DNA of 64,000 nucleotides, from NCBI RefSeq assembly GCF_029891575.1, contig NZ_JARZHF010000001.1, positions 620,001 to 684,000 of the forward strand. The letters are read 5' to 3'. A program made the position numbers and the translations under genes. Shown in pieces: positions 1 to 64,000 of the stretch. Below the pieces are notes generated by a model that made no database searches, had not been told where the DNA came from, and was given only the letters and a program-made list of their open reading frames with translations. The stretch is from Salipaludibacillus daqingensis. GTDB lineage: Bacteria; Bacillota; Bacilli; Bacillales; Salisediminibacteriaceae. Numbering within the stretch: position 1 is the first letter of the stretch; each line of letters opens with the position of its first letter.

Positions 1-135
1 CACTTTCTGAACGACTTCATTTATCCTATATTCTTTCCCGCTATCGAGTAGTTTTTTTGCTTCTACCGTCTTTAGCATTGCGTCAGGCAACATATCTTCC
101 CTAACTAAATAAAATTGATCTGTTCTCTTTTTCAC
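1..135 (-). CDS. pheB: PheB, ACT-domain protein (partial, N-terminal 45 residues)
   Basis: Only the first 45 codons lie in the window; the rest runs off the left edge. The visible protein contains FYLVREDMLPDAMLKTVEAK, which matches the start of Bacillus PheB, a small protein with a helical N-terminus and an ACT domain that normally sits between obg and pheA (prephenate dehydratase). The order obg then pheB on the same strand supports this. The start is GTG at 135, chosen because AGGTGG lies about 8 bases upstream. A hairpin after obg suggests pheB has its own transcription start or depends on read-through. PheB's exact role in phenylalanine synthesis is not settled; the identification rests on N-terminal similarity and gene order. 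Confidence 0.8.
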   Translation of the reverse strand, partial: MKKRTDQFYLVREDMLPDAMLKTVEAKKLLDSGKEYRINEVVQKV

Positions 136-239
136 TTTATTCACCACCTGATAAGCAACCTATTCCATCATTATAAAGATCGTACACGCCATTGACAACT
201 TTGATTTGAAGATTTTCAGAATTTTCTTTTCTTATTTAC

Positions 240-270
240 AAAATACAGACCCAGAACATAAAGTTCTGGG
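240..270 (-). terminator. Intrinsic terminator downstream of obg
   Basis: On the minus strand CCCAGAAC and GTTCTGGG form an 8 bp stem around a 5-base loop, followed by a moderately T-rich tract. It begins 10 bases after the obg stop codon. Confidence 0.7.
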
Positions 271-279
271 CCCATCATA

Positions 280-1563
<1,284 letters not shown>

Positions 1564-1576
1564 TTACTTCACCTCA

Positions 1577-2149
1577 TTATCCAATGCTATCATGATTTGT
1601 TGAAGAGCTATATTCTTTAATAACAAATTTCACATAGCACTCGGATTCGTTCCATTCTATTTGTTCAATATGATCTTCATATTGTTGTTCCAATTGTGTT
1701 ATTTTCTCACGCCATTCATCATCTATACGAAGAGATCCTTGAAAATCAACTTCAACCGTTTTTTTCTCTATATCGTTTAAAACAATAATGGCGTGTTGTT
1801 CTTCCCCGTGTGTTGTATGATCTTCTAATAAAGTCGTGATATATTGAAAATAAGAAATAATCACTTTCTCCCAATTTGACCAGTCTTTCGTGTTCGAAAC
1901 GACTTCGAAACTTAATCGGAATGAATAGCCTTTCCAATTAAATGTAAGAATTTGTTCAGCAAAATCATTCATATTTAGATTGGAAAGCTGGCTTTCATTT
2001 TTAGATTGGATAACTAATTCATTAATCAAATGTTCTACTTTTTCAACTCGTCCCATTGCTAAATATCCGTTAATCAATTGCAAATGGTTGAGCCAATCAT
2101 GGCGATAGTGACGCAAAATATTTAAGACGTCCCATTCCTGTTTAGACAT
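1577..2149 (-). CDS. spo0B: Spo0B sporulation phosphotransferase
   Basis: Phosphotransferase of the sporulation phosphorelay; it moves phosphate from Spo0F to Spo0A. The sequence HYRHDWLNHLQLINGYL carries the phospho-acceptor histidine (His17 from the chosen start, equivalent to B. subtilis His30). The segments LSNL and LTFNWKG that follow also match Spo0B. A longer reading frame begins at 2191, but ATG at 2149 has AGGGGTG about 7 bases upstream and gives a normal N-terminus, so it is preferred. The C-terminal half is the degenerate kinase-like domain, which varies between species. In B. subtilis spo0B follows rplU-ysxB-rpmA; here a histidine kinase lies upstream instead. Confidence 0.93.
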   Translation of the reverse strand: MSKQEWDVLNILRHYRHDWLNHLQLINGYLAMGRVEKVEHLINELVIQSKNESQLSNLNMNDFAEQILTFNWKGYSFRLSFEVVSNTKDWSNWEKVIISYFQYITTLLEDHTTHGEEQHAIIVLNDIEKKTVEVDFQGSLRIDDEWREKITQLEQQYEDHIEQIEWNESECYVKFVIKEYSSSTNHDSIG

Positions 2150-2372
2150 ATTAACACCCCTAAGAACAAACACGATTGCGATTATAATCAAGTCTTCTTA
2201 TTCATCATATTCAGACGACTTTCATCTTTTGAGTCGACTTCAAATATCATTAAAATATTCCAAGATAAATTTTTTTGATAGATGTTTGATGTGTTTGCGT
2301 TCCTTTTGATGGCACAATTAACCATAACTTCTATCATATCATATAATATTATAAAAACGAATCATAAAAATA

Positions 2373-3515
2373 TTAATTCTTTAGTGAACTGACCTCAATA
2401 GGAAATCGGAGTTTAAATATCGTCCACTCTTCATTACTCATATAATCGATGTCTCCTTTATGTTTTTTCATTACTTGCTTTGAAACAGCCAACCCTAATC
2501 CTTTACCTAACTCTTTCGTACCTACAAAAGGTTCAAATATAGTTTTCCTAATCATAGACGGGATTGGCGGCCCGTTGTTGGATATAATCACCACTGCTTC
2601 TTCTTGTTGTTTTGTTAATTTTATTCGTAGCATTCTTTGTTGTCCTTTTAATAAAAGTGCGTCTAGTGCATTCTGAATTAATTTATAAAGGATTAACCTC
2701 ACTTGATCTTCTAATCCATTCGTATATATATTTTCTACTAAGTCTAAATCAACATAAATGTTATGTTCCGAGAAAGTGTATTGAAATTCATTCACAGCAT
2801 CATATAGTAAGTCGTTTAAATTTAACTTACTAAAATGTACATCTTGATGATTTTTTTCTTTAGATAATAATAATAATTGGCTTACCTGTCCTTCTAAATC
2901 TTCCATGTCTTGATAAATAAAATCGAAATACTTTTTCTTCTCTGAAAAATCACAACGTTTTTCTAGTAACTGAACAAAACCTTTTATAGATGTTAGAGGA
3001 TTCCGTATTTCATGAGCAAAACTCATCGATAGTTTAGCAAGGATTTCTGTACGTTCTTTTGTTAATTCTGATAATTGATTATCTTTATCGACGATATCTC
3101 TTTCTTTTTGAGTTATAGATTCAATGTAAGCTTGTTTTTGAAGATCCAAAAAAAACTTATTTAATAATGCTATTAATTGAATTTTTTCTTGTTCTGCTCC
3201 TTGAATGGAGAGAATTTTTTTCTCCATGATAAGTCTCAATTTTTCAAATTTAGCTAAGAATTCTTCTAATTCCATTTCTTCCTTAGCAATAAATTCTTCC
3301 ACAACTCGTCCAAAAGATTTAAAATTAACTTTCACTTGGGATGTAATTTGGAGTAGAAAGATATCATAAAGGTCTTCCACTGTTTTTTGAAATGAGTTAT
3401 TATCCTCCTCATTTATTAATGATTTTTCGAAAAGGATCATCATGTCTTTTACAACGATTTGCTTTGCTCGTCTCAATGTTTCCACTATTTTCTTTTTTTC
3501 ATGCGTATAAACCAT
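2373..3515 (-). CDS. Cytoplasmic sensor histidine kinase, sporulation-kinase type
   Basis: A 380-residue histidine kinase. Residues 1 to about 150 form a helical N-terminal region without transmembrane segments or a recognisable PAS motif. The phospho-acceptor motif is FAHEIRNPLTSIKGFVQLL with His near residue 168. The ATPase domain shows an N-box (LIQNALDALL), NNGPPIP and GKGLGLAVSKQVMKKH. The HEIRNPLTSIKGFVQLL form is typical of KinA-KinE kinases that feed Spo0F. The start at 3515 has AGGAGG 10 bases upstream; the frame could extend to 3572. It lies immediately upstream of spo0B on the same strand, with a 223-base gap. A role as phosphorelay input is inferred from motif and position; the signal sensed is unknown. 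Confidence 0.85.
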   Translation of the reverse strand: MVYTHEKKKIVETLRRAKQIVVKDMMILFEKSLINEEDNNSFQKTVEDLYDIFLLQITSQVKVNFKSFGRVVEEFIAKEEMELEEFLAKFEKLRLIMEKKILSIQGAEQEKIQLIALLNKFFLDLQKQAYIESITQKERDIVDKDNQLSELTKERTEILAKLSMSFAHEIRNPLTSIKGFVQLLEKRCDFSEKKKYFDFIYQDMEDLEGQVSQLLLLSKEKNHQDVHFSKLNLNDLLYDAVNEFQYTFSEHNIYVDLDLVENIYTNGLEDQVRLILYKLIQNALDALLLKGQQRMLRIKLTKQQEEAVVIISNNGPPIPSMIRKTIFEPFVGTKELGKGLGLAVSKQVMKKHKGDIDYMSNEEWTIFKLRFPIEVSSLKN

Positions 3516-3775
3516 TAAAATGACGCCTCCTATTTTAGCCTCCCGTTTAGTATAAAACACCTTGCACAACATTGGTAAAACAACTTTTAGACAGTATTCT
3601 TAATTAGATTTGTGAATTCGACTCTCGTCGTCACCTTCTCCATTTTTCTTATATTAATTAGACGCCACCTTACATAAAACGACAATATATAAGTAACTCT
3701 TTATTAGTTTATAAGTAAATAAACACGGGAATAATTTCATCACTTACAAAAATAAAATAGAGGGAGGAACAAAGG

Positions 3776-4729
3776 ATGGCTCAATCTTTTATTTACGGAA
3801 ACACACCTTGTTTTTTAGGGGCAGAAAATCTTGTTCAATTTCCGGAAAAAGAAACAGAAGTTGATGTTATCGTATACGGGGTTCCATGGGAAGGTGCTGT
3901 AACTTGGGGAGATTATACCGGCTGTGAGTTAGGTCCTAAAGTAATGCGCCTAAGTTCAGGTAGATACAGTGGATATCTTCCGGAGTTAAACCATGTTGAT
4001 GTATTTGAACATTTAAGTCTCGGCGATAAGGGTGATATTGCCGTCACTCCCGCTAAACCAGAGGATACGATGAAAAAAATATGTGAATTCTCCAAAGGAA
4101 TTTGGAAAAACGGAACTTTTCCAATTGCATTAGGCGGAGATCACGGTATTACTTATCCTATATTAAAAGGACTTGTTGAAGAAACAGGAAAGAAGGTAGG
4201 AATTATTCATTTAGATGCTCATTACGATAATAATGAACATTCTAATGGTGATCCTTACGGAAGAGGAGCCCCTTTCGCTAGACTTTATGAAACGGAAGGG
4301 GTTATAAATGAATCTTTGGTTCATTTAGGCATTCACGGGCCTCGAAACAAACCAGAAAACGGAAAACTCGCCCAAAAAATGGGAACGACGACATTGACAA
4401 TTGAGGATATCCGTCAAGCAGATCACGTTCGAGATATCGCTCGCAAAGCATACGAGATCGCATCAAAAAATACAGATGTTGTCTATTTAAGTATTTGCAG
4501 CGATGTGTTGGATCACGCCTTTAATCCAGGTGGTCCTGTCGATGGAAATGGCTTGAACTCCTATGAACTACTGAACATTGTTCATGAAGTGTGTAAGTTA
4601 GGTGTTGTCGGGATGGATTATGTTGAAGTATATCCTCAACAAGATGGGAATGACTTCAGCTCTCATTTCGCTTCATATGTTGCGCTTTATGCTTTAGCAG
4701 GTGAAATCGAAAACAGAAAAAATAAATAA
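3776..4729 (+). CDS. Arginase/agmatinase (ureohydrolase) family enzyme with altered metal motif
   Basis: A 317-residue member of the ureohydrolase fold, whose relatives split a guanidino group to give urea from arginine, agmatine, guanidinobutyrate and similar compounds, using a two-metal centre. Visible family motifs are GGDHG (120-124), DAHYD (147-151) and GMDYVEVYP (279-287). The third metal motif, normally S-x-D-x-D-x-x-D-P, reads SICSDVLDHAFNPGG (239-253), so the first, metal-bridging aspartate is cysteine (Cys241) and the usual proline is histidine. Start at 3776 has GGAGG 8 bases upstream. It is a single gene divergent from the kinase and followed by a terminator, so context does not give the substrate. 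Agmatinase is only the nearest family name. Confidence 0.8.
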   Translation: MAQSFIYGNTPCFLGAENLVQFPEKETEVDVIVYGVPWEGAVTWGDYTGCELGPKVMRLSSGRYSGYLPELNHVDVFEHLSLGDKGDIAVTPAKPEDTMKKICEFSKGIWKNGTFPIALGGDHGITYPILKGLVEETGKKVGIIHLDAHYDNNEHSNGDPYGRGAPFARLYETEGVINESLVHLGIHGPRNKPENGKLAQKMGTTTLTIEDIRQADHVRDIARKAYEIASKNTDVVYLSICSDVLDHAFNPGGPVDGNGLNSYELLNIVHEVCKLGVVGMDYVEVYPQQDGNDFSSHFASYVALYALAGEIENRKNK

Positions 4730-4809
4730 ATAAGGTTTAAACAATAGAAATAGTGGTATATAAACAACTATAACTCCCCCACTTTCTCATATTTCTCTCC
4801 CTTTGGAAG

Positions 4810-4839
4810 CCGCATACTAACCGTGTGCGGTCTTTTTTT
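4810..4839 (+). terminator. Intrinsic terminator after the agmatinase-like gene
   Basis: CCGCATAC pairs with GTGTGCGG (8 bp, one G-T pair) around a 5-base loop, followed by TCTTTTTTT on the plus strand. Confidence 0.85.
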
Positions 4840-4879
4840 AATAAGCTTTATCTTTATGTAAGAACACCCTTAAAATACA

Positions 4880-4919
4880 ACAAACCGCTTCTTAAAAACA
4901 ATTTCAAGAAGCGGTTTGT
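4880..4919. terminator. Bidirectional terminator between convergent genes (end of hemEHY)
   Basis: A perfect 14 bp inverted repeat (ACAAACCGCTTCTT and its complement) around a 12-base loop. It begins 9 bases past the hemY stop. T-rich tracts on both sides are weak, but its position between convergent genes supports termination. Confidence 0.75.
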
Positions 4920-4927
4920 GTATTTTA

Positions 4928-6334
4928 TTATTTATTTACTAATTCAGAGACTGCCTTTTTTCCTTGATCTATGCAATCAGGTAACCCAATCCCGTTATAG
5001 CTTGCCCCTACTAATTTCACTCCAGGGTATTCTTTTGATAATCCTTCCCTAACACTCTGTAACTTTTTCAAATGGTTTACTTCATATTGAGGCATGGATT
5101 CCTTCCAACGTTTGATTCTATAAAATATAGGGTCTCCTTCAATCTTCATAATATGATCTAAATCAGATTTTACTTTATTTAAAATTTCTTCGTCTGATTC
5201 ATCCACTATTGCATCGTCATTTGCCTTTCCTACATAAGCCCTTAACAATGCGTAACCTTCTGGAGCTGAGTGAACCCATTTCTTATGTGTCCATGTGCAA
5301 GCAGTAATTGTATAATTGGTTTTTTTAGATACAACAAATCCTGTTCCATCAATATCTTTTTTAATTGCTTCTTTAGGATAGGCCAGTGCCACCGTCGCAA
5401 CTGAAGTAGCTGGGATATTTCCTAAAGGAGCGACAAAGTCATGCTCTTTAAATAAAGAATAAGCGTGTTGATGAGGCGTCGTTAGTAAAACTTGATCAAC
5501 AATATCATCTGTCCCATCTTGAAAAACGAGTCGATAACGTTCGTCAACCTTTTCTATTCTCACTAATGCATGATCTTTTTTCACTTGTTCTGTTGATAAC
5601 TTGTCTTCCAAACGATCAACCATCGACTGGAGTCCACTACGATACGTTAAAAACATACCTTTTGGTTTATCACCTTTAGTAGCAGGCGATGCACTTCCTC
5701 TTTTGGCCATTGAAGTTTTCATCCCGAAAATTAAACTTCGATACTTCGATTCCATCTGCTGAAATTGAGGAAATGTGGCTTGCAAACTTAGATTGTCAAT
5801 ATTTCCAGCATAAATCCCTGAGAGAAGAGGTTCTATCAAGTGATCAACCACTTCATTTCCCAACCTTTTTCTGAAAAAATGACCAAGGGACTGATCTTCA
5901 CCGTCTTTTGTCGTTCTTGGAAGCACTAAATCAAATGCAGCCCGTGCTTTCCCTTTAGGTGAAAAGAGACCCGTTTTAATAAACGGCATCCACTGCGTTG
6001 GAATTCCCATGACAGCCCCTTCAGGCATAGGATAGAGTTTATGCTGATGTAAAATAAATGATCCAGAATGATTATCTACTAAGTCATCCCCTAAACCGAT
6101 GTCATTAGCCAATTCAGTCATACTTGTTTTTCTAGCCAAAAAGGAATCAGGTCCTTGTTCAATAATAAAGCCATCTGTATAGTCTGTTTGAATTCGACCT
6201 CCTAAACGGCTGCTTGATTCATACAACACATACTCTGCATCGATTTTATTATTTTCTATTTCTTTTTGAAGATACAAAGCAGCGGATAAACCTGTCATAC
6301 CTCCGCCTATAATGGCAATTCGTTGTTTAGTCAT
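4928..6334 (-). CDS. hemY: HemY/CgoX coproporphyrinogen III oxidase
   Basis: FAD-dependent oxidase that makes coproporphyrin III from coproporphyrinogen III in the coproporphyrin-dependent haem route of Gram-positive bacteria; older names call it protoporphyrinogen oxidase. The N-terminus has the dinucleotide-binding fold (RIAIIGGGMTGLSAALYLQ, from about residue 5) followed by SSSRLGGRIQT. The C-terminus GASYNGIGLPDCIDQGKKA completes the FAD site. Two starts are possible. ATG at 6346 overlaps the hemH stop but has its GAGG directly adjacent. ATG at 6334 has GAGG 12 bases upstream and is slightly preferred. It is the third gene of hemE-hemH-hemY, the standard Bacillus order. Confidence 0.95.
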   Translation of the reverse strand: MTKQRIAIIGGGMTGLSAALYLQKEIENNKIDAEYVLYESSSRLGGRIQTDYTDGFIIEQGPDSFLARKTSMTELANDIGLGDDLVDNHSGSFILHQHKLYPMPEGAVMGIPTQWMPFIKTGLFSPKGKARAAFDLVLPRTTKDGEDQSLGHFFRKRLGNEVVDHLIEPLLSGIYAGNIDNLSLQATFPQFQQMESKYRSLIFGMKTSMAKRGSASPATKGDKPKGMFLTYRSGLQSMVDRLEDKLSTEQVKKDHALVRIEKVDERYRLVFQDGTDDIVDQVLLTTPHQHAYSLFKEHDFVAPLGNIPATSVATVALAYPKEAIKKDIDGTGFVVSKKTNYTITACTWTHKKWVHSAPEGYALLRAYVGKANDDAIVDESDEEILNKVKSDLDHIMKIEGDPIFYRIKRWKESMPQYEVNHLKKLQSVREGLSKEYPGVKLVGASYNGIGLPDCIDQGKKAVSELVNK

Positions 6335-6338
6335 TATT

Positions 6339-7271
6339 TTATTCATCCTCTAACGTTTTTTCAATAACTGTAGCTAAGGCATCAATAAATTCACTTTTAG
6401 CATTTGGCATGTCCGGTCGATAGTATCCTGCCCCAACTTCATCCGTTACAACTTTACATTCATAGTCGTTATCGTATAATACTTCTAAATGATCAGCAAC
6501 AAATCCAACAGGACAATACATATATGCTTTGTACCCTTCTTTTTTATGCAAATCTCTAGTTAAGTCTTGCACGTCAGGACCAATCCAAGGATCAGGAGTG
6601 TTTCCTTCGCTTTGCCAACCAATTTCATAAGTTTTCACATCTGCTTTTTCAGCAATAAGTTTCGCTGTTTCCTTGAGTTGCTCTGGATACGGATCTCCAT
6701 TTTGAAGGATTTTTTCTGGTAAACTATGCGCCGAAAAAATCACAACATGGTGCTCTTTTTCGTCGTCTGTCATTTTATCCCTAGTATCACGGATTTGCTT
6801 TGCCCAATAATCAATAAAACCTGGCTCATCGTACCAACTTTCCACACTTGATAATCTCGGTCCATCAATGGATTCCGATTCCTCTTTTGCACGACCATTG
6901 TATGATTTTACACTGAAAGTAGAATAATGAGGAGCCAATACGATACTCACAGCTTCTTCAATACCATCTTTTTTCATCTCGTGCACAGCGTCTTCAATAA
7001 ATGGGTCAATGTGCTTCAGACCTTGATATGCTTTGAATTGTCGATCAGAATAACGTCGGTTCAATTCTGCTTCAAGGTTATTCGCTTGCTCGGTTGTAAT
7101 ATTAGCTAAAGGAGAAATTCCCCCAATCGCTTCATAGCGCTCTGTTAATTCATCTAATTGCTCTTGGGACGGTTTTCTTCCTCTACGAATATGTGTATAG
7201 AATGGTTCAATTTCTTCTAAGCTTCGGGGTGTTCCATAAGCCATCACTAATAACCCTACAGTTTTTTTCAT
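6339..7271 (-). CDS. hemH: HemH/CpfC coproporphyrin ferrochelatase
   Basis: Inserts Fe2+ into coproporphyrin III (historically annotated as protoporphyrin ferrochelatase). The 310 residues match the Bacillus enzyme in length. Visible are [12 protein letters not shown] at the N-terminus, [13 protein letters not shown] (about 115-127), SAHSLPEKI with metal-site His182, and [10 protein letters not shown] with Glu263, the second key residue. The protein lacks the membrane segment and iron-sulfur cluster of eukaryotic forms. It sits 13 bases after hemE and its end touches hemY, so the three are one transcription unit. The start at 7271 has AAAGGA about 9 bases upstream. Confidence 0.97.
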
Positions 7272-7284
7272 CCTAAATCATCCT

Positions 7285-8337
7285 TTATCGATTAGTTTGA
7301 GCAAGTTTCTCAGCTGAATATTCATGAACAAATGCTGTTAGTTTTTTTAATTTTTCTGGATCAACTTCTGGAAAAACACCATGACCTAAATTGAAAATAA
7401 ATCCAGGTTGTTTCATACCTTGGTCAAGAATTTCTTTTGTTTTCTCTTCAATAACTTGCCACGGCGCCATGAGAACACAAGGATCTAAATTACCTTGAAC
7501 TGTTTTCGTAATCCCATCTGCTCTTGCTTCACGGATAGGATATCGCCAATCTAGTCCTACTACATCTAACGGGAGTTCATGCCAGTCCATTGTTAAATGC
7601 CGTGCGCCGACGCCGAACATGATCAACGGAACCCCTTCATTTCTTAATTCGGAAAATATTCGTTGCATGACAGGTTTCACATACGTTTGATAATCTTGTT
7701 GATTCAATGCACCCACCCAAGAATCAAATATTTGGATTGCTTGGGAACCAGCTTTGATTTGTGATTTCACATATGTAATCACCATATCTCCTAATTTTTC
7801 CATCAATAAAAACCAAGCCTCAGGCTGAGAATACATCATGCCTTTCGTCTTATTGTAATTCTTTGAAGGCCCACCTTCAATCATATAGCTTGCTAGAGTG
7901 AATGGAGCACCACTAAAGCTTATTAATGGGACCGTTAATTGTTTTCGTAACAATTTAATCGTTTCTAAAACGAAGTCTACGTCTTTTTCAGGCTCAAGTT
8001 TCCCTAGACGGTTTACATCTGTAATCGATTGCAAAGGGTTTGCAATGACAGGCCCAATGCCTTTTTTTATCTCAACGTCTACTCCGATCGCTGGTAATGG
8101 TGTCATAATATCTTTGTATAAAATAGCCGCATCATTGTGGTATTGATCTACGGGTAATTTCGTAACATAAGCACACGTTTCTGGACGATGAGTAATTTCT
8201 TCTAAGCTATATTTTTTCTTTAATTCTCTATATTCCGGCTGTGATCTTCCTGCTTGTCTCATATACCACACTGGTACATGACTAACTGCTTCCCCTTTAC
8301 ATGCTTTCAAAAATTGATCATTAAATTCTACTGTCAT
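7285..8337 (-). CDS. hemE: HemE uroporphyrinogen decarboxylase
   Basis: Decarboxylates the four acetate side chains of uroporphyrinogen III to give coproporphyrinogen III. The 350 residues contain [16 protein letters not shown] (22-37), the substrate-binding signature with its conserved arginines, and [16 protein letters not shown] with the catalytic-site aspartate (about residue 76). The C-terminus [16 protein letters not shown] is the second family signature. First gene of hemEHY; about 220 bases separate it from pbpF upstream, including a terminator, so it probably has its own promoter there. Confidence 0.97.
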
Positions 8338-8512
8338 TCCTTACACCCCAAATCTACATAATAATGATTCATTTGTTGAATCATAAATTTCCATAAAACA
8401 AATTATACGCATACTTATTAGATTTTACACTATCACTCGCTTCAAGAGATAGTCCTACGCCTAGTAATTTCACATTTTTATCACATTTCTACTGCTATTT
8501 GCTAAGAGACAA

Positions 8513-8540
8513 AATACACCTGCTTCACATAACAGGTGCA
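8513..8540 (-). terminator. Terminator after pbpF
   Basis: CACCTG and CAGGTG (8517-8522 with 8533-8538) flank a 10-base loop, and on the minus strand the stem is followed by TATTTTGT. It starts 18 bases past the pbpF stop. Confidence 0.6.
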
Positions 8541-8557
8541 GTTCTTTGTTAAAGGTA

Positions 8558-10717
8558 TTATGATGCATCTTGAGAAAACAATTGAAATTTAGCCTCAGCT
8601 AAATTGGAAGCAGTTCCTTCTTGATTCGTTTGAGGGTTATATGGTTTGACAACATACGTGGTCGAAGAAAAGACACTACCTCCACGAAAAGTGTACTCAC
8701 TTTCTCCCACTACTTCATCCACTATCTCCAACTCATCACCTGTTTTTTTATAAATACGATAATGTAATCGCTCATCATCACTTGCTGTCCACTCTAATTG
8801 TACTTGAGTTCCTCTAAATCCAAATGATAAATCTGCGGATAAATCACTAATTTGGACAAATTGAATCGGATCTTGTAAATCGTTAATCCCTGATGGTTTT
8901 TCAAAAGCTATGTTTTGTTCACTGTTCGAGATATCATTTAACACTGCCTTGAATGCCTTTGTCGTAACAGAACTAGATTCTGTTAAATAATGTTCTGAAT
9001 TATTCTCATCATAACCCATCCAAATTGCACCTGATAATTCTGGCGTATACCCTGCAAACCATAAATCTCTTGTTCCTCCTTCAACGCCCTCAAGAGATGT
9101 TGTTCCTGTTTTTCCAGCTAATGCACCTGTGAACTCCCCACTTGTACCAGTACCATCTGTTGTTACTGCCTCAAGCATTCTTGTCATATACCACGCATTT
9201 TGAGCTGACATGATTTGTACTTCTTCTTTCTCGACTTGCGCTACTTTTTCACCGTTACGATCAAAAATTTTCTCAATAAAATAAGGTTCTGAGTATGAGC
9301 CGTTATTGGCAAACGTTCGATAAGACGCAGCTATTTGCAATGGAGATAATCCTTGTTTCATCCCTCCGAGCGCAAGACCAAGACCATCATCTTCAAAGAT
9401 AATGTTTTGCTTTTGCAAATAACTCTTGGAAGTATTAACACCTAATTGATCAAGAACCCATACAGCTGGTAAATTTGCTGAATCTTTCACAGCATCGTAC
9501 ATCGTCATTTCACCTGTGTACGTATTGTTAAAATTACTTGGTTCGTACCCATCAAAATTTAAAGGTTCATCTTTAAGTAAGGAATATGGTTCAAACAACC
9601 CTTCTTCTAGTGCTGGCCCGTAAACCGCTACAGGTTTAAATGTCGATCCTGGCTGTCTTCTAGCTTCGTTAATACGATTGAAACTTTTTCGGACATAATC
9701 TCTACCACCTTGTGCGCCAACAACGCCCCCGGTTTCATTGTTTAACAATACGATACTTCCTTGCACACGTTTTTCACCCATCGATGTTGGGAACGTCTCT
9801 TCGTCTTGAAAATGGTCGTATGTTGTCTGTTGAACATCTGGATCCATTGCGACAACAATCTCATAGCCACCTTTTAAGATTTCTTTTTCACTAATTTGAT
9901 ATTCATCAGAAGCTTCTTTTAAAACAAGGTCAATGTAAGACATATATGCAGGATTTTCTGTGATCGTCGTTTGGTCTGTAGGAAGTGTTTTTCCTTGCAA
10001 CCTTACTACTTCATCTGCTTTTAAATATTCCCGACGTTCCATCATTGTTAAGACTAAATCACGCCGTTGCTTACTTCTATCATAATCTAAAAAAGGCGAG
10101 TAATGGCTTGGAGCTTTTGGTAATGCGGCCAATAAAGCACCTTCTTCTACTGAAAGTTCAGAAATACTTTTATCAAAATAAAGCTTGGAAGCAGCTTCAA
10201 TTCCATGAGCACCATGACCAAAATAAATTTGGTTTAAATACATCTCAAGTATTTCATCCTTTGAATACCTTCGCTCTAAATTAATTGCAATCAAAACTTC
10301 TTTAGTTTTACGAAGCCATGATTTTTCATGAGTTAGAAATGCATTTTTTGCTAACTGTTGCGTAATTGTACTTCCGCCTTCTGCTTTTGAACCAGAAAGG
10401 ATATCTCGATAAAGCGCTCGGCCTATGGCACGAAAGTCAATGCCTGTATGTTGAAAAAAACGATGATCTTCTATAGAAATAAACGCTTCTTGAACATGTT
10501 GAGGGATTTGTTCAATTTCAACAAGCTCTCTATTTTCAAGGAAAAGTTTCGTTATTTCTTGTCCCTCTAAATCTACAACTGTTGTTGATTCATTCATTAC
10601 TAAATCTTTTTCGTCTATAGCATAATTACCAAACATTAGAATAGCAAAATAACTTATAAAACCAACGACTAAAACTGCAAGAATAAATGTGATAGTAAAT
10701 AAAAATTTACGTTTCAC
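8558..10717 (-). CDS. pbpF: Class A penicillin-binding protein (PbpF/PBP2c type)
   Basis: Bifunctional peptidoglycan synthase anchored in the cell membrane. Domains in order: one transmembrane helix (about 8-29); GT51 transglycosylase with EDHRFFQHTGID (catalytic Glu83) and GGSTITQQLAKN; transpeptidase with STFK (358-361, active Ser), SAN (413-415) and KTG (536-538); and a C-terminal fibronectin III-like domain (about 625-715). The 719 residues and the place next to hemEHY match B. subtilis pbpF, whose product works in vegetative growth and spore germ-cell wall synthesis. The start is GTG at 10717 with GGAGGTG about 7 bases upstream. All catalytic motifs are intact. Confidence 0.95.
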   Translation of the reverse strand: MKRKFLFTITFILAVLVVGFISYFAILMFGNYAIDEKDLVMNESTTVVDLEGQEITKLFLENRELVEIEQIPQHVQEAFISIEDHRFFQHTGIDFRAIGRALYRDILSGSKAEGGSTITQQLAKNAFLTHEKSWLRKTKEVLIAINLERRYSKDEILEMYLNQIYFGHGAHGIEAASKLYFDKSISELSVEEGALLAALPKAPSHYSPFLDYDRSKQRRDLVLTMMERREYLKADEVVRLQGKTLPTDQTTITENPAYMSYIDLVLKEASDEYQISEKEILKGGYEIVVAMDPDVQQTTYDHFQDEETFPTSMGEKRVQGSIVLLNNETGGVVGAQGGRDYVRKSFNRINEARRQPGSTFKPVAVYGPALEEGLFEPYSLLKDEPLNFDGYEPSNFNNTYTGEMTMYDAVKDSANLPAVWVLDQLGVNTSKSYLQKQNIIFEDDGLGLALGGMKQGLSPLQIAASYRTFANNGSYSEPYFIEKIFDRNGEKVAQVEKEEVQIMSAQNAWYMTRMLEAVTTDGTGTSGEFTGALAGKTGTTSLEGVEGGTRDLWFAGYTPELSGAIWMGYDENNSEHYLTESSSVTTKAFKAVLNDISNSEQNIAFEKPSGINDLQDPIQFVQISDLSADLSFGFRGTQVQLEWTASDDERLHYRIYKKTGDELEIVDEVVGESEYTFRGGSVFSSTTYVVKPYNPQTNQEGTASNLAEAKFQLFSQDAS

Positions 10718-10914
10718 TTAGACTCACCTCCATCAAATTCATTATACTTCAGGTTGAAAAAATTGACGAATTTTCTTTTCTATTCATAAGATTACGATAC
10801 CGGTTTAATTAAGTTTCATTGCTTTGTGAAGAATAAGTGAAAATTATTCTAACTTAGAAGATTTTCGTGTATATTAATAGTGGATATTGATGTTTTATCG
10901 TTGGAGGGCTTACT

Positions 10915-11661
10915 ATGGAACTAATGAGTATTTTTGTAATAAATGAATTTACGTTTCTATCACTATGGATTGCACTATTTGCGGGAGTTGTTTCTTTTCT
11001 ATCGCCCTGTGTATTTCCTTTAGTACCAGCTTACGTCGCTCAACTGACTGGTAGTGGTATATCAGATAATCAAGTTATAGCAGATCGTAAACTTATTTTT
11101 ACTAGAAGTATCGGATTTATTATTGGATTCACTTCAATCTTTTTAATTTTAGGTGCTTCATCTTCTTTTATTGGAAGTTTCTTTTTTCAAAACCAGAAAC
11201 TATTAGAACAACTTGGAGGCATCATTATCGTGTTATTCGGTCTCCAACTAATGGGTGTATTTAACCTTAACTTTTTAATGAGTGAAAAAAAATTGATGAA
11301 ACCATCTAAATCAACAAGTTTCGGGCGCTCTGTATTGTTTGGTTTCGTTTTTGCAGCGGGCTGGTCGCCATGTATTGGACTAGTATTAGGATCTATCTTA
11401 ACGTTAGCTGCTCAAAATACAAATACTTATGGAGCAATGCTTCTGTTGTTTTTCTATTCTCTCGGTATTGCTATTCCCTTTTTACTCGTAGCAATGATCT
11501 ATTCTAAGTCGATCAATAAAGTTCGAAACATTAACCGCTATTTACCTATTATTCAGAAAACGAGTGGTGCGATTATGATCATCCTCGGTATTATGTTGTT
11601 TTCTGGAATATTTGCTCGCATGGCTGCATATTTATCTCAGTTCATTCCGTTTAGTATTTAA
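10915..11661 (+). CDS. ccdA: CcdA-family transmembrane thiol-disulfide carrier
   Basis: A 248-residue membrane protein of the CcdA/DsbD-beta family, which moves electrons from cytoplasmic thioredoxin to extracytoplasmic thiols. Six or so hydrophobic segments are visible. The two hallmark cysteines are in SFLSPCVFPLVPAY (Cys32) and AGWSPCIGLVLGS (Cys153). GGAGGG precedes the ATG at 10915. No cytochrome c maturation gene (resA, ccsBC) is adjacent, so the partner could be another extracytoplasmic thioredoxin-like protein. It is divergent from pbpF and 59 bases before the M20 peptidase. A second, more distant relative occurs at 54758-55486. Confidence 0.9.
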   Translation: MELMSIFVINEFTFLSLWIALFAGVVSFLSPCVFPLVPAYVAQLTGSGISDNQVIADRKLIFTRSIGFIIGFTSIFLILGASSSFIGSFFFQNQKLLEQLGGIIIVLFGLQLMGVFNLNFLMSEKKLMKPSKSTSFGRSVLFGFVFAAGWSPCIGLVLGSILTLAAQNTNTYGAMLLLFFYSLGIAIPFLLVAMIYSKSINKVRNINRYLPIIQKTSGAIMIILGIMLFSGIFARMAAYLSQFIPFSI

Positions 11662-11720
11662 TCGAATCACTGGATGGTAATATAGTAGTCAGAATAAGAT
11701 GAATTGAAGGGGATGAATAA

Positions 11721-12899
11721 ATGAAGAATCTACTACATGAAAAATTAACGGAATATTATGGAGAAATGATTGATATAAGACGGCATTTGCACCAATACCC
11801 TGAAATATCTTTTGAAGAAGTAGAAACTCCTGCATACATTTCGAGCTATCATAAACAGCTTGGACACGAGGTTCGTGAAAACGTTGGCAGACGAGGTGTT
11901 GTTGCTAAGTTAAAAGGGTCTAAACCTGGCCCTACCGTAGCACTTAGAGCAGATTTCGATGCGTTACCTATACAAGATGCCAAAGATGTCCCATACAAAT
12001 CAAAAGTACCTGGAGCAATGCATGCGTGTGGACATGATGGTCACACGGCACTACTACTCGTTTTAGCAAAAGCGTTAAACGAGATGAAGGAACAATTACA
12101 TGGGGATGTCGTATTCATTCATCAATTTGCTGAAGAATTAGCTCCTGGTGGAGCGAAACCAATGATTGAAGATGGCTGTTTAGATGGCGTTGACGTCATA
12201 TATGGTACACATTTATGGGCAACAACACCCTTAGGTAAAATTGAGTATAATGAAGGTCCACTTATGGCTGCTGCAGATCGATTTCAAATTACCGTTCAAG
12301 GTAAAGGCGGTCACGGTGCTCAACCTCATTATACGAAAGATGCCATTGTCATAGGTTCGCAAATTGTACAATCTATTCAAAACATTGTTAGTCGAAGAGT
12401 CGATCCGATGGAACCTGCTGTCATTAGTTTTGGTTCTTTCAAGTCATTAAATGCGTTTAATGTTATTGCTGATAAAGCAGAACTTGAAGGAACCGTTAGA
12501 ACATTTAGTGAAGACATCCAACAACAAATTCAAAATGATATGAAAGAAGTTGTGCAGGGAGTTGCAGCGAGCTTCGGTGCTAAAGCAACATTTGAATATT
12601 TCCCAGGATATCCTGCAGTCATCAACCATGAAAAGGAAGCAAAATTCTTGCATAAAGTTGCAGAAAATTCTCTTGGAATTGAGGAAGTAGAACACACAAG
12701 ACCTCAAATGGGCGGGGAAGACTTTAGCTATTACCTTCGTACCGTTAAGGGAGCTTTTTTCTTTACAGGAGCACAAAATCCTGAATGGGACATTGCATAC
12801 CCTCATCATCATCCAAATTTTGATATTGATGAGCGTGCCATGCTAAAAGGAGCAACCATTTTAGGCAACATTGTCTTAAGCACTTTCGAAGGCAATTAA
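11721..12899 (+). CDS. yhaA: M20-family N-acyl amino acid amidohydrolase (YhaA-like)
   Basis: A 392-residue metal-dependent amidohydrolase of the M20D group, which removes acyl groups from amino acids or cleaves small amide conjugates in the cytoplasm. Metal-site motifs are MHACGHDGHTA (100-110), RADFDALP (76-83) and the catalytic Glu-Glu near 139-140 in QFAEELAPGG; HPNFDIDERAM near the end supplies a further ligand. A dimerisation-lid domain occupies about 180-295. In B. subtilis yhaA follows ecsABC; here the gene lies in the same neighbourhood but on the opposite strand, beyond the DUF4397/sortase pair. The natural substrate cannot be read from the sequence. Confidence 0.88.
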   Translation: MKNLLHEKLTEYYGEMIDIRRHLHQYPEISFEEVETPAYISSYHKQLGHEVRENVGRRGVVAKLKGSKPGPTVALRADFDALPIQDAKDVPYKSKVPGAMHACGHDGHTALLLVLAKALNEMKEQLHGDVVFIHQFAEELAPGGAKPMIEDGCLDGVDVIYGTHLWATTPLGKIEYNEGPLMAAADRFQITVQGKGGHGAQPHYTKDAIVIGSQIVQSIQNIVSRRVDPMEPAVISFGSFKSLNAFNVIADKAELEGTVRTFSEDIQQQIQNDMKEVVQGVAASFGAKATFEYFPGYPAVINHEKEAKFLHKVAENSLGIEEVEHTRPQMGGEDFSYYLRTVKGAFFFTGAQNPEWDIAYPHHHPNFDIDERAMLKGATILGNIVLSTFEGN

Positions 12900-12937
12900 A
12901 AAAAATTCTTTTGATAATTTTTAAAATTCATTGATAT

Positions 12938-12976
12938 AACTTGACTTGGAATGATAGTTCCCAAGTCAAGTTTTTT
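12938..12976 (+). terminator. Intrinsic terminator after the M20 amidohydrolase gene
   Basis: AACTTGACTTGG pairs perfectly with CCAAGTCAAGTT (12 bp) and is followed by TTTTTC. Confidence 0.85.
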
Positions 12977-13073
12977 CGTTATATATCATTTTAAATTTCC
13001 TATACATAATTATCCAATAAAACGTTCAACCTATTCTTGTATGAAAATAATTATTATAAGGAGATGAAAAGAA

Positions 13074-13898
13074 ATGAGCAAAAGAAAGATTATGTTAAAC
13101 ATTCTCACCGTACTATTTGTTCTATTCACGTTTGCACAGGTGGGACATGCTGACGGAAATGATGATGGAATGGTCCGCCTCCTTCATGCCTCTCCAGATG
13201 CTCCAGAAGTTAATATCTCAGTAAATGGTGATACAGTAGTTGAGGGGTTGGATTTCAAAACGGCCACCGATTATTTATACTTAGCACCAGGAGAATACAC
13301 TGTCGAAATTTTTCCTACAGAGGATGACAGTGAACCGGTTTTAACAACAACCCTTGCGATTGAATCTAGTCAAGCTTACACAGTAGCAGCAGTTAATCAA
13401 TTAGAAAATTTAGATGTGAAAGTAATAAAAGATAAAACGACGACAGAAGAAGGAATGACATCTGTGCGTGTTGGACATCTATCACCTGATGCACCGAGTG
13501 TCGATGTTTTAGCCAATGGGAATGTAGTGTTTTCTGATGCTTCCTACTTAGATGTGACAGATTATGAAGATCTATCACCTGGTACCGTTGATTTAGATGT
13601 GAACGTTTCAGGGTCAGATGATACTGTATTATCTTTAGAACAAACAGAACTTGAAGCGAATACACTATATAGCGTTTTTGCAGTAGGTTTAGCTGAAGGT
13701 GAACCTTCATTAGATGCGGTTGTTTTAGCAGATCCATCTATGGAACGCATCCCTGATGAAATGCCTGCAACCGGAATGGGAGGAACTCAAAATTACAAGG
13801 AAGACTCCACTATCTTAGGCGGGTTCTTAATGATTTTCATTGCATTAACATCAGTATTTTTGTTATTTCGTCAACAGCCATGGAATAAACAATCGTAG
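13074..13898 (+). CDS. DUF4397 surface protein with sortase-type anchor
   Basis: A 274-residue secreted protein. It has a signal peptide (about 1-27, charged MSKRKIM then hydrophobic, cleavage near GHA). Two DUF4397 repeats follow: the first starts at VRLLHASPDAPEVNISVNG, the second at VRVGHLSPDAPSVDVLANG. Then come MPATG (230-234), a hydrophobic segment (about 247-265) and a short charged tail. The MPATG-membrane-charge arrangement is a variant LPXTG cell-wall sorting signal. The protein is acidic. GGAG lies upstream of ATG 13074. The next gene, overlapping its end, is a sortase, which is the likely anchoring enzyme. Function beyond a surface role is unknown. Confidence 0.85.
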   Translation: MSKRKIMLNILTVLFVLFTFAQVGHADGNDDGMVRLLHASPDAPEVNISVNGDTVVEGLDFKTATDYLYLAPGEYTVEIFPTEDDSEPVLTTTLAIESSQAYTVAAVNQLENLDVKVIKDKTTTEEGMTSVRVGHLSPDAPSVDVLANGNVVFSDASYLDVTDYEDLSPGTVDLDVNVSGSDDTVLSLEQTELEANTLYSVFAVGLAEGEPSLDAVVLADPSMERIPDEMPATGMGGTQNYKEDSTILGGFLMIFIALTSVFLLFRQQPWNKQS

Positions 13899-14433
13899 AT
13901 GGCAGATTATCCTTCTTGTATTTTTACTATCAAGTTCAGATAGTGTTTTTTCACAAGATATAACAGAGGGGTATACGGGGCTCAGTCCTACTTCCATTCA
14001 TATACCGAAAATTAATCTACATGCACCTGTACAATCATTGAGCTTTAATCAAGAAGGCGATTTAGAACTTCCATCAACAAGCGATTCAGCGGTTTGGTAC
14101 ACAAACACCTCAAAACCTGGGGCGATAGGGAACGCTGTTATTGCAGGCCATGTAGATGACCTAACTGGTCCGGCCATTTTTTATGAATTACACGAATTGT
14201 TAATCGGAGACCATATTATCGTGGAAGGTGAAAATGGCGATTCCTATGTTTTTGAAGTGGCCGCTATCGAATCTTATCCTAGAAATGCAGCACCAATATC
14301 TGAAATATTCGGCTCTGCTAGTGAACCAAAACTTAACTTAATCACATGTCATGGCGTATTTAACCAGAAATTAAAAACTCATGAAGAAAGACTCGTTATC
14401 TATACAAAGTTACTAAAGAATCTTTCAAACTAA
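13885..14433 (+). CDS. Class F-like sortase, start codon not canonical
   Basis: Transpeptidase expected to cut an LPXTG-like signal and attach the protein to the wall. Catalytic residues are visible: His89 in AGHVDD, Cys155 in LITCHGVF and Arg169 in HEERLVIYTK (numbered from the start used here). The beta-strand HIPKINLHAPV, needed for the fold, lies upstream of the first TTG codon (14038), so the gene must begin earlier. The frame is open from 13849 and encodes NNRRWQIILLVFLLSSS, a good signal anchor, but contains no ATG, GTG or TTG. The coordinate given takes ATA at 13885 as a possible start; ATT at 13906 or a lost ATG are alternatives. It overlaps the DUF4397 gene by 14 bases. Confidence 0.75.
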   Translation: MNNRRWQIILLVFLLSSSDSVFSQDITEGYTGLSPTSIHIPKINLHAPVQSLSFNQEGDLELPSTSDSAVWYTNTSKPGAIGNAVIAGHVDDLTGPAIFYELHELLIGDHIIVEGENGDSYVFEVAAIESYPRNAAPISEIFGSASEPKLNLITCHGVFNQKLKTHEERLVIYTKLLKNLSN

Positions 14434-14584
14434 GTGTGTTTTTTTGACGAATGAAAAGAAGCCGTAAGTATACGATATTACTATCAGAGAAAGCTTTCCT
14501 TCTCTCGCCACCTGTCGCTTTTTTCGAATGGATGATCATATCGTTTATCATGTCAATTTGAGAAAATGACATCTTCATAGCTCA

Positions 14585-14623
14585 AAAAAACGAGTTAGGA
14601 TATTATTCCTGACTCGTTTTTCT
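14585..14623. terminator. Bidirectional terminator between the sortase gene and ecsC
   Basis: AAAACGAGT... pairs with ...ACTCGTTTT to give a stem of about 14 bp including one G-T pair, with A-runs on the left and T-runs on the right, so it can serve both convergent genes. Confidence 0.8.
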
Positions 14624-14710
14624 AGATTTTTTCGCACGGTTAAAGCTTATTTTTGATTTTGAGAAACGACAACAGATGCAAATTAAAAATGTCTTTCGAG
14701 ACAAGGTTTT

Positions 14711-15439
14711 TTACTGCTTTAGTAGACGATGTCGATAACAATTTTTTGCTTGGTAAGCTAGGATATCCAAATAATGATAGTTTGCTGTTGCGCCAACGAT
14801 CGCACCAAAACCTGGTATCAACTGTAACGTTTTTGGTAAATCAATAAAATCTCGGTATTCAAGTTGAAACGTTTTCCAGTCTAGTTCATCTAGGTGAGTA
14901 AACCTACCATTAGTTTCTTTTCTCTTTTCCCACTGGATGATTTCATGAAAGATTTGCTTTTTCTTCTCTTCACGAGAAAATGCAAGTTGAAATACGGACA
15001 GAAGAAATAACCTCTCTCCCATTTCGTCCGAATCAAAGCCATAAATTCTAGCAGCTTCGAATAAAAACTTCATTTTAATATTTAGTAATAATGGAAAATC
15101 TGCTAAACCGAAAGCTATACCACCAAATCCAGTCCCAGCCCCTTCAAGAGCAGCTGTTCTTTTGTACATATAAATTCGTTTATCCAAAATATTTTCACGT
15201 TCTTCCAACGATTCATCAATTAGTCTTTCTTGGTTAGATAAATAATCACTACTAGCTAACGTCGCTCTCACCATTTGTTTAATGCTTTCTGTAACCACAT
15301 TGTGGACTTTATTAGGAATTTTTTCATTTAGTTTGTTTTGCCAACGTTTACTCACTTTCGCAGGCATGGATGGAGAACGAAGTGTTTTATACTCCCAGCG
15401 TGACAGTTCCCGCTCAACCCTGTCTATATAATTACTCAT
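14711..15439 (-). CDS. ecsC: EcsC family protein
   Basis: Third gene of ecsABC. The 242-residue protein carries the EcsC-family core: charged N-terminal helices, the glycine-rich GAGTGFGGIAFGLADFPLLL segment, and a second glycine-rich piece near the C-terminus (LIPGFGAIVGATANYHYLD). Its biochemical role is unknown. In B. subtilis ecsA and ecsB mutants have the strong secretion and competence defects, while ecsC loss is mild. GGAGG lies before ATG 15439, and the gene follows ecsB after 41 bases. Confidence 0.88.
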   Translation of the reverse strand: MSNYIDRVERELSRWEYKTLRSPSMPAKVSKRWQNKLNEKIPNKVHNVVTESIKQMVRATLASSDYLSNQERLIDESLEERENILDKRIYMYKRTAALEGAGTGFGGIAFGLADFPLLLNIKMKFLFEAARIYGFDSDEMGERLFLLSVFQLAFSREEKKKQIFHEIIQWEKRKETNGRFTHLDELDWKTFQLEYRDFIDLPKTLQLIPGFGAIVGATANYHYLDILAYQAKNCYRHRLLKQ

Positions 15440-15480
15440 AGAAGTTGTTCCTCCCTTCCTTACATCCTACGATAAGGGGA

Positions 15481-16698
15481 TCAAGAGGTTTCGTATTTTT
15501 TTAATAACCTAACCTGAACTTGATAAACGTAAACTCCTAATGAAAGGATTAAAATAATGAAGCCATCCATTAAACCATAAGATATAACGGCAACAATGGA
15601 AAAAACAACCGATTGCAAAGTCCCTAGTACAGCCATCCAAAACTGATGACCTTTGAATTTATTATCCGTTTTCACTGGATAAAGTTCGATCATCTGACTT
15701 GTATCATAATGGTTTTTTAACGTTTCAATTTGTAAAGCTGTCATATATGCAAATAACACGGCAATAAACCACCGTCCCCAGTCTATTTCTACGATAGAAA
15801 GGAAGAGCCCTCCAATAAAAGTTAGTCGGATAAAAATTCCAAAGTAATCATTCGATCTCATGAAAGACCTGGCAAATATATAGTGATACACTTTGTCACT
15901 ATTAAAGCCGACCATTTTATAAACAGGATTCAACCAACGTCGAAACTTCACTTTTGATTTTAAACTAGGTACATCAGTGAAACTGTTAGCAATACGGTAA
16001 AATGTCATCACCGTCTGATTTTCAATCTCTACAAGCCTCTCCCACTTCAAACTATACATGCGAGCAAACTTCCGATAATAGCCAATATAAAAAATGGTGA
16101 ATAGGATTCCTATTGCCCCAATCAACCAAATAGATTGATGAGAAAAAAGCGCATAAACCGCAACTGCATTTAAACCAAAACGCATAAATGTGTGATTCAA
16201 GTATTGGGTCTTATCAAGAATCCGTTGTTCTTGAAAACTCGTCGCTAAATTCCATAACTTAAGTGTACTTAACAATATTAAAATCACAATTAACGAACTT
16301 CCTGCTTCGTTAATTCGATCGAAAAACAACGGAGCTAACAAAAGCAAACTTAAAGATAACCAAAACGTTTCCATCATCCAACTATATTTGATGGAAGATC
16401 GAATATAACCTCCCAGTTTACCTTCTATAGGTGTAAGGAAGATTAAATCTCCTTGCTTCATAAATGTTCGAACTCTTCCCCTTGTCGATAACCACGTAAA
16501 CACAAGCGTGAAAAATAAGACGGAAGGGAATGTTTCAGGAAGCCATTGAAGAAACTGACCGTAATAATAACTACCAAAGACAAATAGCAAATAAATTGTA
16601 AATAGAAAACCACTATTTCCTATTAGTCGAAGGTACTTCACGGCCATCGTCCAATAATCACCGCGACGCTTCTCCCATAATTTGATCACATTAGACAT
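15481..16698 (-). CDS. ecsB: EcsB ABC transporter permease
   Basis: Membrane subunit of the Ecs ABC transporter, 405 residues with about eight hydrophobic segments (for example LIGNSGFLFTIYLLFVFGSY and the C-terminal VVFSIVAVISYGLMDGFIIL). In B. subtilis Ecs is needed for normal exoenzyme secretion, intramembrane proteolysis by RasP, competence and sporulation; the transported substrate has not been firmly established there, though related systems export peptides. The start overlaps the end of ecsA by 8 bases, indicating translational coupling. Confidence 0.9.
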   Translation of the reverse strand: MSNVIKLWEKRRGDYWTMAVKYLRLIGNSGFLFTIYLLFVFGSYYYGQFLQWLPETFPSVLFFTLVFTWLSTRGRVRTFMKQGDLIFLTPIEGKLGGYIRSSIKYSWMMETFWLSLSLLLLAPLFFDRINEAGSSLIVILILLSTLKLWNLATSFQEQRILDKTQYLNHTFMRFGLNAVAVYALFSHQSIWLIGAIGILFTIFYIGYYRKFARMYSLKWERLVEIENQTVMTFYRIANSFTDVPSLKSKVKFRRWLNPVYKMVGFNSDKVYHYIFARSFMRSNDYFGIFIRLTFIGGLFLSIVEIDWGRWFIAVLFAYMTALQIETLKNHYDTSQMIELYPVKTDNKFKGHQFWMAVLGTLQSVVFSIVAVISYGLMDGFIILILSLGVYVYQVQVRLLKKYETS

Positions 16699-17437
16699 GA
16701 CGATCTTCCTTTGTCACCTCGACGTAAATATCATCAAGGTCCGAACCAGGCATATTAGCTTGTTCTTGTAACTCCGCTAATGTCCCTTGTAAGATGATTT
16801 TCCCTTGATGAAGGAACAAAAATCGATCACAGTATTTCTCTGCTGTTGCTAAAATATGTGTGGACATTAAAATACCACAACCTTCTTCCCTTAGCGTGAT
16901 CATTCGATCAAGAAAAGATTTAATACCAATTGGATCAAGGCCTACGAATGGTTCGTCGGCAATATATATCGAAGGTTTAATTAAGAAAGCACTCATAATC
17001 ATCACTTTTTGACGCATTCCTTTTGAAAAATGACTAGGAAACCAGTGAGTCATTTTCGTCATTCTAAATTCCTTTAATAAGTTGTCAGCTCTTTCTTTAA
17101 AATCAGTTTCTGATAAACCATAAGCCATAGCCGTCAATTCCAAATGCTCCCATAATGTCATTTCATCATATAATAGAGGCGTTTCAGGGATATATGCTAA
17201 ATTTTGTCTATAATCATTTTTATCTTCAGCCATTGTTTTTCCAAGTAAACGAACTTCTCCATCATGTGGTTCCATCAATCCGAGGATATGTTTAATCGTT
17301 GTACTTTTCCCAGCACCATTTAATCCAATTAACCCAACCATTTCACCAGGTTTAACAGTAAATGAGACGTCATGTAATACAGGTTTACTTTTCTGATATC
17401 CCCCTGATATGTTACGAACATTTAATAATTCAGTCAT
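16691..17437 (-). CDS. ecsA: EcsA ABC transporter ATPase
   Basis: ATP-binding subunit of the Ecs transporter, 248 residues. It contains Walker A GLNGAGKST (38-46), a Q-loop region, the signature-type segment FSKGMRQKVMI, Walker B IYIADEPFVGLD and the H-loop STHILATAEKYCD. The signature is FSKGM rather than LSGGQ, which is common in this subfamily. The reading frame extends to 17521, but ATG at 17437 has GAGGAGG 9 bases upstream and gives the normal EcsA start MTELLNVRN. It is first in ecsABC and divergent from hit, as in B. subtilis. Confidence 0.94.
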   Translation of the reverse strand: MTELLNVRNISGGYQKSKPVLHDVSFTVKPGEMVGLIGLNGAGKSTTIKHILGLMEPHDGEVRLLGKTMAEDKNDYRQNLAYIPETPLLYDEMTLWEHLELTAMAYGLSETDFKERADNLLKEFRMTKMTHWFPSHFSKGMRQKVMIMSAFLIKPSIYIADEPFVGLDPIGIKSFLDRMITLREEGCGILMSTHILATAEKYCDRFLFLHQGKIILQGTLAELQEQANMPGSDLDDIYVEVTKEDRHV

Positions 17438-17608
17438 CGTCTGCAGCCTCCTCTTTTCACATTCAGTTCTTCCATTCTTTACTATATCGAAAACTCGTAT
17501 ACTTGAAAAGCAAACGATCATAAAATATGGTAGGATATAAAGAAGATAAGTCGTCCATACATATATTTTTCATTTTTAACAAATCATTTTATCAAAGAGG
17601 TGATTCCT

Positions 17609-18037
17609 ATGGCTAAAAAAGATGATTGTATTTTTTGTAAGATCGCTGCTGGAGAAATACCATCTGCGAAAGTGTATGAAGATGAACACGTATTAGCTTT
17701 CTTGGATTTGAGTCAGGTAACAAAGGGACATACGTTAGTCATCCCCAAAAATCATGAGGAAAATATTTATGAATTGTCTGAAGAAACGGCGCAAAAACTT
17801 TTTAAAGTCGTCCCGAAAATTGCTAAAGCCATTAAAGAAGCATATAGCCCTATTGGGTTAAACATTCTCAATAATAACGGTGAAGCAGCCGGACAATCTG
17901 TTTTCCATTATCACCTTCACCTTCTTCCTCGTTTTGGAAAAGGAGATGGATTTGGGGCGGTTTGGCATGATCATAGTAGCCAATACTCAAATGATGATTT
18001 ACAAAACATCGCTGAAACGATAAAATCTAATCTTTAA
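17609..18037 (+). CDS. hit: HIT family nucleotide hydrolase
   Basis: Histidine-triad protein of 142 residues that binds or hydrolyses nucleotides such as AMP derivatives; in B. subtilis Hit lies divergent from ecsA, as here. CIFCKIAAGEIP near the N-terminus gives two of the zinc-site cysteines seen in many bacterial HITs. The catalytic motif is FHYHLHLLP (His-x-His-x-His), about residues 96-104. ATG 17609 follows AGAGGTG by 6 bases; the GTG at 17600 lies inside the binding site and is rejected. A terminator follows 12 bases after the stop, so it is monocistronic. Confidence 0.95.
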   Translation: MAKKDDCIFCKIAAGEIPSAKVYEDEHVLAFLDLSQVTKGHTLVIPKNHEENIYELSEETAQKLFKVVPKIAKAIKEAYSPIGLNILNNNGEAAGQSVFHYHLHLLPRFGKGDGFGAVWHDHSSQYSNDDLQNIAETIKSNL

Positions 18038-18049
18038 GGCATGTTATAC

Positions 18050-18085
18050 ATTGTACGAGAAAATTTCTCGTACAATTTTATTTTA
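18050..18085 (+). terminator. Intrinsic terminator after hit
   Basis: ATTGTACGAGAA and TTCTCGTACAAT form a nearly loopless palindrome followed by TTTATTTT. Confidence 0.75.
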
Positions 18086-18091
18086 ATAAAG

Positions 18092-18106
18092 GATTTTCAG
18101 AAAGTT
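18092..18106 (+). promoter_or_regulatory. CodY-box-like motif upstream of serC
   Basis: GATTTTCAGAAAGTT matches 13 of 15 positions of the CodY consensus AATTTTCWGAAAATT and lies about 40 bases before the serC start. CodY represses amino acid synthesis genes when GTP and branched-chain amino acids are plentiful. Such motifs also occur by chance in AT-rich DNA. Confidence 0.4.
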
Positions 18107-18147
18107 TAGAGAAATTGTTAAAGAATCTAACTAGGAGGTTTTGTAAC

Positions 18148-19233
18148 GTGACAACTGTTTATAATTTCAATGCTGGACCAAGTTCTATTCCAGCCCCCGT
18201 TTTAAGAAAGGCGAAAGAAGAAATGTTCAACTTTGAGCAATCAAGTATGGCCGTGATGGAAATGAGCCATCGAAGTCCTCTGTATGAAAAAATCCATTTT
18301 GGTGCTATGAACAAGCTGAGAGATATTTATGAAATTCCTGAGGAATATGAAATTTTATTTTTACAAGGCGGCGCTAGTCTTCAATTCTCGATGGTGCCAT
18401 TAAATTTTCTTGATAAAAACCAAACAGCAAGTTATGTGTTAACAGGGTCTTGGTCAGAAAAAGCTTTAAAGGAAGCTAGTGCATTAGGAAATGTTCATAC
18501 ATTATCTAGTTCAAAGGATAGTCAATACAGATGTATTCCTCCTACCGATTATTCAGACTTACCTGAAAATACAGCTTATGTGCATTTAACGTCCAATAAT
18601 ACCATTTTCGGAACGCAGTGGCCAACATTTCCAAAAAAGAAAAACGTCCCTGTTATCGTCGATATGTCAAGTGACGTTCTTAGTAGAAACATCCCTTGGG
18701 AAGATTTAGATATGGTTTATGCAGGTGCTCAAAAAAATGCAGGCATGTCAGGAGTCACTCTTGTAATCATAAGAAAGACACTCCTTGAAAAGGCAAATAC
18801 TCAACTTCCTCCGTCTCTTTCATACAAGCAGCATGCCAAAAGTGATTCGCTATATAACACACCTCCTACGGCTGCAGTCTATATAACTGGTCTCGTCGCC
18901 GAGTGGATTGCCGAATGTGGTGGAGTAACTGAAATGGCACGACGAGCAGAAGAGAAAGCAGCGATGATTTACAATGCCATCGATAAATCTAATGGTTTCT
19001 TCACTGGTCACGCAGACGCATCTTCTCGTTCTCTTATGAACATAACGTTCCGCTTAGAAAATGAAGAACTTGAGAAACTGTTTTTAAATGAAGCGAAAGA
19101 AGCTGGTTTTGTCGGTTTAAATGGTCACCGCTCTGTTGGTGGATGTCGAGTATCTAATTATAATGCCGTACCTTTAAAACATGTGGAAATTCTTCGCGAT
19201 TTCATGGTCACGTTCATGGAAAAACATATCTAA
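18148..19233 (+). CDS. serC: SerC phosphoserine aminotransferase
   Basis: PLP enzyme that converts 3-phosphohydroxypyruvate and glutamate to O-phosphoserine and 2-oxoglutarate in serine synthesis. The 361 residues begin MTTVYNFNAGPSSIP, a strong SerC signature. QGGASLQFSMVPLNF is the substrate loop and AGAQKNAGMSG carries the PLP lysine (Lys196). The C-terminus GLNGHRSVGGCRVS matches the family. The frame opens at 18115, but GTG at 18148 has AGGAGG 9 bases upstream and gives the proper N-terminus. A CodY-like motif upstream suggests nutritional control. Confidence 0.96.
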   Translation: MTTVYNFNAGPSSIPAPVLRKAKEEMFNFEQSSMAVMEMSHRSPLYEKIHFGAMNKLRDIYEIPEEYEILFLQGGASLQFSMVPLNFLDKNQTASYVLTGSWSEKALKEASALGNVHTLSSSKDSQYRCIPPTDYSDLPENTAYVHLTSNNTIFGTQWPTFPKKKNVPVIVDMSSDVLSRNIPWEDLDMVYAGAQKNAGMSGVTLVIIRKTLLEKANTQLPPSLSYKQHAKSDSLYNTPPTAAVYITGLVAEWIAECGGVTEMARRAEEKAAMIYNAIDKSNGFFTGHADASSRSLMNITFRLENEELEKLFLNEAKEAGFVGLNGHRSVGGCRVSNYNAVPLKHVEILRDFMVTFMEKHI

Positions 19234-19326
19234 GAGCTAAACGATGAATTTTTAACATTATAAAAGAACTTTAGTTTTCTATAATATTATTATTTCTAAT
19301 TAAAATAATACTCTCTGCATTATTCC

Positions 19327-19377
19327 ATGCACCTTTTGATACCTAATAATCCTTAGATATCAAAGGTGCATTTTCTA
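19327..19377 (+). terminator. Intrinsic terminator after serC
   Basis: TGCACCTTTTGATA pairs with TATCAAAGGTGCA (13 bp, one bulge) across a 16-base loop and is followed by TTTTC. Confidence 0.75.
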
Positions 19378-19480
19378 TTCTGTTGCTTTTTCTCATTTTG
19401 ACTAATTATATTTTAGAGAATAATTACGACTACTACAGCTTTATAATATAAATTAATGCTATCTAAAATAAAATAAGGTA

Positions 19481-19495
19481 AGTTTTCAGAAAATA
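19481..19495 (+). promoter_or_regulatory. CodY box upstream of the scoC promoter
   Basis: AGTTTTCAGAAAATA matches 13 of 15 positions of the CodY consensus and ends 11 bases before the predicted -35 element. In B. subtilis CodY is known to repress scoC, which supports the call. Confidence 0.6.
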
Positions 19496-19498
19496 CAG

Positions 19499-19549
19499 AA
19501 ATGATATTGAGTATGAAACAAATATTATGTTATGATGTTAATATCATTT
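19499..19549 (+). promoter_or_regulatory. scoC promoter inside an inverted repeat operator
   Basis: TTGAGT (19507-19512) and TATGAT (19531-19536), spaced by 18 bases, resemble a sigma-A promoter. The perfect 10-base arms AAATGATATT (19499-19508) and AATATCATTT (19540-19549) surround it. AATATTATG between them resembles the ScoC recognition pattern RATANTATY, so autoregulation is possible. The promoter assignment is by eye. Confidence 0.5.
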
Positions 19550-19680
19550 TCCTAGGAAAGTAATGAATTTTTAGAAAATTTATATTTAGCAAAGCAAAAT
19601 TCAATATTAGTGAGAAAATGTCATGTTATTATCCTAAATTACTAAACTATCTCACTTAGACAAATGAATGGAGGGGAAAT

Positions 19681-20268
19681 ATGGAACAACAGCCGCCTAT
19701 GCAGTCTATGAAACAGTCTATTATGTTTAGTCACAAAATTGCTCAGTTAAGTAAAGCACTTTGGAAATCTATTGAAAAGGATTGGCAAACATGGATAAAA
19801 CCGTTTGATTTAAATATTAATGAGCACCATATTTTGTGGATTGCCTATCATTTAGAAGGTGCATCTATCTCAGATATAGCTAAGTTTGGCGTCATGCACG
19901 TATCAACAGCGTTTAATTTCTCAAAAAAACTTGAAGAACGCCATTTGCTTACTTTTTCTAAAAGACAAACTGATAAGCGTAATACTTACGTCTATTTAAC
20001 TCCTCAAGGAGAAGAACTTCTTTTAGAAACTTTTGAAAGTTATAATCCTAATACGTATGGCGTTTACAGTGGATCCTTACCAATTAAAGAACTGTACGGG
20101 AAGTTCCCAGAGTTTTCCGAATTGATCAGTATTGTAAAACATGTTTATGGTCCTGATTTTATTACTATTTTTGAAAAATCTCTCTCAAAATTTGAAGAAG
20201 ATTTCACGGAAGAAAATGGGAAATTGGTGCCAATATCAAAAAACATTGAAACATCTTCAAATAATTGA
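19681..20268 (+). CDS. scoC: ScoC (Hpr), MarR-family protease regulator
   Basis: MarR-type winged-helix repressor, 195 residues. In B. subtilis ScoC represses the extracellular proteases aprE and nprE, several peptide transporters and sporulation genes. The DNA-binding domain spans about residues 45-115 with [30 protein letters not shown] as recognition helix and wing, continuing into [16 protein letters not shown]. The C-terminal helices mediate dimerisation. GGAGGGG lies just before ATG 19681. Position near serC, hit and prsA is the same as in B. subtilis. A CodY-like box and an inverted repeat upstream suggest nutritional and self control. Confidence 0.92.
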
Positions 20269-20319
20269 AAACATCCAGTTTAGGAATGAATCGTCCTAAG
20301 CTGGATGTTTTTATTTTTT
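20268..20319 (+). terminator. Intrinsic terminator after scoC
   Basis: AAACATCCAG..TTAGGA pairs with TCCTAA..CTGGATGTTT (about 16 bp with one mismatch) and runs into TTTATTTTTT. Confidence 0.85.
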
Positions 20320-20575
20320 GAAAGTTATATAATTATTCTTTTTGTGGAATCTAAATTTGGATTAATCAACTTGTAAATAAAGTTTTAATCGAACATTTTT
20401 TGTCTAAAAACCGAGAATTATCAATTTGAAAAAAATCTTTTGATTTTTTTTCGAAAAAACCATTGCTTTCTTTTCAAATTCATCGTAAGTTACTATAGTG
20501 CTTAATTAAAAGTTGTACTGACGTAAACAATGAAACTTTAAATAAAAAGCATCAATCTCTGGAGGTGAAAAGCAG
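20269..20575. other. AT-rich gap of 307 bases after scoC
   Basis: Apart from the scoC terminator at its left end, nothing recognisable was found. The strongly AT-rich right half presumably holds the promoter of the DUF3267-like gene. Confidence 0.5.
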
Positions 20576-21166
20576 ATGAACTGTTTGAAAACAATATCTG
20601 TCGAAAATCAATTTGGTAAAGTTCGGCTGTGGTTTTTATCATCAATTATTATGATCGGTTATTTTTTAATCTTTTTTATGGTGTTTAGTACATTTTTTTC
20701 TACGGTGCCCCTCGTCGATCATGGAGTCAGTTTCTTATTAATAACATTAGCGCTAGTTCTTCCAATCCATTTAGTGTTGCACTGTCTTCCGGTTTGGTTA
20801 GTCGGTAAAAAAGCAACATTTGGGATCCGGAAAAATCAGTGGCCTTATTTTTATTACTCGACAAAACAACCATTATCAAAACATATGAGTTTGTTATCAA
20901 CCGGTTCACCAGCTTTTCTATTAACTGGCCTTTCCGTGGTTGCTGCAATATTGCTACCTCAGTATGTTCATTATATTGCTATGATGTCAGCATTAAATGT
21001 AGGAATTTGTGTCTATGATTTTATGAATTTCAAACAAATAAAAACAGCTCCAAAAAATTGTTTGATCGAAGAAAATCGTGACGGCTTTTATGTCCTTTAT
21101 CCAACATTTAATGAAAACACAAACGTTTTCCAAGATAACATAGGACCCGAACTTAAACAACGCTAA
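20576..21166 (+). CDS. DUF3267-like membrane protein lacking the metalloprotease glutamate
   Basis: A 196-residue protein with four predicted membrane segments (about 19-42, 51-72, 114-131 and 134-150). The segment LPIHLVLHCLPVWLVGKKATFGI aligns with the HExxH-like helix of DUF3267 proteins, and the later D-FMNF and DGFYVLYP pieces also fit that family. The glutamate of HExxH is leucine here (His65-Leu-Val-Leu-His69), so zinc peptidase activity is doubtful. GGAGGTG precedes ATG 20576. It lies where B. subtilis has small yha genes between scoC and prsA. Family assignment is by motif memory; function is unknown. Confidence 0.65.
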   Translation: MNCLKTISVENQFGKVRLWFLSSIIMIGYFLIFFMVFSTFFSTVPLVDHGVSFLLITLALVLPIHLVLHCLPVWLVGKKATFGIRKNQWPYFYYSTKQPLSKHMSLLSTGSPAFLLTGLSVVAAILLPQYVHYIAMMSALNVGICVYDFMNFKQIKTAPKNCLIEENRDGFYVLYPTFNENTNVFQDNIGPELKQR

Positions 21167-21209
21167 TTAATAATAAAGACTCCGTCTCAAAAGCTATTCT
21201 ACATTTAGA

Positions 21210-21252
21210 AAAGACGAGTCAGAACAGATATATCTGTCCTGACTCGTTTTTC
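21210..21252. terminator. Terminator after the DUF3267-like gene, also facing the YpmS-like gene
   Basis: ACGAGTCAGAACAGATA pairs with TATCTGTCCTGACTCGT (16 pairs, one mismatch) and is followed by TTTTTCTATT. The last 17-18 bases repeat those of the terminator at 14585-14623. Confidence 0.85.
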
Positions 21253-21376
21253 TATTAATACTTGGACATCCTGCCTTCCACAGAAATCGAAGTATCGTAA
21301 ACTTTGTTCTTTTGATGTCTCACTTATTTTTCTATAAAACAATCTGTCAGCTTTGACATAGCTTTATAGAAAGAGC

Positions 21377-21964
21377 TTAATTTGTTTCGTTTGCAACAAC
21401 TGTCATCCTTAATTCAATATCATCATTCTCCAAATCAAACGACTTTATATTAATATCCACCTCTTCTGAAACACCTTCTCTTATGTCCACGTAGAACTTA
21501 CTCTCTTCAGACAATACATATATCCATTCAGGTAGATCTACCGTAGCTCCGATAAGTTGAAACACCCGTTCTGAAGGAAGCGACAAATTTCCCACTTGAA
21601 AATTTTCTTCGATAAGTTCTAAATTCCCTTCTTCTGTCACTGCAGGAGTAAGTTTCATCTTAATTGGAACACTTAAACCCAAGGCTTCTATACGAGTTTC
21701 CATATAAACGGCATCGTCTATATATAAATCATACATCTCTGCATCTGGCTCTTTACTTAATTCTTGTTGTAGCCAACTATTTAGATCCTCTTTTGTTGTT
21801 GTAATCGTAAAGGAAGCGCCCTCACTAGCTTCTGGAGTCACTGTTGGAAATTCTTCGTTAGTGGGTTCTGAGAAGGTTTGAGTGAACCACACGGCACCAA
21901 AGATGATCAGCGTGATGATGCTTAGAAGTAATGTTATAAATGCAATTTTCCATTTGTTTCTCAT
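21377..21964 (-). CDS. YpmS-like membrane-anchored protein (DUF2140)
   Basis: A 195-residue protein with one N-terminal membrane anchor (about 7-28) and an extracytoplasmic domain. The domain begins with FTITTTKEDLNSWLQQEL and continues with alternating strands (VYMETRIEALGLSVPIKMKLTPAV), as in YpmS/DUF2140 proteins of Bacillaceae. These have a lipid-binding-like fold but no assigned role. GGAGG lies 5-6 bases before ATG 21964. It is convergent with the DUF3267-like gene and seems monocistronic. Confidence 0.6.
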   Translation of the reverse strand: MRNKWKIAFITLLLSIITLIIFGAVWFTQTFSEPTNEEFPTVTPEASEGASFTITTTKEDLNSWLQQELSKEPDAEMYDLYIDDAVYMETRIEALGLSVPIKMKLTPAVTEEGNLELIEENFQVGNLSLPSERVFQLIGATVDLPEWIYVLSEESKFYVDIREGVSEEVDINIKSFDLENDDIELRMTVVANETN

Positions 21965-22198
21965 ATATACCTCCTAATCTTTGGTTCTCTCACCTCTTTT
22001 ATTATATCCCTTTGAATTGAAAATTTCACTCATAGGTAAATCTTTGTTACAATAAGATAAGTCCATTGAAAAAATAAGGACGCTTATTCTACAACGTACT
22101 ATCAAAAGTTCCCTAATTTCCATTATAATTAACTTTAAATTTTTTATACCTTTTGATAAAGTAGGATAAGAGAGTCTACCTTAATTGGGGGTTACTAG

Positions 22199-22378
22199 AT
22201 GTATTTACCTTTTATGCTTTTTGCAACACTCTACCTTTTCATTATCAATTCTATGACAAACTCACTATGTATACAAAAAGAAATTCCTGAGGAGAAGCAG
22301 CCGAAAGTATTCCGAACAATTAATGTACTTATTACTATTCTAATTACTTCCTCTTTTTTCAGAATCTTTTTAACCTAA
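22199..22378 (+). CDS. Small two-helix membrane protein, unknown function
   Basis: A 59-codon frame from ATG 22199 to TAA 22376-22378, preceded by TTGGGGGTT at suitable distance. The product has two hydrophobic segments (about 3-17 and 43-58) joined by a charged link containing KEIPEEKQPKVFRT. This pattern is that of a small hairpin membrane protein. A strong terminator begins about 90 bases downstream. I do not recognise a family. Support comes from the ribosome binding site, the transmembrane pattern and the terminator, not from homology. Confidence 0.55.
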   Translation: MYLPFMLFATLYLFIINSMTNSLCIQKEIPEEKQPKVFRTINVLITILITSSFFRIFLT

Positions 22379-22470
22379 TTGACCTAGATTGGTTTTCAAA
22401 GTATAAATCCATCTATTCAATTTACTAGATGACAGTGACGTATGAACATTGAATGTATTTTTAACACAAA

Positions 22471-22518
22471 AAGAACAAGCAGCGATCAACAAACGCTGAC
22501 TTGTTCTTTTTTTTCTTT
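22471..22518. terminator. Bidirectional terminator between the small membrane gene and the yjcZ pair
   Basis: AAGAACAAGCAGCG pairs with CGCTGACTTGTTCTT (14 pairs, one bulged A), with A-runs on the left and an eight-T run on the right. Confidence 0.85.
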
Positions 22519-22570
22519 TTACAATGGTATAATACTGGTGAAGACACTTAATAGGGTTATAAGTGCTTCC

Positions 22571-22651
22571 TTACCACCAAGAAGCACCTACAATGACTAA
22601 AAGAATAAATAAAACAACCAACAAGGCAAAACCGCTACTATGATATCCCAT
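22571..22651 (-). CDS. YjcZ-family sporulation peptide (26 residues)
   Basis: A 26-residue peptide: short polar start MGYHSSG, hydrophobic core FALLVVLFILLVIVGASWW. This is the YjcZ-type pattern of tiny membrane peptides made during sporulation in Bacillaceae. GGGAGGTG lies 5-6 bases before ATG 22651. A near-identical paralogue is 35 bases upstream on the same strand, and a third is at 24250. The function of the family is not established. Confidence 0.8.
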   Translation of the reverse strand: MGYHSSGFALLVVLFILLVIVGASWW

Positions 22652-22686
22652 AGGATCTCACCTCCCAATATTAAAATTACTCTTCT

Positions 22687-22773
22687 TTAGTAACCCCAAG
22701 ATGCTCCGATGATCACTAATAAAATAAACAACACGACAAGCAATGCAAATCCTGAATGATATGAGTGAGACAT
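22687..22773 (-). CDS. YjcZ-family sporulation peptide (28 residues)
   Basis: A 28-residue peptide starting MSHSYHSG and sharing the core GFALLVVLFILLVI.GASW with its neighbour, so the two arose by tandem duplication. AGGAGG lies 7-8 bases before ATG 22773. Another ATG six bases further upstream is too close to the binding site. Probably co-transcribed with the copy at 22571. Confidence 0.8.
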   Translation of the reverse strand: MSHSYHSGFALLVVLFILLVIIGASWGY

Positions 22774-22984
22774 TTAAACATTCCTCCTTGTATTATCGTT
22801 CAATACATCTTATTACTGAATCTCATATGTGTATGGACGTTTGTCACGATTAATTAATATTGGGCATTTTTAATAAAACGGTCTCTTTATCATTGAATAT
22901 TACGTTTTCAAATAATTATCAATTATGCTATAGTAAAATCCACGAATTCAATTTTAATCAGCATAATATTAGGAGTTGAAAACA

Positions 22985-23884
22985 TTGAACAAAAATGCAA
23001 TGATTCTTTTATTATGTAGTTTAGCTTTAATAACTGGTTGCAAGGATAACTCAGTAGAAAACAATCAGCAGACCGACTTAAATGAAGATCATAATGAAAA
23101 AGTTATCGTTGAAATGGACGCTGGTCTAATAACAGAAAAAGAGTTTGTTAATGCGTTAAAAGATCAGTACGGAGAGGAAGTGTTAACAACACTTATTCAA
23201 AATCAAGTGATCTCTGCTGAAGCTGAAAAAATTGGAATCGACGAAAATGACATACAAGCTGAAATTCAGTATTTAATGGATAACTTAGGCGTATCTAACA
23301 AAGATCATTTTAATGAAATGATGAAAAGAGAAGGTCTACTTGGGGAAGAAGATATACGCAATCGTGTCTTGAATCACCTTGTCATGCAGCACAGAACTGG
23401 TCTGGTTGGGGAAGTTACTGAGGAAGAACTTCTGGATGAATATGAAAAAGGAGAGGCTCTAGAGGCTAGGCATATTCTTGTTGAAGATGAAGAAACGGCA
23501 TTGGAAGTCCTTTTTCAATTAGAAGAAGGCCGTAATTTTTCCGAATTAGTGCATGAATATTCTAAAGATCCTAGTTCTTTAGAAAACGATGGAGAGTTAG
23601 GGAACTTCCGACGAGGTACTATGACTCCTCCTTTTGAAGAAGCCGCTTTCAATCTAGATTTAAATGAAAAAAGTGAACCCGTAAAAACTCAATTTGGATA
23701 TCATATTATAGAAACAACCGGTCGAATTCCTTTTGAAGATGAGTTTGAAGAAGTTAGAGAACAACTTCGTTCACACTATAATGACCAGAAATTATTTAAA
23801 TTAAACCAAGAAAAGAAGAAAATGATGGAGGACTTAGAGTTTATTATTCATGATCCAGCTTTTGAAGATCTCTTTGAAAAATAA
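22985..23884 (+). CDS. prsA: PrsA-like peptidyl-prolyl isomerase lipoprotein
   Basis: Membrane-anchored foldase that helps exported proteins fold after Sec translocation. It has a lipoprotein signal peptide with lipobox ITGC (Cys19). A coiled N-terminal chaperone segment covers about 40-150. The parvulin (PpiC) domain covers about 155-245, with ARHILVEDEETA, ELGNFRRGTMTPPFEEAAF and TQFGYHIIETTGR. The TTG at 22985 is chosen because AGGAG lies 9 bases upstream; the TTG at 22976 touches it. 299 residues is normal for PrsA. A terminator follows. Its place between scoC and yhaM matches B. subtilis. Confidence 0.94.
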   Translation: MNKNAMILLLCSLALITGCKDNSVENNQQTDLNEDHNEKVIVEMDAGLITEKEFVNALKDQYGEEVLTTLIQNQVISAEAEKIGIDENDIQAEIQYLMDNLGVSNKDHFNEMMKREGLLGEEDIRNRVLNHLVMQHRTGLVGEVTEEELLDEYEKGEALEARHILVEDEETALEVLFQLEEGRNFSELVHEYSKDPSSLENDGELGNFRRGTMTPPFEEAAFNLDLNEKSEPVKTQFGYHIIETTGRIPFEDEFEEVREQLRSHYNDQKLFKLNQEKKKMMEDLEFIIHDPAFEDLFEK

Positions 23885-24249
23885 AGAAACCATTTCAGCA
23901 ACTGGACCCATTATTTGGTCCGGTTGCTTTTCTTTAAATTAGAGTCCACTGAATAAGAAGTAATGATCGATACGCGTTAGTCGGTTATTTAATCATTCAG
24001 AAGAAAAAGTAATCAACTGGAATTACGGAATAACCTTGCGCGTCATCATGCTCTAATTTAAAACTTTTTTAATCCTGCTTAACACCTTTTTAAGTCAGAC
24101 AAAACCCTAAAGGTTTGCAGGCTGAAACTTATTCAGCAGCCTCTAATTAACTTTTCCATGATTGCCTATGAACAGATACTATCAGGCAGGCATAAGTTAA
24201 ATATGGGGGAACACTTCCCAACATCGACTAAAGAAAGGGTGAAGTACTC
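23885..24249. other. Gap of 365 bases between prsA and the third yjcZ gene
   Basis: Holds the prsA terminator at its left end. Beyond it are only imperfect short repeats (GGCTG..CAGCC near 24121-24143; GCCT..AGGC near 24165-24190), and no frame with a ribosome binding site except the one starting at 24250. I see nothing else assignable. Confidence 0.5.
23897..23935 (+). terminator. Intrinsic terminator after prsA
   Basis: AGCAACTGGACC pairs with GGTCCGGTTGCT (12 positions, one mismatch), followed by TTTCTTT. Confidence 0.85.
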
Positions 24250-24348
24250 ATGTCAGGTTACGGAACTACAAGTCCTTACGGCGGATTTACACTTATCGTT
24301 GTACTTTTCATTTTACTCATTATAGTAGGCGCTGCTTACGTCTGCTAA
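24250..24348 (+). CDS. YjcZ-family sporulation peptide (32 residues)
   Basis: A 32-residue peptide starting MSGYGTTSPYGG with core FTLIVVLFILLIIVGAAYVC, the third YjcZ-type copy in the window and the most diverged. AAAGGGTG lies 8 bases before ATG 24250. It is on the opposite strand to the first two copies. Its 3' end overlaps the tail of the convergent yhaL-like frame. Confidence 0.8.
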   Translation: MSGYGTTSPYGGFTLIVVLFILLIIVGAAYVC

Positions 24349-24595
24349 TTGGATTTTCGGAAAACAAGGCTCCCAAGAATAATAGTTTTTGGGAGTCTTT
24401 ACTAATATACTTTTCTTCTATCCAATGTATCATTGACATAAAACCACTCAAAACAATTCCTCCCATGACAAGATATACCCACCACGGTTGATGAAGGAGA
24501 AAATATTCTCCGATCATTGTTAAAGAAATAATTTTAATTGAAAATGCTAAAAACAGACCAGCCATTAACGAAAATATAATTGTGATAGGATTCAT
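24320..24595 (-). CDS. yhaL: YhaL-like small sporulation membrane protein
   Basis: A 91-residue protein with two hydrophobic segments (about 3-25 and 37-57). PWWVYLVMGGIVLSGFMSMIH matches the PWWVY-type core of the YhaL sporulation family, and yhaL lies between prsA and yhaM in B. subtilis, as here. AGGAGG precedes ATG 24595 by 5 bases. The last 30 or so codons run through a terminator hairpin and into the antisense of the yjcZ gene. That tail is probably not conserved; the original stop may have been lost. Family call is moderate. Confidence 0.65.
   Translation of the reverse strand: MNPITIIFSLMAGLFLAFSIKIISLTMIGEYFLLHQPWWVYLVMGGIVLSGFMSMIHWIEEKYISKDSQKLLFLGALFSENPISRRKQRLL
24366..24402 (+). 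terminator. Intrinsic terminator after the yjcZ gene at 24250
   Basis: GGCTCCCAA pairs with TTGGGAGTC (9 bp, one G-T pair) and is followed by TTTA. It lies inside the 3' part of the yhaL-like frame on the other strand. Confidence 0.65.
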
Positions 24596-24721
24596 TTTTG
24601 CCTCCTCTTAAAACTCTAGTTTTTAAAGTCTATGAATTTAAAGAGAAAAAATGATAGATGTTTGAAAGAAATAATAGAGGGAAAAAAAGTAATAAGTAAC
24701 TATTTATGGAGGTTGAATTCG

Positions 24722-25036
24722 ATGCAAAATAAGAAATTAAGTAATATGACTTGTGGAGAATTTCAAGAAAAGTTGGTACATCTTGTCATGGAAAAAATAG
24801 AAACTAAAGAAGACTCAGTTTCTTCCCTAGTTTATTTTCCGATCGTTCATGAACGAGTAGAAGCGTTTTTATTTGCACATTGGGAAAAAGCTTGGCATGA
24901 TTGCAACTATCTTACCTTTGAAGAATGGCTCACTTCGAATTGCTATTCTATCTTTGAGAGTGAAGTGGTGGATACTGTTTTAGAAATGGACCATTTAGCT
25001 GACCTCACAAAAACAAATCAACAAAATCAGGAATAA
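24722..25036 (+). CDS. Hypothetical protein, 104 residues
   Basis: Not recognised. From ATG 24722, with GGAGG 9 bases upstream, the product is 104 residues, acidic, and rich in aromatic and histidine residues in the middle (FPIVHERVEAFLFAHWEKAWHDCNY, then TFEEWLTSNCYSIFESEV). No signal peptide or membrane segment is seen, so it is probably cytoplasmic. It is mostly helical in appearance. The longer frame starting at 24632 has no good binding site. It is convergent with yhaM. Confidence 0.6.
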   Translation: MQNKKLSNMTCGEFQEKLVHLVMEKIETKEDSVSSLVYFPIVHERVEAFLFAHWEKAWHDCNYLTFEEWLTSNCYSIFESEVVDTVLEMDHLADLTKTNQQNQE

Positions 25037-25041
25037 GAAAT

Positions 25042-25149
25042 TTAGGGTGCTGTTATATTGTAATTAAACATTAGTAAATCATACATAAAATAGCACTCTA
25101 CTTCTATTTATAAGAGACTTGGACTGTTCTAGAAAAATTAGCACCCTAA
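25042..25149. repeat. 108-bp element bounded by 10-bp inverted repeats
   Basis: TTAGGGTGCT (25042-25051) and AGCACCCTAA (25140-25149) are perfect inverted ends, extended outward by similar A/T bases. It fills the gap between two convergent genes. It may be a small transposon remnant or simply a long-range hairpin that ends both transcripts. Confidence 0.4.
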
Positions 25150-25155
25150 TTTCAT

Positions 25156-26115
25156 CTACAAATCAATTGGTTTGTCATGAAATAATGGTTTGTAAAATGA
25201 CCGATTATCCATAGCAAAAACTCTCTCGGAAAATTCTCCAGGAAATACGCGATCTAACGTGCGATCCATCATGTTCATTTTAGCATCTATATTATCGATC
25301 ATATGTAACATTTCCGCTTCCCTAATTAATGGTGGTTTTGGACTCCCCCATTCCCCTTTTGAGTGATGAGACAAAACCAGATGTTGTAAAACAAGAACTT
25401 CTTCCCCTTCTATAGACAACTCTTTCGCCGCCTCTTCAATCTCTGTAACCATGATCGTAATGTGACCTAGTAATTTACCTTCAATCGTATAGTGTGTCCC
25501 CATTGGCCCAGACAATTCTCTTACTTTGGCCATATCATGCAAGATAACCCCCGCGTATAAGAGATCTTTATCTAAACTTGGGTAGAGCGTGGCAATGCTT
25601 TTAGCAAGCTCTAGCATCGATACGACGTGATACACTAAACCAGAAACAAATTCATGGTGGTTTTTTGTCGCTGCCGGTGATACCGAAAACTCTTTTTGAT
25701 GCTTTTTAAATAAGTGTCTTGTTATACGTTGAATTTTTGCATTTTGCATGTCAAAAATATATTGAGTGATTTCTTCTAACATTTCTTCTTTATTCCGAGG
25801 GGCAGAAGGCATAAAATCTTCTGGCTTCACTTGGTCCATTCCTGTTGTTGGCCGAATAGCTTTGATTTTTAACTGACGCATCCCTCGAAAATCATGGACT
25901 TCTCCTTGAATATGAACAACTGATCCGCTGATGAATATAGCCTCATCTTCTGTTGAAATTCCCCAAAGCTTCGCTTCAATTTCTCCAGATTTATCCGTTA
26001 ACTGCAAGGTAAGAAATGGCTTCCCATTGCTTGCAATACCTTTTTTCGCAATTTTTATCAATAGATAAGTATCTACAGACTCACCGATTTGGTGATGATG
26101 AATTCCTTTCCTCAT
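25156..26115 (-). CDS. yhaM: YhaM 3'-5' exoribonuclease
   Basis: Exoribonuclease that trims 3' ends of RNA, 319 residues. An N-terminal OB fold (about 10-90, [18 protein letters not shown]) precedes an HD-type metal domain. The latter has [14 protein letters not shown], the HD pair in [15 protein letters not shown] (His193-Asp194) and [12 protein letters not shown]. This domain order is specific to YhaM/CbfI. Start ATG 26115; length equals the Bacillus enzyme. In B. subtilis yhaM sits just after yhaL and near yhaNO; here cssRS and a GbsR-type gene separate yhaM from yhaN. Confidence 0.95.
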
Positions 26116-26307
26116 TGATTAACAAACCTCCTTCACCCATTCTTTTTCATTATTATATCATAATGATATAGCAAGAGAACTTTATATAAAAATCTGTTAC
26201 ATATTAATACTGATTTTCATAACTGGGATATTCGCAAAGTAAACACTCTTTCTTGCTAAATTGATCGAATCAACTTCAACATTTACATAAGCCTTATGAA
26301 AATAACA

Positions 26308-26345
26308 AACAACTCGAAACCATATTATCGTGGTTTCGAGTTGTT
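26308..26345 (-). terminator. Terminator overlapping the end of cssS
   Basis: A perfect 15 bp stem (AACAACTCGAAACCA with its complement) whose loop contains the cssS stop codon. On the minus strand TTATTTTCAT follows. The last codons of cssS (NNSKPR) form one arm. Confidence 0.8.
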
Positions 26346-27704
26346 ATCTTGCAATTCCTTCGTTTTTGGTATCACCATTGTAAACGTTACACCATTTTCT
26401 TCATTTTTTACTTTTGGGTAACCGCCATGAAGCTCACAAATTCGTTTGACTATAGCTAGACCTAATCCAAATTGGCCTTTATTTCCTTTTCTAAAAGGGG
26501 TAAATAAATGCTCCAGCTCATCATCTGGAATGTTTTCTCCATTATTCGTAACTTCAATGGAAATATAGTCGTCTCCATCATCTATTGCTTTAATTTCAAT
26601 GCTGTCAATAGCGTAACGAAGTGCATTTTCTACTAGGTTCTCTAATAGAACGCCTAATTGTTCCTTGTCACCTAAAATCATCACTTGATCACCTTTTACA
26701 GATATATTGACTCCTTCTTTTGCAAGACGAAACCTTCCTTCCACGTGATAAGCAATGGATCCAAATGGGAAATCAACCATATTCATCGGTGCTTCTTTTA
26801 ATGAATCTAATTTTGTATAATATAACATAGCTTTCACTCGTTTTTCCATACGATTGGATTCTTCAATAATAACATCCATCGTTTGTTCCATATTCTCCTT
26901 TGGTAGAATACCATCTTTTACAGACTGAGCATAACTTTTGACGACCATGATTGGTGTTTTCAATTCGTGAGAAGCATGCTGAATAAATGTTTTTTGAGCA
27001 GAATCAAATTTAATTAAGTTTTGCCTCATTTGCTCAAATTGATTGGAGAGCTTTTCGAAATCTTCATCACCTTCCCAATGAAAAGGTTCTTTCCAATTTC
27101 GATCAGCGATTTGTTCAAAGTGGTTTCCTAAGCTTGTTAATGGTTGTTTCAAATAGTGTTTCAACCAAAAAGCTGGTACTAAACTCATTAGACTTGCAAA
27201 TAACATAATGTAACTTAATCTTCCCCATAAACGATTGACCATTTGGTCACGGTAAGTATCCCACATATAAGAAATATGGTACGCTTCTCCACCGGTAGTA
27301 TATACTTTATAAACGACATAAAACAATGTCGCTTCGTTGTATGTTAATTCATACCGCCCTCTTCTTGTCAGTTGCTCTTGGGCCCGGTCACCCATTTCCC
27401 GAAGTACTTCACTTGGGACAGGATCTCCTTCAATAGTTCCAAATTGATTCATTAAAAACACATTTCCCACAGATCGTTCAGCCTCACGCCTTTCAATAAA
27501 GTCAAGTTCTGTATGAGGAGGGACCAAATACTCACCAAAAGGGTTCGTATGACGATTTTGCTCTTGCTCAATAATTCGATACGTTTCTTCAGTCAACGTA
27601 CCTTTCAACGAAATGGGATAAATCACACCTATTAATAAAGCAACCATTACTAATATGGAAATAAAAGAAAACCAAATTCGTTGTGTTAAATTCAATCGAA
27701 TCAT
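26325..27704 (-). CDS. cssS: CssS secretion-stress sensor histidine kinase
   Basis: Membrane sensor kinase, 459 residues, paired with CssR; in B. subtilis CssRS responds to misfolded exported proteins and heat and induces the HtrA/HtrB surface proteases. Topology: membrane helix 10-30, an extracytoplasmic domain of about 130 residues, helix 164-182, a HAMP-like linker, His246 in ASHELKTPIMVVKSYA, N-box NLVENALRYA, and GQFGLGLAIVKRICELHGG. The start overlaps the end of cssR by 4 bases. The name rests mainly on the close CssR match of its partner. No htrA gene is adjacent. Confidence 0.85.
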   Translation of the reverse strand: MIRLNLTQRIWFSFISILVMVALLIGVIYPISLKGTLTEETYRIIEQEQNRHTNPFGEYLVPPHTELDFIERREAERSVGNVFLMNQFGTIEGDPVPSEVLREMGDRAQEQLTRRGRYELTYNEATLFYVVYKVYTTGGEAYHISYMWDTYRDQMVNRLWGRLSYIMLFASLMSLVPAFWLKHYLKQPLTSLGNHFEQIADRNWKEPFHWEGDEDFEKLSNQFEQMRQNLIKFDSAQKTFIQHASHELKTPIMVVKSYAQSVKDGILPKENMEQTMDVIIEESNRMEKRVKAMLYYTKLDSLKEAPMNMVDFPFGSIAYHVEGRFRLAKEGVNISVKGDQVMILGDKEQLGVLLENLVENALRYAIDSIEIKAIDDGDDYISIEVTNNGENIPDDELEHLFTPFRKGNKGQFGLGLAIVKRICELHGGYPKVKNEENGVTFTMVIPKTKELQDNNSKPR

Positions 27705-28372
27705 GAAGATAAAACCCTATACCCATATCCATAAAGTGTTTCAACATGGACACGGGGAAGCTTTTTCCTTACTCGCCTAACCACATCATCTACAGCTCGT
27801 TCAGACCCAAAATAATCTGTTCCCCATACATACTCAATAATTGTCTCTCGTGATAATGCATCTCCTAAATGAGAAGCTAACAAAATAATTAAGTCCATTT
27901 CTTTTGTTGTTAACTCGATTGGCTCCTCATTATCGTGAACAGTTCTGGACTTAGGATCAATAATGTAACCATTTAGTTCAATTGCATCTTCCTCTTGCAC
28001 CTCAGGTGGATACACACGGTTTAATAACTTTTTTGCTCGAATAAGCAATTCTTCTGGTAAAAACGGCTTTGCTAAGTAATCATCACTACCAAGTTCCAAT
28101 CCTAATACTCGGTCCAAATCTTTGTCTCTTGCTGAAATGAAAATAACTGGAGTATCCCCTTCACTTTTTATCGATTTAAGTAACTGATATCCATCCATTC
28201 CTGGGAGCATAATATCTAATATCCATAAATGTGGTGGTTGTCCAATACTATCAAAAGCTTCTTTTCCATCTGTAAAATGTTTGACTTTCCAACCTTCTTT
28301 TTCCATATACGCCTTGATGACTTCTCCTAAATTTTTCTCATCTTCGACTAAATATACTGAAAATTCGTTCAT
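27701..28372 (-). CDS. cssR: CssR response regulator (OmpR family)
   Basis: Two-domain regulator. The receiver has the acidic pair Glu10-Asp11, phospho-acceptor Asp53 (LWILDIMLPGMDGY), and VIFISARDKDLDRVLGLELGSDDYLAKPF. The C-terminal winged helix ends with RVRKKLPRVHVETLYGYGYRVLSS. The piece PHLWILDIMLPGMDGY and the DRVLGLELGSDDY segment are very close to B. subtilis CssR. Of three nearby ATG codons, 28372 has AAAGG 9 bases upstream and gives the CssR-like start MNEFSVYLVEDE. It is the first gene of cssRS. Its expected targets, htrA-type proteases, are outside this window. Confidence 0.9.
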   Translation of the reverse strand: MNEFSVYLVEDEKNLGEVIKAYMEKEGWKVKHFTDGKEAFDSIGQPPHLWILDIMLPGMDGYQLLKSIKSEGDTPVIFISARDKDLDRVLGLELGSDDYLAKPFLPEELLIRAKKLLNRVYPPEVQEEDAIELNGYIIDPKSRTVHDNEEPIELTTKEMDLIILLASHLGDALSRETIIEYVWGTDYFGSERAVDDVVRRVRKKLPRVHVETLYGYGYRVLSS

Positions 28373-28761
28373 GGTCATCATCCTTTGTTTTGCTTTTTAT
28401 AAATGACTATAACATTTTTGTGATTAAGACTTTGTTGTCGTTGAGCTGTTATTTTTGAAAAATTTTTCCCTTGTTCTTCCAGGTGAATTACTCAGAATTC
28501 CAACAACATTGCGGTTATATAAAAGTGTCCTTACTTAAATTATACCTTATTCTATACTTCTCTTTTAAAAAATTTATTATTATCTCCTTTTGTCAAACTA
28601 AGTTTAATACAAAAGTGTGAGAAATTAAAATAAAACAACATTTTTACATATATTTTGGCTATTTTTGTTATAAAGAGATAGGATATAAATTAAACTGCTT
28701 GCGGGCGTCTGGCTTACTTTTTTTTCGGACTTTAAAAAGAATACGTTACGATGCTATATTT

Positions 28762-28795
28762 TAAAAAAGCTGCCCCTCATTTTATGGACAGCTTT
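28762..28795 (-). terminator. Terminator-like hairpin ending a minus-strand transcript
   Basis: AAAGCTG and CAGCTTT (plus CC/GG with one bulge) form a stem followed on the minus strand by TTTTTT. It lies about 175 bases past the GbsR-type stop codon, leaving a long 3' untranslated stretch between. Confidence 0.65.
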
Positions 28796-28960
28796 CATTC
28801 ACTATATAGTGGAATCTGCAACCCACCTTAAGCTTGCCCCTTCCCTTGTGAGGGCTGTTCTGATTCATTCTTTCGTCGGAGTATCGAGATTCGCTCCCAC
28901 TTACCTTCGTCAGTAAATATCAGTTATTTTTATTGATTCAGCATGGAGCGAAAATAATCG
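28796..28960 (-). other. GC-richer non-coding element, possible structured RNA or repeat
   Basis: This stretch is visibly richer in G and C than the AT-rich DNA around it. It contains the 12-base palindrome CACTATATAGTG (28799-28810), GCCC..GGGC and CCTT..AAGG pairings near 28836-28855, and the inverted pair TTCGCTCC (28890-28897) / GGAGCGAA (28945-28952). A minus-strand terminator follows it directly. No family of regulatory RNA was recognised. It could be the 3' end of the GbsR-type mRNA, a small RNA, or a dispersed Bacillaceae repeat. Confidence 0.35.
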
Positions 28961-28969
28961 CATGGAGGT

Positions 28970-29527
28970 CTACTCTTTTGGAATAATAGAATAAATTTCT
29001 CCAGATTCCACCACTTCAACAAATCGAAGCAACCATTGATAATAATTATTTGCATAATCAATTCTTTCAATCGCTTCATGAATTTGATTAATTAATTCTT
29101 GTTCCTCCACTTTTTGCAAAAGTTTTTCCAATTCTTCTTTCGCTTCCCCTGCCTCCTCAATATTTGTTTCCGTTGCTTTCTTCCATTGTCTTGAGAAAAG
29201 TGCAGAGAAACTTTTATGCCAATCTTGTTCCGTTTGGTATAAGTCTTTTCTTACACCACGTTTAAACACAGGTTCAACCATTTTCATATTGGTTAATGTA
29301 CGAACGCCTGTACTCATGCTAGTTTTACTCATACTTAATGCATCCCGCATATCATCGAGCGTCATAGGCTTATCAGAAAAGTAGAGAGTTCCATAAAGAC
29401 GACCAATCGAAGGTGTAATGCCGTATAACTCCATATTTTTGGCCATACTTTGGATAAATTCATCTTTTTTTTCTTCAAATTGATTCCAATTAGCTTGATT
29501 CACCTGATCACCATTCTTCTCATACAA
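28970..29527 (-). CDS. GbsR/MarR-family transcriptional regulator
   Basis: A 185-residue winged-helix regulator of the GbsR group. GITPSIGRLYGTLYFSDKPMTLDDMRDALSMSKTSMSTGVRTL is the characteristic DNA-binding domain (about residues 35-80), followed by a long helical C-terminal part. GbsR proteins control choline and glycine betaine genes in B. subtilis, but no such gene is adjacent, so the target is unknown. The start is TTG at 29527, 8 bases after GGAGG; the frame extends to 29551 without a better site. It lies 71 bases downstream of yhaN on the same strand. Confidence 0.8.
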   Translation of the reverse strand: MYEKNGDQVNQANWNQFEEKKDEFIQSMAKNMELYGITPSIGRLYGTLYFSDKPMTLDDMRDALSMSKTSMSTGVRTLTNMKMVEPVFKRGVRKDLYQTEQDWHKSFSALFSRQWKKATETNIEEAGEAKEELEKLLQKVEEQELINQIHEAIERIDYANNYYQWLLRFVEVVESGEIYSIIPKE

Positions 29528-29598
29528 AGAGAAAACCTCCATCATCCACACTATCTATAAATTGATTTTACCAAAAATATCTATTTGGTTAAAGAACA

Positions 29599-32500
29599 TC
29601 ATTGAGATAGAGTCAAAGAATGAAACGAAGTCTCTTGACTTCCCATTGATATGAATTCTTCTTTTATATGTTCATGACATGTGAACAATAAGATTTGTCT
29701 ATATCTAGACAAATCAATCAATAATTTAATCACAGACGTTCTTCTACCTTTATCCATATTAACGAACGTTTCATCTAAAAACAACGGATAATCAGTTTTA
29801 ATGGAATCTTCTATAGCAAGTGCGAGGCGAATCGATAAATAAAGAAGTTCACATGTACCTCTGCTTAAATCGCTAGGATTAAATCGTTGTCCATCATCTC
29901 TTTCAACGATAAATCTCTCTTCTCCTAATGGAGCAAATAAATAACAGTACTTATTTGATGTTAACTCAGTGAATATCGTTTGAGCTCTTTTCATTACTTT
30001 AGGTTGTCTTTCTTTTTCGTAAATCGCTTTTACTTTAGTTATCATATATTGACTCGTTTTATAAATAGCCCATTCTTTTCCTTTGGCGTTCATCTTTTCT
30101 TTTAAAGTCATATATCGCTGAAGTTGTTCTTCATACGTACCTTCTTCTTCAAGCTGAAGAAGTTCTATTTTCAGTTGAGCATTATTATGCAGCAAATCAT
30201 TCTTTTCTTGGTCCAATTTATTGATTTGCTGATCAATCGTCTCTTTTACAACGGTAAGATCTTTTTGTTCATTAATAATATCTTCAATGAACTGAGTCCG
30301 TTCTACTTCATTTGGAATACTGGAAACAATTTGAAGATTCCATTCACTTAACTTTTCTTCCAATTCATTTTGTTGCTTAAATAACTCTGCTTTTTCTCGA
30401 AATGCTTCTTCTTCTTCTACTCCTGCATATAACAACAGATTTTCTAGCTCGTTTTTCAATAATTTCTTCTCTTCTTTCGTTTCAAGTAATATATTTTTAT
30501 GAGTCTCCAACTTATCGTTTAGCCTTTGTTGTTTCTCTTTTTGATCATTAACAAAATCAAGATGTTGTCGCAATTTTTTCACTAAGTCTTCAATAGAGGA
30601 TTGTTGATTATTATGGAGAGATAGTTTTGTTGCGATACGTATCACTTTATTTTCATAGTTGGACCTCATTTTTATTATTTGCTCTTTTTTCTTACTTATC
30701 GAAGCAGCTTTACTATCTAACTGTTTCCACTCTTTCACGCTTGGTAAGAATCGATCGTAAAAGAGAACGTCTCTACCTTCAGGCAAAGCCCCTACCACAC
30801 ACCAATCTTGCAATTGCTTATCAAATGTTATCCATTCTTCTTGTACTTCATTCCAATCATCTCGCCATTGATTTAATTTATCTTGAATATATATGTTTTT
30901 TTGTTTGATGCTATCTACTTTAAATTTTATATCTTGGTGATGTTTTAATAATTTTTCCACATGTTCATCGTTGAAATCTTTGGACTGTTGTTTCTTCATA
31001 CTATCAATGTTGTCACGAAGCTTCGTCAACTTTTCTTGGAGTTTTCCGTCTTCTTGTTTTCTTAAATTTTTTATTTTGAGAAGAATAAAAAACATGATAG
31101 AACTTACCATTAGTAAAATTGTAAAAGAAACGATATCCATGGCAAATATACGCATGATAGCAATAATGATTAATACTATCGAAGTAACAAAAAGCGCTTT
31201 TGTAGTCGCCTGCCCTCTTTTTTCTTTTTCCTCTCTATCTTTTTTTAACCAATCAAACTGATCAACAAGCAAAGATTTATGTTGCTCCAACGTTGCGCTA
31301 TTTTTCCCTTGCATGACTTTTGATTCAAGTTCTTTTATTTCCGAAGTTGATAAGAGTTGTTTCTTGTCATTCTCCAATTGGTTGACGGTCATCTCTTGTT
31401 CTCTGTCTAACTTTTTCTTTTCTTCGTTTAGTCTTTCGTTTTTTGTTTGAAGAGATTGCCATTTCGATTTCAATTGCTCATATTTTTCTAGAATATAACC
31501 ATTTACATTGGTAGCCATAAATACATCTCGTTCAAATGGTTTCCAATCTTTCTCTATTTTTAATTGTTGATTTCTAAGTTCCCTTTCATCAAATTCAAGT
31601 TGTTTTTCTTCTTCTTTCATATTTTTATAAAGAGGAATTTCTTCTATTACTTCGGTCATTTCTAATTTTATAGTTGATGGTAATTCATCAAAATATAATG
31701 ATTGTTGCTGATCAATCAGTGTATCTACCTGTCCTTTTTCATGAGATAATCGAGCTTCTTTTTCAGATAACCTTTCCTTCAATTGGTTTAATCGTTGAAT
31801 ACCATCCAAAGGAAATTTGCTTATTTTTTGTACCTGATCATGTTGAAGCTTTAATGCGTACCAATCTCGAATGAGAGGTGATAGTGATAGTTGTTTTTCA
31901 TTTTTTCGCCATTTCTCTTGAAGAACCACTTGTTCAGAGGAGATTTTAGTTAAAAGATCTTCGTTTTTTTGTACATTTTTTTGAACATTTTCATATTCAT
32001 CAAGTCGTTCCTCCCATTTTTTTACACTCTGTTTCATCTCTGCTAATTGGTTAGCCATTTCATTTATTGTCGTTTTTTTTCCCTTTGGTTTAAATAAACG
32101 ATCCGACTCTTGTTCAATTGTTTTTTCTAAAGAGGATAATTTATTTGCTCCCATCATTCCTGCATCATATAAGTAACGACTCAACTCTTTCGGTGTCAAA
32201 TCCTTCATTCCTTGGAGTCCCTCTAGATCAAAATGAAAAACCCCTTTGAAAGTGGTCATGTCCATTCCTTTTAATAAAGATTGAAGATCATTTTCATCAC
32301 CAGACCGACCATCCGGATATTGAACAGTTAACTTTCCTTTTTGTGTTTTGCCTGCAATTCGTTCCACAAAAATATTTTTATATGGAGAAATATCAAGTAA
32401 AATTCCTCCTCCATACCGATCAGTTTCTCTTGGTATATACTGATTTTCACGTTTAGTTGGGAACCCAAAGAAAATCGCATGAATAAATGCCATTAACGTT

Positions 32501-32613
32501 GATTTTCCTGACTCATTCCCTCCTAAAAAAAGATCAAGTCGTTTGTCTGTTAAATCCCATTTTTGATCGATCCATTTACCAAATCCATAAATATGTATAT
32601 TTTTTATTCTCAT
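29599..32613 (-). CDS. yhaN: YhaN, SMC/SbcC-like ATPase
   Basis: A 1004-residue ATPase of the RecF/SbcC class, partner of YhaO; such pairs act on DNA ends. Walker A is GGNESGKST (31-39). The C-terminal half-site has DLSRGTCELLYLSIRLALAIE (signature) and YPLFLDETFVNMD (Walker B). Between them lie long coiled coils, interrupted near residues 470-515 by two hydrophobic helices, a known and odd feature of YhaN proteins that suggests membrane association. The start ATG overlaps the yhaO stop (ATGA). Motifs and length are intact. The B. subtilis protein is poorly characterised. Confidence 0.9.
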   Translation of the reverse strand: MRIKNIHIYGFGKWIDQKWDLTDKRLDLFLGGNESGKSTLMAFIHAIFFGFPTKRENQYIPRETDRYGGGILLDISPYKNIFVERIAGKTQKGKLTVQYPDGRSGDENDLQSLLKGMDMTTFKGVFHFDLEGLQGMKDLTPKELSRYLYDAGMMGANKLSSLEKTIEQESDRLFKPKGKKTTINEMANQLAEMKQSVKKWEERLDEYENVQKNVQKNEDLLTKISSEQVVLQEKWRKNEKQLSLSPLIRDWYALKLQHDQVQKISKFPLDGIQRLNQLKERLSEKEARLSHEKGQVDTLIDQQQSLYFDELPSTIKLEMTEVIEEIPLYKNMKEEEKQLEFDERELRNQQLKIEKDWKPFERDVFMATNVNGYILEKYEQLKSKWQSLQTKNERLNEEKKKLDREQEMTVNQLENDKKQLLSTSEIKELESKVMQGKNSATLEQHKSLLVDQFDWLKKDREEKEKRGQATTKALFVTSIVLIIIAIMRIFAMDIVSFTILLMVSSIMFFILLKIKNLRKQEDGKLQEKLTKLRDNIDSMKKQQSKDFNDEHVEKLLKHHQDIKFKVDSIKQKNIYIQDKLNQWRDDWNEVQEEWITFDKQLQDWCVVGALPEGRDVLFYDRFLPSVKEWKQLDSKAASISKKKEQIIKMRSNYENKVIRIATKLSLHNNQQSSIEDLVKKLRQHLDFVNDQKEKQQRLNDKLETHKNILLETKEEKKLLKNELENLLLYAGVEEEEAFREKAELFKQQNELEEKLSEWNLQIVSSIPNEVERTQFIEDIINEQKDLTVVKETIDQQINKLDQEKNDLLHNNAQLKIELLQLEEEGTYEEQLQRYMTLKEKMNAKGKEWAIYKTSQYMITKVKAIYEKERQPKVMKRAQTIFTELTSNKYCYLFAPLGEERFIVERDDGQRFNPSDLSRGTCELLYLSIRLALAIEDSIKTDYPLFLDETFVNMDKGRRTSVIKLLIDLSRYRQILLFTCHEHIKEEFISMGSQETSFHSLTLSQ

Positions 32614-33842
32614 AGACCCTCCCCCTCTTCTAATAAAGTTGTGAGGATCATTGTTTCAGCTTTGTCAATAATATCCTGTTGCTCTTCTTTTGTTAAAGTA
32701 TCAATATACGAGCGGATTTTGCGATGGGTATAGAGAGGAGATAAAATTTCCTCTATTTCATTTTGTTCCGTCTTCATTTCTTCTCGTAATCGAACAACAT
32801 CTCCAAGTAAATGGTCTTGCTTTCTCCATAACTCTTTTTGAAGTTCTGGCTTTGTTTCAATTCTAATTCGATCGATCCAAACGTTCTCATTAGCCATCTC
32901 TTCATAGATTAATGTCTTCAATTCCTCACCGTTTTTCTGATGAGATAATTGTTCATGCAAAATTCCGTTTCCTTCGATAGTTAATATAATTATTGTTCTT
33001 TGAGTAAGCTGTTCAGCCATATCCTGCACCTTTTCAATAAGCTCATCCACTTTTTTTAATCCTGTTATAGAAAGGAGAATTTGTTCCCATCGAATAGGTG
33101 ACGTTTCAATAAATGTTAAATCACAGGACGAATGAGATAATTCAACGTAATATGCACCTTTTGCTCCCGTTTCTTTCCGGTGAGATCCTTGAATATTTCC
33201 AGGATAAACGATGGCTGGCTGTCTTTTTAACACTTGTCTGTGATGGACGTGTCCTAGTGCCCAATAATCAAATTCTTTTTCTACCAACGATTTTACTGTG
33301 AAAGGTGCATAAGGATCATGACCTTCTTGTCCTTTTTCTTGTCCATGAAGAAGACCAATATGATAAGCACTTTCTTCAGATTCTATTTTATTGTATAAAG
33401 GAAGGGGATTTTCTGTATAAGCCGACTGTGGATAACTAAATCCATAAATGACTACTTTTTCTCCATCAGACGTTTTATGTATTTTATGCGAAACATCTTT
33501 CGGGAAAATATATACATTTTCCGGCATATCAATCAATGTATCCACCGATGTTAATGGATCGTGATTTCCATGAATTACAAAAATCGGTATCGAAGCATCC
33601 AGTAATTTTCTTGCCTGTTTTTTCAAAAACCATTGCCCTCGAACAGATCGCTTTTTCTGATCATACACATCCCCACTTATCAATACGAAATCCACTTTTC
33701 TTGAGATTGCTTCGTTAATAATCCCTTCAAACGAATGGTATGTAGCTTCTACAGCTTGTTTAATAAATGATTCATTCATGTCAGCTGTCGTTTGAAACGT
33801 TCTACCTAAATGAAGGTCTGCGCAATGCATAAACCGAATCAT
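32610..33842 (-). CDS. yhaO: YhaO metallophosphoesterase, SbcD-like
   Basis: A 410-residue calcineurin-type nuclease subunit similar to SbcD/Mre11. Metal motifs in order: HCADLHLG (6-13), ISGDVYDQ, VIHGNHDP and WALGHVHHRQVL. The C-terminal third is less conserved and helical, as expected for the region that binds the ATPase partner. It is translationally coupled to yhaN, so the two form a complex likely to process DNA ends. An upstream gap of 274 bases holds its promoter. Confidence 0.92.
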   Translation of the reverse strand: MIRFMHCADLHLGRTFQTTADMNESFIKQAVEATYHSFEGIINEAISRKVDFVLISGDVYDQKKRSVRGQWFLKKQARKLLDASIPIFVIHGNHDPLTSVDTLIDMPENVYIFPKDVSHKIHKTSDGEKVVIYGFSYPQSAYTENPLPLYNKIESEESAYHIGLLHGQEKGQEGHDPYAPFTVKSLVEKEFDYWALGHVHHRQVLKRQPAIVYPGNIQGSHRKETGAKGAYYVELSHSSCDLTFIETSPIRWEQILLSITGLKKVDELIEKVQDMAEQLTQRTIIILTIEGNGILHEQLSHQKNGEELKTLIYEEMANENVWIDRIRIETKPELQKELWRKQDHLLGDVVRLREEMKTEQNEIEEILSPLYTHRKIRSYIDTLTKEEQQDIIDKAETMILTTLLEEGEGL

Positions 33843-33963
33843 GATTCTGTCCCTCCTTTAATTATTAATCTATTTTATAGCGGTTTTCTAAGAGCTTCCT
33901 GCTTTTTAGTATATCATAAAAGCGAATGGACGTTCGTTCAATAAGGAAATTCAACGCCTATTT

Positions 33964-33990
33964 AAACTCGGCTAAATGATAGCCGAGTTT
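33964..33990. terminator. Hairpin, probable terminator downstream of the gene at 34117
   Basis: AAACTCGGCTA pairs perfectly with TAGCCGAGTTT (11 bp, 5-base loop). T-tracts beside it are short, so strength is uncertain. Confidence 0.5.
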
Positions 33991-34116
33991 AATATTCCGA
34001 ATTTCTTAGAAACACCGCAAATTATACTTCATAGTTGGTTTCAACCATTTATTTATTTTTTATATTCAACGAAACTGTGTAAACTCTTTTCACCTGTATC
34101 ATTTACAACTCTTACC

Positions 34117-34488
34117 TTAAAAATAAGGTAGTGTTGAAAGGGCAACTAATGCAGCTAGTGGCAATACAAGCCTTTGAAAACGTTGAGGTGGATAATACGG
34201 ATATAGCGGGTAGGGTGGATATTGCGGATAATATGGATAACCATAACCTGGATAATATTGTCTTTCTTCCATTCCCCCTCCATATCCATAGCTGAAGCCT
34301 CCATCATTTGGTAGATTGTTCATCATCATTTCACCATAATTCTTTCCCCCTATAGGAACAGCGAAAGAAACATATTCGTCATCAACAGACTCAACAATGG
34401 CATCAAATTGCTGCTGATCTTTTGTTGTAACAAGAACATATTTGTGTAAATGTTGTTCACAATGGTTTTTCATATCATGGGTATTCAT
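34117..34488 (-). CDS. LSm-like protein with a Pro/Tyr-rich tail, possible spore protein
   Basis: A 123-residue protein. Residues 1-50 read as a small beta-barrel domain (YVLVTTKDQQQFDAIVESVDDEYVSFAVPI), the pattern of Sm-like or spore coat-associated Bacillus proteins. Residues about 60-105 form a low-complexity segment rich in Tyr, Pro and Gly with repeated YP/PY units. A hydrophobic C-terminus follows (LVLPLAALVALSTLPYF). The start at 34488 has GGAGG 7 bases upstream. Tyrosine-rich tails of this type occur in coat proteins that are cross-linked, which is an inference here. It is divergent from yhzD. No confident family name. Confidence 0.6.
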   Translation of the reverse strand: MNTHDMKNHCEQHLHKYVLVTTKDQQQFDAIVESVDDEYVSFAVPIGGKNYGEMMMNNLPNDGGFSYGYGGGMEERQYYPGYGYPYYPQYPPYPLYPYYPPQRFQRLVLPLAALVALSTLPYF

Positions 34489-34659
34489 CTCATCTCCTCC
34501 TTCACTGCCCAGTCTATTCATCTAAAAAATATACGTGAATATGAAACGAAAAAAATATTAAACTTCCATGCATTAAAACCTTCTAGATCCGGAATAGTTG
34601 AGAGATATAAGAAATCGTAGTAAACTGAATGTATATTCATTCATTTGAGGAGGGTAACG

Positions 34660-34845
34660 ATGGCAAAGTATTTTTTAACTGCATTTAGTAAAACAGGAGA
34701 ACACCTTTTGAACGAAGTAATTGAAGCAGGAACTGATAAAGAAGCTTCTGAAAAAGGGGTCGAACGATTAGAAGCTGAAAACTTATTAGAGAACCCGAGT
34801 CGCGTCGCCAAATCTTCAGGAGGACTCGTCCATTTTCATCCATAA
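34660..34845 (+). CDS. yhzD: YhzD-like protein
   Basis: A 61-residue cytoplasmic protein (MAKYFLTAFSKTGEHLLNE, then EASEKGVERLEAENLLENPSRV and GLVHFHP) that fits the YhzD family of Bacillaceae. Its function is unknown. ATG 34660 follows GGAGG by 6 bases; a TTG 15 bases upstream lies before the binding site and is rejected. In B. subtilis yhzD is likewise a neighbour in the yha-yhe region. Followed directly by a strong bidirectional terminator. Confidence 0.75.
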   Translation: MAKYFLTAFSKTGEHLLNEVIEAGTDKEASEKGVERLEAENLLENPSRVAKSSGGLVHFHP

Positions 34846-34847
34846 AC

Positions 34848-34883
34848 AACAAGCAGGCCGTTTTATATAACGGCCTGCTTGTT
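34848..34883. terminator. Bidirectional terminator between yhzD and the thioesterase gene
   Basis: AACAAGCAGGCCGTT pairs perfectly with its complement (15 bp) around a 6-base loop; T-runs flank both sides. Confidence 0.9.
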
Positions 34884-34908
34884 TTACTTAACGTTATTCA
34901 CAACTGAG

Positions 34909-35334
34909 TTAAACCGTATAAAACGTTCCGGTAACTTTACTTAATAAGCGTTCTTGATCGTCTTCAATCCTACATTCAACAAATTGTACTTGCTTTCCTT
35001 TTTTAATAAAATAAGCTTTTGTAATTAACTCTCCTGTTTTTGTTGTTCTGAAAAACTGAGTTTTTAATTCAAGTGAGACAGATGGCTGGTCACCAAAGGC
35101 TGCACACAAATGACCCATTGCTGTATCTGCCATATATGTAATGATCCCCCCATGAATATAACCTACTGGGTTATACATTATTTCAGAGATTGGTGCTTTT
35201 ACAACAACCATTTCTTTTTCTTCATCATACTCAAAAGAAAAGTCTAATAAAGAGTACATAAATAATTGAGGTGTTCCATCTTCATGATCTTGTAAAGCTT
35301 GTTTGAAACGGTCCATCATTTTTCTCTCGTCCAT
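34909..35334 (-). CDS. PaaI-type hotdog thioesterase
   Basis: A 141-residue single hotdog-fold acyl-CoA thioesterase. The motif NPVGYIHGGIITYMADTAMGHL has HGG at 61-63 and Asp70 at the usual catalytic place; the later strands (VSLELKTQFFRTTKTGELITKAYFIKKGKQVQFVECRI) are typical. These enzymes hydrolyse aromatic or short acyl-CoA esters in the cytoplasm; the substrate here is unknown. The gene stands alone between yhzD and the HAD gene, with terminators on both sides. Confidence 0.85.
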   Translation of the reverse strand: MDERKMMDRFKQALQDHEDGTPQLFMYSLLDFSFEYDEEKEMVVVKAPISEIMYNPVGYIHGGIITYMADTAMGHLCAAFGDQPSVSLELKTQFFRTTKTGELITKAYFIKKGKQVQFVECRIEDDQERLLSKVTGTFYTV

Positions 35335-35413
35335 CTTCTCGCTCCTTTCTTCTTATCTTTCTATTATATCTTCTTTTTCCATTTAATTCATTTATGATAA
35401 GTTTTTAATATAA

Positions 35414-35447
35414 TCAAAAAAACTGTCTGCAAATTATTTGCAGACAG
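35414..35447 (-). terminator. Terminator after the HAD phosphatase gene
   Basis: CTGTCTGCAAA pairs with TTTGCAGACAG (11 bp, 3-base loop); on the minus strand it is followed by TTTTTTTGATT. Confidence 0.9.
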
Positions 35448-35462
35448 GAAGTATATTATCAA

Positions 35463-36314
35463 TTAATTTTCAACTTCTACTCTTAATTGTTTTCTAAACA
35501 CTTCTTTCACCATGTATGCTACACCACTTTGATCATTTGACCTCGTAATCCAATCTGCTACAGATTTCACGGAATTAGGCGCCTGACCCATTGCTACACC
35601 TAAACCTGCTTGTGCAATCGCCTCTTGATCTCTTTCATCTGATCCAATAAATACTGTTTCTTTTGGTGATATTTTTAAACGATTTGCTAAACTTTGAAGA
35701 GCGACAGCTTTTGATGCATTATCATGAGTGATATGCAGTTCTCCTTCACTACTAAGGAGAAATTTCACACCGTTTACAGTATCATGGAGCTCCTCCATCG
35801 CATCCTCTCGTTCCCGTTTATTCCAAAACTCCACGCGTATATTTAATACACTTAATGGTTGATCAATTAAGCGATGGCTAGGAGATTCCACATAGTGAGT
35901 TGGATAAAATAACGGATCGTTTAACTGAAGATTCACGCGAGATATAAGCTGTTTCTTTTGCTTTGTTTTATTTGCTATCGCATATTTCTCATGAAACAAC
36001 CGAAAGTGACAGTGATAATTTTCTAAAATATCGACAATCTGATAGACCGTTTCTGCGTCCATTCTTCTTTCAAATACAGGTGTTGTTACGTCAGAAGCTA
36101 GGAAAGCTCCATCATGGGTAATGAAATATGCTGAAGATAACTTCAACGATTTTGCAATTTTCTTAGCGGAAAGATGTGATCTTCCTGTTGCTAATGTCAC
36201 GTAAACCCCTTTGTCCTTAACAAATTCAATGGCTTCTTTCGTCTCCTTTGTTAATCGATGATTCGATTTTAAAAGGGTTCCATCGATGTCTAGCGCTAGT
36301 AAGCGATATGCCAT
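35463..36314 (-). CDS. yhaX: Cof-type HAD phosphatase (YhaX-like)
   Basis: A 283-residue haloacid dehalogenase-family hydrolase of the Cof (IIB) type, acting on sugar phosphates or nucleotides. Motif I is LALDIDGTLLKSN (Asp9, Asp11) and motif II is VTLATGRSH. A cap domain covers about 85-190, and the conserved Lys is near DNASKAVALQ. Motif IV, usually GDxxND, reads IGSDERDQEAI, with Ser in place of the first Asp and Arg for Asn, so metal binding may be altered. B. subtilis yhaX, a sporulation gene, lies in the same neighbourhood near yheA. The specific substrate is unknown. Confidence 0.8.
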   Translation of the reverse strand: MAYRLLALDIDGTLLKSNHRLTKETKEAIEFVKDKGVYVTLATGRSHLSAKKIAKSLKLSSAYFITHDGAFLASDVTTPVFERRMDAETVYQIVDILENYHCHFRLFHEKYAIANKTKQKKQLISRVNLQLNDPLFYPTHYVESPSHRLIDQPLSVLNIRVEFWNKREREDAMEELHDTVNGVKFLLSSEGELHITHDNASKAVALQSLANRLKISPKETVFIGSDERDQEAIAQAGLGVAMGQAPNSVKSVADWITRSNDQSGVAYMVKEVFRKQLRVEVEN

Positions 36315-36383
36315 AGTTGTTCAGCCCCCTCAATTACAGTGATTGATATTATATATGAGAGCGGACAAGGGATTAGAACAGAA

Positions 36384-36416
36384 AAGCGACTAGGAACAAA
36401 TGGTTCCTAGCCGCTT
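36384..36416 (-). terminator. Terminator after yheA
   Basis: AAGCGACTAGGAAC pairs with GTTCCTAGCCGCTT (14 positions, one mismatch) and on the minus strand is followed by TTCTGTT. Confidence 0.75.
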
Positions 36417-36426
36417 CATCATTATA

Positions 36427-36786
36427 TTAACCTTCTTGTTCTTGATCGACTCCGTAAAGTCCTTCAAGAGGTTCCGTGATAATTTTGTTCAATTCACCAA
36501 CTAGTTGGCTCATGCGTTGTTCTTCTTCCATAAGCTTAGAAATCACTTCGTGTTGTTGAACAAGTTCAAACTGCTGTTGCGCACTTTGAATTTCTTCTTC
36601 AGTGATTTGCTCACCTTGCATTTGTTTTTGTTGAAGTTCCATTTGAACTTGGCGGAAATTATCAAGCATACGCTTCGCAACTTCATCTCCATTAACTTCA
36701 TTGTGCAAGTCACGTAACTTCGTGAACTCTTCACTTTCTTTTAATTCTTTTGCTAATTCATGTGCCTTATCATAAGGGTTAGCCAT
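36427..36786 (-). CDS. yheA: YheA, YlbF/YmcA-family helical protein
   Basis: A 119-residue all-helical protein of the YlbF family (DUF964): ANPYDKAHELAKELKESEEF, then LDNFRQVQMELQQKQMQGEQ and QLVGELNKIITEPL. Family members YlbF and YmcA take part in the RNase Y complex; YheA itself has no firm role. Glutamine-rich coiled helices dominate. It is 134 bases downstream of yheB on the same strand, followed by a terminator. Start ATG 36786 has an AGGAGG-type site. Confidence 0.9.
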   Translation of the reverse strand: MANPYDKAHELAKELKESEEFTKLRDLHNEVNGDEVAKRMLDNFRQVQMELQQKQMQGEQITEEEIQSAQQQFELVQQHEVISKLMEEEQRMSQLVGELNKIITEPLEGLYGVDQEQEG

Positions 36787-36920
36787 TACAATTGTCCTCC
36801 TTCAGTTTTTATGTACGCTTTTGTTAAATTTATCAGTTATATTAATAAAAATACGTACATATGTGGACTCTTAACAGACTATAACATGAATTTATTGTGA
36901 ATTCATCCCGTACAAGCTTT

Positions 36921-38063
36921 TTATGTAAAAAAAACAATGAACATTCCTTGAAAAAGCCCTACAATTGCTCCAATCAATGCTCCTAAAACAGCAATTAATT
37001 TCAATTCTCTTTTGGCAATCATGAGTAACATTTGCTCTAATCGAGAAAGAGGAAACTGATTAACTTCAGCAACAACAATTTCTCTAATCCCTATTTTTTT
37101 AATCATTGATTTAATATAACGTGACAAAATCAATGACGCTGATGCCATGATAGAAGGTAAAATCGTTTGTTGAATCATCATTTCATATTTTTTACTCCAC
37201 TCATGCAGAGGTTGTCCCCATTCTCCAACAATTGGTACATTTCCTACGACCGACATACTTAAAGACTCTACTTTTTTCTCAATCCATTCATCATCAACAT
37301 ATTCAGAAGGTGATTTAGCAATACTTGCCTCCCACTCTTTCACTAACAAACTTGTAAGTAATTCCTTCGTATGACTTTCCCGTAAAAATCTAATAATTTC
37401 TTTTGATAATGCAGAAGAGAGCGAAAACCGATGAGCCATCTTCCCAAACATGCTTGTTACACTTCCTTTTGACTGAAAAAATCGTCTAACCATTTGATCC
37501 ATTTGCTTGATACCTTCTTCTGATTCCAAATATTCTTCTGTTTTCCAAAGAATATTGTCTGCAACTAGAGGAATTTTATCTTTTACTTGGTTTTGCCATG
37601 ATTTTGGCATCCATTCATTTACTGGACGGTCTTTATAATCATAAAACCAGGACATTAATTTAGCTTGAAGTCCACTTTCAACAGATTGACGGAAAGATCC
37701 TAGTTGGTCCTTTCCATCTAAGTGTTCTTCCAACCATTGGTCTAACGTTCTCTCCTCTTGTAGTAGTTCATTTATTGCCGACGACAGGCGATCTTCCATC
37801 TCTTTAAGAAGAAGACCATCTTTTAGTTTTTCTTGGATACCTTCTGGTGTAACAAGATGTTCTTCTACCGTTTTCCCTAGACTCTCTGCAATCTCTCCTC
37901 TTCTTTTTGGGATAAGCCCAGGAGTAAAAGGAAGTCGAACAGAACCTATATTTATAGCTTTAAATGGCCTAAATAACATTCGTATGGCAATCACATTTGT
38001 CCCACCACCGATAATTGCACCTATAAACATTAACATTAGGATGATTGTAAGCTCATTCGTCAT
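36921..38063 (-). CDS. yheB: YheB, DUF445 membrane protein
   Basis: A 380-residue DUF445 protein with an N-terminal membrane segment (ILMLMFIGAIIGGGTNVIAIRMLF, about 6-30), the signature RMLFRPFKAINIGSVRLPFTPGLIPKRRGEIAESLG, a long amphipathic helical middle, and a C-terminal membrane helix (LIAVLGALIGAIVGLFQGMFIV). Known in Bacillaceae as YheB, linked to the spore or cell membrane; function unclear. It neighbours yheA as in B. subtilis and is divergent from yheE. Confidence 0.9.
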   Translation of the reverse strand: MTNELTIILMLMFIGAIIGGGTNVIAIRMLFRPFKAINIGSVRLPFTPGLIPKRRGEIAESLGKTVEEHLVTPEGIQEKLKDGLLLKEMEDRLSSAINELLQEERTLDQWLEEHLDGKDQLGSFRQSVESGLQAKLMSWFYDYKDRPVNEWMPKSWQNQVKDKIPLVADNILWKTEEYLESEEGIKQMDQMVRRFFQSKGSVTSMFGKMAHRFSLSSALSKEIIRFLRESHTKELLTSLLVKEWEASIAKSPSEYVDDEWIEKKVESLSMSVVGNVPIVGEWGQPLHEWSKKYEMMIQQTILPSIMASASLILSRYIKSMIKKIGIREIVVAEVNQFPLSRLEQMLLMIAKRELKLIAVLGALIGAIVGLFQGMFIVFFT

Positions 38064-38290
38064 TGATGGACCCCTCTTTTCAAAACATTAGTAACAACTC
38101 TAATTTGGTTTTTATCTGTACCCATTTAGTATATATCCTTCCATTCCCAGTTTTAATAATAATCAATCCCGTGAAAACAATGTCATCCATATAATTCAAT
38201 TTTTATCACTTGTCTTTAACTTTTCTTCCAACCTGCATACCTTCGTGTTACGATATACACAATATTGATAAAGTTCTAGGAGGAAAACCA

Positions 38291-38509
38291 TTGCTAACAC
38301 ATTTTCAACTAAAAGAAATAAAAAATAATATGATTAACCAAGAATGGGAATTTTCTTTTTACTATAACAAATCTTTGTATCGTGGGAAATATTATAAGGA
38401 CGGACAAATTAAGTGGCTTTCACCTTCATCAATGAAAAAAGAGGATGAAAAATTCTTGTCGTCTTGTGTTCATGATTTAATGTTATATCATGTTTATGAA
38501 GACCACTAA
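38291..38509 (+). CDS. yheE: YheE-like protein (DUF5342)
   Basis: A 72-residue protein starting at TTG 38291, 7 bases after AGGAGG; the longer frame from 38210 lacks a binding site. HFQLKEIKNNMINQEWEFSFYYNKSLYRGKYYKDGQIKW and the end DLMLYHVYEDH closely follow B. subtilis YheE. The role is unknown, and yheC/yheD, its usual neighbours, are absent here. Confidence 0.85.
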   Translation: MLTHFQLKEIKNNMINQEWEFSFYYNKSLYRGKYYKDGQIKWLSPSSMKKEDEKFLSSCVHDLMLYHVYEDH

Positions 38510-38607
38510 CTTTGTCATTTACAATCATTCCTATCAAATACCGCATTAACACTTAATATAACTACCTTCAAAGCCATTCATGAAGAAAAAGAAAGGACGT
38601 ATGGCTC

Positions 38608-39495
38608 ATGCTTGACCGATTACAACGTTATTATGCACATGCGATTAACGTGGATCACCTTCATCCAGAAAATCGTCTATCACTAATTTTATCTAACGAA
38701 CACAAACTCACATTAGATAAGCGCAAGTTAACGAAACAAGAAATTGACCTTTTAAAAACATTATTTCATAGTGAAGACAATTTTGTTTTCTTCGGTAATA
38801 CCCAAGATAAACTCATTCACGATTGGTTGATCGCAAAAAAAGATATTTCTCAAGAAGAAATAGCCAAAACGATCACCACACCTGTTCGCTTTATTCATTT
38901 TTTTGTCTCTGGTGAAGTTGCAGAACATGAAGAATTCTCCATAGCAGTCAAAGGCCTATTTCCAGCATCTAAATCATTAATTTGGACAAGCAAATCGGAA
39001 GGGTTTTTCATTCAACAAATTGACTCAGAATTTGATGATGACTTACCTATTGAATCAATCATCGATACAATAACGACTGATTTTTTTATTAATATTTCTT
39101 TTTACATTGGATCTCCTATTCCAACGTTTTCGGAAATTCCTGAACGATACCATTGGGAAGATCACTTATACAAGCAAGTGAGGGAAAGTTTTCCACGGAA
39201 AGGATATTTCGTTGAACAAGACATTACAATCCATTATTTATTGCATAGTGTTCCAGAACAAAATTTATCGATGATTACGAAATTACTAGATCCTGTTAAA
39301 GATGATAAAACACTGCTACACTCGGTTAAAACATATTTAGAGTGCAATTTAAATGCGTCTTTAGCCGCGAAAAAATTATACATGCATCGAAACACATTAC
39401 AATATAGAGTGGATAAATTCATTGAAAAAACTTCGATGGATATTAAACAGTTTCCTAACGCTGTCTCTGTTTATATTATGCTGTTATCACACTAA
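38608..39495 (+). CDS. PucR/CdaR-type transcriptional regulator
   Basis: A 295-residue regulator. The C-terminus (about 240-290) has the PucR-type helix-turn-helix: LLHSVKTYLECNLNASLAAKKLYMHRNTLQYRVDKFIEKTSMD. The N-terminal two thirds form a sensory region without recognised motifs. Such regulators activate genes for use of purines, sugar acids or other nutrients. It lies directly upstream of msmX/ugpC on the same strand, 162 bases away, so regulation of that gene is plausible but unproven. Start ATG 38608 has AAAGGA about 10 bases upstream. Confidence 0.8.
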   Translation: MLDRLQRYYAHAINVDHLHPENRLSLILSNEHKLTLDKRKLTKQEIDLLKTLFHSEDNFVFFGNTQDKLIHDWLIAKKDISQEEIAKTITTPVRFIHFFVSGEVAEHEEFSIAVKGLFPASKSLIWTSKSEGFFIQQIDSEFDDDLPIESIIDTITTDFFINISFYIGSPIPTFSEIPERYHWEDHLYKQVRESFPRKGYFVEQDITIHYLLHSVPEQNLSMITKLLDPVKDDKTLLHSVKTYLECNLNASLAAKKLYMHRNTLQYRVDKFIEKTSMDIKQFPNAVSVYIMLLSH

Positions 39496-39522
39496 AGTAT
39501 GGAGCTTATCGATATACCACAC

Positions 39523-39536
39523 TGAAATCGTTTGCA
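39523..39536 (+). promoter_or_regulatory. cre-like site upstream of msmX
   Basis: TGAAATCGTTTGCA matches the CcpA site consensus TGWAANCGNTNWCA at all but one position. CcpA with P-Ser-HPr binds such sites during growth on preferred sugars. It directly adjoins a large hairpin. Confidence 0.5.
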
Positions 39537-39572
39537 AAGTGCACAAAAACGGTTTCTTTTTTTTGTGCACTT
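39537..39572 (+). other. 13-bp inverted repeat upstream of msmX
   Basis: AAGTGCACAAAAA and TTTTTGTGCACTT form a perfect stem with a 10-base loop. The run of T lies inside the hairpin rather than after it, so it is not a standard terminator; it may be an operator for the PucR-type regulator or an end of its transcript. Confidence 0.5.
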
Positions 39573-39657
39573 CGTCAATAGAATTGAAAACCCTTTCAGG
39601 ATAAACTGTACTCAGTGCTTAACAAATATACGAATAGAAAAGCAGGAGGTTTTTTTC

Positions 39658-40749
39658 ATGGCAGATATTAAATTTGACGGACTTTACAAAATTTATGATG
39701 GTGATGTACAAGCTGTAACTGATTTCAATCTAGAAGTTGCAGATAAAGAATTTATCGTTTTTGTCGGACCATCTGGTTGCGGTAAATCAACAACGTTACG
39801 AATGGTTGCAGGACTAGAAGACATTTCTAAAGGTTCTCTATATATTGGAGACGATAAAGTAAACGACGTAGCTCCAAAAGACAGAGATATTGCGATGGTT
39901 TTCCAGAACTATGCTCTTTACCCACATATGAATGTATATGAAAACATGGCGTTTGGTTTGAAACTTCGCAAGTTCAAAAAAGAAGATATTGATAAGCGTG
40001 TTCGTGACGCTGCTCAAATCCTCGGACTAACTGAAATGCTTGATCGTAAACCAAAAGCAATGTCAGGTGGACAACGTCAGCGTGTAGCCTTAGGGCGTGC
40101 GATTGTTCGTAACCCAAAAGTTTTCTTAATGGATGAGCCTTTATCTAACTTAGATGCTAAACTTCGTGTAGCTATGCGCGCAGAAATTATCAAACTTCAC
40201 CACCGCTTACAGACTACAACGGTTTACGTAACACATGACCAAACAGAAGCAATGACAATGGCAACACGTATTGTTGTCATGAAAGATGGGTATATTTATC
40301 AAGTTGGTGCACCAAAAGAGATTTATGATTATCCGGAAAACGTCTTCGTTGGTGGATTTATCGGATCTCCTGCAATGAACTTCTTGAACGGAACCTTGAA
40401 AGACGGTAACTTCTACTTAGGAGAATTCGCCGTAAAAGTTCCTGAAGGAAAACTTAAGTTACTAGAAAAATATAATAACAAAGAACTGATCTTAGGTATT
40501 CGTCCAGAAGATATTCACGATGAGCCTGTCTTCTTAGACGCTGCTGAAAATTCTAAATTCGAAGCAACAATTGATGTCGCGGAACTTATGGGTGCCGAAT
40601 CTTACCTATATTCTAAAGTAAGCGACCAAGACTTCATCGCTCGCGTTGACTCTCGCACAGACGTAACGAGTGGAAATAAGTTACAACTTGCTTTTGACAT
40701 GAACAAGTGTCACTTCTTCGATCCAGAAGATGAACAGCGCATTCGATAA
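39658..40749 (+). CDS. msmX: MsmX/UgpC-type sugar ABC transporter ATPase
   Basis: ATPase subunit that powers carbohydrate ABC importers, 363 residues. Walker A GPSGCGKSTT, Q-loop VFQNYALYPHM, signature MSGGQRQRVALGRAIV, Walker B VFLMDEPLSNLDAKLRV and H-loop YVTHDQTEAMT are all intact. The C-terminal TOBE region includes LGIRPEDIHDEP. No permease or binding-protein gene is adjacent, so like B. subtilis MsmX it is probably a shared ATPase serving several sugar importers. ATG 39658 follows GGAGG by 8 bases; the frame's earlier start at 39532 is rejected. A cre-like site upstream suggests CcpA control. Confidence 0.93.
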   Translation: MADIKFDGLYKIYDGDVQAVTDFNLEVADKEFIVFVGPSGCGKSTTLRMVAGLEDISKGSLYIGDDKVNDVAPKDRDIAMVFQNYALYPHMNVYENMAFGLKLRKFKKEDIDKRVRDAAQILGLTEMLDRKPKAMSGGQRQRVALGRAIVRNPKVFLMDEPLSNLDAKLRVAMRAEIIKLHHRLQTTTVYVTHDQTEAMTMATRIVVMKDGYIYQVGAPKEIYDYPENVFVGGFIGSPAMNFLNGTLKDGNFYLGEFAVKVPEGKLKLLEKYNNKELILGIRPEDIHDEPVFLDAAENSKFEATIDVAELMGAESYLYSKVSDQDFIARVDSRTDVTSGNKLQLAFDMNKCHFFDPEDEQRIR

Positions 40750-40771
40750 ATTTCATAATTTAAGTTCCTAT

Positions 40772-40802
40772 AAGGCCCCTTTTACATGAGGGGCCTTTTT
40801 TA
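40772..40802 (+). terminator. Intrinsic terminator after msmX
   Basis: AAGGCCCCT pairs with AGGGGCCTT (9 bp) followed by TTTTT. Confidence 0.9.
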
Positions 40803-40949
40803 CATTGTGCGATCCAGTTTAGTTTGTTTTCATTATCAACGTTTGTTCTTTCAAACCGAAAGGAAGAAACCCTTTCTTTTACTTCCTTTCACCGCCGACC
40901 TGCTCGCTATTCCGACGCTATACGCATGCTTTCACACATTATCTCAATA

Positions 40950-40980
40950 AAAATAAAAGGAATGGATTTCTCCATTCCTT
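40950..40980 (-). terminator. Terminator after the SASP gene
   Basis: AAGGAATGGA pairs with TCCATTCCTT (10 bp, 4-base loop); on the minus strand TTTTATTTTTATT follows. Confidence 0.9.
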
Positions 40981-40999
40981 ACAGCCATGTATTCAGTTA

Positions 41000-41200
41000 T
41001 TATTGTTGACCATTGAATTGCTGTTCAGCCATTTGTACTAAACGCTTAGTAATTTCTCCTCCAACAGAACCGTTTGAACGAGAAGTTGCATCAGGTCCAA
41101 GTTGAACACCGAACTCTTGAGCAATTTCATACTTCATTTGATCCAAAGCTTGCTGTACACCAGGTACTACAAGTTGATTTGAACTATTGTTATTAGCCAT
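41000..41200 (-). CDS. ssp: Alpha/beta-type small acid-soluble spore protein
   Basis: A 66-residue DNA-binding protein that coats spore DNA and protects it from UV and chemical damage. It shows the family core [50 protein letters not shown]. The germination protease site lies around [16 protein letters not shown] is 7 bases before ATG 41200. It should be expressed late in the forespore under sigma-G. B. subtilis sspB also lies in the yhe region near yheE, so this is a positional counterpart. Confidence 0.96.
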
Positions 41201-41597
41201 GTTTGATCACCTCCTATCGTAAACATAGTTTGTATCATTCTCAGCTGTGTATGTACTATAGTCCTTAGTAATATTTAGAATCTTATTTGTAAAGTTTTCT
41301 ATTTCATTACTATTGCAAAAATCAAATTACCCAATTTTAAAAAAGCTAACACAGCAAATAATACTTAATAGCTAAAACATCTTTAATATTCCTCATAAAA
41401 AAAGAACCATTCAGGTTCTTTTTTTAAGTAGAACATTTTGGAGTTATTTTTTTATCAGTTAGTTATTATCATCCTATGTCCTATAAAATTGCTGCTATGC
41501 AAAGGATATTAGGATATTGCTCAAATTTTCTTCAGGGTAAAGGTTTATTCGATCAATGCAAAAGTCACCGACCTTTTGCTTCGCTTAGCTTTATGTT
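41201..41597. other. Gap of 397 bases between the SASP gene and the catabolic operon
   Basis: The left part should hold the SASP promoter; I could not place a convincing sigma-G motif. A terminator lies at 41397-41425. Near the right end GCAAAAG..CTTTTGC (41558-41579) forms a weak hairpin. No coding frame with a binding site was found. Confidence 0.6.
41397..41425. terminator. Terminator at the end of the catabolic operon
   Basis: AAAAAAAGAACC pairs with GGTTCTTTTTTT around a 5-base loop; T-runs on both strands. It lies about 170 bases past the last stop codon of the minus-strand operon. Confidence 0.7.
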
Positions 41598-42248
41598 TTA
41601 ATTAGTCGCATTATTTAGTGTTGCACCCGTGATCGCTTGAATCTCGTCAAATGAACTATCATCTAAAATTTCCACTAATTCCAAACCGTCGTTTCCCACA
41701 TCTATGACTGCTCGATCAGTAATAATTCGATTCACAACTGCTTTACCAGTTAGAGGAAGAGCACATTGTTTAAGGATTTTTGGTTCTCCAGCGCGATTCA
41801 CATGATCCATTATGATGACTACTTTTTTTGCGCCATGGACTAAGTCCATCGCACCGCCCATCCCTTTTATCATTTTCCCAGGAATCATCCAATTCGCTAA
41901 ATCACCGTTTTCAGCCACTTCCATCGCACCTAAAATCGCTACATCAATGTGACCACCTCGAATCATTGCAAATGACTCTGCACTGCTAAAATAAGCTGAT
42001 CCTTTAGCAGCTGTTACCGTTTCTTTTCCTGCATTTATCAAATCAGCATCTAATTCTTCTTCTGTTGGATATGGACCAATACCAAGGAGACCATTTTCTG
42101 ACTGAAGCATGACTTGTTTGTTGTCAGAAATATAATTTGCCACCATTGTTGGCATTCCAATTCCTAAATTAACATAGTTGCCATCTTGTATTTCCTTTTC
42201 CGCTCTTCTTGCAATTTTTTCTCGCATTGCTTTGCGATCCGCACTCAT
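41598..42248 (-). CDS. scoB: 3-oxoacid CoA-transferase subunit B
   Basis: Beta subunit of succinyl-CoA (or acetyl-CoA):acetoacetate CoA-transferase, which activates acetoacetate to acetoacetyl-CoA. The 216-residue protein has [15 protein letters not shown] and the catalytic glutamate motif [16 protein letters not shown] 42248 is preferred over GTG 42257 because GAGGGG lies at the right distance. Last gene of the eight-gene operon; subunit A is 16 bases upstream. It gives the pathway a final step that turns the HMG-CoA lyase product acetoacetate into a usable thioester. Confidence 0.93.
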
Positions 42249-42264
42249 ATTAATCACCCCTCGT

Positions 42265-42957
42265 TTATGCTTCCTTCACAGTTTTACGCTCAATTCGATT
42301 TTCTTGGTCTCCTTGTATTAGCTTATTAACGTAAATACTAGGTGTATGAATATGTTCAGGGTTTAATTCACCAGCTTCGTGCAAATGTTCTACTTCAGCA
42401 ATTGTTACATTTCCAGCCGCTGCAATCATTGGATTAAAGTTTTGCGCAGTTTTCCGATAAATTAAATTACCAAATGTATCGCCTTGATGAGCTCTGACAA
42501 GACTAAAATCACCTTTTATGGCTTTTTCCATCACGTACTCTTTGCCATCAAACATTCTTGTCTCTTTTCCTTCAGCAATTTTCGTTCCAACACCAGCCGG
42601 AGTATAAAATGCCGGAATACCTGCTCCACCAGCGCGAAGACGTTCAGAAAGTGTTCCTTGTGGGACAAGTTCTACTTCTAACTCTCCCGATAGAACTTGT
42701 CTTTCAAACTCTTTGTTCTCTCCAACATATGAAGCATAAATTTTATTTATTTGTTTGTTTTTCAAAAGCAAACCTAATCCCCAGTCATCAACACCACAGT
42801 TATTGGAAACAATGGTTAGATTCTTAGTTCCTTTCTTTTGAAGGGCTTTAATGAGGTTTTCAGGGATACCACATAGACCGAAACCACCTACTAAAAGCGT
42901 TGCTCCATCATGTATGTCAGCTACTGCTTTATCAAACGAATCATATATTTCTTTCAT
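42265..42957 (-). CDS. scoA: 3-oxoacid CoA-transferase subunit A
   Basis: Alpha subunit partner of ScoB, 230 residues. [19 protein letters not shown] is the CoA-binding loop; [29 protein letters not shown] is the second family signature. It lies 12 bases after the carboxyltransferase gene, so it is clearly in the operon. It could also act on related 3-oxoacids; the neighbouring HMG-CoA lyase makes acetoacetate the likely substrate. Confidence 0.93.
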
Positions 42958-42969
42958 TCCGACTCCTCC

Positions 42970-44499
42970 TTACACAGGATATACAGGGTGTTTTCTAGAT
43001 GAAAACATTTGATCTTTCGATTCATACATTTCAAAACGGTCAACCAATTCTTCTCTCAGCTCATCTGCAGGAACAATGGCATCAACAATTAGTTCTGATG
43101 CTAAACGATAAATATCAATATTTTCTTGGTATTCTTTTCGTTTTTCTTGAATAAATGCCGGACGTTCTTCTTCAGGAAGAGATTGAATTTTATTAGCATA
43201 AACGGCATTCACTGCGGCTTCCGGCCCCATTACAGCAATTTGTGCTGATGGTAATGCAATACAACAATCGGGTTCGAATGCAGGTCCAGCCATAGCATAT
43301 AACCCTGCACCATATGCTTTTCTCACTACAACAGAAATTTTAGGCACCGTTGCTTCCGACATGGCTGAAATCATTTTTGCTCCGTGGCGAATGATTCCAG
43401 CTTTTTCCACTCTTGTTCCAATCATAAATCCTGGTACATCTGCCAAAAATAACAGTGGAATATGATAAGCATCACATAACGTGATAAACCTTGCTGCTTT
43501 ATCCGCGGAGTCGTGAAACAAAACTCCACCTTTTTGTTTTGGTTGATTAGCTATGATACCAACGGCTTTCCCATCCATTCTTGCAAAACCAGTTATTAAT
43601 TCTTTGGCAAACAACGCTTTCATTTCAAAGAAACTGCCTTCATCGATGAGTCCATTGATAAGATCAAACATGTCAAAAGCAGCATTTTGGTTTTCTGGAA
43701 TGATATCTTGTAACTTTTTCTCTTGGTGGATAGGGCTCTGCTTCGGTTTAACATCTGTTTTCATTTCATAATTAGATGGAAAATAAGAAATATAGTCTTT
43801 CGCTCGTTGGATCGCCTCTTCTTCTGATTTCACTAAGATATCTCCACAACCAGAAATAGAACAGTGCATTTTCGCTCCGCCCATTTCTTCAAGTGATACT
43901 TTCTCTCCAATCACCATTTCTGCCATTCTCGGTGAACCTAAGTACATAGAAGCATTTCCATCGACCATCATGACTACATCACAAAAGGCTGGAATATAAG
44001 CGCCACCAGCTGCTGATGGACCAAATAATAAACATACTTGCGGGATCATGCCAGACAATTTCACTTGATTGTAGAAAATTCTCCCTGCCCCTCGTCTACC
44101 AGGGAACATCTCGATTTGATCGGTGATCCTTGCTCCTGCTGAATCAACAAGATAAAACAATGGAACTTTCATTTTTTCTGCGGTTTCTTGAATACGTATG
44201 ATTTTTTCGACTGTTTTAGCACCCCATGAACCTGCTTTTACAGTAGAATCGTTAGCCATGACGCATACTGTTTTCCCTTGCACTTTTCCAATTGCAGTTA
44301 CAACACCATCAGCCGGCAGACCTTCCGCTTCACCGTTAGCAAACTTCCCATCTTCCCGCCATTCTCCTTGATCAAATAGAAGAGAAAGTCTTTTCCGGAC
44401 AAACATCTTGCCTTTGCTTTCATTTGCTTCGTGATATTTCTCTAATCCTCCTTTTTCAATTTCTTTTACTCGCTCTTCCCATTTTCGATCTAACTTCAT
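42970..44499 (-). CDS. yngE: Acyl-CoA carboxylase, carboxyltransferase subunit (YngE-like)
   Basis: Biotin-dependent carboxyltransferase of 509 residues, likely the beta subunit of methylcrotonyl-CoA carboxylase. The N-half (crotonase-like) includes VCVMANDSTVKAGSWGAKTVEK and FGPSAAGGAYIPAFCDVVMM; the C-half has LLFLADVPGFMIGTRVEKAGIIRHGAKM. The first is more like methylcrotonyl- than propionyl-CoA carboxylases. The subunit needs the biotin carboxylase and carrier encoded at 46574 and 46216. The substrate is inferred from the operon partners (acyl-CoA dehydrogenase, hydratase, HMG-CoA lyase). Confidence 0.92.
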   Translation of the reverse strand: MKLDRKWEERVKEIEKGGLEKYHEANESKGKMFVRKRLSLLFDQGEWREDGKFANGEAEGLPADGVVTAIGKVQGKTVCVMANDSTVKAGSWGAKTVEKIIRIQETAEKMKVPLFYLVDSAGARITDQIEMFPGRRGAGRIFYNQVKLSGMIPQVCLLFGPSAAGGAYIPAFCDVVMMVDGNASMYLGSPRMAEMVIGEKVSLEEMGGAKMHCSISGCGDILVKSEEEAIQRAKDYISYFPSNYEMKTDVKPKQSPIHQEKKLQDIIPENQNAAFDMFDLINGLIDEGSFFEMKALFAKELITGFARMDGKAVGIIANQPKQKGGVLFHDSADKAARFITLCDAYHIPLLFLADVPGFMIGTRVEKAGIIRHGAKMISAMSEATVPKISVVVRKAYGAGLYAMAGPAFEPDCCIALPSAQIAVMGPEAAVNAVYANKIQSLPEEERPAFIQEKRKEYQENIDIYRLASELIVDAIVPADELREELVDRFEMYESKDQMFSSRKHPVYPV

Positions 44500-44521
44500 C
44501 TATGTCACTCCTCCTGTTCAG

Positions 44522-45298
44522 CTACTCTCCCTTGAATTCTGGTGCCCGTTTCTCTTTGAAAGCAGCCAGCCCTTCAAGTCGGTCTTTCGTTGGGATCACT
44601 TTTTCATATGCCTCTGTTTCTAACTGCAACCCGTGATCTAAATCTGTTTCCATCCCTCTATTTATCGCTTGTTTTGCTTGGGTTATCGCTATTGGTGCTC
44701 TTTGACTGATTTCATAAGCAAGGTCCATTCCGACATCTAGAAGTTCTTTACGATACGTAACCCTCAATAACAGTCCTGTTTGTAATGCTTCTGTTGCCGT
44801 TAAATTACGACCTGTATAAATCATTTCTTTTGCTTTATGAACACCAATTACTCTAGGAAGGGTTTGTGTCCCTCCACCACCCGGAATAATACCCAGACTA
44901 GTTTCAGTTAAGGAAAAATTTGCATTTTCTGAAGCGATTCTTAAATCACAAGCTAAAGCCAATTCAAGTCCACCACCAATTGCCGCTCCATTTATAGCTG
45001 CAATAACAGGTTTTGGAAAGTGATGGATTTTCTGAATCATCGTTCGGATAAGAGCTACCGCTTCACGAACATTGGATTCATCCATCCCTGCTCTTTCTTT
45101 CAAATCAGCACCAGCAGAAAAAACTTTCTCTCCTGCTCCGGTAATGAGAAGAACTCGAATAGAAGGATCTTCTTTCCATGTTTCTAATTGATGGACGATT
45201 TCTTCAAGCATTACTTTTGATAAAGCATTAGCAGCTTCAGGACGGTTTAATGTCAGTTTGCCTATACCATCTTTTTTATAAATTAAAATCGATCCCAT
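44522..45298 (-). CDS. yngF: Enoyl-CoA hydratase, likely methylglutaconyl-CoA hydratase (YngF-like)
   Basis: Crotonase-family enzyme, 258 residues: LNRPEAANALSKVML, GAGEKVFSAGADLKERAGM (oxyanion loop) and AINGAAIGGGLELALACDLRIA, followed by TSLGIIPGGGGTQTLPRVIG with the glutamate used in hydration. In this operon it should hydrate 3-methylglutaconyl-CoA to HMG-CoA, the step between the carboxylase and the lyase. It starts 4 bases after yngG ends. Confidence 0.92.
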   Translation of the reverse strand: MGSILIYKKDGIGKLTLNRPEAANALSKVMLEEIVHQLETWKEDPSIRVLLITGAGEKVFSAGADLKERAGMDESNVREAVALIRTMIQKIHHFPKPVIAAINGAAIGGGLELALACDLRIASENANFSLTETSLGIIPGGGGTQTLPRVIGVHKAKEMIYTGRNLTATEALQTGLLLRVTYRKELLDVGMDLAYEISQRAPIAITQAKQAINRGMETDLDHGLQLETEAYEKVIPTKDRLEGLAAFKEKRAPEFKGE

Positions 45299-45302
45299 AA
45301 AT

Positions 45303-46211
45303 TTATCCTCCTTCGAATAATTTTAATTGGTGACTAGGTAAGGTTTCTCCAAAAACCCCTTCGATATAGGAAGCCGCTTTCAAAAGTTTATGGACATCAA
45401 TCTCTGAGTTCATTCCCATTTCATGAAGCATAAACAGTAAATCTTCACTAGCAACATTACCACTCGCCCCTTTTGCATATGGACATCCCCCAAGCCCTCC
45501 AATAGAGCCATCATATATGGTTACCCCAGCTTGTAATCCAGCTAGAGCATTTGCTAATGCCATACCTCGTGTATCATGAAAATGAAGGGCAAATTTGCCG
45601 ATACCGAATTCCTTGTGTAACTCGGTCATGACAGACTTCACTTGTTTTGGATTGCCAATTCCGATCGTATCACCTAACGATATTTCATAAATACCCATGG
45701 ATAACAACTGATCACAAACCTTTTTCACTTCATCGATGGCAATATGCCCATCATAAGGACACCCAAACACCGTCGATACGTAACCTCTCGTTTTTTTGTT
45801 TGAAGAGCTTGCTTCATTCACAACTTCTTTTAAAACATCATAGGTTTCCGTAATAGATTTATTTATATTTTTTTGATTATGTGTTTCACTAGCAGACATG
45901 AAAACTGCAAACTCATCAGCATCTACTTTCAATGCTCGCTCAGCACCTTTGATATTTGGAACTAATGCAGCATAAGTTACGTCTTGGTTTCGTTTTATTT
46001 GGTTAAACACTTCTTCTGCATCTGCTAAGGCTGGAATCCATTTTGGATGGACAAACGAACTGACTTCAATATAGGAAACACCAGTTTGACTTAACAGATC
46101 AATCCATTCGACTTTTTTCTCCGTAGGAACGAAACGACTTTCATTTTGCAAACCATCTCTCGGTCCAACTTCTTTGAATGTTATCTGTTTTGGAAGATCC
46201 ATTGGAAGCAC
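45303..46211 (-). CDS. yngG: Hydroxymethylglutaryl-CoA lyase (YngG-like)
   Basis: Splits HMG-CoA into acetyl-CoA and acetoacetate; TIM-barrel enzyme of 302 residues. ITFKEVGPRDGLQNE is the first signature, SSFVHPKWIPALADAEEV follows, and GGLGGCPYAKGASGNVASED contains the catalytic cysteine (about residue 239). The metal-site histidines are in LHFHDTRGMALANAL. It lies 4 bases after the biotin carrier gene. This enzyme makes leucine degradation the most likely role of the whole operon. Confidence 0.95.
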   Translation of the reverse strand: MLPMDLPKQITFKEVGPRDGLQNESRFVPTEKKVEWIDLLSQTGVSYIEVSSFVHPKWIPALADAEEVFNQIKRNQDVTYAALVPNIKGAERALKVDADEFAVFMSASETHNQKNINKSITETYDVLKEVVNEASSSNKKTRGYVSTVFGCPYDGHIAIDEVKKVCDQLLSMGIYEISLGDTIGIGNPKQVKSVMTELHKEFGIGKFALHFHDTRGMALANALAGLQAGVTIYDGSIGGLGGCPYAKGASGNVASEDLLFMLHEMGMNSEIDVHKLLKAASYIEGVFGETLPSHQLKLFEGG

Positions 46212-46215
46212 CTAC

Positions 46216-46449
46216 TTATTTTGTTTTCAACGTTAATAAAACATCTTCTTCATTTACAAACGAACCTTCTTCTACGGATATTTCATCAACAATGCCTTCT
46301 TCTTCAGCTGAAATAGGAATTTCCATTTTCATCGATTCTAAAATGACCACTTCTTGGCCAACCTTCACTTCATCACCAGCGGCAACTTGAATTTTCCATA
46401 CATTACCTGCCATCGTTGTTTTTACTTGTTTCAATCTAATCGCCTCCAT
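46216..46449 (-). CDS. yngHB: Biotin carboxyl carrier protein (YngHB-like)
   Basis: A free-standing 77-residue biotinyl domain. The biotin attachment motif reads LESMKMEIPI, with Ser before Met-Lys-Met as in other YngHB proteins (classic carriers have AMKM). It supplies the carboxybiotin between the biotin carboxylase (46574) and the carboxyltransferase (42970). A 124-base gap separates it from the biotin carboxylase gene, the longest break in the operon. Confidence 0.92.
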   Translation of the reverse strand: MEAIRLKQVKTTMAGNVWKIQVAAGDEVKVGQEVVILESMKMEIPISAEEEGIVDEISVEEGSFVNEEDVLLTLKTK

Positions 46450-46573
46450 AAACTCTTATCATTAACATCATGTTTCCAACCTTTTTCATCCTAGTTTAAC
46501 TCCAAACGCTTAACAAGGACGGTTTCTTATCACTCAATAAGCTAAGTCGACAAAAGAGAGCGTTTACAATTCT

Positions 46574-47905
46574 CTATCTTTGTTGAACAAAATGAGTGGT
46601 AACTTTTCCATTTTTAAATCGATCATCTTCTAATGTGCTGACTAGCATCGGAATATTGGTTTTAATTCCTACTACCGTTGCCTTAGATAAACATTCTTTC
46701 ATTAAAGTAATACATCTGTCTCTCGATTCACCATAAGCAATGACTTTTCCAATCATTGGGTCGTAATAAGGCGTGACGATAGTTCCAGTACGAACGCCAA
46801 AATCATATCTTATTCCTTCCATTTCTGGAAAAGACCATTCACTAATCGTTCCTGGTGATGGGAAAAATGTCTTTGGATCTTCCGCATATATTCTCACTTC
46901 GATGGCATGACTAGATTTTCCTTCTGATCTTTTCTGTTCAGCGATTGGTTCCTTTTCAGCTAAACGAATCTGCCATTCAACAAGATCAATTCCTTCCGTT
47001 TCTTCTGTTACAGGATGCTCGACTTGAAGGCGTGTATTCATTTCTAAGAAATAGATATTTTCTTGCTCATCCACTAGAAATTCAACGGTACCCACATTTG
47101 TATAATTGAGCGCTTTCCCTGCTTTAATAGCTTCTTCAAGCAACGATTGATTTCCTCTATCGCTAAACTGATTTGGAGGCGCTTCTTCAATAATTTTTTG
47201 ATGACGTCGTTGAATGGAACAATCTCGACTGCCGAGTGCTATCAATTCTCCTTGATGATCTCCAGCAATTTGAGCTTCGATATGTCTCGGTTGTTCCACA
47301 TATTTCTCTAAAAATATTTGCGATGATCCAAAAAATGTTTCGGATTTTTTAACAACAGATTGGACGGCTTTCATAACCTCATCCTCATGTTCTACTTTTT
47401 GCATCCCAATTCCACCACCACCAGCAGCAGCTTTAACCATTATTGGAAATCCGATTTTCCGACTTGCTTTAATGACCGTTTCTTCTTCAATATTCGTTAA
47501 TGTGATCCCTGGTATAACAGGAACACCAGCTTTTTTCATCATCTCAATGGATTGAACTTTATCTCCCATTTGTTCAATTGCTTCAGGTGAAGGCCCGATA
47601 AAAGTCATCCCTAAATCAGATACTTTTCTAGCAAACCCTGCATTTTCTGATAAAAAACCATAACCAGGATGAATCGCATCCACTTCTGCTTTTTCAGCTA
47701 TCGCTAATATGTTTTGTTGATTTAAATAGCTTTCATTTACTCTTGCCCCGCCTACGAGATAACTTTCGTCGGCCATACCGACATGAATATGATCCTGATC
47801 TGCTTCAGAAAAAATCGCTACCGTTTTTATCCCTAATTCTTTACATGTTCGTATGATACGACACGCTATTTCACCGCGATTCGCAACTAAAATTTTCTTT
47901 ATCAT
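46574..47905 (-). CDS. yngH: Biotin carboxylase subunit (YngH-like)
   Basis: ATP-grasp enzyme of 443 residues that carboxylates biotin on the carrier protein. Motifs: KILVANRGEIACRIIRTCKELG, VKAAAGGGGIGMQ (ATP lid), EKYVEQPRHIEAQI, EEAPPNQF, and EMNTRLQVEHPVTEE near the active site. ATG 47905 has AAGGAGG 6 bases upstream; the frame begins at 47923. It is a lone biotin carboxylase subunit, without a fused carrier, matching the split arrangement of the yng cluster. Confidence 0.95.
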   Translation of the reverse strand: MIKKILVANRGEIACRIIRTCKELGIKTVAIFSEADQDHIHVGMADESYLVGGARVNESYLNQQNILAIAEKAEVDAIHPGYGFLSENAGFARKVSDLGMTFIGPSPEAIEQMGDKVQSIEMMKKAGVPVIPGITLTNIEEETVIKASRKIGFPIMVKAAAGGGGIGMQKVEHEDEVMKAVQSVVKKSETFFGSSQIFLEKYVEQPRHIEAQIAGDHQGELIALGSRDCSIQRRHQKIIEEAPPNQFSDRGNQSLLEEAIKAGKALNYTNVGTVEFLVDEQENIYFLEMNTRLQVEHPVTEETEGIDLVEWQIRLAEKEPIAEQKRSEGKSSHAIEVRIYAEDPKTFFPSPGTISEWSFPEMEGIRYDFGVRTGTIVTPYYDPMIGKVIAYGESRDRCITLMKECLSKATVVGIKTNIPMLVSTLEDDRFKNGKVTTHFVQQR

Positions 47906-47975
47906 AAAAAGCCTCCTTAGCATAAACGATTAAATTATAAATCAATTAGTATCTAAATCATTGCTTGCGTTTTAT

Positions 47976-49127
47976 TTAGGACTTCGGACAACCAATTTCC
48001 CGGGCAATGACCAACCTTTGAATTTCCGATGTTCCTTCCCCAATTTCCATCAGCTTTGCATCACGTAAATATCTCTCAATACTGTACTCTCTCATGTATC
48101 CATAGCCACCATGTATTTGTAACGATTGATTACACGCTCTTGTAGCAGTTTCTGATGCAAATAGTTTAGCCATCGCAGCTTCTTTTTTGAAAGGTTTTTT
48201 ATTATCTTTTAACCAAGCAGCTTTATAAATCATGTTGCTTGCTAACTCCAATTCCATTGCCATATCTGCTAATTTGAATTGAATAGCCTGAAAACTACCA
48301 ATTACTTTTCCAAACTGTTTTCGTTCCTGACTATATGCTAGCGCTGCTTCATAAGCTGCTCTTCCTATTCCTAACGCTAACGCAGCGATGGAAATTCTTC
48401 CTCCGTCTAATGTATACAAAAATTGATGAAATCCTTTATCAGCATCTCCTAATATATTTTCTTCAGGTACTTCCACATCTTCTAATACAAGTTCTGTTGT
48501 ATTTGACCCTTTTACACCCATTTTTTCGTATTCACTTCTAATTGTTAATCCCTTTGAATCTGTTGGAACAATAAAAGCTGAAATTTTCTTTTTACCTTTC
48601 TTATCTACTCCGTTTACCGCTGTTACAATGACGGTGCGAGCAAAACTAGTATTTGTAATCCAGCACTTCTCCCCATTGATGACATAGCGATCTCCTTTTA
48701 ATTCTGCTTTCGTTCTTGTTCCACCGGCATCAGAACCAGCATTTGGCTCTGTTAATCCAAATGCACCTAAACTCTCTCCTTTTGCAAGTGGTACAAGGTG
48801 TTCTTGCTTCTGTTTCTCGGTACCAAATGCATAAATTGGTGATGCACCTAACGAAACAGCCGCTGCATAGCTCAATCCAGTACTTCCGCATGCTTTTCCT
48901 ATCTCTTCGACAGCTAAAATGTAAGACATCGTGTCGCCACCTGATCCCCCATATTCTTCAGGAAAAGGGATTCCCATCAAACCTAACTCTCCCATTTTAT
49001 GAAACGTTTCTATTGGAAACTCTCCTGTTCTATCCACTTCTTCCGCTTTTGGAGCAATTTCCTTTGTAGCAAAATCACGTACCATATCTCTAATCATCCG
49101 TTGTTCCTTTGTAAATGAAAAATTCAT
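47976..49127 (-). CDS. yngJ: Acyl-CoA dehydrogenase (YngJ-like, short/branched chain)
   Basis: FAD enzyme, 383 residues, first gene of the operon. Motifs: GLTEPNAGSDAGGTRTKA, WITNTSFA, KQFGKVIGSFQAIQFKLADMA, QIHGGYGYMREYSIERYLRDA and IGEGTSEIQRLVIAREIG. The catalytic base is the glutamate of GEGTSE (about 364), the position used by short- and medium-chain enzymes. The place used by true isovaleryl-CoA dehydrogenases holds Gly (LDGGRISIAA). Isovaleryl-CoA is still the expected substrate from context, but butyryl- or 2-methylbutyryl-CoA are possible. ATG 49127 has GAGGAG at 7 bases. Confidence 0.9.
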   Translation of the reverse strand: MNFSFTKEQRMIRDMVRDFATKEIAPKAEEVDRTGEFPIETFHKMGELGLMGIPFPEEYGGSGGDTMSYILAVEEIGKACGSTGLSYAAAVSLGASPIYAFGTEKQKQEHLVPLAKGESLGAFGLTEPNAGSDAGGTRTKAELKGDRYVINGEKCWITNTSFARTVIVTAVNGVDKKGKKKISAFIVPTDSKGLTIRSEYEKMGVKGSNTTELVLEDVEVPEENILGDADKGFHQFLYTLDGGRISIAALALGIGRAAYEAALAYSQERKQFGKVIGSFQAIQFKLADMAMELELASNMIYKAAWLKDNKKPFKKEAAMAKLFASETATRACNQSLQIHGGYGYMREYSIERYLRDAKLMEIGEGTSEIQRLVIAREIGCPKS

Positions 49128-49148
49128 CTCAACACTCCTCTTCATTTG

Positions 49149-49164
49149 ATGTAAGGGTTTACAT
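49149..49164 (-). promoter_or_regulatory. cre-like palindrome before the catabolic operon
   Basis: ATGTAAACCCTTACAT (minus strand) is symmetrical in its outer six bases each side and matches the CcpA consensus except for one central base. It lies about 22 bases before the yngJ start and far downstream of the promoter, as in roadblock-type repression. Confidence 0.5.
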
Positions 49165-49345
49165 TATTAATTAAAAAAAAATTCTGTTCTTCCCGTCATG
49201 ATGAAAGATACTACTCTCCCTTCAGCCAATTAACATCTATTAGCTCGACGGCATCTGACCTGATAAAGTTCACATTTACAAAACCTTTGTTACCAGCCGA
49301 AGAGAATCTGACTGAGCATTCGTTCAGAATGATAACAAACCATTA
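49165..49345 (-). promoter_or_regulatory. Long, paired 5' leader of the catabolic operon
   Basis: Between the predicted transcription start and yngJ lies an untranslated leader. TTTGTTATC pairs with GGTAACAAA (9 bp, one G-T) enclosing TCTGA/TCAGA. Further on AGCTAAT pairs with ATTGGCT. It ends at a run of nine T on the minus strand. The leader is richer in G and C than its flanks. No known riboswitch class or T-box core was matched. Confidence 0.4.
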
Positions 49346-49351
49346 CTTATG

Positions 49352-49379
49352 ATTATAGATACTTAATTTTGAATTGTAA
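49352..49379 (-). promoter_or_regulatory. Sigma-A-like promoter of the catabolic operon
   Basis: On the minus strand TTACAA (49374-49379) and TATAAT (49352-49357) are spaced by 16 bases, within the accepted range. Transcription would begin near 49345. Confidence 0.5.
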
Positions 49380-49407
49380 ATATATTTCTAATATTTCTAA
49401 ATTTGTG

Positions 49408-49440
49408 AAAACATGCACAGCAAATAACTGTGCATGTTTT
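49408..49440 (-). terminator. Terminator after the nadBCA operon
   Basis: AAAACATGCACAG pairs perfectly with CTGTGCATGTTTT (13 bp, 7-base loop), about 100 bases past nadA. Confidence 0.8.
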
Positions 49441-49538
49441 CAGTAGACTTTTTATTCATTACTACTCTTACTAACTATCCGATTTTATAAGGTGTTTTAA
49501 ATTACACCTCCATTTTTTCACAAAAACCGAGGAATGAT

Positions 49539-50642
49539 TCAGATATGAAGCATTCGTTCAATCGCTCTTCTGGCATCCAAAGCAATTTTCTCGTCCACTT
49601 TAATTTGATTTGTTAGCCTCCCAGCAAACACTTCGTCTAACGCCCAACTAAAATGAGGTAAATCGATGCGATTCATCGTTAAACAAGGACACATTTCTGG
49701 ATTTAAAGAAGTAATCGATTGCTCTGGAAACGTTTTTTCTAATCTCTTTACTAAATTCATCTCTGTTCCTATCGACCATTTTGTTCCAGCAGGTGCCTTT
49801 TCCACTTGTTCGATAATGAATCTCGTGGATCCTGCTAAATCTGCTGCTTGCGTTACTTCCCAGGAACATTCTGGATGAACAAGAATTTTCCGTTCAGGAT
49901 CTTTTTCACGTAGCTGATTCACATGGTCCATCCGGAAATTTTCGTGCACAGAACAATGCCCTTTCCACAAAATCATCTTCACTTTTGATAAGTCTTCTGA
50001 CTCTTCAATTACTTCTTTTATTGGATTCCAGACGACCATTTCATCTAAAGGAATTCCTAAGTCATAAGCCGTATTCCGTCCTAAATGTTGATCAGGCAAG
50101 AAAAGAATTCGTTTTTTCTGGGAGAAAGCCCATTCCAACATCTTTTTAGCGTTAGAAGATGTAACTGTCGCTCCGCCATGTCGACCAACAAACGCTTTTA
50201 TATCTGCTGACGAATTGACATAGGTTAGTGGGATAATTGATTCACCAAATAAATCCGTTAAATGCGACCACGCCCGCTCTGTTTGTTGTTTATCTGCCAT
50301 GTCAGCCATCGAACAACCCGCTCTTAAATCAGGCAAAATCACCGATTGATTAGCATTCGTTAGAATATCCGCTGTTTCAGCCATAAAATGAACACCGCAA
50401 AAGACGATGAAAGACGATTGTTGATTGTTCGCTGATACTTGAGCTAATTGAAGAGAATCACCTGTTTCATCGGCAAATTGAATCACATCATCTTTTTGAT
50501 AATGATGACCTGGGATAAATAAATCTTTCCCTAACTGGCGTTTTCTTTCTCGTATTCTCTCGATTAACTCTTCATCACTCATTTGTTTATATGAATTTGG
50601 TAAATGTGGTTGTACAGCTTCGAATAAACCGGTTTTAAGCAT
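49539..50642 (-). CDS. nadA: NadA quinolinate synthase
   Basis: Condenses iminoaspartate with dihydroxyacetone phosphate to quinolinate, using a [4Fe-4S] cluster. The 367 residues carry IPGHHYQKDDVIQFADETGDSLQLAQ and the three cluster cysteines in VFCGVHFMAET (Cys82), WKGHCSVHENF and PEMCPCLTMNRIDLPH. The ATG at 50642 is preferred; the GTG at 50651 touches the binding site AAGGAAGG. It overlaps the end of nadC by 8 bases. Last gene of nadB-nadC-nadA. Confidence 0.96.
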   Translation of the reverse strand: MLKTGLFEAVQPHLPNSYKQMSDEELIERIRERKRQLGKDLFIPGHHYQKDDVIQFADETGDSLQLAQVSANNQQSSFIVFCGVHFMAETADILTNANQSVILPDLRAGCSMADMADKQQTERAWSHLTDLFGESIIPLTYVNSSADIKAFVGRHGGATVTSSNAKKMLEWAFSQKKRILFLPDQHLGRNTAYDLGIPLDEMVVWNPIKEVIEESEDLSKVKMILWKGHCSVHENFRMDHVNQLREKDPERKILVHPECSWEVTQAADLAGSTRFIIEQVEKAPAGTKWSIGTEMNLVKRLEKTFPEQSITSLNPEMCPCLTMNRIDLPHFSWALDEVFAGRLTNQIKVDEKIALDARRAIERMLHI

Positions 50643-51486
50643 GAGTCGCACCTTCCTTTAAAAGAATATCTAAACTAATATCTAATGATTGCGCGGAATG
50701 TGTTAAAGCCCCCATGGAAATAACATTTACACCCGTTGTTGCATAGTCACGAATCTGACTGACTGTCAATCCTCCAGAAATTTCAACTATAATATGAGAA
50801 GGAATCTCTTTGCACCATTTCGTAGCATCTTCGACAGAACAATTATCGAGCATGATAACGTCTGGTTCTTCAACGATCGCTTCTTTCAACTGCTCAAACG
50901 TTTCTACTTCCACCTCAATTTTCGTCATATGCCCGGTTACTTCTTTTACTTTTTGCAATGCTTTAGAAACTGAACCTGCTTTGGCAATATGATTATCTTT
51001 AATTAATACAGCATCATCAAGACCAAATCGATGGTTTTTCCCCCCACCACAGCGAACAGCATATTTTTCAAGCATGCGAAGTCCAGGAGTCGTTTTTCTC
51101 GTATCACTGATATAAACACCAGTTCCTTCTACTTCTTTTACCGCTTGCTTTGTTTTTGTAGCAATAGCAGACAGTCTTTGTACAAGATTAAGCACAACCC
51201 TTTCGGAGCTTAATAAGTCAACGATAGGACCAGAGACTTTGGCAATCACGTCCCCAACGTCGATCTCTTCCCCGTCGCGTTTCAATATATCGACAGTAAC
51301 CTCGGTTGAAAATAATTCATATGCTGCCAGAATGATTTGTTCCCCACAAAAAATACCTGTTTGTTTCGAAATAAAGACAGCTTCCGCTTGTTCATTTTCA
51401 AAAATAGCCTGAGAAGTGATGTCTCCAAATCCGATATCTTCTTGAAAAAAATCAGCCAACTGTTGTTTTAGCCGGTGTTTGTTCAT
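50635..51486 (-). CDS. nadC: NadC quinolinate phosphoribosyltransferase
   Basis: Converts quinolinate and PRPP to nicotinate mononucleotide and CO2. The 283-residue protein has FFQEDIGFGDITSQAIF, SDTRKTTPGLRMLEKYAVRCGGGKNHRFGLDDAVLIKDNH (the substrate-binding core) and EVEVETFEQLKEAI. ATG 51486 follows GGAGG by 7 bases; the frame extends to 51540. The nadB stop codon lies 35 bases inside nadC, so the genes overlap and are probably translationally linked. Confidence 0.96.
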   Translation of the reverse strand: MNKHRLKQQLADFFQEDIGFGDITSQAIFENEQAEAVFISKQTGIFCGEQIILAAYELFSTEVTVDILKRDGEEIDVGDVIAKVSGPIVDLLSSERVVLNLVQRLSAIATKTKQAVKEVEGTGVYISDTRKTTPGLRMLEKYAVRCGGGKNHRFGLDDAVLIKDNHIAKAGSVSKALQKVKEVTGHMTKIEVEVETFEQLKEAIVEEPDVIMLDNCSVEDATKWCKEIPSHIIVEISGGLTVSQIRDYATTGVNVISMGALTHSAQSLDISLDILLKEGATHA

Positions 51487-52975
51487 ACAGTTTCCTCCCC
51501 TTTTTCTCTTGTCTGAAGTGAGCTCCACAACTTGTTTCATTTGCTAAAGCAGCTTTTGCTGTTAGAAGGGAGGTTATCATCATGTTTGATATTTCCAACT
51601 CTTCTTTGCTCCAGTCATTTCGCGGTCGACACATCCAAACGTGTGTATCATATTTTTCAATCCATAAAATAAATTTTTGTAATGTTAATCCATTTCGAAC
51701 AACTCCTAATGCAACGGATACCCGCTTTTGAACCTCTTTTTTAGAAGGGACTTTCGGATGGTAAAGCTCCTTTCTCTTCCTATCCTTCATTTTAGGTTCT
51801 GATAATATCAAGTGATTTTTTGCGATCCATTCTCCTGTTCGTTCGCCAAATACAATGGCCTCAAGTAGAGAGTTACTTGCAAGCCGATTCGCTCCATGAA
51901 CGCCATTACAAGCGACTTCGCCTACGGCAAATAATTGAGAAATGGACGTTTGTCCATGTTCATTCGTTTTTATGCCTCCCATATGAAAGTGAGCACCAGG
52001 TCGAATTGGTATTTTTCCTTGCTTCCAATCGACACCTGCCGTTTCACATAACTGTGTAATTTGCGGGAATCGTTTAGAAAACTCTTTAATGGATGATATA
52101 TCTAAAAATAGCTGATCTCCTTGTTGGACATGTGAAAAAAGCTTTCTAGCTACTACATCTCGAGGCGCAAGTTCTTTTAATGGATGAACTTTATCCATTA
52201 CACGTTTTCCAAATTGATTGATCAACGTCGCTCCTTCTCCTCTTAATGCTTCGGAAGCTAATCCAACTGCTTTCCCTTGAGAAAAGATTAACGTTGGATG
52301 AAATTGAACATATTCCATGTTCATTAATTCCGCTCCTGCACGATGGGCAATCGCAATACCATCTCCGGTTATATGATGATCATTACTCGTTTCTTGGAAT
52401 AACCCTCCGATTCCACCAGTTGCTATGACTGTTTCGTTTGCATAAATCGTTGTCAATTTAGCATTATCATCTATAAATGTGGCCCCATAGCACGTTCCAT
52501 TTTCAACGATTAAATCAATCGCTGCATGGTTTTCTATAACCTCTGCTCGATTTTTCACAAGCTTCGAGAAAAATTCCATCGTTCTTTTACCTGTTTGATC
52601 TCCGCCTGCGTGAACAATTCTTCTCTGCCCGTGTGCCCCTTCTTGTGCAAAAATGACCTGTCCAGAAGCATCTTTATCGAAACACAACCCTTCGTTCATC
52701 CATTTTTTTAATCGGGTTGCTCCTTCTTTCACAAGAATGCTCACCATCTTGCGGTCATTAATTTCGCATCCTGCCTTCAACGTATCTATTTGATGAAGAA
52801 GTGGAGAGTCTGTTCTACCTAGTGCAGCAGCAATTCCCCCCTGCGCTTTCCATGAATTCCCTTCCTTCGTTGATCCTTTCATTACCATTGTTACTGTCAA
52901 ATGATCAGGGAGTTTTAATGCGCACATGATTGCCGCAAGACCTCCTCCAACAATCAAAACATCTATTTTTTTCAT
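51452..52975 (-). CDS. nadB: NadB L-aspartate oxidase
   Basis: FAD enzyme that oxidises aspartate to iminoaspartate, the first step of NAD synthesis; 507 residues. The N-terminus IDVLIVGGGLAAIMCALKLP binds FAD. WKAQGGIAAALG, AHGQRRIVHAGGDQTGK and ELMNMEYVQFHPTLIF are family signatures, and the C-terminus includes CNGVHGANRLASNSLLEAIVFGERTG. First gene of nadBCA, divergent from nifS across a 90-base region with a likely NiaR operator. Confidence 0.95.
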   Translation of the reverse strand: MKKIDVLIVGGGLAAIMCALKLPDHLTVTMVMKGSTKEGNSWKAQGGIAAALGRTDSPLLHQIDTLKAGCEINDRKMVSILVKEGATRLKKWMNEGLCFDKDASGQVIFAQEGAHGQRRIVHAGGDQTGKRTMEFFSKLVKNRAEVIENHAAIDLIVENGTCYGATFIDDNAKLTTIYANETVIATGGIGGLFQETSNDHHITGDGIAIAHRAGAELMNMEYVQFHPTLIFSQGKAVGLASEALRGEGATLINQFGKRVMDKVHPLKELAPRDVVARKLFSHVQQGDQLFLDISSIKEFSKRFPQITQLCETAGVDWKQGKIPIRPGAHFHMGGIKTNEHGQTSISQLFAVGEVACNGVHGANRLASNSLLEAIVFGERTGEWIAKNHLILSEPKMKDRKRKELYHPKVPSKKEVQKRVSVALGVVRNGLTLQKFILWIEKYDTHVWMCRPRNDWSKEELEISNMMITSLLTAKAALANETSCGAHFRQEKKGRKLYEQTPAKTTVG

Positions 52976-52990
52976 TATCCCACCTGCAAT

Positions 52991-53022
52991 CTTTACATCT
53001 GTCTTGACACCTATGTTTACAT
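52991..53022. promoter_or_regulatory. Probable NiaR (NadR) operator between nadB and nifS
   Basis: This 90-base divergent region has repeated TTTACAT (52992-52998 and 53016-53022) around TGTCTTGACACCTATG, which contains TGTC..GACA. NiaR repressors of Bacillaceae bind TGACA-rich sites between nadB and nifS in response to nicotinic acid, and niaR is two genes away. The precise site boundaries are inferred. Confidence 0.55.
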
Positions 53023-53065
53023 AAAATTAAACTAATGACAAGACATTTATGAAAGAGGGATTTTC

Positions 53066-54190
53066 ATGATATATTTAGACCATGCTGCAACAACTATTAT
53101 GTCAACAGAAGCCATGGAAACGTGGATAAAAGCAACTCAAAATTATTTTGCAAATGCAAACAGTCTTCATGAAGCAGGAGAACAGTCTTCCCAATTACTT
53201 CTTGCGTGCAGAAATAAACTCGCCTCTCTTGTAAATACAACTCCTGAGCAAGTATTTTTTACGAGCGGCGGGTCTGAGTCTAATTATTTGGCGTTAAATA
53301 GCCTTTATCAAGCGAATAAGCATTTAGGAAATCATGTTATAACAACGGCTATTGAACATCCTACTGTCCATTCTTTTTTTCAACAAATGGAGAGACAAGG
53401 AGTAGAAGTAACTTATTTACCAGTCGATCAGTTTGGCCTTGTTTCCATGGATTCGGTGAAAAAAGCTACGAAGGAAGATACGATTTTGGCTTCCATTCAA
53501 CACGTGAATTCCGAGACAGGAGTCATTCAACCTTTAAAAGAGTTCGGGTCATTTTTCAAAGCAAATAACATTATTTTTCACAGTGACTGTGTCCAATCCT
53601 TCGGTAAGACACCTATCCTATTGCCCACAATTGGTGTCGATGCAATTTCTGTGTCTAGTCATAAAATTCACGGTCCAAAAGGAGTTGGCGCTGTTTTTTT
53701 CGGAGAACAAGTAAAGTGGTCTTCCGTATATCCGCTAACCTCTCATCAACGTGGTTTCCGTCCAGGTACGTTGAACATTCCAGGAATCGCGGCATTTACT
53801 ACAGCAGCTATGGACATGTATGAATATATGGAAGATAATTGGGCGAAAGCAAAGAAACTTAGAGAGGTCTTTCTAACGGAATTAAAGCCTTTAGAAGATC
53901 GTCTAAAAATCGAAGGTCACCCTACCCATCAACTTCCGTGGATTATAGGATTAGCCATTCACGGTGTTCAGGGCCAATACATGTTACTATCATTGGATCG
54001 ATTTCAAATATGTATTTCCACTGGGAGTGCTTGTCAGTCTGAAGAATTAGACGGTTCATCCGCCATGCACGCGATTTATTCCACAGAACAAGAACGTTTA
54101 CGCTTTTTTCGAATTTCGTTTGGAAAAAATACGACTCTAGAGGAAATAATATTTGTAACAAATAAAATAAAAGAAATAGCACATGAATGA
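53066..54190 (+). CDS. nifS: NifS-like cysteine desulfurase for NadA
   Basis: PLP enzyme of 374 residues that takes sulfur from cysteine to build iron-sulfur clusters. IYLDHAATT at the N-terminus, the PLP lysine in SSHKIHGPKGVGAVFF (Lys200), and the sulfur-accepting cysteine in ISTGSACQSEELDG (Cys323). Position divergent from nadBCA shows that it is the dedicated desulfurase for the NadA cluster, as in B. subtilis. It is followed 9 bases later by niaR. Confidence 0.93.
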   Translation: MIYLDHAATTIMSTEAMETWIKATQNYFANANSLHEAGEQSSQLLLACRNKLASLVNTTPEQVFFTSGGSESNYLALNSLYQANKHLGNHVITTAIEHPTVHSFFQQMERQGVEVTYLPVDQFGLVSMDSVKKATKEDTILASIQHVNSETGVIQPLKEFGSFFKANNIIFHSDCVQSFGKTPILLPTIGVDAISVSSHKIHGPKGVGAVFFGEQVKWSSVYPLTSHQRGFRPGTLNIPGIAAFTTAAMDMYEYMEDNWAKAKKLREVFLTELKPLEDRLKIEGHPTHQLPWIIGLAIHGVQGQYMLLSLDRFQICISTGSACQSEELDGSSAMHAIYSTEQERLRFFRISFGKNTTLEEIIFVTNKIKEIAHE

Positions 54191-54199
54191 GGAGAGTTG

Positions 54200-54754
54200 A
54201 TGATGTCAAGTAAAAAGAAGTGGTTCGGGGACGAACGAAGAAATGAAATCATGATGTTGTTAAAAAATCACGGTGATCCTTTAACTGGTGGTCAACTTGC
54301 AGATCACTTAAACGTCAGTCGACAAGTAATTGTGCAAGATATATCACTATTAAAAGCTAAAAATATACCTATTATGGCTACGAGCCAAGGTTATATTATG
54401 ACAGAACAAGATCCTACGAATGAAGGGTTTACTCGAACTGTCGCTTGTTATCATCAGCCTGCGCAAACGGAAGAAGAGCTTCTCATCCTCGTCGATCAAG
54501 GTGTTCGTGTGAAAGATGTGAAGGTGGAACATCCTATCTATGGGGATATTACCGCTAGTATTATGGTCAGCAATCGAAAAGAAGTGTATCAGTTTATTCG
54601 CAAGGTCAATCAAACGAAGGCCAGCTATTTATCTGAGCTGACCGATGGCGTACATTTACACACTCTTGAAGCAACTTCAGAGCATGATTTAGATGATGCG
54701 GTTCAAGCGCTTCACGAAGCTGGGTTTCTTCTTACAGATGAGACGAGGCATTAA
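54200..54754 (+). CDS. niaR: NiaR (YrxA), niacin-responsive repressor
   Basis: Repressor of NAD synthesis genes. An N-terminal helix-turn-helix (RRNEIMMLLKNHGDPLTGGQLADHLNVSRQVIVQDISLLK) is joined to the 3H domain, named for its conserved histidines, here in CYHQPAQTEEE, VEHPIYGDI and GVHLHTLEA. The 3H domain binds nicotinic acid and a metal. It lies 9 bases after nifS, forming nifS-niaR, and should control both itself and nadBCA. ATG 54200 or 54203 fits the GGAG site. It ends 3 bases before the convergent CcdA-like gene. Confidence 0.92.
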   Translation: MMSSKKKWFGDERRNEIMMLLKNHGDPLTGGQLADHLNVSRQVIVQDISLLKAKNIPIMATSQGYIMTEQDPTNEGFTRTVACYHQPAQTEEELLILVDQGVRVKDVKVEHPIYGDITASIMVSNRKEVYQFIRKVNQTKASYLSELTDGVHLHTLEATSEHDLDDAVQALHEAGFLLTDETRH

Positions 54755-54757
54755 TAA

Positions 54758-55486
54758 TTACCAAAAGGTGAGAATATCGATGATTCCAATAAAAATCATA
54801 AACACACCAGCCGTTCGCTGAACGTAAAGGCCAATTTTTCTACCTTTTTTCATAATTTTTCCACTTAAGCCTAAATACCATATGACAAAAATGACGAAAA
54901 GGAACGGTACAGACGTTCCAACTGCAAAAATACTTGGAAGAACGACTCCATATCCGGTTGATAGTGTTAATGGCATTAGCAACATAAAAAAGAGAATAAA
55001 CATCGTTGGACAGAACCCGAGAGAAAAGCTAAATCCTAACATAAATGCTCCCCATTTTCCTTTTCTCTTCTTTTCTTTATTCGGCTTCCACAAATGAAGG
55101 CTCCACCTCATGGCAAAAAAACCGAGCATATAAAAACCGATAAGGATGAGAATGGGACCTAACACTTTTCTCATTGGTTCAAAAAAAAGCGGAAGCTGTT
55201 GCTGAAATTCTTGTCCGAGTAAATAAACGATCAATCCAAGGCCAGAAAAAGCTACAATTTTTCCTATTACATAAAAAATGGTATCAGACCATGATATTCC
55301 CTCTTTTAAAGAATTTGTTCCGTACAGGGTGATCGCACTTATATTTCCAGAAAACTGACAAGGCGCTAATGCCCCCACTACCCCTAACAAAAGGGCAAAC
55401 AATAGGGGAATAGATTCTACGCTATTCGCAGCATTCATAAACGGATCGCGTAAAAATTGACTTATTGCTTCTATATATTCAAACAT
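54758..55486 (-). CDS. CcdA/SafE-like six-helix membrane protein
   Basis: A 242-residue membrane protein with about six hydrophobic helices and two symmetric cysteine motifs, GALAPCQFSGNISAI (Cys near 43) and SLGFCPTMFILFF. This is the CcdA/DsbD-beta pattern in the form found in proteins labelled cytochrome c biogenesis or sulfite-exporter-like, often near metal-handling genes. Electron transfer across the membrane is the likely role. AAGGAG precedes ATG 55486. The gene stands alone between niaR and a yheG-type gene; no thioredoxin-like partner is near. Confidence 0.75.
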   Translation of the reverse strand: MFEYIEAISQFLRDPFMNAANSVESIPLLFALLLGVVGALAPCQFSGNISAITLYGTNSLKEGISWSDTIFYVIGKIVAFSGLGLIVYLLGQEFQQQLPLFFEPMRKVLGPILILIGFYMLGFFAMRWSLHLWKPNKEKKRKGKWGAFMLGFSFSLGFCPTMFILFFMLLMPLTLSTGYGVVLPSIFAVGTSVPFLFVIFVIWYLGLSGKIMKKGRKIGLYVQRTAGVFMIFIGIIDILTFW

Positions 55487-55652
55487 TACTTAGCGCTCCT
55501 TCAATGTAAATCTACTAAACTCTCTTATAATTTTAGCATAATCCGATTTGTTTCATAAGATTAATTAAGATGATGATAGGGAATAGTAGAGGAAGCATTA
55601 CCTAATGATGGGAACAAATCATTCAAAACGATGAAGACAAGGAGACAAACAT

Positions 55653-56291
55653 ATGAACATTCTTTTATTTGGTGCAACAGGACGAGTAGGTCTAAAAGTA
55701 TTACAGCTTGCACTTCAAGACGGACATGAAGTCACTGCTTTCGTTCGTTCCCCCGATAATTTACCAGCAAATCTATTAAATAAACCAAATCTCCACCTTT
55801 TTATCGGAAATGTCTTGGAAACAAAAGACATTGTAAGTGTTATGAATGATACCTTTCACGTTGTATTTAGCGCCTTATCGACAGATAAAACCACCACCTT
55901 ATCGGATGGTATACCTTCGATCATTGAAGCGATGGAAAAAAACAATCTAAAAAGATTTATATCAATTGGAACCGCTGGCATTTTACAAGCTCGCTCCGAC
56001 TCAACTATTTATCGATTTCAATCCAGTGAATCTCGCAGGAAAAGTACTACCGCTGCAGAAGAACACTTAAAAGCGTACTTTGCTTTGAAAAATAGCAATT
56101 TAGATTGGACCATCTTTTGCCCTACTTATTTACCCGACGGTGAAGCAAGTCATCAAATTATCTACGAGCTTGATATGCTTCCTGAGAATACGACAAAAAT
56201 AACCGTTGACGATACGGCTTGGTTTTCATACAAGCATATTTATCATGAAGAGTTTTACAAACACCGTGTAGGCATTGGTGAAAAAAGCTAA
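55653..56291 (+). CDS. yheG: YheG-like NAD(P)-binding oxidoreductase
   Basis: A 212-residue atypical short-chain dehydrogenase (NmrA-like). MNILLFGATGRVGLKVLQLAL gives the GxxGxxG cofactor loop (7-13), and VTAFVRSPDNL and VVFSALSTD follow the Rossmann fold. The usual catalytic Tyr-x-x-x-Lys is not obvious, so it may act as a redox sensor or on quinones and flavins. B. subtilis yheG lies next to the bmrCD (yheIH) genes, as here. ATG 55653 follows AAGGAG by 8 bases. Confidence 0.8.
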   Translation: MNILLFGATGRVGLKVLQLALQDGHEVTAFVRSPDNLPANLLNKPNLHLFIGNVLETKDIVSVMNDTFHVVFSALSTDKTTTLSDGIPSIIEAMEKNNLKRFISIGTAGILQARSDSTIYRFQSSESRRKSTTAAEEHLKAYFALKNSNLDWTIFCPTYLPDGEASHQIIYELDMLPENTTKITVDDTAWFSYKHIYHEEFYKHRVGIGEKS

Positions 56292-56371
56292 TGATAAAAA
56301 TAACTTGAACTCATTTATTCCAATGCAAACGTAATACGAATAGTAGCGCAGGTCTCAATCGCGAATTAATA

Positions 56372-56415
56372 AAAAGGTGCTGTCCTCAAAATATACTTTT
56401 AGGACAGCACCTTTT
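56372..56415. terminator. Bidirectional terminator between yheG and bmrD
   Basis: AAAAGGTGCTGTCCT pairs perfectly with AGGACAGCACCTTTT (15 bp) around a 14-base loop; it lies 11 bases past the bmrD stop. Confidence 0.85.
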
Positions 56416-56425
56416 ACTATAACCA

Positions 56426-58441
56426 TTAGCTCGCTGAATCTCTCATTGCTCCTTTTTGAAGCTGATACATATGGTAGTATCGTCCAGATAAACTCATTAA
56501 TTGTTCGTGATTTCCTTGTTCCACAATTTCTCCTTTGTTTAGAACAAGAATGTTATCTGCTTGGCGTATCGTCGATAACCGGTGGGCAATCACAAATGTC
56601 GTTCGCCCTTCTTTCACAACTGCCAATGCACGTTGAATCACTTCTTCCGTTTCTGTATCAATATTTGCCGTCGCTTCATCCAGAATTAAGATAGCCGGAT
56701 CAAATACTAACGCTCTTGCGAAGGAAATTAATTGTCTTTGTCCAGCAGACAACGTACTTCCCTTTTCTTTCACCTCTTCATCTATACCGTTTGGCAGTGT
56801 TCGTAGCAAATCATTGGCTCCAACCTTCTCTAATGCTTCCATTATCTGCTCTCTCGTAATAGAAGGATCGTTCATACTGACGTTGCTTGCAATTGTTCCA
56901 GTAAAAAGAAATGGGTCTTGAAGAACAATCGCCATATGTTCCCGCAGCTCTTGTTTCGTCATATTATGAATATCGATTCCATCTACCGTTACTTTACCGA
57001 TTTGGTGATCATAAAAACGAAATAAGACGTTCATAATCGAACTTTTTCCAGATCCCGTATGCCCAACAAACGCAATGGTTTCCCCTTTTTTAGCAGAAAA
57101 TGAAATATTTTTTAGCACATACTGATCTTCTTCATAAGCAAAAGAAACGTTGTCAAATGTCACATCTCCATGAAATCGTGGTCGATGTCCCTCCTGTAAG
57201 GCTATTCCTGGCTCATCAATTAACGAGAAGACTCTTTCCCCGGCAATACGAGCTTCCTCTAACTGCGCCAGCTGATTGACAATTCCGTTGACTGGTTCAA
57301 ACAATCTATTCATGTAGTCAACAAATGCATACACAACACCGAGACTAAATACAGTGCCAACCCCAATTGATCCCCCACCGAAATACCAAATCAACACAAC
57401 GAATGCAACGTTACGGAACAAGTTAATTAAATTAAATGACGTCATCGCATTTAGTGTAAGCATTTTATTATTATATTTAAAATGCTCTTTATTTAGTGCT
57501 TCAAACTCTTCCGACACTTCTTTTTCTCGACCAAATGCTTGCACAATTGGCATCCCTTGAATATTTTCATTGATACGCCCATTGATATCACTTAATTTCT
57601 CACGGATAACTCGATTGTATTTTCCCGCGAATTTTCGATATACAATCATCCAAATAATTAGGATCGGTACAAGGATGAGTGTTGCAAAAGCTAGTCTTGA
57701 ATCTAACAAGAATAATGCGATAAATATTCCAATCATATAAACGATACTCGTAAAAAAGGTGGCTAACACTCTTACATACAGTTCTCGTATTGCTTCTGTA
57801 TCATTTGTAATTCTTGAAACGATTTTCCCTGTTGGCAATCGATCAAAATAGTTTACCGGGAGCTCATGAACTTTCGCAAAAACATCTTCTCTCATTTTCT
57901 TGATAATTCGATTGGCTGAAGTTTGAAGCCAATAACTTTGATAATAATGAAAGAAAGCTGAGATGATAATCAAAAGCAAATAACCTCCCATGAGCAAGAA
58001 TAAATATGGAATTTCTTGTTGAAAAAACAAATAAATATCCGCTTGAGACATTTGGGATGCTTCATAGCTAGCTTGTTCATCCCCTCTTGTTATCATCAAC
58101 TCCCCTTCATGAAAAGAACGCTCCCCGTCAAATGGAATCATTCCGTCAACGAAATAATAGTTCAATCCAATTTGTAAAATGTTCACCTCATCACTCTTTG
58201 ACCAATCTATCTCCATTCGATCAGCTCGCACAAATTCTCTTCCAGCGTAAGTGACATCTCCTTCTTGTTGCTCTACCCAGGGCTGTTCAATCCCAATAAT
58301 ATGATTGTCAATCATCGTTTTTGCAATAAAAGGCCCTGTAAGTTCCGCTGCTGCTGCAATGGATAGGAACAACAAAGATAATAAAATCGTACGTTTAAAT
58401 TGCATGGCATAGTTAAAAAATCTTTTCCCAGTATGTTTCAT
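56426..58441 (-). CDS. bmrD: BmrD (YheH), larger half of a heterodimeric ABC drug exporter
   Basis: A 671-residue half-transporter. After the first membrane helix comes a long extracellular insertion (about residues 45-140), a BmrD hallmark. Five more helices and the nucleotide domain follow, with Walker A VGHTGSGKSS, signature LSAGQRQLISFARAL and Walker B AILILDEATANIDTE. The signature is LSAGQ, which belongs to the degenerate site, while Walker B keeps the catalytic Glu. The start at 58441 has GAGGAGGTG at 8 bases. It overlaps bmrC by 4 bases (ATGA). With BmrC it should pump drugs out of the cell. Confidence 0.93.
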   Translation of the reverse strand: MKHTGKRFFNYAMQFKRTILLSLLFLSIAAAAELTGPFIAKTMIDNHIIGIEQPWVEQQEGDVTYAGREFVRADRMEIDWSKSDEVNILQIGLNYYFVDGMIPFDGERSFHEGELMITRGDEQASYEASQMSQADIYLFFQQEIPYLFLLMGGYLLLIIISAFFHYYQSYWLQTSANRIIKKMREDVFAKVHELPVNYFDRLPTGKIVSRITNDTEAIRELYVRVLATFFTSIVYMIGIFIALFLLDSRLAFATLILVPILIIWMIVYRKFAGKYNRVIREKLSDINGRINENIQGMPIVQAFGREKEVSEEFEALNKEHFKYNNKMLTLNAMTSFNLINLFRNVAFVVLIWYFGGGSIGVGTVFSLGVVYAFVDYMNRLFEPVNGIVNQLAQLEEARIAGERVFSLIDEPGIALQEGHRPRFHGDVTFDNVSFAYEEDQYVLKNISFSAKKGETIAFVGHTGSGKSSIMNVLFRFYDHQIGKVTVDGIDIHNMTKQELREHMAIVLQDPFLFTGTIASNVSMNDPSITREQIMEALEKVGANDLLRTLPNGIDEEVKEKGSTLSAGQRQLISFARALVFDPAILILDEATANIDTETEEVIQRALAVVKEGRTTFVIAHRLSTIRQADNILVLNKGEIVEQGNHEQLMSLSGRYYHMYQLQKGAMRDSAS

Positions 58442-60201
58442 GAGGTATACACCTCCTCTTCCACTACCGCTTTTTCTAATTGTTGTTTTGCATATTGTTC
58501 TGCATACCAACCTTGATTTTCTATTAATTGTTCATGTGTACCTACTTCTTTTACAATCCCTTCATCCATCACCATGATGAGTTCTGCATGCCTCACAGCA
58601 GACATTCTATGAGCGGCAATAAAGGTTGTTTTTCCTAACCTTTCTTTACGAATATTTTTTACAATCGTTGCCTCTGTTTTCGCATCCACGGCAGACAAAG
58701 CATCGTCTAATAATAGAATTTCAGGATCTTTTATTAATGCTCTAGCTATAGCAATCCGTTGTTTCTGTCCACCTGATAACGACACACCTTTTTCACCAAC
58801 TAACGTTTCAATCCCATGCAAAAATGTCTCAATATCCGCGGTGATCGATGCTTGATCTAACACCTTTTGTAATTTGCAATCATCTGCGTTTGGATTTCCG
58901 AAGAGAATGTTTTCTCGGATCGTTTTTGAAAATAAAAACTGGTCTTGCGGAACATAACCAATCCATTTTTTAACCTCATGTAATGCAATATCTTCTATCG
59001 GAATTTCTGAAATGAAGATGCTTTTTCTCTCAATCGGATACTCTCTTAATAACTGTTTGAAAAAGGTCGTTTTCCCGCTTCCAGTTTTCCCCACAACGCC
59101 TACGCTATAGCCTTTAGGTATATGAACTGTAACATTTTTAAGAACTTGTTCCTTCGCTGACGGGTACTGAAATGATAAATCATGAATCTCAATCGTTTCA
59201 GGCAAAAATCTTTTTTCGGTACTTTCTTCATTTTTCACATCTTCTTGATAGCGGAATGTTTCATTCAAACGATCCATCGAAGCATTTCCTCGCTGCATCA
59301 CATTCATTAATTCACCAAATGCAAACATTGGCCAAATTAACATACCTAAATAGATGTTAAAAGAAACTAATTGCCCTAACGTTATTTCGCTACGAAAAAC
59401 TAGAAAAGCGCCGTATCCAAGGCCAATCATATAACTTAATCCAACTAAAATTTTAATTGTTGGTTCAAATAACGCATCGATCTTCGCTACTTGAATATTC
59501 TTATCTAATACATCTTGCGTGATCCCATTAAAACGTTGCTGATCATCCTTCTCCTTCACAAAGGCACGAATGACTCTTATACCTGAGATCGATTCAAGGA
59601 CTTGATCATTCAAATCACCGAAAGCATTTTGTGCATTCATAAAACGTTCATGAATGATCTTTCCATACCTTTTCATCAACCAAGCCATGATTGGTAATGG
59701 TAAAAAAGCGGCAATTGTTAGCTTCCAGCTAACGAGAAAACCCATCATAAATAAAATGATGACTAAAAACACCGTCGCATCTACAAGCGTTAATACACCA
59801 AATCCTGTAGTCAGTGAAATAGCTTTTAAATCATTTGTCGCTTTCGCCATTAAATCGCCTGTCTTATTTTTTTCATAAAACGTTGGCGTCATTTTCATTA
59901 AATGATTCATATACTTTGACCTTAGCGTTCGCTCAATGATAAAAGCTCCTCCAAATAATTTTCTCATCCATATATACGTAATAATATAGATTGCTACCAT
60001 GAGAATGATAAACAACATAATATATTGTCTAAGTCCTTCTTCCGTTAACCTACCTTGATGAACGTCATCAATGACGATTCCTAATAGGCGTGGAGGAAGA
60101 ACTTCTAAAAAGCTCGCAATAATTAATAAACTTATCGCAATCATATATCGTTTTTTATGTTCCTTAAAAAACCATGTTAATTTCTTTAAAACGGAAAACA
60201 T
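58438..60201 (-). CDS. bmrC: BmrC (YheI), smaller half of a heterodimeric ABC drug exporter
   Basis: A 587-residue half-transporter: six membrane helices (first two near 19-39 and 60-80), then the nucleotide domain with Walker A VGKTGSGKTTFF, signature LSGGQKQRIAIARAL and Walker B EILLLDDALSAVDAKTE. The residue after the Walker B aspartate is Asp instead of catalytic Glu, the known degenerate site of BmrC. The complex should work asymmetrically, hydrolysing ATP mainly at the intact site. The region upstream contains a leader peptide and terminator hairpins that probably control expression, as for B. subtilis bmrCD. Confidence 0.93.
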   Translation of the reverse strand: MFSVLKKLTWFFKEHKKRYMIAISLLIIASFLEVLPPRLLGIVIDDVHQGRLTEEGLRQYIMLFIILMVAIYIITYIWMRKLFGGAFIIERTLRSKYMNHLMKMTPTFYEKNKTGDLMAKATNDLKAISLTTGFGVLTLVDATVFLVIILFMMGFLVSWKLTIAAFLPLPIMAWLMKRYGKIIHERFMNAQNAFGDLNDQVLESISGIRVIRAFVKEKDDQQRFNGITQDVLDKNIQVAKIDALFEPTIKILVGLSYMIGLGYGAFLVFRSEITLGQLVSFNIYLGMLIWPMFAFGELMNVMQRGNASMDRLNETFRYQEDVKNEESTEKRFLPETIEIHDLSFQYPSAKEQVLKNVTVHIPKGYSVGVVGKTGSGKTTFFKQLLREYPIERKSIFISEIPIEDIALHEVKKWIGYVPQDQFLFSKTIRENILFGNPNADDCKLQKVLDQASITADIETFLHGIETLVGEKGVSLSGGQKQRIAIARALIKDPEILLLDDALSAVDAKTEATIVKNIRKERLGKTTFIAAHRMSAVRHAELIMVMDEGIVKEVGTHEQLIENQGWYAEQYAKQQLEKAVVEEEVYTS

Positions 60202-60240
60202 ATCGTTTCACTTCCTTATTCCTTTTTACATTCACATTCA

Positions 60241-60306
60241 CTAACCGCCACCTGTCGTTTCCTCCTTTGACGTTCTCCTTTTACTAATAAACTTTGTCAC
60301 TAACAT
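60241..60306 (-). CDS. Short frame (21 codons) just upstream of bmrC
   Basis: ATG 60306 with GGAGGG 6 bases upstream opens a 21-residue frame, MLVTKFISKRRTSKEE followed by a threonine/glycine tail, ending 39 bases before bmrC. The peptide is basic and hydrophilic. It may be a second leader peptide coupling translation into bmrC, whose own ribosome binding site is modest. No homology is known to me. Confidence 0.4.
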   Translation of the reverse strand: MLVTKFISKRRTSKEETTGGG

Positions 60307-60354
60307 GTTCATCCCTCCAAAAATTTTTATGTGATCAGCATAAGCTGGTAACAC

Positions 60355-60388
60355 CAAAAATGCGCATGAGTAGTGTACTCATGCGCAT
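60355..60388 (-). terminator. Strong attenuator-type terminator in the bmrC leader
   Basis: ATGCGCATGAGTA pairs perfectly with TACTCATGCGCAT (13 bp, 3-base loop); on the minus strand the stem runs into TTTTT. It stands between the leader peptide gene and bmrC, so it must be passed or disabled for bmrCD expression. Confidence 0.85.
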
Positions 60389-60429
60389 CATCAACTGCAT
60401 TATATGTTAAATTTTTACAGTTAAATGGA

Positions 60430-60465
60430 ATAAAAAACACATGGTTCACGTATCTCCATGTGTGT
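60430..60465 (-). terminator. First terminator-like hairpin in the bmrC leader
   Basis: ACACATGG pairs with CCATGTGT (8 bp) around an 11-base loop and is followed on the minus strand by TTTTTT. It lies about 35 bases after the leader peptide stop codon. Confidence 0.7.
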
Positions 60466-60495
60466 CGATGACATCTATCATTATCCATTAAAATA

Positions 60496-60512
60496 AGACA
60501 TTATAAATGTCT
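60496..60512 (-). other. Small hairpin covering the leader peptide stop codon
   Basis: AGACAT and ATGTCT form a 6 bp stem whose loop contains the leader peptide stop codon (TAA, 60501-60503). A ribosome paused at the end of the leader frame would melt it. Confidence 0.5.
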
Positions 60513-60593
60513 CATAAGCGAGGCGTCTGAAAACACAGCATGGTTTATTCTGGCATATTCAGTTGTTTGGTTAAATTGAATGACCTTTTTCAT
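60501..60593 (-). CDS. bmrB: Leader peptide of the bmrCD operon (BmrB-like, 30 residues)
   Basis: A 30-codon frame from ATG 60593, with AAAGGAGG 8 bases upstream, one of the best binding sites in the window. The peptide starts MKKVIQFNQTTEYARINHA. It lies between a strong promoter and two terminator hairpins in front of bmrC. In B. subtilis bmrB (53 codons) occupies this position and controls bmrCD by ribosome-mediated transcription attenuation. The sequence here is shorter and I cannot claim direct homology; the name marks position and likely role. Confidence 0.65.
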   Translation of the reverse strand: MKKVIQFNQTTEYARINHAVFSDASLMRHL

Positions 60594-60637
60594 GTTGTTC
60601 GCCTCCTTTTTGAATTTTTTGATAACTTCCAATATTT

Positions 60638-60667
60638 ATCATAGCACTGGACCAAAGATACCGTCAA
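60638..60667 (-). promoter_or_regulatory. Promoter of the bmr leader and bmrCD
   Basis: On the minus strand TTGACG (60662-60667) and TATGAT (60638-60643) are spaced by 18 bases, and TGC before the -10 makes it an extended -10 promoter. Transcription would start near 60631, about 38 bases before the leader peptide. Confidence 0.7.
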
Positions 60668-60741
60668 TATAAATTTTTCAAAACTTATTAGGCTAATAAT
60701 AGTTTATTTAATTACTTGATCTACTGTTTAGTCACCATTCA

Positions 60742-61350
60742 TTAGATCATTTTCAATCGTATCCCCCATTCGAACCATTGGTGATTTTTTTTGATATTTA
60801 ATTTCTTACGAATATTTCTACGATGGTTTTCCACCGTTTTAGGTGAGATATTCAACAACCTTGCAGAATCAACCACTGAGTATCCTCTAATCTTCATCAT
60901 GAGAATTTCTTCTTCTCGTTTCGTCAAATTTGTCGGTAGCGCTTCTTCTGGTAAGTCATCACCATATAAGCGTAGAATAGTTTTCTCCCCTTTTAGCACT
61001 TGTTGAAAGAAAACCATTAGGTCATTTAAAGGGGCTTGTTCATAAAAAAGAGCTTGTAATTTCCCTTGCTTTACCATCTTTTCCAGTTCTTTTGACCGAC
61101 AAGAATACATCATTACTCTATTTGAAGACTTTGGTTGATTTTCCATCAGTTTAACAACACTACCAATTCCTCCAGCGTTTGCTAGTCGTTCATCAATGAC
61201 AATTAAGTCAAAAGTATATTGCTTTAGTGAGTGGACAAGTTCACTTGCTGTTTCTGCCAAAACCATTGAATCGATAGAGTGTACATCTTTTATTAACTGA
61301 ATTAATCCATAACGAAGCAGTTCATGATCCATTCCTATTAACACTCTCAT
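60742..61350 (-). CDS. LuxR/NarL-type response regulator with a degenerate receiver
   Basis: A 202-residue regulator. The C-terminal helix-turn-helix (LTKREEEILMMKIRGYSVVDSARLLNISPKTVENHRRNIRKKLNI, about 139-185) is a clear LuxR/NarL domain. The receiver has Asp53 (VIDERLAN), but the acidic pair is Met7-Asp8 and the conserved lysine near residue 105 appears to be Glu, so phosphorylation is doubtful. ATG 61350 follows AAGGAG by 6 bases; the longer frame to 61482 is rejected. No histidine kinase is adjacent. It is divergent from cydAB, which it may regulate. Confidence 0.8.
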   Translation of the reverse strand: MRVLIGMDHELLRYGLIQLIKDVHSIDSMVLAETASELVHSLKQYTFDLIVIDERLANAGGIGSVVKLMENQPKSSNRVMMYSCRSKELEKMVKQGKLQALFYEQAPLNDLMVFFQQVLKGEKTILRLYGDDLPEEALPTNLTKREEEILMMKIRGYSVVDSARLLNISPKTVENHRRNIRKKLNIKKNHQWFEWGIRLKMI

Positions 61351-61729
61351 AATTTTGCTCCTTATGATAATATTTGACTTCGTTAGATCAAAAATCGATA
61401 CAAATAAACTTTTTTGTATCTTTCTATCAATGAATGATCTAGAGTGAATGTAGCATCTTAACGTTGATTTATCAACTTCCACATTCCTTCACATAATGTT
61501 TCACAAAGAACTCACTTCTCGTTCAAAAAATGCTCACAAATTCACATTAATATGAGGGAAAACACCTATCAACGAATGAACAATTATTTATTACTATTTA
61601 AACAGTGTTAAACATTGAACAGATTTTAGGCAACAACGTCATTATAGTTGAAAAGTTATAATCTATTTTATTCCCTGTATTTTCAAGGTAAAAGATAGTA
61701 GATTAGATAAATAGAAAGGGATGTTACTT
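61351..61729. other. Gap of 379 bases between the LuxR-type regulator and cydA
   Basis: Should contain both divergent promoters. Two TCACAAA copies (near 61500 and 61535) resemble half-sites of redox regulators, and TATAAT occurs near 61657-61662, but no complete operator or -35 could be assigned with confidence. Confidence 0.5.
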
Positions 61730-63076
61730 ATGATTGAATACGATCCGGTCATGTATAGTAGGATTTTGACTTATGTGACACTAGGGTTTCACGTCATTTT
61801 TGCAACCATTGGTGTCGGTATCCCATTGATGATTGCACTTGCGGAGTGGATGGGAATAAAGCGAAACGACCCTCATTATACTTTAATGGCACGACGCTGG
61901 GCACGTGGGTTTGTCGTTACCGTTGCCGTAGGTGTTGTGACGGGAACCGCAATTGGTTTGCAGCTTAGTTTACTATGGCCTAACTTCATGCAAGCTGCAG
62001 GTCATACGATTGGACTGCCTATGTTTATGGAAGTTTTCGCTTTTTTCTTTGAAGCAATTTTTCTAGGAATCTATTTATATACGTTTGACCGTTTCAAAAA
62101 TAAAATGAAACACTTTTTACTTATTATCCCGGTTGTAATCGGCGCTACTGCCAGTGCCTTTTTCATCACATCTGTTAACGCCTTTATGAACGTTCCACAA
62201 GGTTTCGAATTGGTAGATGGTGTTATCCAAGATGTAAGTCCGCTAGCTGCCATGTTCAACCCGGCTACACCAACAAAAATATCTCATGTTATTATTACAT
62301 GTTATTTAACATCTGCTTTCATTTTAGGTGCGATTGCTGCCCTTCATATTTTGAAAGGCAACAAGCATGTTTATCATAAAAAAGCCCTGCACCTTACGAT
62401 GGTTGCCGGTGCTGTATTCGCTATCGGTACCGCCGTGGTTGGAGACTTTTCAGGTAAATATCTTCACGAATACCAGCCTGAAAAATTAGCTGCTGCTGAA
62501 TGGCATTTTGAAACGGAGTCAAATGCCCCGTTAATTTTAGGGGGAATATTAACCGAAGATAATGAAATCAAATACGCACTTGAAATTCCATATGCACTTA
62601 GTATTTTAGCTGGCGGAACTCCTGATACGGAAGTCATTGGATTAAATGAATTTGATGAAGACTTACTTCCCCCACTATGGGTTCACTATTTTTTTGATTT
62701 AATGGTGTTTATCGGAATGTTTTTAGCTGCTGTCTCTGTATTATTTGTAGCTATGAGTTGGAAAAAAGGATGGAACCCATTCAATCGTCCTCTAACATGG
62801 ATGATCGCAGCAGGTGGTCCCTTGTCTATGCTGGCTATTCAAGCAGGTTGGGTTTTCGCTGAAGTGGGACGACAACCTTGGATTTTAAATGGTGTTATGC
62901 TGACAGAAGAAGGGGCAACCACCTCTGCACACGTAGATATAATGTTGATTCTATTTGTTATTCTTTATGCAGTATTAGGCGTGACTTGCGCTGTGGTGCT
63001 AAGAAAAATGTTTAAACGTAACCCTGTCGAGCTTGAATTAGAAAAACAAGGTGAGCGTGAGAAAACAGCCCAATAA
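61730..63076 (+). CDS. cydA: CydA, cytochrome bd-type quinol oxidase subunit I
   Basis: Haem-bearing subunit of a bd-type terminal oxidase, 448 residues and about nine membrane helices. Ligand region RILTYVTLGFHVIFATIGVG has His21; the conserved GRQPW is present as VGRQPWILNGVML, and the segment KYLHEYQPEKLAAAEWHFET matches the quinol-binding loop. The short loop and overall length resemble the YthA/CIO-type group of bd oxidases. ATG 61730 has AAAGGG 9 bases upstream; the ATG at 61721 adjoins the site. It is followed 18 bases later by cydB. Confidence 0.93.
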   Translation: MIEYDPVMYSRILTYVTLGFHVIFATIGVGIPLMIALAEWMGIKRNDPHYTLMARRWARGFVVTVAVGVVTGTAIGLQLSLLWPNFMQAAGHTIGLPMFMEVFAFFFEAIFLGIYLYTFDRFKNKMKHFLLIIPVVIGATASAFFITSVNAFMNVPQGFELVDGVIQDVSPLAAMFNPATPTKISHVIITCYLTSAFILGAIAALHILKGNKHVYHKKALHLTMVAGAVFAIGTAVVGDFSGKYLHEYQPEKLAAAEWHFETESNAPLILGGILTEDNEIKYALEIPYALSILAGGTPDTEVIGLNEFDEDLLPPLWVHYFFDLMVFIGMFLAAVSVLFVAMSWKKGWNPFNRPLTWMIAAGGPLSMLAIQAGWVFAEVGRQPWILNGVMLTEEGATTSAHVDIMLILFVILYAVLGVTCAVVLRKMFKRNPVELELEKQGEREKTAQ

Positions 63077-63094
63077 GAAGGAAGGTGTGCAAAC

Positions 63095-64000
63095 ATGACA
63101 TACGAAGTCATTGGAATATCCGTACTATGGCTTTTCTTATATGGCTATTTGATCGTGGCGTCGGTAGACTTCGGCGCCGGGTTCTTTAGCTATTATACGA
63201 AGCGCAATAATAAAAACCACATAATACACAATATTATTCAACGTTATTTATCACCTGTATGGGAAGTAACGAACGTGTTCCTCGTATTCTTTTTTATTGG
63301 AGTTGTAGGTTTTTTTCCATCCACAGCCTATTATTATGGGACTGCTTTATTAATTCCAGGCAGTGTCGCAATTATTTTGCTTGCTCTTAGAGGTTCTTAC
63401 TATGCTTTTGCCACTTACGGTGCAAAGGAAAGTAAATTTTACACATTTCTTTATGGAGCAACTGGTCTCCTAATACCTGCGTCGTTATCGACTGTACTAA
63501 CGATTTCTGAAGGCGGGTATATATCAGTTGATAATGGTACTGTTCAACTTTTATATGGAGAGCTTTTTACTAGCATTTATTCATGGGGCGTTGTTGCTTT
63601 AGCCATCGTAAGTGTGTTATTTATATCGGCTACTTTTTTAACGTATTATGCTTCTAGAGCAAAAGATGAGCAAGCGCTTGATTTACTCAGAAGGTACGCG
63701 TTAACATGGTCATTTCCTGCTATCGGAATGGGGATCATTGTATTCTTCTTACTAAGCCAACGAAATGTCGAGCATTACCAAAACATGCTTGATCTATGGT
63801 GGGTATTTGGATTATCAGTACTTGCATTTATCGGTGCTTTTTTACTGATTTTAAAAAGAAAAAGCTACGGTACCGCATTTATTATGGTAATGATTCAGTA
63901 TTTTACAGCGTTCTTCGGTTATGGAGCTGCACATTTGCCTTATCTGCTCTACCCACATCTAACTATTTATGATGGATTTACGAACGAAACAATGGCAATT
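63095..64000 (+). CDS. cydB: CydB, cytochrome bd-type quinol oxidase subunit II (partial)
   Basis: The frame is open from ATG 63095 to the window end (302 codons), preceded by GGAAGGTG. The start MTYEVIGISVLWLFLYGYLIV followed by VDFGAGFFSYYT is typical of CydB, and about seven hydrophobic helices are visible. WEVTNVFLVFFFIGVVGFFP agrees with the subunit II pattern. The gene lies 18 bases after cydA. The missing C-terminus is probably only a few dozen residues, since family members have about 330-380. Confidence 0.92.
   Translation, partial: MTYEVIGISVLWLFLYGYLIVASVDFGAGFFSYYTKRNNKNHIIHNIIQRYLSPVWEVTNVFLVFFFIGVVGFFPSTAYYYGTALLIPGSVAIILLALRGSYYAFATYGAKESKFYTFLYGATGLLIPASLSTVLTISEGGYISVDNGTVQLLYGELFTSIYSWGVVALAIVSVLFISATFLTYYASRAKDEQALDLLRRYALTWSFPAIGMGIIVFFLLSQRNVEHYQNMLDLWWVFGLSVLAFIGAFLLILKRKSYGTAFIMVMIQYFTAFFGYGAAHLPYLLYPHLTIYDGFTNETMAI

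Follow-up and report, generated by a model that had tools for sequence, protein, structure and literature searches.

The DNA analysed here, called the window, is a stretch of 64,000 nucleotides from Salipaludibacillus daqingensis, taken from a genome of 4.58 Mb in 27 contigs; positions are counted from its first letter. On its minus strand it carries two genes whose products find their top matches among solved structures (PDB) in the two halves of a Bacillus subtilis pump, YheI/BmrC (784 bits, with the next different protein at 411) and YheH/BmrD (852 bits vs. 489). Judged by these matches, the genes following the leader are orthologs of B. subtilis bmrC and bmrD, and the placement of the leader ahead of bmrCD in a first-pass annotation of this DNA holds. 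By BmrC, the closest named relatives are Salipaludibacillus species (79-86% identity). The features of the locus, in the order of transcription, are the following:

60638..60667, minus strand: promoter-like site, -35 TTGACG, 18 nt, TG-N-TATGAT (direct reading and pattern scan)
60501..60593, minus strand: leader ORF 1 (bmrB-like), 30 codons, MKKVIQFNQTTEYARINHAVFSDASLMRHL, SD AAGGAGG (direct reading)
60531..60544, minus strand: predicted antiterminator 5' strand, ACCATGCTGTGTTT, about codons 17-21 of the leader (duplex prediction)
60493..60515, minus strand: 10-bp hairpin over the leader stop codon (direct reading and folding)
60456..60467, minus strand: predicted antiterminator 3' strand, the T1 5' arm region, CGACACACATGG (duplex prediction)
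60432..60463, minus strand: terminator T1 with T6 (direct reading, scan and folding)
60356..60389, minus strand: terminator T2, 13-14 bp, T5 (scan and pairing tests)
60241..60306, minus strand: sORF2, 21 codons, MLVTKFISKRRTSKEETTGGG, stop TAG, SD GGAGGG, C-terminal motif [DEG]-[GS]-G-stop (conservation)
58438..60201, minus strand: bmrC (yheI ortholog, by orthology)
56426..58441, minus strand: bmrD (yheH ortholog, by orthology; a longer start gives 56426-58510)

Upstream of the leader lies an orphan LuxR-type regulator gene (60742..61350, minus strand), whose receiver domain scores 28.6 bits, below the Pfam cut-off of 30.2; a similar LuxR-type C-terminal fragment was seen by eye upstream of bmrC at locus L043.

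Most elements named in the first-pass annotation were found where it had read them: the promoter-like site (60667..60638) with TG before its -10, the 30-codon frame with a near-perfect ribosome binding site (60593..60501, starting at the ATG at 60593 and preceded by AAGGAGG), a first hairpin with T6 (T1) and a second 13-bp hairpin with T5 (T2). The hairpin described as holding the stop codon in its loop is also present, but the TAA spans the loop and the 3' stem. T1 (hairpin 60463..60437, T6 at 60437-60432) is a modest terminator of about -9 kcal/mol in the terminator scan and was missed by a first pattern scan because its loop of 11 exceeded the limit of 8, whereas T2 (hairpin 60389..60359, followed by T5) is strong, about -21 kcal/mol, and was the sole terminator flagged by that first scan (0.5 expected). 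The region from 60340 to 60630 folds at -74.6 kcal/mol vs. -55 ± 4.6 in shuffles (z -4.26), and none of the 200 shuffles was as good. Rfam covariance models gave no match at E ≤ 1 between 50000 and 64000, and the small ORFs of the window had no match in Pfam or NCBIfam. A second ORF with its own SD, at 60306..60241, had been overlooked in the earlier reading of these same coordinates.

Recurrence of these elements was assessed at BmrC homologs from named contigs and further genomes, taken with their upstream stretches. The genomes compared were selected, with about one or two for each genus that had listed positions and, in addition, the genus of B. subtilis; 194 loci were kept once duplicates and two paralogs had been taken out. 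The comparison left out a pump gene of 45% identity from elsewhere in the source genome. At the second BmrC-like gene of that genome (L002, G000:C12:101050-102771), no preceding sORF2 appears in the small-ORF listing. A mechanical scan of the leader zone for ATG ORFs of 18-40 codons with a strong SD returned a leader ORF in 172 of the 194 loci, with a choice that was wrong by eye in some of them (e.g., L203). Terminators numbered one in 73 loci, two in 77, three in 12 and four in 1, with none in 14; in this census, 17 of the 194 loci had no leader by a slightly looser rule. At least two terminators, found in 90/194 loci, are thus common and not universal. A leader ORF together with a terminator is thus recurrent among the relatives. 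An alternative in which the hairpins do no more than terminate the luxR-type gene upstream, with ORFs present by chance, would fit the position of the region between two genes and the fact that promoter-like sites, taken as a class, are no more frequent there than by chance (3 vs. 4.6 in shuffles by pattern scan). Against this, most of the 194 loci share the leader ORF, the terminators and sORF2, and the pairing of T1 described below exceeds both shuffles and cross-species controls; we consider a chance origin scarcely credible.

Alternative pairing was modelled between the T1 5' arm and the leader ORF, with 100 dinucleotide shuffles as reference, at the 159 loci with both a leader and T1 (35 dropped). 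In the window, codons 17-21 of the leader pair with the T1 5' arm region at -13.4 kcal/mol (p 0.01, z -3.96), which gives an antiterminator exclusive with the terminator and with one strand inside the leader ORF. Among the 159 loci, this pairing reached p ≤ 0.05 in 60 (about 8 expected) and p ≤ 0.01 in 28, with a median z of -1.33, and was not significant by the shuffle test in 99, among them L186-L196 of the B. subtilis clade. In the cross-species control, a locus's own pairing between T1 and leader ranked in the top 5% at 24 of 88 loci (27%). Matching changes on the two strands were found across species, such as CGTGACC/GGTCACG (L064), GCAGCC with GCATGCTGC (L094) and TACCTGTACC/GGTACAGGT (L182). 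In the 60 significant loci, the antiterminator strand begins at a mean distance of 50.4 nt from the leader start (sd 11.2), with 28.4 nt left to the leader stop (sd 8.9). The pairing of the leader frame with a terminator stem, which the first-pass annotation had suggested modelling, is thus predicted for T1.

When the window was folded with a ribosome placed at codons 2, 6, 10 or 13, the antiterminator was obtained, and with a ribosome at codons 16, 20, 25 or 30, T1. In the fold of the naked leader, the SD is paired with 60516-60525, 7 of the 14 bases of the antiterminator strand are tied up, and T1 forms. The same analysis in relatives gave a rough, not perfectly monotonic, switch in L009, L010 and L011, and the minimum-energy folds of L012, L030 and L013 showed T1 at every ribosome position tried, with no switch.

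Orthology of the pump genes, recurrence of leader and terminators, and the antiterminator between leader and T1 together support the architecture of ribosome-mediated attenuation that had been proposed, with attenuation at T1. A short leader ORF with an SD ahead of a terminator is also what a bmrB-type attenuator has, and we regard it as likely that the locus is a ribosome-mediated transcription attenuator of this type accompanied by a second conserved mini-ORF. In the modelled scheme, the leader is probably an RNA switch by which the poisoning of ribosomes leads to expression of a multidrug pump. Without a ribosome, the upstream fold (SD GGAGGCG with CGCCTC) would tie up about half of the antiterminator strand, and T1 would form. 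A freely translating ribosome beyond about codon 14 would cover or have passed this strand, and T1 would form as well. If a drug slows or stalls the ribosome at about codons 2-13, the ribosome would break the upstream fold while codons 17-21 stay available for pairing with the T1 5' arm, and RNA polymerase would then read on. T2 would act as a passive brake.

The first-pass annotation had also suggested checking conservation of the 30-residue frame, and no coding-type substitution pattern was seen for this frame in relatives. Over 48 close, overlapping pairs, substitutions in leader ORF 1 numbered 166, 133 and 116 at codon positions 1, 2 and 3; because third-position changes are not in excess, these counts do not show selection on the whole leader peptide. 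If the leader senses ribosome position in general, its peptide need not be selected. The pair Val-Thr, common in leader peptides, uses GTG for Val in 52/66 cases and ACC for Thr in 42/66, as expected if the RNA is selected. The motif [QK][LF][NH], which lies just before the antiterminator strand, occurs in 64 of the 172 leaders vs. a shuffle mean of 9.6; its Leu codons are mixed, its Asn codon is nearly always AAT, and the motif looks to be kept at the peptide level. Leaders L060, L073 and L111 are examples.

The two stacked terminators had been taken to suggest a tighter or two-step switch. The pairing tests did not favour this: no antiterminator partner for the T2 5' arm was found in the leader by the shuffle test at 87 loci, with p ≤ 0.05 in 1/87 and p ≤ 0.01 in 0/87 (median z +0.53). 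A two-step switch in which the leader controls both terminators, T2 through a cascade where the freed 3' arm of T1 blocks it, would agree with the presence of at least two terminators by scan in those 90 loci and with the 7 bp that are possible in the window between the T1 3' arm and the 5' arm of T2 (-9.1 kcal/mol). Nevertheless, a locus's own pairing of these two arms ranked in the top 5% in 5/88 loci, which is the chance level, the rank of the window itself was 0.44, and both the leader (3/88) and the T1-T2 spacer (2/88) did no better with T2 in the same control. Thus, a two-step switch appears unlikely.

sORF2 sits after both terminators and just before bmrC. As an earlier selection had favoured Gly-ending ORFs by design, the counts given here use a blind rule, which takes the best-SD ATG or GTG ORF starting between -160 and -55 from bmrC and ignores its end, together with a thinned set. 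Blind picks were obtained in 167 of the 194 loci and none in 27. The last residue is Gly in 149 of the 167 picks (18 end otherwise), with G or S at -2 in 141 and D or E at -3 in 127; the stop is TAG in 125 and the length 17-21 codons in 130. The complete motif is [DE][GS]G in 117/167 and [DEG][GS]G in 134/167, the copy in the window (GGG) being of the second kind. These counts treat as misses four picks in the wrong frame in the B. subtilis clade (L188, L191, L192 and L194) and as a match the pick at L186, 17 codons in the wrong frame with a Gly end by chance. Three upstream control windows (39, 86 and 107 ORFs) had no such C-terminal or stop bias, and in the thinned set of 147 dissimilar loci a Gly end was found in 108/120 sORF2 vs. 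9/244 control ORFs and a TAG stop in 101/120 vs. 53/244. In the last three codons of the 149 Gly-ending picks, third positions carry 0.10, 0.57 and 0.37 bits vs. 0.83-2.0 for first and second positions, and Ser is encoded by AGY 60 times and by TCN 3 times. Over 92 close, overlapping pairs, substitutions numbered 296, 277 and 472 at codon positions 1, 2 and 3. As third positions vary most, the constraint on sORF2 falls on the end of the peptide, and TAG is preferred in addition. In having conserved residues adjacent to its stop codon, sORF2 resembles termination-arrest leader peptides such as TnaC and MsrDL.

B. subtilis also has an equivalent of sORF2, of 26 codons with a GTG start and the end EGG-TGA, and in its clade the stops are TGA or TAA. 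In an outgroup set of 29 loci, from which the mis-oriented L237 was left out, an sORF2-like ORF ending in NG, GG or SG was present in 5 of the 28 usable loci, all of family f49 (L261-L264, and L277 at 198 nt from bmrC). By eye, sORF2 was not seen in the other 23, many of which list a strong-SD ORF further upstream. As the outgroup mostly lacks it, sORF2 may have been added later to an attenuator that already existed. The strict motif pattern, which misses the window's own copy ending in GGG, was also run over 60 related genomes and gave 17 matches in 15 genomes, 7 of them just upstream of bmrC and all in frame. Of the other 10, two are clean in-frame ORFs, one at L225, where the longest ORF upstream seems by eye to be a lysyl-tRNA synthetase, and one at L230, before an ORF resembling by eye a prophage regulator, and eight are out of frame or hit a stop. 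A reversed control pattern gave 8 matches, so the other 10 were set aside as about background. In L259 and in outgroup-genus genomes whose open frames measure about 1283-1296 aa, bmrC and bmrD share one frame and are separated by a single TAG. Readthrough of this TAG was considered for L259 and dismissed, as it overlaps the TAGGAGG SD before the TTG start of bmrD and the arrangement looks ordinary.

What sORF2 does for bmrC is approached here from the position of its stop and the state of the bmrC SD. Once transcription has passed T1 and T2, ribosomes would translate sORF2 as far as [DEG][GS]G-stop and terminate there; the stop is mostly UAG and usually lies 16-57 nt upstream of bmrC, and a ribosome lingering at it would tune translation of bmrC or protect the mRNA. 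We favour the view that the fixed termination context matters and that sORF2 has a termination-linked role in bmrC expression. The mean match of the bmrC SD was 5.19 with sORF2 and 5.13 without it; as the SD is no weaker with sORF2, nothing in these figures shows that bmrC depends on it. An ermC-type translation attenuator, in which a stalled ribosome opens a hairpin hiding the bmrC SD, would suit the location of sORF2 directly ahead of bmrC, and transcription and translation attenuation are combined in B. subtilis vmlR (PMC9226507). It is nonetheless very unlikely here, as no RNA structure signal was found in 75 loci (every second of the 149), where the mean z was +0.28 and 1/75 fell below -2; the bmrC SD was about 50% unpaired on average in these loci, a figure that stands without a shuffled control.

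A role in reinitiation, by which terminating ribosomes would reach bmrC more easily with no sensing involved, draws on the distance between the sORF2 stop and the bmrC start, which is 16-57 nt in 147 of 149 loci, and on the proposal of leader-gene reinitiation for bacteria (PMC4833913). There, however, the peak for Firmicutes lies at 15-16 bp and is not very pronounced, whereas 105 of the 149 gaps here are of 28-45 nt; in addition, bmrC keeps its own SD, and the C-terminal motif and the TAG bias are left unexplained. Reinitiation is thus a possibility that we hold to be doubtful. A functional micropeptide, for example a partner of BmrCD, would account for the conservation of the sORF2 C-terminus at the peptide level, but residues 2-8 carry only 0.41-0.67 bits each and the sORF2 of the window has no Pfam or NCBIfam match, which makes it highly improbable.

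Returning to the termination-linked role, C-terminal Gly is described as enriched where apidaecin stalls ribosomes at stop codons, with stalling at UGA somewhat weaker than that at UAA or UAG (PMC7544508). Since sORF2 mostly keeps this context of Gly and UAG, release there may, by this analogy, be slow or sensitive, which is suggested and not demonstrated. Apidaecin arrest differs in being a genome-wide drug effect and not a property of a regulatory ORF, and any link to sORF2 is our own suggestion. A bolder form of the idea, that sORF2 is a second, separate sensor of translation termination with [DE][GS]G-UAG as a slow or drug-sensitive release site, dependent on RF1 and with Gly in the P site, seems to us rather unlikely. 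If true, the pump operon would have two gates, one at leader ORF 1 that responds to elongation stress and acts on transcription, the other at sORF2 that responds to termination stress and acts on translation or mRNA stability.

The comparison with B. subtilis bears on the reading frame of bmrB itself. Published bmrB (yheJ) is a GTG frame of 53 aa and 162 bp that ends 119 bp before bmrC (Reilman et al., 2014, PMC4191407). Genome G443, with YheI 100% identical over 204 residues, was taken as B. subtilis on this identity and because the bmrB geometry matches its locus L186. At L186, ggaaggaggg is followed by an ATG ORF of 23 codons, MPRNLRVYQTVSYWRGKPFVLFS, which overlaps the published GTG ORF in a different reading frame. 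This ATG frame and its GGAGGG SD are kept in 11/11 close genomes (L186-L196; 23-32 codons), whereas the GTG start is kept in 7/11 and the start plus the frame through the terminator in 5/11. On this comparison of sequences, the published 53-aa frame looks mis-assigned. The description of the B. subtilis bmrB peptide as different and longer in the first-pass annotation rests on the apparently mis-assigned frame. In the published account, a construct without translation had low, uninducible expression, in agreement with the scheme above, but four 5' UTR bases had also been changed in it to eliminate alternative starts or ribosome binding sites, so that it does not separate the GTG from the ATG frame (PMC4191407). 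An in-frame GFP fusion fluoresced on a plasmid and not on the chromosome, and the plasmid result speaks for some translation of the long frame. The reporter that showed the effect of lincomycin ended at bmrB (PMC4191407), so the transcriptional response does not require sORF2.

Among known systems, the B. subtilis bmrB attenuator shares with the window the orthologous pump genes, a promoter, a short ORF, an intrinsic terminator and alternative pairing, and requires translation (PMC4191407). It differs in that published bmrB has its terminator inside the ORF, whereas in the window the leader ORF stops short of T1, T1 is followed by another terminator, and sORF2 carries an ATG, a TAG and a clear SD; sORF2 is not mentioned in the consulted portion of that account. 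In the B. subtilis vmlR leader, stalling in an upstream ORF likewise prevents an anti-antiterminator, so that the antiterminator forms, but the gene (an ABCF factor) and the RNA are others, and NusG and (p)ppGpp are additional inputs (Takada et al., 2022, PMC9226507). In Streptococcus pneumoniae, a terminator upstream of patA limits transcription of an ABC multidrug pump operon, with no leader ORF mentioned in the abstract (Baylay and Piddock, 2014, PMC4319486). In titles and the opening lines of abstracts on bmrCD/bmrB, attenuators of Bacillales, double leaders, ribosome profiling and Term-seq, no sORF2 or corrected bmrB frame was recognised.

The multidrug exporter BmrCD has been studied before, and its leader has been reported as an example of drug-sensing attenuation. 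If the reading given here is right, the frame used for bmrB attenuation needs correcting, and the attenuator recurs through the sampled Bacillus relatives with a defined antiterminator. A conserved mini-ORF with a constant C-terminus then poses the question of what benefit a bacterium draws from keeping the termination context fixed just ahead of a gene for a drug pump.
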